DNA of 26,515 bases from a virus. A program made the translations under genes and the position numbers. Positions 1 to 26,515 of the stretch are shown in pieces. The first letter of the stretch is position 1. The number at the start of each line of letters is the position of its first letter. Below the pieces are notes generated by a model. It saw nothing but the letters and a program-made list of their open reading frames with translations. It searched no databases and had not been told where the DNA came from. The stretch lies in IMG/VR virus record IMGVR_UViG_3300037882_000377, positions 1-26,515 of that record. The stretch is one strand, 5' to 3'.

Positions 1-997
1 CCGATCCCGTCGCGATCGTCGTGGCCGTGCCGTTGGTGTAGCTCACGATGCGCGCCGCGGTAGACGACGACGCTCCACCGAGGATGCAGTCGAACGCACT
101 ACTACCCGTGCCCGTGCCTACGTTCCGCCCCGTCAGTCCGCCCGTGTTGCTTGAGTTGACGTAGCGGAAGTAGCCCGTAAGTAGCATGTCCGACGATGAC
201 AACGCGGTGTCGATACGTGCAGCATTTGGATTGCCGCTGGTAGCCTTTGCCTCATTCGATACTATCTCCATGGTAGTATCGCTGCCGAACCCGCAGTGCG
301 CCCACGCCTCGCCACCCGACGAAGTGCCGATCCAGTTGGCGTCGGTCCGGTCGAAGTCGTCGCTGAACGCGGTAGACGGCTTGGCATCCACGTGCTGCTG
401 GTCTACGTCGGTAGGACGAATGCCTAGCCGCTTGGCCATCTTGACCAGCCATTTGCGATGGAAAGTAGTGTCGCCCCGGTACTCTCCGGCCAGAGCCTTC
501 GCCTTGATTTCGGCGTGGATCGCCTTGATCCGGTCCATTGTGCGGATGTGAGCACCCTTGCCAAACCGCGTCGGCGAGAACCGGATCGGCCCCAGGTGGA
601 CCACGATCCGCCCGGCGTCGGGCAGGATGCTCCCGCAGCGTGCCTCATCGGACACGGGCAGGCGATTGACCACCAGGTCCGTCACAGCCTCGATGACGCT
701 CACATGGGCAGGTATGTCGGGATGCAGCGCAGCACGCGCAGCGGGGCCGATACCGTCACCGGGCCGGCCAAGCACGCGATAGTCCTGGCTAATCCGCGTC
801 GGCGACTGGCTGACGAAGATACCCTCGCCATGTTCGCCCTCACCTCTGTCATAGTCGCCGCGCATCGATCGCGGGCGCAGGTCGATTGCCGCCGTGCATC
901 CACCGGGCGGCGTCCACTGCGCAGGCTCAATTACCACGCCATTCTCGCGAATCTCTGGCGTGAATTGCCACGGGCCGTAGTGGAGGTAGTATGCCAT
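1..997 (-). CDS. Partial tail fibre / receptor-binding-like protein with LamG-like C-terminal domain
   Basis: Reading from the ATG at 995-997, the minus strand stays open for 332 codons to the left edge, so the C-terminus is missing. The protein begins MAYYLHYGPWQFTPEIRENG. The first part (about residues 1-205) is basic and contains no family I recognise. From about residue 210 the sequence FSDDFDRTDANWIGT begins a section that resembles the start of concanavalin/LamG-like jelly-roll domains often found on phage fibres, followed by Ser/Thr/Gly-rich beta-type sequence with the phrase MLLTGYFRYVNSSN. It starts 6 nt after the stop of the 97-aa gene upstream and is the last gene seen in the late operon. 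A role in host-surface binding is inferred from position and the lectin-like section. No convincing Shine-Dalgarno sequence precedes the ATG, so the start is less certain than the frame. Confidence 0.75.
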   Translation of the reverse strand, partial: MAYYLHYGPWQFTPEIRENGVVIEPAQWTPPGGCTAAIDLRPRSMRGDYDRGEGEHGEGIFVSQSPTRISQDYRVLGRPGDGIGPAARAALHPDIPAHVSVIEAVTDLVVNRLPVSDEARCGSILPDAGRIVVHLGPIRFSPTRFGKGAHIRTMDRIKAIHAEIKAKALAGEYRGDTTFHRKWLVKMAKRLGIRPTDVDQQHVDAKPSTAFSDDFDRTDANWIGTSSGGEAWAHCGFGSDTTMEIVSNEAKATSGNPNAARIDTALSSSDMLLTGYFRYVNSSNTGGLTGRNVGTGTGSSAFDCILGGASSSTAARIVSYTNGTATTIATGS

Positions 998-1003
998 GTG
1001 AGT

Positions 1004-1297
1004 CTACTTTGCGAGCTTGGCCGCGAGTATCAGGAGTTCCTCCGCCGACGGGGCATTCGATCCGTAGCGTCCGATGTGAAGCTGCGTCCCGTCAGGCCCC
1101 GCGAATTGCGCGTCCTCCAGTCCCGCGTCGGTGAGGATGCGAGTCACCTTCCAGCCATGTCCCTCGATCACGGTGCAACTTGGCGCTACGCAGGCGACGC
1201 CGAGCATGGCGATTGAGGCGCACGCCGTTCCCATCCAATTCCGGGGCCATGTCGATTTCATAGATAATCTCTGGGGTGCGTTCGTCATGGTCAACAA
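1004..1297 (-). CDS. Small protein with N-terminal hydrophobic segment (possible exported or lipoprotein-like)
   Basis: The longest reading has 97 aa and begins with TTG codons. ATG starts at 1288 (MTNAPQ) or 1261 (MKSTWPRNW) are more plausible; the latter leaves a short basic N-terminus followed directly by a hydrophobic, Cys-rich stretch (MGTACASIAMLGVACVAPSC) that looks like a signal peptide or membrane anchor. The sites GVAC and APSC are only poor matches to a lipobox, so lipid attachment is not shown. The remaining ~55 residues (EGHGWKVTRILTDAGLEDAQ, then a Gly/Pro turn and a helical end AEELLILAAKLAK) are soluble and match no family I recognise. It lies between a fibre-like gene and the partial LamG-like gene. 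An accessory cell-envelope or lysis role (for example spanin-like) is possible but not supported by a specific motif. Confidence 0.6.
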   Translation of the reverse strand: MLTMTNAPQRLSMKSTWPRNWMGTACASIAMLGVACVAPSCTVIEGHGWKVTRILTDAGLEDAQFAGPDGTQLHIGRYGSNAPSAEELLILAAKLAK

Positions 1298-1324
1298 GGT
1301 AGTCTGGGAATGATAGTATCATGA

Positions 1325-2848
1325 CTAGCTTACCAGAATGTAGGTAATGTGGCCTGACACCTGAACCGCAGCGCTAAGCTCCAGATTCAGAAGCGTGTTC
1401 GCCGCCGTTTCGAAGTGCCCGGCTGGCGAGTAGGGCAGGACGTACCCGAACCCAGCTTCGGCGATGGTCTCCACGCCGGTCAAGGCTGTACCACCAGCGC
1501 CGCTTTCCCATCGCACGTTCACCGCACCGGCTGCGATGAGCTTCGCCGACAATACGCGAATCTTGACGCCTGATCCAGCCGCGGCCACGATAGTATTGTC
1601 GCCGCTCGATGCCGCTGATACCGCCGCGTACCGGTAGTCATCGTTCGCCGCAAGGCAAACTCTCATCGCCCCAAACGCTGTCATTTGCGGCGGCACATAG
1701 TCGCCATCGGTCGCGGCCAAAGTAGACTGTGTATCGCGACGAACGCCGAGCGCCATAACCCCCACGTCACCTGTCGTGTGCGCCGCGTCCTCCGCCTTGC
1801 CGAGGTGTGCGGCGCCTGTGCCAGGCGTCACCGTGAGCACGTCCACATCCCCGATGTCTACGCCGGAATTAGCCCCAAGCGTCCACGTGCCCGACTGTGT
1901 CGCAGCCACCGTCCCCGTGATGGTCGTGCTGGTCAAACTCACGGGCTGAGTCACCGCCGAGCCGTCTACTTTCAGCGCTGTCATGGACGTGATGCCCTGC
2001 ACAGTGATCACGTCAGCGGATGGCGTGCCCGCCGTGCCGATCGCAGGTTGCTTGGCCGCCGTCGCCGCGCCAGTCGGCAGTGCGCACGATGTCACGTCCA
2101 CGTCACCAATGTCCACGCCAGAGTTGGCCTCAAGCTTACCGATCGCGTTCGTGCCTGCCGGCAGCGGGGCCACGATGTCTACCTGTACTTCGGTGCCTGA
2201 TACTGTCGAAGCCAAGCCGCTGGTAGAGATTTCGATCGCGTTGAGCAGCACGCTTTGAGTCGATTGCTGGGACTCCGTCGCCGCACCGCTCGGCAGTGGC
2301 AGCGATGCGGCGCTCACCGCCAGCGTGCCATTGAGCGACTCCGCGATGTCATCGAGCACCGCGTTATCCGTCGCGCCCAAGTCTACTATCCACGTGCCAG
2401 ACTGCGTCGCCTGCACGGCGAACGTGCCCGCATTTGTCACATGGTGAGCCGCCACCGTCAGCGTCGGGAAAGTAGCACCGCTCAGGTCCACCGACCACGT
2501 CGATGGTAGACTCAGTACGTCCACGTCGCCGATGTTGGCCGCGCCCGCAGCGAGTACGACGGCGCCAGTGTTGCACGCGGTTACTTTTCCGTCGATGCTA
2601 GCCGCCGAAGTAGCGATGGCCCCCGTGTCCGTGTCGATGGTGCCGAGCTTGGCCACCGCCGGGTCGTCGCTTGCCAGCGTCATTCGCTGCACGCCGAGCC
2701 CTACCGCTCCCGCGCCTGCGGATGGTGCAGTGACGACCCACGATCCAGACGACCCGCTGAGTAGGTAGGGTATGCCGCTCGGATATAGCACGCCGGACAC
2801 GTCGGGGCCAGCGAATGTTAAGGTAGATACCGTATAATTGTCGGCCAT
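1325..2848 (-). CDS. Repeat-rich tail fibre / appendage structural protein
   Basis: This 507-aa protein is dominated by Ala, Gly, Ser, Thr and Val with very few charged residues and almost no predicted helix, as expected for a beta-rich virion appendage. It contains internal repeats: IGDVDV at about 106-111, 247-252 and 332-337, and ATQSGTW at about 147-153 and 316-322. The C-terminal ~100 residues (from DNTIVAAAGSGVKIRVLSAK to the end GHITYILVS) resemble a terminal domain that recurs on many phage structural proteins. The start is secure: AGGAGAG lies 8 nt upstream of the ATG. It sits in the tail-fibre cluster, 11 nt downstream of a 122-aa gene. A structural, surface-exposed role is inferred from composition, repeats and position; the exact part of the virion is not known. 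Confidence 0.82.
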   Translation of the reverse strand: MADNYTVSTLTFAGPDVSGVLYPSGIPYLLSGSSGSWVVTAPSAGAGAVGLGVQRMTLASDDPAVAKLGTIDTDTGAIATSAASIDGKVTACNTGAVVLAAGAANIGDVDVLSLPSTWSVDLSGATFPTLTVAAHHVTNAGTFAVQATQSGTWIVDLGATDNAVLDDIAESLNGTLAVSAASLPLPSGAATESQQSTQSVLLNAIEISTSGLASTVSGTEVQVDIVAPLPAGTNAIGKLEANSGVDIGDVDVTSCALPTGAATAAKQPAIGTAGTPSADVITVQGITSMTALKVDGSAVTQPVSLTSTTITGTVAATQSGTWTLGANSGVDIGDVDVLTVTPGTGAAHLGKAEDAAHTTGDVGVMALGVRRDTQSTLAATDGDYVPPQMTAFGAMRVCLAANDDYRYAAVSAASSGDNTIVAAAGSGVKIRVLSAKLIAAGAVNVRWESGAGGTALTGVETIAEAGFGYVLPYSPAGHFETAANTLLNLELSAAVQVSGHITYILVS

Positions 2849-2859
2849 TGGATACTCTC

Positions 2860-3228
2860 CTAAAAGTCGTCGCTAACATCCCAGCCGATCGTGAACGTGC
2901 CCGGCGTCAGGCTGGCGGCGAGCGTGAAGTCCTGCGGTGCGTGAGGCGGACGACGTAGCACCATCGTAGTCTCAGTCACGGCCACATCACCGGCTGGCGT
3001 CACGACTCGCACCGCCACGGGGAACGTAGCCTCGTGCGCCACCTGATCTACCATCGCCTGTAGCTTGATCGCCTGAGCATCGCCGACGCGGACACGATGA
3101 TAGACGGTCCCGCCAACGGGGTCGCTGGCCGCTAGGGACGCCGCGCCCTCTGATCCTACCACTAGCTCCAGCGCCGATCCTGCGGGCCATGTGGATGACT
3201 TCGCCAAAGTAATCTCTACCATCGCCAC
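2860..3228 (-). CDS. Small beta-rich tail-cluster protein, unknown function
   Basis: 122 aa. I chose the GTG at 3226-3228 because GAGGTG lies just upstream, overlapping the end of the lipase gene, while the ATG two codons later would leave too long a gap. The protein is composed of alternating hydrophobic and polar stretches (VEITLAKSSTWPAGSALELV, TFPVAVRVVTPAGDVAVTET) ending in a Pro-rich turn and TPGTFTIGWDVSDDF, a pattern typical of an Ig-like or fibronectin-like beta sandwich, although no family is recognised. No signal peptide is present. It lies one base after the lipase gene and just before the repeat-rich fibre protein, so it is probably translated with them. A virion accessory or chaperone-like role is possible, without direct evidence. 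Confidence 0.7.
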   Translation of the reverse strand: MAMVEITLAKSSTWPAGSALELVVGSEGAASLAASDPVGGTVYHRVRVGDAQAIKLQAMVDQVAHEATFPVAVRVVTPAGDVAVTETTMVLRRPPHAPQDFTLAASLTPGTFTIGWDVSDDF

Positions 3229-3229
3229 G

Positions 3230-4024
3230 TCACACCTCGTATCGTTCGATCGCTAAATCGCTCGTGCCTGACATTTCCCGCCAGTAGCCAATCGTATGAT
3301 CCGCCGCCAGCTTCTTCACCATCCTACCTCGCAGCGCAGCGCCTATCGCAACGTCAGGTAGTTTGCCGGTGTCGATCGTCCAGTACGTGCCCGGCGTGCG
3401 TGTGTAGAGCCCGATGATGCACGGCATCGCGAGCCCCGACAGCCACGGCACCATCGGCACAATGTCGCCGGTCGTGCGCACGTGATTCACCTCGCCACGT
3501 TCGATCGGGCCAGCCATGACGGCGCGAAACAAATCGGAGAATGTCCGATTGCCGACGTGCGGACACCCGATGGTAGTCACGCCGTCGATGTGGTAGCCGC
3601 GAATCTTGAGCCCCACCGCCTGCAAGACTGCCAGAGCCCCGCCGTACGAGTGACCGCCAAGATAGATCGACCTCCGCTCGTTGGCCTGCCGCATCGCCTT
3701 GGCCAGCATCGGCGATCTGGTCATCTCCGCGCACATGTCGGCCCAGCCTCGGTGCACCAGCGCATGTCGTCCGATCGTCATGCCTGACCACGACCGCCTC
3801 CGCCGCTGGCAGGCGAACGCATGTCGTATCATGTCGCTCACGCTGTGCGTGCCCTCGTAGACCACGTAGGCAGCGTCCTCGTCGTCCGGCAGGGTGATTA
3901 GCACACGCTGATCCAGCGACACGCGTACGAGCGTCTCCGTGTCCGCGAGCGTGCGAAGCGAATAGATTCGCCGACACATGCGGCCAATTTTGCGCACTCG
4001 GTCTGGCAGGGAATCTACAGTCAT
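3230..4024 (-). CDS. Class 3 (Rhizomucor-type) lipase-like alpha/beta hydrolase
   Basis: The 264-aa protein carries the hallmarks of lipase class 3 (PF01764). Residues 55-60 (VYEGTH) fit the oxyanion strand. GHSYG at 124-128 is the nucleophile elbow with Ser126, followed by GALAVLQAVGLK. TIGCPHVGNRTF at 151-162 fits the conserved TxGxPxVGN block. Asp187 in TTGDIVP and His243 in ADHTIGYW complete a Ser-Asp-His triad in the expected order. Family members hydrolyse acylglycerol or other lipid esters; the substrate here is unknown. No signal peptide is visible, so the enzyme is either carried on the virion or released at lysis. AGGAG lies 6 nt before the ATG. It follows a 34-aa membrane micro-protein and precedes small tail-cluster genes. 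A lipase inside a tail-fibre cluster is unusual and suggests envelope or capsule attack during entry or exit. Confidence 0.88.
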   Translation of the reverse strand: MTVDSLPDRVRKIGRMCRRIYSLRTLADTETLVRVSLDQRVLITLPDDEDAAYVVYEGTHSVSDMIRHAFACQRRRRSWSGMTIGRHALVHRGWADMCAEMTRSPMLAKAMRQANERRSIYLGGHSYGGALAVLQAVGLKIRGYHIDGVTTIGCPHVGNRTFSDLFRAVMAGPIERGEVNHVRTTGDIVPMVPWLSGLAMPCIIGLYTRTPGTYWTIDTGKLPDVAIGAALRGRMVKKLAADHTIGYWREMSGTSDLAIERYEV

Positions 4025-4044
4025 GGTAGCTCCTGATCATACGA

Positions 4045-4149
4045 TTACCTCCACTGCTCGGATGAGCAGCCGCACGCTCGGTACACTACTTCTGCAATGT
4101 ACCATCCGATGACGATTGCGGCGATGGCGATGTTTCTCAGCGTTTTCAT
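4045..4149 (-). CDS. 34-aa single-span membrane micro-protein
   Basis: A short open frame in the 142-nt gap between the propeller-like gene and the lipase. Reading from the ATG at 4147-4149 it gives a 34-residue protein starting MKTLRNIAIAAIVIGWYIAE, with a basic N-terminus, one hydrophobic span of about 18 residues (7-24), then a short tail containing two cysteines (ACGC) and ending EQWR. The upstream sequence has only a weak ribosome binding site (GGAA, 6 nt before the ATG). Its stop lies 20 nt before the lipase start, and the TGGAGG of its last codons forms an additional Shine-Dalgarno-like sequence. A holin-like or lipase-partner role is conceivable because of size and position, but many unrelated micro-proteins look like this. 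It could also be a chance open frame. Confidence 0.5.
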   Translation of the reverse strand: MKTLRNIAIAAIVIGWYIAEVVYRACGCSSEQWR

Positions 4150-4166
4150 TTTGGTTCCATTCAGTG

Positions 4167-5444
4167 TTACCAATCGTCGGCTGTCATTTTGCCTGTGCAG
4201 GAATACTCCCACCCCCACGCGACGGCGGCTGTCGGCTCATAGTAGACGCAGTGTGCGGTGGGATTGACGCCGAGTATGCCAGCGTCGTACTGCTGAGCCG
4301 GGCGGCCAATGACTAGCGCCCCCGTGGCATCCTGGCAGACGATGTCGCGCACCTGCAGCCACGACGATGGCAGACCGCCGATGGCGCTCTCACGCTCGAT
4401 TGCTCCGCTAGCGCTGAGTCTGGTGAGGGTGATGGGATCGGTGCCTTGCACGAGCCACAATTGACCGGTTGATCGACGCACAGCGCAGGATGTCGGCGAT
4501 CCTCCCAATGGCTGGGCGCCAGTCACCATCACCTGCGCTGACCACACGACGGCCAGGCTCGTGTCGAGCGCCCACACATTGCGCGTCGCTCCGCCCGATC
4601 CGGTCCATGTGGATGACGGCGGACCAGTCACGTAAAGCCGGTCGGAGTCATCGATTTCGAGGTCATTGAGATTGTTCCCCGCGTCCCACTCGCCCGCCCA
4701 ACTGCCGTCAGCGCCAGAGAGCTTGACGACGGAAAATCCCCCGACTCGGGCCACGACTGCGTACACGTCGCCAGACGAATCTACCGCGATGCAGTCGACG
4801 CTCGACGCGTCTCCCGGAGTCCAACTCCACACGATCGATCCCCCGTCCGTGAGGTCGGTGGCTTTCCAGACTGTGCCAGAGTCGGTGGCGCCGCCGCGCC
4901 CACACATGTACAGGTTCGACCCACGCCACACCATGTCGAGGATTTCGATCGCTCGAACGTGGGTGACGTCGTCGCCGACCACAGCTTGACCGTCGTCCCC
5001 AAATCCACTGAGGAAGTTTCCAAGCCCGTCATCAGGATTCGCAGCGGTCGGGTCAAAATCTACTCGGTGGATCGTGTAATGCTCGAATGCGCCAGAGCCA
5101 GATTCGTCACCAGCCAAGTACATGCGATGCCGCGTCCCGCTGATCACCCGTCGCGCCGCGCAATGCGCCCAAACGGGGATAGATGTTCCGCCTGATGTCA
5201 AGGTTGCGTCGGCGTTAGTTCCGAGCCATCCATAGTCCACTTCATCGGGGTAATCTGGGTCCCATTCCTGGTAGTAATTGGCAACAAGTGCCGTAACAGG
5301 CTGCCCTGGTGCAGATATAAGGAATGGGCTACCGGGGATGAGAACGCGTGTGAAATCAACCGTCGCACAATCACAGCACCCAAGCGCACCATTGGCTCTA
5401 CAGAATGCCCCGTTGCCGTAACCTAGCGCATTAGTTGCGGGCAT
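4167..5444 (-). CDS. Beta-propeller-like tail-cluster protein
   Basis: The 425-aa product shows repeated segments of the kind seen in NHL/PQQ/SBBP-type beta-propellers: IAVDSSGDVYAVVARVGGFS (about residues 217-236), LNDLEIDDSDRLYVTGPP, RNVWALDTSLAVVWSAQV, and SNLYMCGRGG. Each pairs a predicted strand with an Asp/Gly turn and a VYAV/LYVTG-like strand. The N-terminal ~60 residues contain a cluster of cysteines (CRANGALGCCDC) and no signal peptide. GGGAG lies about 10 nt before the ATG, overlapping the end of the gene upstream. It lies in the tail-fibre cluster between a 167-aa gene and the membrane micro-protein. Propellers on phage tails can bind glycans or act as structural hubs; which applies here is unknown. 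Not similar to any phage lysozyme I can recognise. Confidence 0.78.
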   Translation of the reverse strand: MPATNALGYGNGAFCRANGALGCCDCATVDFTRVLIPGSPFLISAPGQPVTALVANYYQEWDPDYPDEVDYGWLGTNADATLTSGGTSIPVWAHCAARRVISGTRHRMYLAGDESGSGAFEHYTIHRVDFDPTAANPDDGLGNFLSGFGDDGQAVVGDDVTHVRAIEILDMVWRGSNLYMCGRGGATDSGTVWKATDLTDGGSIVWSWTPGDASSVDCIAVDSSGDVYAVVARVGGFSVVKLSGADGSWAGEWDAGNNLNDLEIDDSDRLYVTGPPSSTWTGSGGATRNVWALDTSLAVVWSAQVMVTGAQPLGGSPTSCAVRRSTGQLWLVQGTDPITLTRLSASGAIERESAIGGLPSSWLQVRDIVCQDATGALVIGRPAQQYDAGILGVNPTAHCVYYEPTAAVAWGWEYSCTGKMTADDW

Positions 5445-5447
5445 TGC

Positions 5448-5951
5448 TCAGCACTCCCTCGACCAAAAACGATCGCGAGCCATTAGCATTATTTCGCTCG
5501 AATCGATTGGATTCGATACGCCTGTTCCGCCGTCTATCACTTCCGCGAGTATGTCATCGTCAATAGCTAGTGGAGGGAACAGCGTCTGCGTCTCACTTTC
5601 CGCAGTATACGTTCGCGTCACACCGTCGGGGTCATAAGTGTAGCCAGTAATGTGTCCCGTTTTGCGCCATGTCCACCCCTTGGCGACGTAGACGTCGGAT
5701 GTCCCCTCGGTCGTGCCATCGTAATTTCTGCATCGGATCCAGTCGTAGCTGATTTCCTTCACGCGAAAACGTATCGCACCGCCAGCGCCAATCGGTCGAT
5801 TCTTGATCCTCGGCCCCGCCTTGATCACCACCCCCTCTGGCAGATTCGCCATCGCGAGCCATCCGCGCTCGACCTGGATCATGCCGCGCAACTGGCGCAT
5901 GATCTGGCCCATCAGGCGAGCGGTGATTGGTTCGTTCGGGCGAAAGTCCAT
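5448..5951 (-). CDS. Tail-cluster structural protein, unknown function
   Basis: 167 aa. The N-terminal helix (residues 1-34, MDFRPNEPITARLMGQIMRQ) is followed by a mostly beta sequence with aromatic and acidic patches (RFRVKEISYDWIRCRNYDG, WTWRKTGHITGYTYDPDGVT) and a C-terminal acidic section (LAIDDDILAEVIDGGTG). The pattern, a short helix leading into an OB- or jelly-roll-like fold, is frequent in phage minor structural proteins, but I recognise no specific family. AGGA lies 6 nt before the ATG, and the gene begins 2 nt after the stop of the 221-aa gene, which suggests coupled translation. It precedes the propeller-like gene by 3 nt. No cysteine cluster or catalytic motif is evident. Confidence 0.8.
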   Translation of the reverse strand: MDFRPNEPITARLMGQIMRQLRGMIQVERGWLAMANLPEGVVIKAGPRIKNRPIGAGGAIRFRVKEISYDWIRCRNYDGTTEGTSDVYVAKGWTWRKTGHITGYTYDPDGVTRTYTAESETQTLFPPLAIDDDILAEVIDGGTGVSNPIDSSEIMLMARDRFWSREC

Positions 5952-5953
5952 GA

Positions 5954-6619
5954 TTATCCTCGCGTGTCAAGCTCGACCGTAATCTCGGGCAGATTCGCAA
6001 TGACGCCCGCGCCTGTCGCCGCGTCAGTGATCGCAACGGTGATGCGAACATCGAGCACGTCGCCAGCTTCGATCGCCGACGAAGTGATGGTGAAGTTTTT
6101 TCGCGACACCGTCGCGGAATTGATCGACTGCGCCGAGGTGGCGCACAGGTCCGCGCTCAGCGTGCCGTCGCCTACGCATCGGTAGCACTCCACATCGAGC
6201 GTCGCGCTCGTGTCTGACACGACCTCCATGAGCGCCTCGATGGCGACGCGAACGCTCTCTGCTGCCTCGTAGTTTGGTGGCATCGGAAACAAGAACCGAG
6301 CGTACTGCGTCACCGACGTTGACGACGCATTGCTGCTCTTGATCTTCGGCGCGTTCGTGCCGAACGTGCCTGGCACGAGTCCTAGATCATCCGTCCCCGC
6401 CGACGTCGGCAGCAGCGTCTGCAATGCGTCGTGCACGCGCAGCGTGTGGAGCGGGATCGTGTGCTTGGCAAAAGTTCTCTGCGCCAGTTGCGTCGTCGCG
6501 ATCGCGGCACCAGCGGATAGATTCGCGCCAGTGAGTTGGCCCGCAGGGACGTTCACCGTGTCCGTCACGACCAGTTCATTGACCACCAGTTTGCCGCCGT
6601 CGTAAATCTGCACCGCCAT
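5954..6619 (-). CDS. Tail fibre-associated beta-rich protein
   Basis: 221 aa. Residues 1-45 include VQIYDGGKLVVNELVVTDTV and the phrase LTGANLSAGAAIATTQLAQR, a type of linker commonly seen near the N-terminus of phage fibre proteins where a beta strand leads into a trimer-forming shaft. The rest is rich in Val, Thr, Ser and Ala with few helices and ends in the beta strand ITVELDTRG. A Cys pair in VECYRCVGDG is notable. The start is supported by GAGGTG about 5 nt before the ATG; the previous gene ends 8 nt upstream. A structural role at the tail tip or fibre is inferred from composition and neighbours (tape measure and distal-tail-like genes upstream, propeller and fibre genes downstream). Confidence 0.8.
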   Translation of the reverse strand: MAVQIYDGGKLVVNELVVTDTVNVPAGQLTGANLSAGAAIATTQLAQRTFAKHTIPLHTLRVHDALQTLLPTSAGTDDLGLVPGTFGTNAPKIKSSNASSTSVTQYARFLFPMPPNYEAAESVRVAIEALMEVVSDTSATLDVECYRCVGDGTLSADLCATSAQSINSATVSRKNFTITSSAIEAGDVLDVRITVAITDAATGAGVIANLPEITVELDTRG

Positions 6620-6627
6620 GATTCACC

Positions 6628-7419
6628 TCAGATAGTTGGGAAGATGTCGTTGAAGTTCGCACCGTCGTACCAATCGACTTCGACAAGATTCGTGCCGACG
6701 ACCACTGGCGTCTGCGGGCGAAGATCGCCATCGGCAAGCTCGTGATAGAGCACTTTCGGCTGGTGGCCGCTAGGCTCCGACAACGAGAACTCGAATCGGT
6801 ATCGATACCACGTCGCCCCGCTATCGATCTGCTCCTCCTCGAATGTCACCAGCCTGCATCGCCACGCACCCGCTGGCTTGCCCTGCCACGTTGTCGAGTT
6901 GATTTTGTTTTGGTATGTCGCCTGCACCGATCCCGGCGTCGGCGTGTTGAGCGTCACCTCCGCCACGAGAATCTGCGACGCCTGCTCGACGCTCGCCTCA
7001 GCGCCTACGGGGTCGCCTACTGGATCGCCGCCATCATCGACCGGCTGCACGGTGATCGGCTCGCCCGTGCGATCCACCTGCGTCGTCACCTGCTCTACTG
7101 ACGTGACGCCTGAGTATGACGCAGTGCCGCGCGGGCTGTAGAGGTACGTGAGCGATGCCTCCGCTGCATCGTCCGATGGCAGCGCCCTGTATGTGACGTG
7201 GCGTAGGTAGAGTTGCCGCCCCGGATAGTCCGGGTGCTCATCGCCGTAGCGATAGCCTGAGCCCGGCGAAAGCGACTCTAGGTACGCGAGCGCGAGCGCG
7301 TCGAGATTGTAGATGCCGCTCAGCCCAGTGATGAGCAGCTTCATCTCGGCAGTGACAATCCGCCCGTTTTCGACGCGGGTGCTCGACTCGTAAAACGGGG
7401 CTCGTGATAGCGTCGGCAT
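6628..7419 (-). CDS. Tail-tip / distal-tail candidate protein
   Basis: 263 aa. Its start shares one base with the tape-measure stop (TGATG), a classic translational coupling. The gene directly downstream of a tape measure usually encodes a distal tail or tail-tip protein. The sequence starts MPTLSRAPFYESSTRVENGR and contains YLRHVTYRALPSDDAAEASL, a variable Val/Asp/Pro-rich linker (about 115-150, PVDDGGDPVGDPVGAEASVE) and a C-terminal beta domain with WYRYRFEFSLSEPSGHQPK and a final VEVDWYDGANFNDIFPTI. The linker looks like a hinge between two globular domains. I do not recognise a named family, so the tail-tip assignment rests on gene order and the absence of enzymatic motifs. Confidence 0.8.
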   Translation of the reverse strand: MPTLSRAPFYESSTRVENGRIVTAEMKLLITGLSGIYNLDALALAYLESLSPGSGYRYGDEHPDYPGRQLYLRHVTYRALPSDDAAEASLTYLYSPRGTASYSGVTSVEQVTTQVDRTGEPITVQPVDDGGDPVGDPVGAEASVEQASQILVAEVTLNTPTPGSVQATYQNKINSTTWQGKPAGAWRCRLVTFEEEQIDSGATWYRYRFEFSLSEPSGHQPKVLYHELADGDLRPQTPVVVGTNLVEVDWYDGANFNDIFPTI

Positions 7420-9848
7420 CAGCTATTCCCCCTCGCGACTGATGGCACGCCACGCTTGATTTCGTCGCGCAGAGCTTGCAATTGAGCAACGATCCGCTCC
7501 ATCGTCGTTTGCTCGGCGCTCTTGCTCGATGCTCCACGCGATGGTCCGCCAAGCGCAGTCAGGGATAGATCGACTTGACGCGCCGATCCGCCAGCGGATG
7601 CGGACACTGCACCAGCCGCGCTGTGGCTCATGTAGGCGGCTCGGCTCGCGGCGAACGCCGCCATCGAATCCTCGCCGATCACCCCCTTTCGGTTGTCGTA
7701 CGGAATCCCGCGAGCCTCCATCACGGCCTTCTGCCGCTCTGCATTCATCCCGCCCGTGTCGCCGATGTAGCCCTGGAGTCGCTGTTCCGGCGTCTTTGCG
7801 TTCTCCGCTGCAATGTGTGCCGCCTGCGCAGCTTGAGCCGCCAAGATGTTGAACATCACCTTGGAGGCCTCGATCGAGTCTCGCAGGGCGCGTTTCGCGT
7901 TGTCCGCCCAATCCTTCGACGCCTTGCCCGTTTTGTCCGCCTCGCGAGCGATGGCCATCATGTTGGCCGCGTGCTTGGCCGACTCCGCCGAGTGCGCCTT
8001 GGCCGCAGCTACCGACGCCTTGGCGAAGTCCGCCTTCTGATTCGCATCGACAATTTGTCGAGCCCCGGCAAGGTCGAACGATTCTCCGCCACCGAACATC
8101 CCGGCTACATTGTGCTCCGCGCGGAGGATGCCAATGCCTACTGCATCGACCACCTTTCGCCATGTCGCCAGTACGGGGTTCGACGCGTCCTTTACGTCGA
8201 TCATCGCGTGCTTGAACTTGCTCAGCGACGTCTTCACGAGTGCGTCGAATCCCGCGAAGATGTCCGTCGTGATGTTGCCGAACCACTGCTGAAACTCAAT
8301 CCACGCCTCACGTAGACCGCGCGTCATGTCCAGCCACGCTACCTCCATCCCCTGCGTAGCGATCTCCATCGCGAGCTTCAAGTCGCCGCCAGCGATCGCG
8401 TTGCCGATTGCGGAGAACGTCGCCACTGCGTCCTTGCCCAGAGCGTCGAGAGCGTCGCGAGTCATCTTCCATGCGTCGTCCATCAGCCCGCTGGACTTGA
8501 GCGCGGCCGCGCTGAGCCCAACAAAGCCTGCCGTCAACAGGCCCAGCGGACTGAGCAATGTCCCGACGATCGCAACGAGCGTGGACATGCCGACAGCTAC
8601 GCCCGCGAGCCCAAGACCCAGCAGCGAAATGGTGCCGCCGGTGGCCACGAGCAACAGCCCAAGCGCACCGATGGCAGCGATCATCTTCCCGACCGACGCG
8701 ATGAGTTCGCCGTTCTTCTCGGCGAACGCCGCGATGTTGCTTGTCGCTTGCGTCGCCCATTGCGACAGAGCGCGAAGGTCTGGATTGAGCCCCTTGCCGA
8801 TCGCGATCTGGACGGCCTCGACAGCCGACGACAACTCATCCATGTCGCCCCTGAGATTGTCCATTTGCACGCTCGCAATGCGTGCCGCCGTGCCTCCGCT
8901 GTCGCGGAGCGCGCGGCTAAAACCTCGTAGCTTGTCGCCACCTTGCGCCACAAGCTCGGCAAAGCCTGACGACTGCCGTGCGTCGAAGATGCTCGACAGC
9001 GTGCCGAGCTTCTGCGCCGTCCCCATCTTGGCCGTCGCGTTGGCGAGCCCGTCGATGATGTCTGCGAGCGGGCGAAGGTTGCCCGCGGAATCCTGCACCT
9101 CGACGTTGAGCCTTTTCAGCGTCGCGGTTGCTTCCGCAGTCGGCGCGGACAATGAGAGAATGGCACCGCGTAATGTGGTGCCAGCCATCTCGCCCTGAAT
9201 GCCGGCATTGCTCAGAATCTGAATTGCAGCGACGATGTCCTCTAGCGACACCCCCGCCGTCTTCGCGATCGGACCAACGTAGGCCAGCGCGTTCCCGACC
9301 ATCACGATGTCGGTGTTCGCCGTGCTCATCGCCTTGGCCAACACGTCCACGACATGGCCTAGGTCGCTAGCCTCCAGCCCCAGACCGAACATCGCCTTCG
9401 CTGCGATGTCCGCCGAGGTCGCAAGATCGATCTGGCCGGCGGCGGCAAGGTCAAGAACCGTTGGCGTCGCCTCCATGATCTGGTTGACATCGAACCCGGC
9501 CAGTGCAAGCACGCTCATCGCATCCGCTGCTTGCGAAGCGGAGAACACCGTCGTCTTGCCCAGGTCTTGCGCCTGATCGTTGAGCTTTTCGAATTGTTCC
9601 CCCGTCGCCGCCGTCAACGCCTTGACGCGACTCATCGACGCTTCGAATCCGCCCCACACTTTCGCGGCCTGCACCAGCGGAGTCGCCATCGCTGCGGCGG
9701 CGGCAGTCATCGCCGCGCCGATCTTCGTGATGCCGATGCCGAACGCTCGAATCTTCTGCGATGCGACCTTCAACTCGCGCGAATACTTGTCCGTGATCCC
9801 GATGACCACGTACGCGCCGCCTGCGGGGATGTTCCGGGCCATTGACAT
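7419..9848 (-). CDS. Tail tape measure protein (TP901 core type)
   Basis: 809 aa, the longest gene in the window. After a short N-terminus, residues ~65-345 form a TP901-like tape-measure core: GFEASMSRVKALTAATGEQF, then TTVFSASQAADAMSVLALAG, NAGIQGEMAGTTLRGAILSL and SSIFDARQSSGFAELV. Residues ~388-450 are a long hydrophobic stretch with several potential membrane spans (ALGLLLVATGGTISLLGLGL), as expected of a protein ejected into the host envelope. The C-terminal part is Ala/Lys-rich and helical. Tape measures fix tail length; at about 0.15 nm per residue the tail would be near 120 nm (inference). It starts 5 nt after the gp10-like gene and its stop overlaps the next start. No lytic transglycosylase or peptidase domain is evident inside it. 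Confidence 0.95.
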   Translation of the reverse strand: MSMARNIPAGGAYVVIGITDKYSRELKVASQKIRAFGIGITKIGAAMTAAAAAMATPLVQAAKVWGGFEASMSRVKALTAATGEQFEKLNDQAQDLGKTTVFSASQAADAMSVLALAGFDVNQIMEATPTVLDLAAAGQIDLATSADIAAKAMFGLGLEASDLGHVVDVLAKAMSTANTDIVMVGNALAYVGPIAKTAGVSLEDIVAAIQILSNAGIQGEMAGTTLRGAILSLSAPTAEATATLKRLNVEVQDSAGNLRPLADIIDGLANATAKMGTAQKLGTLSSIFDARQSSGFAELVAQGGDKLRGFSRALRDSGGTAARIASVQMDNLRGDMDELSSAVEAVQIAIGKGLNPDLRALSQWATQATSNIAAFAEKNGELIASVGKMIAAIGALGLLLVATGGTISLLGLGLAGVAVGMSTLVAIVGTLLSPLGLLTAGFVGLSAAALKSSGLMDDAWKMTRDALDALGKDAVATFSAIGNAIAGGDLKLAMEIATQGMEVAWLDMTRGLREAWIEFQQWFGNITTDIFAGFDALVKTSLSKFKHAMIDVKDASNPVLATWRKVVDAVGIGILRAEHNVAGMFGGGESFDLAGARQIVDANQKADFAKASVAAAKAHSAESAKHAANMMAIAREADKTGKASKDWADNAKRALRDSIEASKVMFNILAAQAAQAAHIAAENAKTPEQRLQGYIGDTGGMNAERQKAVMEARGIPYDNRKGVIGEDSMAAFAASRAAYMSHSAAGAVSASAGGSARQVDLSLTALGGPSRGASSKSAEQTTMERIVAQLQALRDEIKRGVPSVARGNS

Positions 9849-9853
9849 CGTTG

Positions 9854-10297
9854 TTACACCACGGAGTCATGCCACAGTTTGGGGAACTTTGGGGCCGCCG
9901 CCACATTGGCTGGCCGCATGTACGGACGCGGGGGGTACTTCGCAACCACCTGCTTGCGCCCGCGTCGTGCCCGACGTCGAGCGGTGCCTCCGTATTCCAT
10001 CAGAGCTGGCACTTGCGACTTGGAGCCCGGGTAACGAACGGCGCCGACGACTACTGATTCCGTCTGATCGTCATAGGCAAAAAGGATGCTGCGCTTGAGG
10101 GTGCCCGTCGGGGATCTTGGCGGCTGGCCTGGTGGTCGAGGCTTTGCTTTTTTCCGAACTCGCCCGATCAACTCACGCGCCGCGCCGCGAACCATCTTCC
10201 CCGCCTTGCCTAGGTTCTCTCGATTCGCCTTCTTGACCGCCGACACCACGCGCTGGCGGTCGAAGAATGCGGCCTTAGCCATTTGCAGCGTCATCAT
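9854..10297 (-). CDS. HK97 gp10-like head-tail / minor tail protein
   Basis: 147 aa, strongly basic. The helical first half (residues 6-50) leads to KPRPPGQPPRSPTGTLKRSI, then a beta section TESVVVGAVRYP, the phrase PALMEYGGTARRR and the terminal motif YPPRPYMRPANVA. The order, a Pro-rich turn, LKRSI, VGAVRYP, EYGGT and PRPYMRPA, matches HK97 gp10/minor tail proteins that join head and tail. The ATG at 10297 is chosen because GGAG lies 8 nt upstream; it overlaps the end of the second chaperone frame by 23 nt. A later ATG at 10282 is possible. The position between the chaperones and the tape measure is unusual, since gp10 homologues normally precede the tail tube gene. Confidence 0.8.
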   Translation of the reverse strand: MMTLQMAKAAFFDRQRVVSAVKKANRENLGKAGKMVRGAARELIGRVRKKAKPRPPGQPPRSPTGTLKRSILFAYDDQTESVVVGAVRYPGSKSQVPALMEYGGTARRRARRGRKQVVAKYPPRPYMRPANVAAAPKFPKLWHDSVV

Positions 10298-10574
10298 TGC
10301 GTGGCTCCAACGGATGGGCCTTGCACGTCACGACTTTGTAGCCCGACGCAATCATCGCCTTCGCCAAACTCTCAATCGATGACGCGGGGCTAGGCTCATT
10401 CTTGCGGCGCTTCATCTTCGTCGTCCTTGCAAGCATCGGGTTGAGTTTGTCCGGGCTCACCCACGTTGACTTTTTGACGCCGGGGCGGCTGTTGAATGTC
10501 GCAGCCTGGATTGCCGAAGCGATGGTCCAGTCATGCTCCGCCTTCGCCTCTGACATCCACACCAACTGGGCCAT
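10275..10574 (-). CDS. Second frame of tail assembly chaperone (gpT-like), likely expressed by -1 frameshift
   Basis: The unit shown is the part after the ATG at 10572-10574 (99 aa, MAQLVWMSEAKAEHDW). The same frame stays open upstream across the whole 3' end of the first chaperone gene and encodes DPYQFVRISYRLAGIVGVDP just before this ATG, which looks like real protein and argues that translation enters by a -1 shift from the overlapping frame. The core LTMAQLVWMSEAKAEHDWTI resembles the ELxWMxExxxxxxW pattern in second-frame tail chaperone products. An alternative is independent re-initiation, as the ATG lies 2 nt after the upstream TGA (TGACGATG), although no Shine-Dalgarno sequence is seen. 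It overlaps the gp10-like gene by 23 nt. Confidence 0.72.
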   Translation of the reverse strand: MAQLVWMSEAKAEHDWTIASAIQAATFNSRPGVKKSTWVSPDKLNPMLARTTKMKRRKNEPSPASSIESLAKAMIASGYKVVTCKAHPLEPRNDDAANG

Positions 10575-10576
10575 CG

Positions 10577-11104
10577 TCAGGCTGCGGGGATCGACTCCGA
10601 CGATGCCTGCGAGTCGGTAGGAGATTCGGACGAACTGGTACGGGTCGCGAGCTTCTCCATCATCAGATCGGTCGCCTTCGCCATCGCCTCGCTCCCCTCC
10701 CGCATCGCATCCCGCAGCGCCCGCGCCATCGCCAGACGCAGACGCCGCTGGGATTTTGGGAGGAATTGAATCACTCCCATGCACCATGCGGCGATTGCCG
10801 ACTCGATCGTGTCGCTGTCCATCGCATCGAGCAATTGCCGCCATTCGCTGACGCCTAACCTCTCGCGCTGGTCGTCGCCAAGGCACGCGCACATTGCGGA
10901 CGTGATGACGGACCAATCGCTGGCGTGGGCCTCGCGATAGCCGTTGTCGGTGAACCATTTCACGATGTCGAGCCCCGCTGATGCCGCATCCGCCTGATGC
11001 GACACGCGGATGTCGAACGTCCACGTCCTACCGTCGAGGTCGGTGAACGATCGCTCCTCCGCGCTCGCCCAGACCGCTGGCGAAGTGTCAATCTTCTTGG
11101 CCAT
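10577..11104 (-). CDS. Tail assembly chaperone, first frame (gpG-like)
   Basis: 175 aa from the ATG at 11102-11104, chosen over a GTG two codons earlier because GGAG sits 5 nt upstream of the ATG. It is located directly after the tail tube gene and two genes before the tape measure, where lambda G/GT-type chaperones lie. Residues 1-60 are beta-rich (FTDLDGRTWTFDIRVSHQAD) and the rest is helical (AKATDLMMEKLATRT), ending in a Ser/Thr-rich tail. The last ~120 nt overlap an open -1 frame that encodes conserved-looking sequence, the usual arrangement for a programmed frameshift. Such chaperones coat the tape measure until the tube polymerises and are not normally part of the virion. Confidence 0.8.
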   Translation of the reverse strand: MAKKIDTSPAVWASAEERSFTDLDGRTWTFDIRVSHQADAASAGLDIVKWFTDNGYREAHASDWSVITSAMCACLGDDQRERLGVSEWRQLLDAMDSDTIESAIAAWCMGVIQFLPKSQRRLRLAMARALRDAMREGSEAMAKATDLMMEKLATRTSSSESPTDSQASSESIPAA

Positions 11105-11121
11105 TGTCACTCCAGGCGTGA

Positions 11122-11565
11122 TTACGGAACGACCAGGATTTCGGGGTTGTTCGCGGCGGGCGTCGGCTTGATCGTGATGTTCGTGGTTGCCAAACCATCG
11201 AGAGATTCGCCGTCGCTAAAGTCGGTAACGACACCCCAGAAGTGAGGTCCGACGCTGCCGGCGGTCGCGATGGGGCCGCTCATCGCAGCGACATTCAGCA
11301 CGGTCCGATCCTCCCACGCATCCTTGAGCGCGAGCCACGCGGTGTCGTCCACCTCGCGCCGAAGCGTGGCGGTGATCTCCCACTGGTGCAGGCCCGGGAT
11401 GACGACCTCGTGCCCACCGTCAGCACGCGCCGACGCAGGAATCTCGGTCGATGTCTTCGGAGCGTTGACGTCGATTGCGATGTCGACTTCCGCCCACACT
11501 TCGCTGCCCCACGTGGTCGTCGTCGCGTAGTAGATTTTGCCCCGATAGCCTGCCGTAGCTGCCAT
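11122..11565 (-). CDS. Major tail tube protein
   Basis: 147 aa, the usual size of siphovirus tube proteins. It is beta-rich, with the sequence VVIPGLHQWEITATLRREVD, a central helix DTAWLALKDAWEDRT and strands PHFWGVVTDFSDGESLDGLA, ending in TNITIKPTPAANNPEILVVP. The alternation of strands around one helix and the C-terminal TNITIKP strand fit TP901/lambda-type tube subunits that assemble as stacked hexamers. GAGGAGG lies 7 nt before the ATG, the strongest site in this block, consistent with high expression. It sits between the terminator-like gene and the tail chaperones, which is where tube genes are normally located. No extra Ig-like C-terminal domain is present. Confidence 0.85.
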   Translation of the reverse strand: MAATAGYRGKIYYATTTTWGSEVWAEVDIAIDVNAPKTSTEIPASARADGGHEVVIPGLHQWEITATLRREVDDTAWLALKDAWEDRTVLNVAAMSGPIATAGSVGPHFWGVVTDFSDGESLDGLATTNITIKPTPAANNPEILVVP

Positions 11566-11576
11566 GTGTGGCCTCC

Positions 11577-12023
11577 TCAGATTGGCGTTAACTGCTCGTA
11601 TGTGATCCTGAGCACGGATGTCACCACCCGTAGCTCGTTCAAATGCTCGTCGCTCAGCGATGGCCCGAACTCAATTTCACCGACCGTTCTCGCGTCCGGC
11701 ATCGTCGCCAGCGGACGCATGATGAGAAAACGAGCCACCTCATCGCGCGTGAACTGCACGCGCCTAATCGCGTCGTCGTCCGTCTCATCAGCGGCGATGC
11801 CGAGATTGATCCCAACCTCGATCGCCACGCGCCACGCCAGCGAACCTCGCGTGCTCGGCGCGACGCTCAGGGGCCGAGGCACCACCGTTAGTCGCATCGA
11901 GTCGCCCAGGTCCTCACGCTCAATCTTCGGCAGCCACGCTGTCGTGATCGTCGGCGCCTCGCGCAGGCTGGCCTGAGCTAGCTCCGCAGCCACTGCGTCA
12001 GCGATGTCAGATCCTGCAGGCAC
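11577..12023 (-). CDS. Tail terminator-like / head-tail completion protein
   Basis: 148 aa. The GTG at 12021-12023 is the likely start (GGAGA about 10 nt upstream). The first helix (DIADAVAAELAQASL) and the phrase TITTAWLPKIEREDLGDSMR followed by VTVVPR-like strands and a long C-terminal strand pair (ELRVVTSVLRITYEQL) resemble gpU/tail-terminator folds, but the similarity is judged by eye only. Gene order, directly before the tail tube gene and after a connector-like gene, supports a terminator that caps the tail tube at its head-proximal end. Its upstream neighbour's stop lies 3 nt away, so the genes are probably coupled. Confidence 0.65.
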   Translation of the reverse strand: MPAGSDIADAVAAELAQASLREAPTITTAWLPKIEREDLGDSMRLTVVPRPLSVAPSTRGSLAWRVAIEVGINLGIAADETDDDAIRRVQFTRDEVARFLIMRPLATMPDARTVGEIEFGPSLSDEHLNELRVVTSVLRITYEQLTPI

Positions 12024-12026
12024 TGG

Positions 12027-12404
12027 CTACGTCTCCGATACGAGCTTCGCGAACACCATGCACGATGAGCGATCCATCGTCGTGTACTCGTACTCGACGC
12101 CGCCCGGCGAACTCGCCACCGCGTAGACCAGCGTCTTGACGCCGACTACGTCAGTGATTCGATCGCCTGGCAGCGGGACGAACGGCACGCCAGCGAACTC
12201 CAGAGCGGTCGTCACAAAAACGAACGCGCGCATCTTGGACTCGACCCACTGCCCCTCGTCGGTGGAGTAGCTCGCGTCCCAGTCGCTGACAGTTGCACGC
12301 AGCGTGGCGCTCGACGCACCACGCGAGTACGTCACGTCGTGCGCGAAGTGAGTGTCGCGCTGGTCCGTGAGCCACACCGACATCGTGGCGAACATGTCAG
12401 GCAT
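12027..12404 (-). CDS. Head-tail connector-like protein
   Basis: 125 aa. Two ATGs, at 12404 and three codons later, are possible; neither has a good Shine-Dalgarno sequence. The phrase ALEFAGVPFVPLPGDRITD followed by YAVASSPGGVEYEYTTMDRS resembles the PxxGDxIxxxGxxYxV pattern of phage head-closure and connector proteins. The start MPDMFATMSVWLTDQRDTHF shows a short helical part. It is placed after the decoration protein and before the terminator-like gene, the usual place of neck proteins. The assignment rests on this pattern and gene order. The gene lies 6 nt after the stop of the decoration gene. Confidence 0.6.
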   Translation of the reverse strand: MPDMFATMSVWLTDQRDTHFAHDVTYSRGASSATLRATVSDWDASYSTDEGQWVESKMRAFVFVTTALEFAGVPFVPLPGDRITDVVGVKTLVYAVASSPGGVEYEYTTMDRSSCMVFAKLVSET

Positions 12405-12410
12405 GGGCGA

Positions 12411-13115
12411 TTACACCGTGATGGCCGACCACGTGTTAGCGGCCGAATCGATGCAAGTGATCAGCGCACCACCGCCAGACGCGGTGGAAAACGCCGCGTT
12501 AACCGAGCCGTTGTTGATCGCGCCACCAGTGGGCGGGTAAATCTTCACCACGGCGGCCGCGCCATTGGTCACGAGGAAAGTGCGCCCCGTCACCTTGTCC
12601 GTCGCGCTGATGATTACGCCCTTAATGCCATCGCCTGCGCTCGTCGGATAGATCGACGCAGTGCCCGATGGAAGGGCCGCCGCATCGCCCACGGCCGAGC
12701 CAGCCGCAGCGGTGGATGCGCCGACAGAGAGCGTCAGCAGGCCGGGGATGCGATCGGGAATCGCGGGGTGAAGACGCACGCGCACCGTAGCGCCACCGCT
12801 GACGGCAGCATCCGTCGCGACGCCCAAGAAGTAGTTGCCAGCAGCGGTCGATGTCGCCGCACCGGTGCCAGCCGTTCCGCCGACAGGGTCACCATCGGTG
12901 TCCCAATACACATCGTCGTCGGCGGAGAAAGCCCCGGTGGCCTTGACGAAATCGAAGTCGCCATCCTTGTGCAGCGTGCCAAGAGCACTGGCCGCAATGT
13001 CGAGCTTGGCGACGTAAGCGTTGTTGCCAACAATCTCCACGTCGCCCGCCGTTACCGCTGACCCGGGGGTATACGGGATCGTCCCCGAGTCACGAACAAA
13101 GGTTGCCTGAGCCAT
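12411..13115 (-). CDS. DUF2190-type capsid decoration protein with extra C-terminal beta domain
   Basis: 234 aa. Residues 1-115 match the pattern of DUF2190 capsid decoration proteins: TIPYTPGSAVTAGDVEIVGN, then DFDFVKATGAFSADDDVYWD, a Gly/Thr loop and YFLGVATDAAVSGGATVRVR. The C-terminal part (about 150-234) is a second beta domain with DGIKGVIISATDKVTGRTFL, VVKIYPPTGGAINNGSVNAA and a final ALITCIDSAANTWSAITV, of a kind found alone or fused on other phage structural proteins. Decoration proteins bind the expanded shell and stabilise it. AAAGGA lies 7 nt before the ATG. It follows the capsid gene after a 66-nt gap containing a GC-rich hairpin, so its level may be set partly by that structure. 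The two-domain architecture is the main unusual point. Confidence 0.82.
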   Translation of the reverse strand: MAQATFVRDSGTIPYTPGSAVTAGDVEIVGNNAYVAKLDIAASALGTLHKDGDFDFVKATGAFSADDDVYWDTDGDPVGGTAGTGAATSTAAGNYFLGVATDAAVSGGATVRVRLHPAIPDRIPGLLTLSVGASTAAAGSAVGDAAALPSGTASIYPTSAGDGIKGVIISATDKVTGRTFLVTNGAAAVVKIYPPTGGAINNGSVNAAFSTASGGGALITCIDSAANTWSAITV

Positions 13116-13170
13116 GTGTCGTCCTTTCGTTTCGCAGTTGAGTCTGAATCACCGACCGACCACTCGCCAC

Positions 13171-13191
13171 CGCGGCGCTGGTTACGCCGCG
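13171..13191 (-). other. GC-rich hairpin spanning the capsid stop codon
   Basis: A perfect 7-bp stem CGCGGCG/CGCCGCG with a 7-nt loop that contains the TAA stop. No T-rich tract follows on the minus strand, so it is not a classical intrinsic terminator. It could protect the capsid mRNA or lower read-through into the decoration gene. Confidence 0.45.
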
Positions 13192-14594
13192 CCCTTGGAG
13201 AACGCACCACCGCGATAGTCAGACTGCGCGAAATCGAAGTCGAAGTATCCGCGCATCTGGATGCCTAGCTGATCAAAATCAGCGTCGGCGGATTCGACCG
13301 TCGGAGTGTCCACGCCGTTCAAGAACGCGGCCTCGAAGGCATGCAACTTCGACGGATCGAAGAACAGATACCACCCCGTAGTCGAATAACCGGTGTAGCT
13401 CGAATTACTCAAGTACGGGGTGCTGACTACGCCGCCCGGCAAAGAATTAACGTGCGGGTTGTTCGCGGGCTTCGGCGAGCCAGCGGTTGCGGCCTCAAGC
13501 AGCAACTGGCTGTTGAGCAGCGTCCGAGCCGTCACGTCGAGCTCCGATGGCACGAGGATCAAATGCGGCGTGTAGCCGATCGGAGTGCCGTTGGGCTTGG
13601 TCTGCTTCATCAGGGTCGTCTTCAGCGACGTCAGCGACGTCACCTGCAGATTCGTTGCCGCGCCTTCGATGTAGTTTGCATTCCCGGTCGCGAAGAAGCT
13701 CCCGGTGTTGGCGAGAAGCAGCGTGTAGGCAGCGTCGGCCACCGATTCGCCAGCGCCCATGCCAATCTCGCGGGCAATATTGCCGAACGCGCCAAGGTCA
13801 TCGTTGACGATGTCCTGCCGCGTGATCGAGAACATTCGCCCGTAGGTGTCTGCCTGCACGGTAAACGTCTGTTCGCTGACGGTGCCATGTTGGATGTGGC
13901 CATCAGCGGCGACGGGCAGGAACTTGAACGACCCGCTCATCCGATGCCGAGTGTGTGCCTTGAAATCGTTGACTTGCGTTACACGCGCCCACGATCGCCA
14001 CGTCTGATCCATGCCCTCGTAGGCATCGAGCAGCGTCTTATTCGCGGTTGCGCCGAGCAAGCTCGGCAGGCTCATGGTCGAGAATGCGGCCCGGATGAAT
14101 CCCTTCGTGTCCTGTCGCGGATTCGGCAGCGACTGGCCGCACGCAGCCTCGAATAGCCCACGCAGTCCGACGCGATTGAGCTTCGCGAGCTCCATCGCAT
14201 TCGCCGCATCGGCTCCGTAGTGTGCGACGATTCGCTTGCCATCCATGCCCATCGCTCGGCACAACGCAGCGGACACGACCGAGCCGGTGGGCTGATCGAG
14301 CGTCATGCTGGCATTGATGTTCTTCGTCGGCGCGCGGGATGCCCGCAGCGCGTGGAGTTCAGCGCGATCCGCGTCCCACCCCTTTTCGATCGCCTCGGAG
14401 ATGATGTCGTCACGCTGCGACGCCTCGATGTCAGTGGAACCTACACGCTTGCGGATGTCCGCGATTCGCTTGTGTTCCGCCAACGACTCGGCGCGAATCT
14501 GATCGCGCATGGATGACGTGTCAGACGGCTTGGCCGCTTCGATGATCGGCGCAGGCGCCGGGAGCGTCACAGTAGTTGCACCTTCGCTTGACAT
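13182..14594 (-). CDS. Nested capsid protein from an internal start (470 aa)
   Basis: Within the fusion frame, codon 188 is an ATG preceded by AAAGGAGG at 14602-14609, 7 nt upstream. This is one of the best ribosome binding sites in the window and would be hard to explain by chance in the middle of a gene. The product begins MSSEGATTVTLPAPAP and contains the helical delta-like section and the whole capsid domain without the protease. Its existence would give many capsid subunits per protease copy, as the lambda C/Nu3 nested genes do for scaffold. It remains a prediction: N-terminal sequencing of the virion or prohead would show which starts are used. Confidence 0.72.
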   Translation of the reverse strand: MSSEGATTVTLPAPAPIIEAAKPSDTSSMRDQIRAESLAEHKRIADIRKRVGSTDIEASQRDDIISEAIEKGWDADRAELHALRASRAPTKNINASMTLDQPTGSVVSAALCRAMGMDGKRIVAHYGADAANAMELAKLNRVGLRGLFEAACGQSLPNPRQDTKGFIRAAFSTMSLPSLLGATANKTLLDAYEGMDQTWRSWARVTQVNDFKAHTRHRMSGSFKFLPVAADGHIQHGTVSEQTFTVQADTYGRMFSITRQDIVNDDLGAFGNIAREIGMGAGESVADAAYTLLLANTGSFFATGNANYIEGAATNLQVTSLTSLKTTLMKQTKPNGTPIGYTPHLILVPSELDVTARTLLNSQLLLEAATAGSPKPANNPHVNSLPGGVVSTPYLSNSSYTGYSTTGWYLFFDPSKLHAFEAAFLNGVDTPTVESADADFDQLGIQMRGYFDFDFAQSDYRGGAFSKGAA

Positions 14595-15155
14595 GGTCTG
14601 GCCTCCTTTGTCGTGTGATGCCGCGATCTTCGCGGTCGTGGTGTTGTCTGCCCCGATGTCGACAAACGATGTCTCAACGAGCGTCGTTTTCGTCGCGTGA
14701 ATAAGCGGGCCGTTGTGCGTCTTGCCGTTCGCCTCGACGGTCTTGCCCTCTTCGATGAACTTCCATCGCTGAATCGATGCGCCGATGCTCGCCTGCCACG
14801 GGAATCCGTTGTTTCCACTCGCGACGACCTCCATGGCCGCCGGTGTCGCTCGCGAAATCACGCCGGATACGTAGAGCTTGTCCGCTCGCACCTCGATCGC
14901 GACCGCGTGGCCCACGCCGTGGTCACGCGAATGATTGAGCCTGATCGGGACCTTTGCCGCCCATTTCATTCCGGCCAGGTCAACGAGAACCGGGAACTCG
15001 AATCCCACGTCGATCGGGCCACCGCTGTAGGCGGTCATCGAAAACGTAGGCAGCTTCGCGCCACCTTCGGCCTCCGACTGGGCGAACTGAATGCAGTCGC
15101 CGGGAATGGCCATTTCGATCCGCTTTGGAATGTCACTCGGCGTCTTCGTATTCAT
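13182..15155 (-). CDS. Prohead protease / major capsid protein fusion
   Basis: 657 aa. Residues ~35-180 resemble a prohead protease: RLNHSRDHGVGHAVAI (His75), a central strand KLYVSGVIS, WQASIGAS (Ser123) and LVETSFVDIGADN, the order of His and Ser elements in U35/S78-type proteases. Residues ~215-275 are a charged helical segment (RAESLAEHKRIADIRKRV) that may act as a scaffold-like delta domain. From ~280 onward lies the capsid part, with RMSGSFKFLPVAADG and FSITRQDIVNDDLGAFGNI, a type known from protease-capsid fusions. The ATG overlaps the portal stop (ATGA), with no strong Shine-Dalgarno, so full-length fusion is probably made in modest amounts by coupling. A strong internal start at 14594 would yield the capsid alone. 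Cleavage would release the mature shell protein; the site is not determined. Confidence 0.9.
   Translation of the reverse strand: MNTKTPSDIPKRIEMAIPGDCIQFAQSEAEGGAKLPTFSMTAYSGGPIDVGFEFPVLVDLAGMKWAAKVPIRLNHSRDHGVGHAVAIEVRADKLYVSGVISRATPAAMEVVASGNNGFPWQASIGASIQRWKFIEEGKTVEANGKTHNGPLIHATKTTLVETSFVDIGADNTTTAKIAASHDKGGQTMSSEGATTVTLPAPAPIIEAAKPSDTSSMRDQIRAESLAEHKRIADIRKRVGSTDIEASQRDDIISEAIEKGWDADRAELHALRASRAPTKNINASMTLDQPTGSVVSAALCRAMGMDGKRIVAHYGADAANAMELAKLNRVGLRGLFEAACGQSLPNPRQDTKGFIRAAFSTMSLPSLLGATANKTLLDAYEGMDQTWRSWARVTQVNDFKAHTRHRMSGSFKFLPVAADGHIQHGTVSEQTFTVQADTYGRMFSITRQDIVNDDLGAFGNIAREIGMGAGESVADAAYTLLLANTGSFFATGNANYIEGAATNLQVTSLTSLKTTLMKQTKPNGTPIGYTPHLILVPSELDVTARTLLNSQLLLEAATAGSPKPANNPHVNSLPGGVVSTPYLSNSSYTGYSTTGWYLFFDPSKLHAFEAAFLNGVDTPTVESADADFDQLGIQMRGYFDFDFAQSDYRGGAFSKGAA
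14602..14609 (-). promoter_or_regulatory. Internal Shine-Dalgarno for the nested capsid start
   Basis: AAAGGAGG on the minus strand, 7 nt upstream of an in-frame ATG (14592-14594) inside the protease-capsid fusion. It closely matches the 16S rRNA anti-SD and has ideal spacing, whereas the fusion's own start has only a weak GCGAG. Confidence 0.8.
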
Positions 15156-16651
15156 CGTTTGACTCGCTTGGTTACATCGTCTACCGGCAGGCCCAACTTC
15201 TGTTTCAGCTCTCGCTCCCTCGCCCGCTGTTTAAGGAGCGTGCGCCACGACATTTGCTGCTTCGCCGCCTCCACCGCCAACGTTGTAACGCCACTCGCCA
15301 ATCGGATCGCTTGAGCGTCCGCCTCTTTTTTCGGATCGACGTGCTCGAACGGCGGCCACACCCACTCGTAGTCAGGCCGCACGTCGCCAAACTCATCGGT
15401 CAGTTGGCCAATCGCGCCGGGGCCGTTCGCTAATTCGTACTCGCGAGCCCACATCCGAAACAGCGGATCAAGAATCGTGCGTGCATACGTGTCCCGATCA
15501 ATCTCGATCGCCCGATGAAACGCCTGCCAATCGAGCCTCCCCGATGCGTAGTTGTGCTGGCTCGAATCGCCGGACGCCACACTCACGGGCATTCCGATCG
15601 GCCTCGATGACTCGCCAAGCATCGACCGCAGGAACGACTCGTGCGCATCGGTAGGCTGCTCGGCCCTCACTTGGTTGATGTTCGAGCCGCTGGGCATTTG
15701 CATCCACATGCCGCGCTCAAACTCAACACCCTCGTAGGGCATCACGCCTGTCGTTTCGTTCGTGTCGTTGCCCGTGTCTGCGCCTGCGCCGGTCGTGATG
15801 ACGCCGCCGATCATCGCTGCGTTTTCTGCCGCATTGACGACGGCCAAGGAGTAGCGCCGCATCATTCCGAAAAGCCCGATCGTGGCGGCAAGCTCAGGCA
15901 CGCCTCGCACTTGCCCCGGTCGCTTTCGCGCGACCAAGTGAAACACTCGCGACGCTGAAAGCACGTCATACTCTGTCCCCGACGCACCCCACCATGCGTT
16001 GTCGCCCGGATGCTTCCGCAGAACCACATAGGCGATCGCGTTTCCGGTCGCGTCGAGAATCACACCGTCGATCGACGCCGCAGCGTCAGGCGGCAATCCC
16101 TTGATTCCGCCGAGGCTTGCAGCGCTCGTGACATCCGATGCCGCGAAAATCGAGGGGTTCGCCACACGATCCGCCTCGACCGCCGCGATGTCCAGCCGCG
16201 TCCATCCCGTCATCCGTGGATTGTCGATCGCCACCGCGAAACACTCGCCAGACTCCGCCTGCGATCGACGCATCAATCGCAGCTTCTCGGCCAGGTCGAT
16301 CTTCCTCGCCCATCGCAACCAGTCCCGCTCGATCGCCTCATCCTTCGCATCGTCGCCTGTGTCGATGACCAGCTTCGGGCCGTTGCCGATCACATAGTTC
16401 GCGACTGTCGCGACGATGCCATCGAGGTAGCCGTTGTTCGCCGTCTCGTGACGGCTTCGGATTCGCATCGTCCGCCGATGGTCCGCCATCGTCGCGGTCA
16501 ATGCCGAGTCCATCCTCGCGTCGGCCCAGTGCCGCTGATTCTCACGCACCGTGCGAGTCAGGTCATAGGCGGCACGTACGGCCCGCCTGGGCTTCCCGGG
16601 TGGCGGGGGCTGGGACACTGCGCTCGTGAGTGATCGCAACCATCCGAACAC
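15152..16651 (-). CDS. Lambda-type portal protein
   Basis: 499 aa, close to the size of lambda gpB. The N-terminal RTVRENQRHWADARMDSALT and TMRIRSRHETANNGYLDGIV, followed by YVIGNGPKL, are hallmarks of lambda-family portals (phage_portal_2). Further marks are QAESGECFAVAIDNPRMTGW, VFHLVARKRPGQVRGVPELA, a mid-sequence PYEGVEFERGMWMQMPSGSN and GDSSQHNYASGRLDWQAFHR near the end. The portal is the twelve-subunit ring through which DNA is packaged and the tail attaches. It starts with GTG at 16649-16651, with GGGAGC about 10 nt upstream, and its TGA overlaps the ATG of the protease-capsid gene. The order terminase, small gene, portal, protease-capsid is that of lambda. Confidence 0.95.
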   Translation of the reverse strand: MFGWLRSLTSAVSQPPPPGKPRRAVRAAYDLTRTVRENQRHWADARMDSALTATMADHRRTMRIRSRHETANNGYLDGIVATVANYVIGNGPKLVIDTGDDAKDEAIERDWLRWARKIDLAEKLRLMRRSQAESGECFAVAIDNPRMTGWTRLDIAAVEADRVANPSIFAASDVTSAASLGGIKGLPPDAAASIDGVILDATGNAIAYVVLRKHPGDNAWWGASGTEYDVLSASRVFHLVARKRPGQVRGVPELAATIGLFGMMRRYSLAVVNAAENAAMIGGVITTGAGADTGNDTNETTGVMPYEGVEFERGMWMQMPSGSNINQVRAEQPTDAHESFLRSMLGESSRPIGMPVSVASGDSSQHNYASGRLDWQAFHRAIEIDRDTYARTILDPLFRMWAREYELANGPGAIGQLTDEFGDVRPDYEWVWPPFEHVDPKKEADAQAIRLASGVTTLAVEAAKQQMSWRTLLKQRARERELKQKLGLPVDDVTKRVKR

Positions 16652-16653
16652 GT

Positions 16654-16848
16654 TTAGTTAGCTCCCGGTGGAATCGCCTTGAATACTTTCGGAAACATTC
16701 GTCGCGAGGCCATCGCTTCCGTCGCGCGAACGTACTTATCGGCCTCGATCTTTTCGGATAGGGAATGAGCCTCAACCTCCTGCGTAGGTGTCTTACCTCG
16801 CTTGGGAGCTTGTGCCGCATCCTCTAATACAGAAATATCGTCGGCCAT
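16654..16848 (-). CDS. 64-aa protein between terminase and portal, unknown function
   Basis: A short acidic-to-basic protein, MADDISVLEDAAQAPKRGKT at its start and RRMFPKVFKAIPPGAN at its end, predicted largely helical in the middle (EVEAHSLSEKIEADKYVRAT). It occupies the place of the lambda head-joining gene W, and its length is similar (lambda W is 68 aa), but I see no sequence resemblance, so a gpW role is not claimed. No Shine-Dalgarno sequence precedes the ATG. A TTGACA/TACCAT promoter-like pair ends just 6 nt before it, which would make the transcript leaderless or nearly so. Its stop is 2 nt before the portal GTG. Confidence 0.75.
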   Translation of the reverse strand: MADDISVLEDAAQAPKRGKTPTQEVEAHSLSEKIEADKYVRATEAMASRRMFPKVFKAIPPGAN

Positions 16849-16854
16849 ACACTA

Positions 16855-16882
16855 ATGGTATAAATGATGCCCATCGTGTCAA
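16855..16882 (-). promoter_or_regulatory. Promoter-like element for the head genes
   Basis: On the minus strand a perfect TTGACA (16877-16882) and TACCAT (16855-16860) are separated by 16 nt. The expected transcript start falls at or within a base or two of the ATG at 16848, which lacks a Shine-Dalgarno site, so the mRNA would be leaderless. This fits a sigma70-type promoter, but host preference is unknown. Confidence 0.5.
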
Positions 16883-16911
16883 TGGCCTCAGCGAAGAAAT
16901 GAAGCTACTTA

Positions 16912-16927
16912 GTTCTATATGTAGAAC
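16912..16927. promoter_or_regulatory. Dyad upstream of the promoter-like element
   Basis: Perfect inverted repeat GTTCTA-N4-TAGAAC in the gap after the zinc-ribbon gene. Its centre lies about 70 nt upstream of the predicted transcript start. It could be an activator or repressor site; a run of T on the minus strand lies before it rather than after it, so it is not a terminator. Confidence 0.4.
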
Positions 16928-16938
16928 CGGCGAAAAAA

Positions 16939-17115
16939 TTATTTCGTGCGATTTACCCGCTCTGTGCTTGAAAAACTGTGCTTGCAGTGCCTGCACGAAC
17001 GATATCTAACGATTTTGTTTCCGCGCGGCCTGGTAGCACTCACCGGCAGGTCACGACAACCGCACCTTGGACATCTGATTCCGTCTTGCTTCGGGTTCGT
17101 TTTCGCGTCACTCAT
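16939..17115 (-). CDS. 58-aa zinc-ribbon protein (possible regulator)
   Basis: Reading from the ATG at 17113-17115 the minus strand gives MSDAKTNPKQDGIRCPRCGC followed by RDLPVSATRPRGNKIVRYRS and CRHCKHSFSS, ending TERVNRTK. Cys15/Cys18 and Cys41/Cys44 form CxxC-X22-CxxC, a zinc ribbon. The Lys/Arg-rich composition fits nucleic-acid binding. Its ATG overlaps the terminase stop (ATGA), so it is translated by coupling. Similar short zinc-ribbon proteins include NrdR-like domains and the P2 Ogr late activators (CX2C-X22-CX4C in Ogr). The dyad and promoter-like sequence directly downstream make a regulatory role attractive, but no experiment supports it. It could equally be a packaging accessory. 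Confidence 0.8.
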   Translation of the reverse strand: MSDAKTNPKQDGIRCPRCGCRDLPVSATRPRGNKIVRYRSCRHCKHSFSSTERVNRTK

Positions 17116-19379
17116 CGGCCTAGCACCTCACGTTTGTATGCTTCCCACGTCAGCATCCGCTTCTTCTTCTCGCTACCTGGAATCTCCGTCGTGGCAAGAC
17201 TTACACCGCACATCGACGCCGCTACCGCGCAGCCGACGAGGCAGTCGAGCCAGTGGTTGTCGGGGCGCGAGGGGCGAACGGACCATTCCTGCACCACGCG
17301 GCCGTTGCCCTCGGTGCGGGTCCACGTTTCGCTGGCCGCGATGTGGTCAGCGAACAGGCGATGCTCGGACTCGGACTTGCCGTAGAGCGTCAGCGCGCCG
17401 CGGTCACCAGGGGCGACCGACAGGCGGGCGTGGATGAAGGTCTTCCAGTAGTTCGTGTCGTACTGCACGTGGCGCAGCTCGCGTGTTCGGCTGACGTTGG
17501 GGACGTACCAGTTGTGGCCGTGCTTCTCGCCGGGCTTGCGTTGGTAGGCGGACATGGGCTTCTTGCCAGCTGTGATGCCCACGCCTTTGGAGGGCATGAC
17601 CGTCGCGGGAAGCTTGTGGCATACGTTGCCGATGACGCCGGTCATGTAGCCCGCGTCGATCAGGCACTTCTCGATGCGCATCGCGCCGGTGCCCGCCATC
17701 TGCCACGAGCGCGACAGATAGTCCGTGGCCAGAGCTTCGATGCCCGCGTGGATCGCGCCTTCGATGCCGTCCTGCGGCCCGCCCAGCGTTTTCGTGGCGT
17801 CGCGAAGCGTGAACAGCCTCCGCTTCTGGTCCGGGTAGGTGCCGTAGTCGATGACGTAGCCCGTGAAGTCCGGCTCCCATGCGCAGACCGCGTAGAACAG
17901 CAGCTTGTCATGCACGTCGATGAACATGGTCAGGTTGGTCGCGGCCTGGGGCACCTCGAAGCGCGGGCGACCGTTGACCCGCTGGGCCACCTGGTCCGGC
18001 GTGAGCAAACCCTCGTCGGCCTGGTCCGCGATGGGCTCGTTCTGGTACTCGGCGAAGAAAGCCGCCTCGTCGCGCAGCCGAAGGTTCATCGCGTGCTGGA
18101 TGGCTGAGAGCTCATCAATGTTGTACCGTTGCGGCCATGCGACCAGGCTACCGGCATCCATCGCCTCGCGGTTCTCCGCGTAGAACTCGGTCGCGCGCTT
18201 GCCGCCATCGCCCTCACGGAGCCCCTGGGCGCGAAGCTCAGCGTACTGATCCCATCGCGTCTCATCAGCGGGGAACGCGTAGACCATCTTGGTGCACTCG
18301 CCCTGCCACTCGGGGTTCTTCTCGCGGCTGAGGATCTGGTCGGCCAGGTCATCGTGGTAGATCTTGGTGCACGGCATGAAGCCGGCGATCTTCACATCCG
18401 GGCCCGCCATGCCCAGCACATCGCCGTTGAGGATGGCCAGGCGATGTTTCGTCTGCGATCGCGACGCGGCGGACTGGCGCGTCTGCGGGTCATCGAGGAT
18501 CACCAGCGATGGGCGGATGATCGTGCCGTCCATCTTCGTGTGCTGCTGCCCGCGGATGTTGGAGTCGAGGCCAGCTACGGTGATGATCGCACCCGAGGAC
18601 GGCGAGTTCCGGGGTCCGGGGATCGTGGGCATCACGAGCTTGTCCGCCGCCCAGATGATGTTCGTCGGCTCGCCATCGCAAAGCTGGCCGATCTGCTTGC
18701 GGGCGTTGTTCTCCAGCTTGCGGAGGGGGTAGATCGCCTCGGGGAAGTCTTCGAGGAGCAGGTCATTGCTCGCCATGTCGCGCCGGATCGCGCCCAGGAC
18801 CATCTTGGCCATGTCCTCGGCGCTGCCGATGATGCACACGTAATCGCGGAATCCGTAGAGCACTGCCCACATCGCCGCCACGCGAGCGAGTGAGGTCTTC
18901 CCACTGCCGCGAGGCATGGCGAACGCGAACAGCCCGCCTTCGAGCACGGCACGCTCGATCTTGTCGATCACCCGCAGGTGGTCATCGGACCATTTCAGGC
19001 GGAAGGCCTGGGGGAAGTACGTCTCGCAGAACGCGCGGAACGATCCTTCGCATCGCGCCCGGCGATCGGGGCTGACGACCTGCGGGATCGATCCGATGTC
19101 GCGTCCCTGTCGCGATTTCGTCAGCTGGCGCTCCAGGTCGCGGCGCAGCTTCTCCTCGTAGCCCACCGTCTGCGGCCTAGGCTCGTCGCGCTTGCGCGCC
19201 AGCCACGCCACGTACTTGACGAGGTCCACCCGCCGCGAGTCGCCGGGGGCGGTGATGCGCAGGCCCGCCTCGTTCATCTGGCGGTTGACCTTGCTCGCGT
19301 TGACGACCGCCCCCATCGGCGTGGAGTTGATCAGTCGCACAAGCTGCGTCGGCGTCAGGCTGCGGATGTCAATCTCCAC
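17112..19379 (-). CDS. Terminase large subunit (GpA type) with N-terminal DNA-binding domain
   Basis: 755 aa from the GTG at 19377-19379, preceded by AAGGAGG; a GTG two codons earlier lies inside that ribosome site and is unlikely (residue numbers here count from it, adding 2). Residues ~1-65 form a helix-turn-helix-like domain (TPTQLVRLINSTPMGAVVNA, then RRVDLVKYVAWLARKR) not normally present in lambda gpA. The ATPase follows, with Walker A MPRGSGKT (157-164) and Walker B LVILDD (294-299). The nuclease half shows FIDVHD (Asp490), IDAGY (Asp577) and DNHWLDC (Asp714) as candidate metal-binding acids. It translocates and cuts concatemeric DNA at the portal. It overlaps the small subunit by 11 nt and the zinc-ribbon gene by 3 nt. 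Confidence 0.95.
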   Translation of the reverse strand: MEIDIRSLTPTQLVRLINSTPMGAVVNASKVNRQMNEAGLRITAPGDSRRVDLVKYVAWLARKRDEPRPQTVGYEEKLRRDLERQLTKSRQGRDIGSIPQVVSPDRRARCEGSFRAFCETYFPQAFRLKWSDDHLRVIDKIERAVLEGGLFAFAMPRGSGKTSLARVAAMWAVLYGFRDYVCIIGSAEDMAKMVLGAIRRDMASNDLLLEDFPEAIYPLRKLENNARKQIGQLCDGEPTNIIWAADKLVMPTIPGPRNSPSSGAIITVAGLDSNIRGQQHTKMDGTIIRPSLVILDDPQTRQSAASRSQTKHRLAILNGDVLGMAGPDVKIAGFMPCTKIYHDDLADQILSREKNPEWQGECTKMVYAFPADETRWDQYAELRAQGLREGDGGKRATEFYAENREAMDAGSLVAWPQRYNIDELSAIQHAMNLRLRDEAAFFAEYQNEPIADQADEGLLTPDQVAQRVNGRPRFEVPQAATNLTMFIDVHDKLLFYAVCAWEPDFTGYVIDYGTYPDQKRRLFTLRDATKTLGGPQDGIEGAIHAGIEALATDYLSRSWQMAGTGAMRIEKCLIDAGYMTGVIGNVCHKLPATVMPSKGVGITAGKKPMSAYQRKPGEKHGHNWYVPNVSRTRELRHVQYDTNYWKTFIHARLSVAPGDRGALTLYGKSESEHRLFADHIAASETWTRTEGNGRVVQEWSVRPSRPDNHWLDCLVGCAVAASMCGVSLATTEIPGSEKKKRMLTWEAYKREVLGR

Positions 19380-19626
19380 TGGCACCTCCTTCCTGGCCGC
19401 CAGCGTTGAGCCAGGCGGCGTAGTGGATCAGGTTGATCGTTCCATCCCGGTTGACCGGCGCGCCATGGTCGACGTGGCGCCGCACCGTTCCGGACGCCAG
19501 GCCGAGCATCCGCGCGAGCGCGTCGGGGTCGATAGACGACGGGTCGAGCGGGTCTTTGGCATCGGGGCCGGAGGCATGGATTTCGGCATTGGCGTTTGTC
19601 ATGTCAGCAATCCGACCAAAGTCCAT
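19369..19626 (-). CDS. Terminase small subunit-like winged-helix protein
   Basis: 85 aa. After an acidic Asp/Pro-rich N-terminus, residues ~34-75 read DALARMLGLASGTVRRHVDH and then GAPVNRDGTINLIHYAAWL, the pattern of a Nu1-type winged helix (helix, turn, recognition helix, wing, final helix ending AAWL). It lies immediately upstream of the large terminase and overlaps it, the usual place of the small subunit, and would recognise the packaging site. It is short compared with lambda Nu1 (181 aa) and lacks the coiled assembly domain. The ATG at 19626 has only a weak ribosome site (GAGAT), and an internal ATG at residue 9 is possible. The final helix motif also occurs in the N-terminal domain of the large subunit. 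Confidence 0.8.
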   Translation of the reverse strand: MDFGRIADMTNANAEIHASGPDAKDPLDPSSIDPDALARMLGLASGTVRRHVDHGAPVNRDGTINLIHYAAWLNAGGQEGGASGD

Positions 19627-19665
19627 CGATCATCTCGTATGTGGTTGACCGACAGTCCGTTGTTC

Positions 19666-19731
19666 GCCCGTGTCGCGTCGCTCCGCCAGTCGCACCCCGG
19701 GACCACCAAGACGCCAGGACGCGACACGGGC
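19666..19731. repeat. 14-bp inverted repeat near the small terminase gene
   Basis: Arms 19666-19679 (GCCCGTGTCGCGTC) and 19718-19731 are perfect reverse complements, with a 38-nt spacer. It begins 40 nt upstream of the small terminase start. A cos/pac-type recognition element or a structured 5' leader is possible, from position only. Confidence 0.75.
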
Positions 19732-19893
19732 CATCCAGGGGCCACCAGCGGGCAATTGGCGGGTTGTGGGCGTCTCTTCCATCGGCGAGCGATTCAATAT
19801 AGCTTGGCTCCCTTGTTCTAAGCGCATATATTCATTAAACCTTTGCCAAGTACCTATTGTCATTAAACACTTCGTGGTCGTTCGATCGAACTT

Positions 19894-19939
19894 CTGCCAC
19901 TTTGGCACCCGCTGACACACCTGCACTGCCACTTTGGCA
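19894..19939. promoter_or_regulatory. Pair of identical palindromic operator-like boxes
   Basis: CTGCCACTTTGGCA occurs at 19894-19907 and again at 19926-19939. Each contains the dyad TGCCA-N3-TGGCA. The copies are 32 bp apart, about three helical turns, on the same face of the DNA. Both lie just downstream of the predicted minus-strand promoter, where a bound repressor would block early elongation. Confidence 0.6.
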
Positions 19940-19959
19940 TGCCACGCAATTGCCGTGCC

Positions 19960-19990
19960 ATTATAGCATACTGGTCTAATCCTATATCAA
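19960..19990 (-). promoter_or_regulatory. Extended -10 promoter
   Basis: The minus strand reads TGCTATAAT, a perfect extended -10, with TTGATA 19 nt upstream of the TATAAT. It points at the terminase operon. It is the most sigma70-like promoter I can see in the window. Confidence 0.62.
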
Positions 19991-20016
19991 AAACAGGTGC
20001 GTAAAATTACCCAGTT

Positions 20017-20041
20017 CCCATTTCTAACTTGCCCAAACTCG
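20017..20041. repeat. 25-bp direct repeat, copy A
   Basis: This 25-bp sequence, which includes CTAACTTGCCCAAACTCG, is repeated exactly at 20200-20224. It also provides the left arm of the 16-bp inverted repeat that follows. Confidence 0.85.
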
Positions 20042-20070
20042 TAGGGGTGCCAATAGTTTGGGCAAGTTAG
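20024..20070. repeat. Perfect 16-bp inverted repeat (operator- or origin-like dyad)
   Basis: CTAACTTGCCCAAACT at 20024-20039 and its exact complement at 20055-20070 flank a 15-nt spacer. No T tract follows on either strand, so it is unlikely to be an intrinsic terminator. It lies about 35 bp upstream of the -35 of the predicted promoter, so it may bind an activator or repressor, or a replication initiator. Confidence 0.8.
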
Positions 20071-20199
20071 CGCCTTTGAAATACAATCGACGTATTTATC
20101 ATGAATGGTACACATACTATAATATTACCTCAAAGATCTTGCTCTCAAGTTGAGCCCGAGGGAAAAACGACTTTTACAATTTTGACCACTCAAAGTCGG

Positions 20200-20246
20200 C
20201 CCATTTCTAACTTGCCCAAACTCGCCAACTTGCCCATAGTTTGGGC
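20200..20246. repeat. 25-bp direct repeat, copy B, with further half-sites
   Basis: The second exact copy of the 25-bp repeat (20200-20224) is followed by another AACTTGCCCA (starting near 20228) and an inverted AGTTTGGGC (20238-20246). Together with copy A this gives at least five related half-sites in about 230 bp. Confidence 0.75.
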
Positions 20247-20327
20247 GAGATGGCCTGGTCGTGATGGGGTGCTTACCCCGTACTGCGCTTTGATTCTGTA
20301 ATTAGCCATGTTTTGCCCTGAGTAAAA

Positions 20328-22331
20328 TTACCCACCCATTTTATCCGTGCGAAGCGACATTGCCCAGCCCTTGCCCGTGCCCCCAGTCTTCGCCACGACC
20401 ACGCCCAGCGACTCCTTGGCCCGTCGCAGCGTCTTGGGCGCGAATCCCATCGCATGCTTGGCCTCGTCCTCGATGTCGGCGACGAGCTTGGGGCCGGTGA
20501 GGAGCTTGACGCGCAGCCAATCCTCCACCTCCTTGACCTTGGTCGCGCCGGGGCCACGCTCTGGGCGTTCGCCGTCGCCTTCCCCCGCCCGCTGATACCA
20601 GTCGTTGGCGGTCATGTCCACGCGGTCGCTCTCCCACACGATCCGCCCCACGCGTGCCTCGCCGCTGATAGAGAATGCGAATCCACCGGCCACCTTCCAG
20701 TCGTTGCACTTGCCGGGCAGCATGAGCCGTCGCCCCTTCTCCTCGCGGTCGTGCACGAGGTGCCAGTTGGCCCGTGCGATGCCGGTGAATGCTACGCTCC
20801 CCATGGCCGCATGGTCCGCGTGATCGGAAGCTCCCTTGCGCGTGTGCAGGACTGTTATCACGGCCAGATTGTGCCGCTGAGCGATTACTTTGAGCGGCGT
20901 AAGTAGCTGTCTCATTTGGTTATCTCGGCTCGTATCTCGCGTTCCAGTGATAAACGATCCGATGGGGTCGATGACTACCATTCGCACGGCGGGATGTTCT
21001 CGTACGAAGTCTTCGATATATGCGACCTGATCGAGCGAGAATAGCACCTCTTGCATCATGCCGTCTTTGTCCGGCTCGTATGACGTGCTGCAAATGTGTA
21101 CCTTCGACCGATCCGCCCCATGCGCCATGAGTCTAGGAATGATAGTATACGTCGGCGCATCCTCAGCGTTTATCATTAGCGTCTCGAATGGCTCTCTCTG
21201 AGCGTAGTCATGCGTGCATGGCCATGGCGTACCCGTAGATAGGCGAGCAGCCATGTCGCACGTGACGAAGGATTTGTTCGCGCCAGGCATCCCGATGATG
21301 GTAGAGATGTTGCCGACCGGAAACACGCCCTCCCACAGCCACGGGATTTCTTCCGGCTCCTGCTCGTCGGCGCGGATGACGCACAGGCCCCTGCGGATGG
21401 CGGGCTTCGGGTTGGATGGCCACGCGACCACTTCGCCTACCTTCGCGCGAATCGCATGGTCGGTGTCGCCGAACGCGGCCAGTCTGCCGATGTAGTCTGC
21501 CACGTCCTCACCCTCGGTGAGAATCGATGGCGGCGTGATGCGATGGACGATCGCAGGCGGCGTGAGCGATGCCAGCAGCCCTGCGATTTCGTCCGCTGCC
21601 TTGGCGCCGGGCGGGTCGAGGTCCGGCCAGATCACGACCCGCCTGCCAGCGAGCGGCGACCAGTCGGCTGTCTTTGGCGCCGATGATCCGCCCTGCCACG
21701 TCATGCAGGAAAGCCCAGCCCACAGCATCGCCTGTACGCATTTCTCGCCCTCGACTACCACCACCGGGTCGCCGGCAGCACTGTGCTGGCCGTAGAGCGG
21801 CCATTCGCCTTCACCTCGCCCGATGATGCATCCGCCCGGAACGAATCTGATGGGGCGAATCTCCTTCCAGCGCCTGCCATCACGCTCCATGTCCCATCGC
21901 CACACCTCGCCCCATGGCCATCCTGCGGCGTCGGTGTATTTGTACCTCCCGCTGGGCTCGCCCCACCGCATCACGAAGACGCGGGCAGCATCCTCGGGGC
22001 TGGCGAACGTTTGCTGATCGCGTGCCTGGGGCTGTTCGCGGCGCTTCTTCGGCGGCGCCGCTGCGGTGGAGTCTATTTTGGCGATGGCCTCTGGCATCGT
22101 GCAGCGATCGCGGCGCATGACGTAGTCGATGACATCGCCCTCACCGCATCCGGACCAGCACTTCCACCTCTGATATGGATCTCCGGGCGGTGCCACCTCG
22201 AACGATGGATTTGCGTCGTCGTGGAATGGGCACCGGCCCTTGAGCTTGCCGCCGAGTCGGCGCAAGTCGATATCACGACCGACGACATCCGCTAGTGATA
22301 TCGTCTGCTTGATGCGCTCGACAGGGGTCAT
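20328..22331 (-). CDS. Primase-helicase (CHC2 zinc finger, TOPRIM, RepA-like ATPase)
   Basis: 667 aa. Residues 34-62 give the CHC2 zinc finger (CPFHDDANPSFEV, then WKCWSGCGEG; Cys34, His37, Cys58, Cys62). A TOPRIM part follows, with VVVVEGEK (Glu194) and WPDLD (Asp237, Asp239). The C-terminal half is a RecA-type ATPase: a variant Walker A GMPGANKS (347-354), Walker B MVVID (451-455) and VLHTRKG near 495. The end (EDWLRVKLLTGPKLVADIED) resembles a winged helix. The combination would synthesise primers and unwind DNA at the fork. The Walker A has Asn where Gly is usual. A weak AAAGAG lies upstream of the ATG. It follows the ssb gene and is the last gene before the control region; its stop lies in a GTAAAATTACCCA sequence that recurs at 20001. 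Confidence 0.93.
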   Translation of the reverse strand: MTPVERIKQTISLADVVGRDIDLRRLGGKLKGRCPFHDDANPSFEVAPPGDPYQRWKCWSGCGEGDVIDYVMRRDRCTMPEAIAKIDSTAAAPPKKRREQPQARDQQTFASPEDAARVFVMRWGEPSGRYKYTDAAGWPWGEVWRWDMERDGRRWKEIRPIRFVPGGCIIGRGEGEWPLYGQHSAAGDPVVVVEGEKCVQAMLWAGLSCMTWQGGSSAPKTADWSPLAGRRVVIWPDLDPPGAKAADEIAGLLASLTPPAIVHRITPPSILTEGEDVADYIGRLAAFGDTDHAIRAKVGEVVAWPSNPKPAIRRGLCVIRADEQEPEEIPWLWEGVFPVGNISTIIGMPGANKSFVTCDMAARLSTGTPWPCTHDYAQREPFETLMINAEDAPTYTIIPRLMAHGADRSKVHICSTSYEPDKDGMMQEVLFSLDQVAYIEDFVREHPAVRMVVIDPIGSFITGTRDTSRDNQMRQLLTPLKVIAQRHNLAVITVLHTRKGASDHADHAAMGSVAFTGIARANWHLVHDREEKGRRLMLPGKCNDWKVAGGFAFSISGEARVGRIVWESDRVDMTANDWYQRAGEGDGERPERGPGATKVKEVEDWLRVKLLTGPKLVADIEDEAKHAMGFAPKTLRRAKESLGVVVAKTGGTGKGWAMSLRTDKMGG

Positions 22332-22370
22332 GCATAGGCTCTTTATTGTTTTCTGGGGGCTGGCGATAGG

Positions 22371-22859
22371 TTAAAACGCGAAGTTTTCTTCGGGCATGCC
22401 CCGTTGCGGCTGGTATTGGGGACGGCTTCGAGCATCACCGGATGGCTGTTCCCACCCGTAGTTCTCTTTGGGCTTGGGGCCGGGGCCGGGCTTAGGGTCG
22501 GCTTCGCTCGCGCCATCCCCTACTCCATTGCCGCCACCGAGTAGCTGAATCGAATCCGCTACCACCTTGAGTTTCGATCGCTTTTCGCCGCCCTTGTCCT
22601 GCCACTGGTCGAGCTTGAGTCGCCCCTCGACCAAGATAGGCGAGCCCTTGCGAGTGTACTGATTGACGACCTCCGCCGTGCGTGCCCATGCTTCGCAATC
22701 GACGTAGGTTACCTCCTCCTGCTTGGCCCCGGCGTGGTCGGTCCAATGCCGGTTGATCGCGATGCCGAAGTTGCACACCGCCTGGTTGTTCGGGGTATAG
22801 CGCAACTCAGGGTCGCGGGTGAGATTGCCGACGAGGACGACACGGTTGTAGCTTGGCAT
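22371..22859 (-). CDS. ssb: Single-stranded DNA-binding protein
   Basis: 162 aa. Residues 1-110 are a typical bacterial SSB OB fold: NRVVLVGNLTRDPELRYTPN, VCNFGIAINRHW, then VDCEAWARTAEVVNQYTRKG, SPILVEGRLKLDQWQDKGGE and LKVVADSIQLLG. A Gly/Pro/Gln-rich flexible tail follows. It ends MPEENFAF, acidic and hydrophobic but different from the usual DDDIPF tip, so contact with host partners may be weaker or specific to phage proteins. It lies between a four-cysteine protein and the primase-helicase, as expected in a replication module. Only a weak ribosome site (GGGATA) is seen. It coats single strands at the fork and in recombination. Confidence 0.96.
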   Translation of the reverse strand: MPSYNRVVLVGNLTRDPELRYTPNNQAVCNFGIAINRHWTDHAGAKQEEVTYVDCEAWARTAEVVNQYTRKGSPILVEGRLKLDQWQDKGGEKRSKLKVVADSIQLLGGGNGVGDGASEADPKPGPGPKPKENYGWEQPSGDARSRPQYQPQRGMPEENFAF

Positions 22860-22904
22860 GTCAATTATCCCATTCGCTAAAGAACCAATCTATCAAACTG
22901 AGAT

Positions 22905-23150
22905 TCACTTTGTCCTTTTCTTCGCTTTGCCGATTGTCGCGACTCTCACAGGATGCTCCACGGGGCCTCGCTCTTGGACCCCGGGAGTGATTGGCGGCAC
23001 GTCCAGCCACGCGGTGACGTGTTGCACCGCTCCATCATGTTTGTGATAGCACGAATCGCACAGCCCTGCACTCGCCCTCGACAAACTGCATGTGATTCGT
23101 TTATTCTTACCGCACGTATAGCACGTGATGTCAGTGTATCCTCTTGCCAT
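22905..23150 (-). CDS. Small four-cysteine zinc-binding-type protein
   Basis: 81 aa. The N-terminal half reads DITCYTCGKNKRITC and GLCDSCYHKHDG; Cys10/Cys13 and Cys31/Cys34 form two CxxC knuckles of a zinc ribbon (with an extra Cys20). The C-terminal half is basic, ending ATIGKAKKRTK. AGG lies about 9 nt upstream of the ATG, within the end of the gene before it. It lies between a 150-aa gene and ssb. A nucleic-acid-binding or regulatory role fits but no specific family is recognised. A longer open frame overlaps it in another frame (to 23176) but lacks any such pattern. Confidence 0.7.
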   Translation of the reverse strand: MARGYTDITCYTCGKNKRITCSLSRASAGLCDSCYHKHDGAVQHVTAWLDVPPITPGVQERGPVEHPVRVATIGKAKKRTK

Positions 23151-23159
23151 AATGCTAAC

Positions 23160-23612
23160 CTATTCCATCGCCTCAATTAGTTGGTCTCGCCAATCGTCCT
23201 GGTCAATCCGCACGCTTCGACCGCCCGCCTGTATCCACTTGGCCATCGACGCGGGCGGGTCGTGATGGGCCAATCGTACCAGCGTCATCCGCCCATGCTT
23301 GGCAATCGGCGAGACGCGGATGTAGTATCGGCTGCCATCCGCCGATGTGTCCTGGTCCTTGCGGAATCCGCATTCCAGCAGCAGTTGGTTACCCTGCTCC
23401 ATTCTGCGGGCAATCTCGGTGGCCCACGTTTGCCCGTTGCGGATGTCGCGGTAGTGCTTCCGCGCCGTCGTGGCGCTCATCGGCTTGCGCCCGTAGTTCG
23501 TGGCATCTTTGCGTAGGAACTCAAAGTACTCATCGAAAGTAGCACCGTTGGCTACCATGCGGATGGCGAATGCGTCTGATGACTCGGATGCACCGCGTTT
23601 GATCGCGATCAT
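23160..23612 (-). CDS. Phage protein of unknown function (150 aa)
   Basis: 150 aa, mainly helical in the first half (TFDEYFEFLRKDATNYGRKP and ATTARKHYRDIRNGQTWATE, which could be a helix-turn-helix) and beta-rich in the second (GSRYYIRVSPIAKHGRMTLV, then WIQAGGRSVRIDQDD). The start ATG overlaps the TGA of the upstream gene (ATGA), so the two are translated together. No catalytic motif is evident. Its position between the recombination-type genes and ssb suggests a DNA metabolism role, but nothing specific can be said. Confidence 0.75.
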   Translation of the reverse strand: MIAIKRGASESSDAFAIRMVANGATFDEYFEFLRKDATNYGRKPMSATTARKHYRDIRNGQTWATEIARRMEQGNQLLLECGFRKDQDTSADGSRYYIRVSPIAKHGRMTLVRLAHHDPPASMAKWIQAGGRSVRIDQDDWRDQLIEAME

Positions 23613-24094
23613 ACCTTCGCCACCTTTCCATCCCCCATCTCAAGTCCATCCAGAATCCCCCGGATGCGTCCTCGCACATCGCCGATGGCGTCTACTACTC
23701 TGTCGCCGACAATGCCCCGCTTGGCCATCGCGATCCCGTGCACGCGGGCTGTGTAGCCGAGGAGTGATGTGAGCTCGTCTACCAGCGTGGATGACACGCG
23801 CGACACGCTACGCTCCCGTCGCAGCGAGTAGAATGCGTCGCCCGTGGGCTCGGAAACGTAGGCCACGACCGGATGCGTTACGTCATCGTAGACGACCTCG
23901 AAATTGCAGCGGCGGATGAGTTGTCGTGCCTCGTTCCGCCACTGCTTTTCTGCGGCGGCCTGCACGTCCCAGGTGAAGTCGCCATGGCACGGGTGACTCT
24001 CATCCCGCGCGGCCTCGATCAGGTCGTCTGGGTTGACCGTGCCGTTGAACTCTAGCGCACGAATCGCCGCCTCTTTGTCTTGCCACTTCGTCAT
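23609..24094 (-). CDS. Phage protein of unknown function (161 aa)
   Basis: 161 aa. Residues ~23-60 include DDLIEAARDESHPCHGDFTW followed by DVQAAAEKQWRNEARQLI, reminiscent of a widespread family of phage early proteins of unknown function with a H(D)xFxWD block and a following helix. The middle (NFEVVYDDVTHPVVAYVSEP) is beta and the end is helical. AAAGGAG lies 8 nt before the ATG, a strong site. Its 5' leader is the G-rich repeat region at 24113-24202. It overlaps the 150-aa gene by 4 nt. No enzymatic motif is visible. Confidence 0.8.
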   Translation of the reverse strand: MTKWQDKEAAIRALEFNGTVNPDDLIEAARDESHPCHGDFTWDVQAAAEKQWRNEARQLIRRCNFEVVYDDVTHPVVAYVSEPTGDAFYSLRRERSVSRVSSTLVDELTSLLGYTARVHGIAMAKRGIVGDRVVDAIGDVRGRIRGILDGLEMGDGKVAKV

Positions 24095-24112
24095 CGGTTC
24101 GCTCCTTTTGTT

Positions 24113-24202
24113 GACTGCCCGGCCTAGCCCGGCCGTGCCCTGCCCCGCCCCGCCGCGACTGCCTCACCAGACCTAACCTCGCCACGCCACGCCTCGACTG
24201 CC
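24113..24202 (-). repeat. G-rich imperfect tandem repeat in a gene leader
   Basis: On the minus strand GGCAGTC recurs with its 5' end at 24202, 24163 and 24119 (spacing 39 and 44 nt), followed each of the first two times by a related GxGGCGxGGCGxGGC section. The sequence is G-rich and non-coding. It lies directly upstream of the 161-aa gene. Confidence 0.6.
24128..24151 (-). other. Potential G-quadruplex in the leader
   Basis: Four G tracts (GGGG, GGGG, GGG, GGG) with loops of 1, 2 and 7 nt fit the G3+N1-7 pattern. On the minus strand it would be in the mRNA leader of the 161-aa gene, where it could slow ribosomes or polymerase. Confidence 0.4.
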
Positions 24203-24231
24203 TTGCCACGCCGATCCGCGACATCCGCCAA

Positions 24232-25005
24232 TCAATCGCGATGGCTCGCCAGCATGCCAGTCTTGCCCCGCTGTTTCACTGTCGCTAAAAACCACGAGAG
24301 CATCTCTCGTGCGTCGTCGTCGTAGCACTCAGGACTGTCGATCGCCTCATCCTGTTGCCCTTTGCCGCCGCTGGCAATGATATCCTTGCAGTCGGCCTCA
24401 GTGACAATTTCGAATTGCCCGAAAGTACCCTTGCCTTTCTCGTTTCGGTAGTCTCCGATTCCGATGATGACACCGGCATTTGCCAGCAGTTGCACAACGG
24501 CCTTGTCGCTCATTTGCGGACGAGCGAACTCGATGGTGACGGGCATGCACCAGTCCTCTACGATCGCCCTCGTGCGGACGTCCGGCGTCCGATTCATGTC
24601 GGCACTTCGCACGACGGACATGTGTAGCTTGGGCACGCCGAACAATTCGCAGTCGTATCCCCGCACCCACACCAGCCGCCCAGTCTGTGCCTTGGTCGTG
24701 CCCTTCGTTTCGAGGGCCGCCGTGCACATCGCTCCCTTGATGGCCGGCGACGGAACGCCTAGCCGTGTGCGTGTCGCGTCCCGCCTGATGTGCATCGATC
24801 GCCGGAACTCTTCGATCGGGTCGTGCTTCATGCTCTGCTCCTTCTCGGCCTTGGTTTTTTTCGTTCCGCCGATGAGCAGCTGCTGGCGAGCTTTCTCGCT
24901 CATCCGGTTGAGAATGATCGGCGTTCGGCCTCTCAGCCAAAGGCTGATAGTGCCAATGCGGATCGGTTCCACCTCGATCGTCTCTACTGTCTTCGTCTTC
25001 GCCAT
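24232..25005 (-). CDS. Phage recombination-block protein of unknown function (257 aa)
   Basis: 257 aa. Residues ~15-50 read IRIGTISLWLRGRTPIILNR followed by MSEKARQQLLIGG, a central LGVPSPAIKGAMCTAALETK, and near the end LLANAGVIIGIGDYRNEKGK then GTFGQFEIV. The GxGxxRxEKG(x)GxFGxFE pattern is shared with a common family of phage proteins that I know only as unknown function. A glycine-rich loop of this type recalls RAMP/Cas7-like folds, but that is speculation. It lies with the exonuclease and SSB. An annealing or recombination role would fit the otherwise missing RecT/Beta-type protein. AAGGA lies 8 nt before the ATG. Confidence 0.8.
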   Translation of the reverse strand: MAKTKTVETIEVEPIRIGTISLWLRGRTPIILNRMSEKARQQLLIGGTKKTKAEKEQSMKHDPIEEFRRSMHIRRDATRTRLGVPSPAIKGAMCTAALETKGTTKAQTGRLVWVRGYDCELFGVPKLHMSVVRSADMNRTPDVRTRAIVEDWCMPVTIEFARPQMSDKAVVQLLANAGVIIGIGDYRNEKGKGTFGQFEIVTEADCKDIIASGGKGQQDEAIDSPECYDDDAREMLSWFLATVKQRGKTGMLASHRD

Positions 25006-25084
25006 GTCGTTATCCTTCCGTCAGTGTTTTTGTGACCCGGCAACGCGCCGGACCACGATGGTTACCTTTGTTGTTGTTGCATAG

Positions 25085-25531
25085 TCATACCTTCGCTTCG
25101 TCTACTGGTGTCGAACCCGTTAGAGGTAGCAATGTGACAGTGTTCCGCTTGCTTCTTGACGCGGTGATGAGGATTCGCATCGGCTCGGTGATGCCGGTGA
25201 CATGCGACACGCGGATTCCGCCCACTTTTGCGCCGCCGAAAGTAACCTCGTGATCCGCACACAGTGTCATCCGCTGGCCGACCCATCCTGCTCCGCGATC
25301 ACCCCACGCGGCGATCAACAGTCGCCTCACCGTCTTGCACGGCTTGAAATCGCGTAGAGGTACGCCGTTCGCGTCTGTCACATGCACGACCACGGGCTGC
25401 TCTGGCGTTCCCCGCGCCATTCCGGTGACGGTGACGGTCATCGGCGCTGTCGCCACGTCCTCGTAGTTTAGCTGGTCGCTCTTGGGGACGATAGTGTCGC
25501 GTAGTGTCCATTGCGTCTGCGTGGTAGCCAT
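25085..25531 (-). CDS. Phage protein of unknown function (148 aa)
   Basis: 148 aa from the ATG at 25529-25531, chosen because GGGAGGA lies about 6 nt upstream; a 14-residue longer reading starts within the next gene. The sequence TLRDTIVPKSDQLNYEDVAT, MTVTVTGMARGTPEQPVVVH, KTVRRLLIAAWGDRGAGWVG and GQRMTLCADHEVTFGGAKVG, then GIRVSHVT, matches in style a family found near exonuclease genes in other phages (Lys-Ser-Asp-Gln-Leu-Asn block and a conserved AAWGD). Its function is not known. The beta-rich composition suggests an OB-like fold. It is preceded by a 79-nt gap with a 5-bp GC hairpin and no visible gene. Confidence 0.8.
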   Translation of the reverse strand: MATTQTQWTLRDTIVPKSDQLNYEDVATAPMTVTVTGMARGTPEQPVVVHVTDANGVPLRDFKPCKTVRRLLIAAWGDRGAGWVGQRMTLCADHEVTFGGAKVGGIRVSHVTGITEPMRILITASRSKRNTVTLLPLTGSTPVDEAKV

Positions 25532-25532
25532 G

Positions 25533-25856
25533 TTAGTCCTCCCTTCGTGCGAGTTCCGCGTATGCGGCCTCAAGTAGTTGCCCCAGTACGATCCATCGGC
25601 CCACCCCAGCCCATTTGGTGGCTGGATTCACCGCCGCCAGGGCCAACTTAGCAACCCTCAGCTTGTGCGATGATACTTTCCGCGCCTCCTGCCGCTGAAA
25701 TTCAAATTCGGCAATCAATGCCAATCCAGACTGCAATTGATCGACTTCATTGGCTTTCGGTTTCTCGTCCGTGATCGCCCGAACGTAGCTGATGGCTACG
25801 TGTGATAAATCGGACGGGGGGAGTTGCTCGGTACTATGATTCGTTCGATGCGTCAT
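25533..25856 (-). CDS. Small helical phage protein, unknown function
   Basis: 107 aa from the ATG at 25854-25856, selected because GAGGAGG lies 9 nt upstream; a longer frame to 25976 would overlap the exonuclease gene completely and lacks a site. It is almost entirely helical (AISYVRAITDEKPKANEVDQ, FEFQRQEARKVSSHKLRVAK, then VGRWIVLGQLLEAAYAELAR). It overlaps the end of the exonuclease gene by 23 nt. No known family is recognised. The next gene starts 2 nt after its stop. Confidence 0.7.
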   Translation of the reverse strand: MTHRTNHSTEQLPPSDLSHVAISYVRAITDEKPKANEVDQLQSGLALIAEFEFQRQEARKVSSHKLRVAKLALAAVNPATKWAGVGRWIVLGQLLEAAYAELARRED

Positions 25857-26515
25857 CGGCATCAACCTCCTCGTTGTTGAAAGTAGGGATCGCATCGAAT
25901 CCACCCGGCTGGACGATCTGCAGCGTCGATCGTGGCGCGGCGTGCACACCCGGCCAATGATGCGTTGATTGGCCAACAGCTATGGCGTCAATCCACTCCC
26001 GCATGAGGTTCTCGCCATCGTCCAGATCGCCGGGGTCGAGGTCGAACACGTGCATGTCGAGGTCGCTCGGTTGGTAGGCGACGATGGTAGCGGCGATGGT
26101 GGCATCGGCGTCAGCCAATTCCCGATTATCCGGGCGAGTCGTTCCCAGGCGGGCACCAGTTAAGTAGTGTGCCATTTGCGCATGGTAGTACCCATTCTCG
26201 GCTTGCCGTCGGAAGTCGTGCTCGCGTATTGACCGGATGGCACATTTGATGTCGATCACGTGCGCGTGCGATCGGTCCTCGCTCACCACGAGGATGTCAG
26301 GTCGTGCCTTGCATACCAGACCTGTAGGCGTGTCCTGCCATGTGATAGTACGCTCAATGTAGACTTGGTCATGTTTCCCGAATGGGATGGTAGACTCGAT
26401 AAACTCTGCCAAATCTATTGAGGTAGGCACGCACTCGTCATACTCTGCGTCGCGGCAGAACTCGTGCCCAGCACCATGCTCGGCGATCGCGTCGCTAAGC
26501 ACCTTCGCTGTCATC
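25834..26515 (-). CDS. PD-(D/E)XK exonuclease, RecB/RecE-like (N-terminus cut by window edge)
   Basis: 226 aa visible from an ATG at 26514, which may be internal. Residues ~52-117 show the nuclease core: YIERTITW (Glu54), KARPDILVV (Asp73), HVIDIKCAI (Asp88, Lys90) and YYHAQMAHYLTG (Gln113, Tyr117). The spacing matches RecE/YqaJ-like phage exonucleases that digest one strand of double-stranded ends for annealing or replication start. The C-terminal acidic tail (DDGENLMREW and NNEEVDADDASNES) is unusual in length. It is the first gene visible in the operon, so its promoter lies outside the window. A partner annealing protein is not recognised here. Confidence 0.82.
   Translation of the reverse strand, partial: MTAKVLSDAIAEHGAGHEFCRDAEYDECVPTSIDLAEFIESTIPFGKHDQVYIERTITWQDTPTGLVCKARPDILVVSEDRSHAHVIDIKCAIRSIREHDFRRQAENGYYHAQMAHYLTGARLGTTRPDNRELADADATIAATIVAYQPSDLDMHVFDLDPGDLDDGENLMREWIDAIAVGQSTHHWPGVHAAPRSTLQIVQPGGFDAIPTFNNEEVDADDASNES

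Follow-up and report, generated by a model that had tools for sequence, protein, structure and literature searches.

The question and the gene

When protease, scaffold and capsid are encoded in a single gene, as in Gifsy-2 and MD8, every capsid subunit would carry a protease, which raises the question of how the shell holds the protease and sets its dose. The window analysed here, i.e., the whole 26,515-nucleotide stretch of viral DNA (IMG/VR record IMGVR_UViG_3300037882_000377), encodes such a gene, and its first-pass annotation proposed that one frame yields two products. The genes around it are arranged as follows:

12411..13115, minus strand: decoration/cement protein, downstream of the fusion gene (Pfam Phage_cement_2, E 3.5e-15)
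13182..15155, minus strand: protease-scaffold-capsid fusion gene, 657 aa (PHROG 4523, 'major head and protease protein', E 2.9e-73)
15152..15155, minus strand: overlap between portal stop and fusion start (ATGA)
15152..16651, minus strand: portal protein (Pfam Phage_portal_2, E 1.2e-55)

Having a protease and an HK97-fold capsid in one frame, the gene belongs to the protease-major-head fusion family (PHROG 4523/133), and the flanking portal and decoration genes are in the order of this family. The match to PHROG 4523 spans residues 76-653. That the fusion family was already known, as the first-pass annotation stated, is borne out by the literature (PMC8508860; PMC6536676). Where a host is named for a capsid relative, it belongs in the overwhelming majority of cases to Planctomycetota, Phycisphaerae above all, so the host of the phage is probably of this phylum.

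Two neighbouring genes deserve a remark. The decoration protein has 234 aa, and its Pfam domain covers only residues 10-115. At the terminase (window positions 19375-19395, minus strand), AAGGAGGTG stands upstream of a GTG two codons inside the listed open reading frame (pairing -16.0), which is probably the true start.

Protease and capsid parts of the fusion

Three regions can be delimited in the fusion protein:

14595..15155, minus strand: predicted S78/herpes-assemblin-fold protease region, residues 1-187 (AF2, Foldseek, Pfam in relatives)
14337..14516, minus strand: putative scaffold (delta-domain-like) helical region, residues 27-86 of the nested product (AF2 helices)
13206..14087, minus strand: HK97-fold major capsid domain (Pfam Phage_capsid_4, E 6.5e-42), residues 357-650 of the fusion protein

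Residues 1-187 are predicted to be a prohead protease of the S78/herpes-assemblin type, given an assemblin fold and conserved catalytic His and Ser. The AF2 model of this region, built from 51 sequences, has a pLDDT of 88, and all 50 of the 50 Foldseek matches listed against the PDB are herpesvirus assemblin proteases (best E 4.5e-4). His75 (14933-14931) and Ser123 (14789-14787) are invariant columns of the alignment. Pfam Peptidase_S78 was detected in 24 of the 51 relatives. The window's own protease sequence did not reach this family in the Pfam search, which matched the capsid part only, and a PDB sequence search with the protease profile returned nothing useful, whereas the fold search did match. 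The model of residues 188-657 (pLDDT 85) consists of N-terminal helices followed by an HK97 fold, with structure matches that include 1ohg and 8fqk, both of HK97 fold. In these models, M188 separates the assemblin-fold domain from the scaffold-capsid part.

A second start at the seam

The seam between the two parts reads GACAAAGGAGGCCAGACCATG and has the elements of a translation start:

14602..14609, minus strand: internal Shine-Dalgarno (SD) sequence AAAGGAGG, a motif kept at the seam of relatives
14592..14594, minus strand: nested start codon ATG (M188 of 657), in frame
13182..14594, minus strand: nested open reading frame, predicted 470-aa scaffold+capsid product (AF2 pLDDT 85, HK97-fold matches)

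The first-pass annotation had pointed to a near-perfect ribosome site 7 nt before the in-frame ATG at 14594, and to a fusion start that overlaps the portal stop with no strong site. Both descriptions are accurate. AAAGGAGG occurs only once in the window, counting both strands, is separated from the ATG by a 7-nt spacer (CCAGACC) and has a predicted pairing with the 16S tail (anti-SD) of -11.8 kcal/mol. The fusion ATG (15155-15153) shares ATGA with the portal TGA and has only ...CCAAGCGAGTCAAACG upstream, with a predicted pairing of -4.0 kcal/mol. Opening the mRNA is predicted to cost slightly more at the nested start than at the fusion start (8.0 and 6.0 kcal/mol, respectively). The annotation also expected free capsid from the nested start: the product does include the capsid, but it would not be bare, as scaffold-like helices precede it in the model. 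Its layout is that of HK97 gp5, a capsid with an N-terminal delta domain.

Judged from the window alone, the nested start is suggestive. The site of M188 ranks third among the 176 in-frame internal ATGs of the window genes; the two that score stronger, both in one doubtful open reading frame, are what would favour a chance SD-like string. Yet seam occupancy in relatives is about 80-100%, against 2.5-4.5% elsewhere, and we give chance practically no weight. It is because the nested start is conserved in relatives that it can be regarded as more than chance.

Conservation of the seam start

We aligned the window gene with its Planctomycetota-type relatives, 166 genes in all, 164 of which cover the seam. 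An ATG lies within -12..+15 residues of the seam in 144 of the 164, and an SD motif was found in 115 of 120 distinct upstream sequences, at 5-9 nt from the ATG in 111 of the 115 that bear it. The median pairing at the junction is -7.95, compared with -3.0 at 1488 other in-frame ATGs. A stricter test counted ATGs with GGAG, GAGG or AAGGA at -15..-5 in a 21-codon window, using windows of the same genes away from the seam as controls. Among distinct genes, the motif was present at the seam in 118/148 of the Planctomycetota type (100/3973 elsewhere, 2.5%), 36/46 of the Stenotrophomonas-S1 type (32/1276, 2.5%) and 15/15 of the F10 type (19/425, 4.5%). Clustering at 72% capsid identity left SD and ATG at the seam in 50 of 57 representatives. 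Among cultured phages, S1, LPPA33, B8b, PBb002, F10, mEp460, mEp043, Fels-1 and Gifsy-2 all have an SD-like motif before the seam Met. The first-pass annotation had named lack of SD conservation in homologous fusions as grounds for abandoning the nested start; the conservation across hundreds of homologues, together with the codon choice described below, instead strongly supports a nested capsid start in the same frame.

A conserved SD need not initiate translation. Being at a domain boundary, it might slow the ribosome and give the protease time to fold ahead of capsid synthesis. This is very unlikely, since an ATG follows 5-9 nt later in 111/115 distinct motif-bearing sequences and the Met is kept despite variable flanks and replaced in one case by GTG. 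Alternatively, the site could be a relic that is no longer used, the ribosome site of a capsid gene that stood on its own until the protease stop codon was lost; such fusions presumably formed by the joining of a protease gene and a capsid gene, which are separate in HK97 (PMC8508860). A relic would decay, however. That 50 of 57 representatives retain both SD and ATG, and that codon usage continues to favour the SD, makes this even less probable than a pause.

The seam start is not universal in the family, because about 20 of the 164 loci have no ATG near the seam. Most of them belong to a Rhodopirellula-type clade whose linker is acidic, being D/E-rich in L034, L042, L059, L114, L151 and others (L numbers designate loci). 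The clade offers a ready comparison for asking whether a fusion can do without the nested start. One S1-type locus (L210) retains AAGGAG but with GTG.

Several loci are unusual in other respects. L084 has an in-frame stop near capsid residue 446 (query numbering) in an otherwise intact fusion. The capsid-bearing frame of L231 is open for 1227 codons from stop to stop, and is possibly a longer fusion that includes upstream head genes. In L163, an in-frame TGA (L163:1558-1560) lies between protease+scaffold and capsid, giving a lambda-like split. We considered this locus as a split-gene ancestor and rejected it: it differs by this single TGA after the scaffold, which could reflect a mutation or an assembly error, or permit readthrough. 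Within the ClpP domain of F10 (L168, M185) and Gifsy-2 (L331, M186), a second SD-like site precedes the conserved ETWM motif and is probably a consequence of the protein sequence. Finally, the chromosome of Planctomycetes strain syqfu (CP087563.1) carries at least 11 such capsid loci (L093, L094, L096, L101, L104, L106, L108, L140, L141, L147, L152), an unusual load of related prophages.

Codon choice at the seam

The commonest solution at the seam is K/Q-E (AAG/CAG GAG), which by itself is almost an SD. Conservation in the otherwise highly variable linker is highest for K/Q at -5 and E at -4, and Met is kept while its flanking residues vary. This is what one would expect if only the fusion were made, as a single polyprotein from which the protease releases itself at the linker, and if K/Q-E...M were a cleavage or linker signal that mimics an SD. 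Because resampling of codons with amino acids fixed yields a similar SD in many genes (median fraction of null <= observed, 0.475), most of the SD signal appears to reside in these residues. We thus discarded synonymous resampling as proof of an excess of SD in single genes, and used tests of wobble positions instead. The related MD8 gene, too, has been described in print as a single gene with protease, scaffold and capsid parts and as one product, with no mention of an internal start (PMC8508860).

The wobble positions point the other way. In the Planctomycetota-type set, the seam Glu is GAG in 96 of 107 genes (69.6 expected from gene usage) and the codon before it ends in G in 89 of 101 (75.6 expected). 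GAG is similarly in excess in the S1 type (32/34, 19.0 expected) and in the F10 type (10/10, 5.6 expected). Homologues share descent, which makes all p-values optimistic; the test to trust takes one representative per 72% capsid cluster, and it gave 37 GAG in 40 (25.4 expected, p 5e-6). Glu codons just after the seam ATG favour GAA (GAG in 20/66, 40.2 expected), a bias typical of codons close to a start. Codon choice thus retains the SD beyond what the amino acids dictate. A dip in GC3 surrounds the junction ATG but not control ATGs; the support is weak because the few start-less genes show a similar or partial dip.

Further observations are difficult to reconcile with a protein motif. The residue preceding the seam Glu varies (K, Q, T, G, L, E, P and others), and genes without the Glu build an SD in other frames from different residues: AAA GGA GGC (window), CAA GGA GCG, TTA GGA GCA. 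L210 keeps its AAGGAG with a GTG. The seam signal is common to S78 and ClpP fusions, although these proteases are unrelated and would not have to obey one set of cleavage rules. We therefore regard the single polyprotein as unlikely, though less so than the other alternatives.

Exchange of protease modules at the seam

The S1-type capsids are fused to S78 proteases in L203, L210 and L246 (Pfam) and in the near-identical relatives of S1 (HMM typing), and to ClpP proteases in L204, L213, L217, L224, L230 and L248 (Pfam E 7e-25 to 2e-34). Both types are thus found upstream of one S1-type seam. On the capsid tree, the protease type changes at least four times by parsimony, fewer changes being forced by well-supported branches. 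The strict motif is present at the seam in 27 of 28 ClpP members and 9 of 18 S78 members of the S1 set. The protease module is swapped between S78 and ClpP at this seam, with the start retained, which identifies the seam as the point where unrelated proteases are exchanged onto one kind of capsid.

Two probable products from one gene

Two shell proteins, one with the protease and one without it, are most likely made from this gene. We consider it very probable that one gene with two starts gives two products that co-assemble, so that the protease is carried into the prohead, where cleavage and maturation follow. A single late mRNA would be translated in one reading frame from two starts. The first (ATG 15155), coupled to termination of the portal gene, would give the protease-scaffold-capsid fusion; the second (ATG 14594), with its own SD, would give scaffold-capsid alone, the equivalent of HK97 gp5. 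The shared capsid part would let the two co-assemble, and the prohead would receive protease in a dose set by the initiation rates at both starts. The protease would then cut away the linker/scaffold region and the head would mature.

Because most fusion starts in the family overlap the portal stop, translation of the fusion start by coupling to the portal gene is likely. The first-pass annotation had expected little fusion and much capsid. For the window this agrees with SD strength (-4.0 at the fusion start, -11.8 at the nested start), whereas the mRNA opening costs point slightly the other way. As a family rule, a weak fusion start had to be rejected: median SD strengths are -7.4 at the fusion start and -7.5 at the junction, the latter being stronger in 53 of 113 genes. 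Since the two are about equal, the product ratio cannot be read from the sequence.

More broadly, there is perhaps an even chance that all or most tripartite genes, whatever their protease, make two products, the seam start both setting the protease dose and serving as a recombination joint. A conserved nested start would be a simple answer to the problem of protease dosing, testable in laboratory phages that are in culture, and would correct the annotation of hundreds of tripartite head genes.

Comparison with known systems

Protease-capsid fusions are known, as are the nested protease/scaffold genes of lambda and Mu. We found no report, in the open-access literature, of an internal start in tripartite protease-scaffold-capsid fusions, and in these the nested start appears to be new. 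The 'tripartite' gene of Gifsy-2 and those of Fels-1, mEp460, F10 and MD8 have protease, scaffold and capsid in one gene like the window, but their protease is of the ClpP type and not of the S78/assemblin type. The Gifsy-2 fusion gene is known, and Effantin et al. reportedly carried out structural work on this phage in 2010. Its seam start is M221 (GAGGAG, 9 nt, ATG; pairing -8.9), and that of F10 is M220, of the same kind as M188. The gp8 of Stenotrophomonas phage S1 (PHROG 4523) is closer in its protease, typed as S78 through HMM typing of near-identical relatives. It has AGGAG followed by ATG at M207, a seam as in the window, although its capsid groups in another clade of the tree and it is annotated as a single product.

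In lambda C/Nu3 and Mu I/Z, an in-frame nested start behind the head protease gives a protease-bearing long product and a protease-free short one. The short product is scaffold only, the capsid being a separate gene (E, T). The likeness to lambda drawn by the first-pass annotation therefore stands for the principle: the seam start is a conserved in-frame SD and start inside a protease gene, with 3'-coterminal products. It does not extend to the product, as the short product predicted here is scaffold plus capsid. The gene would work like C/Nu3 and yet is not a member of that kind, because its frame runs through the capsid. Herpesvirus UL26/UL26.5 also combines an assemblin fold with nested 3'-coterminal products, but the UL26.5 product is a scaffold made from its own transcript, with no capsid fusion. 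In HK97, a protease of the same kind (gp4) adjoins a capsid with its own N-terminal scaffold, the delta domain (gp5); what HK97 encodes in two separate genes, the window encodes in one frame with two starts.
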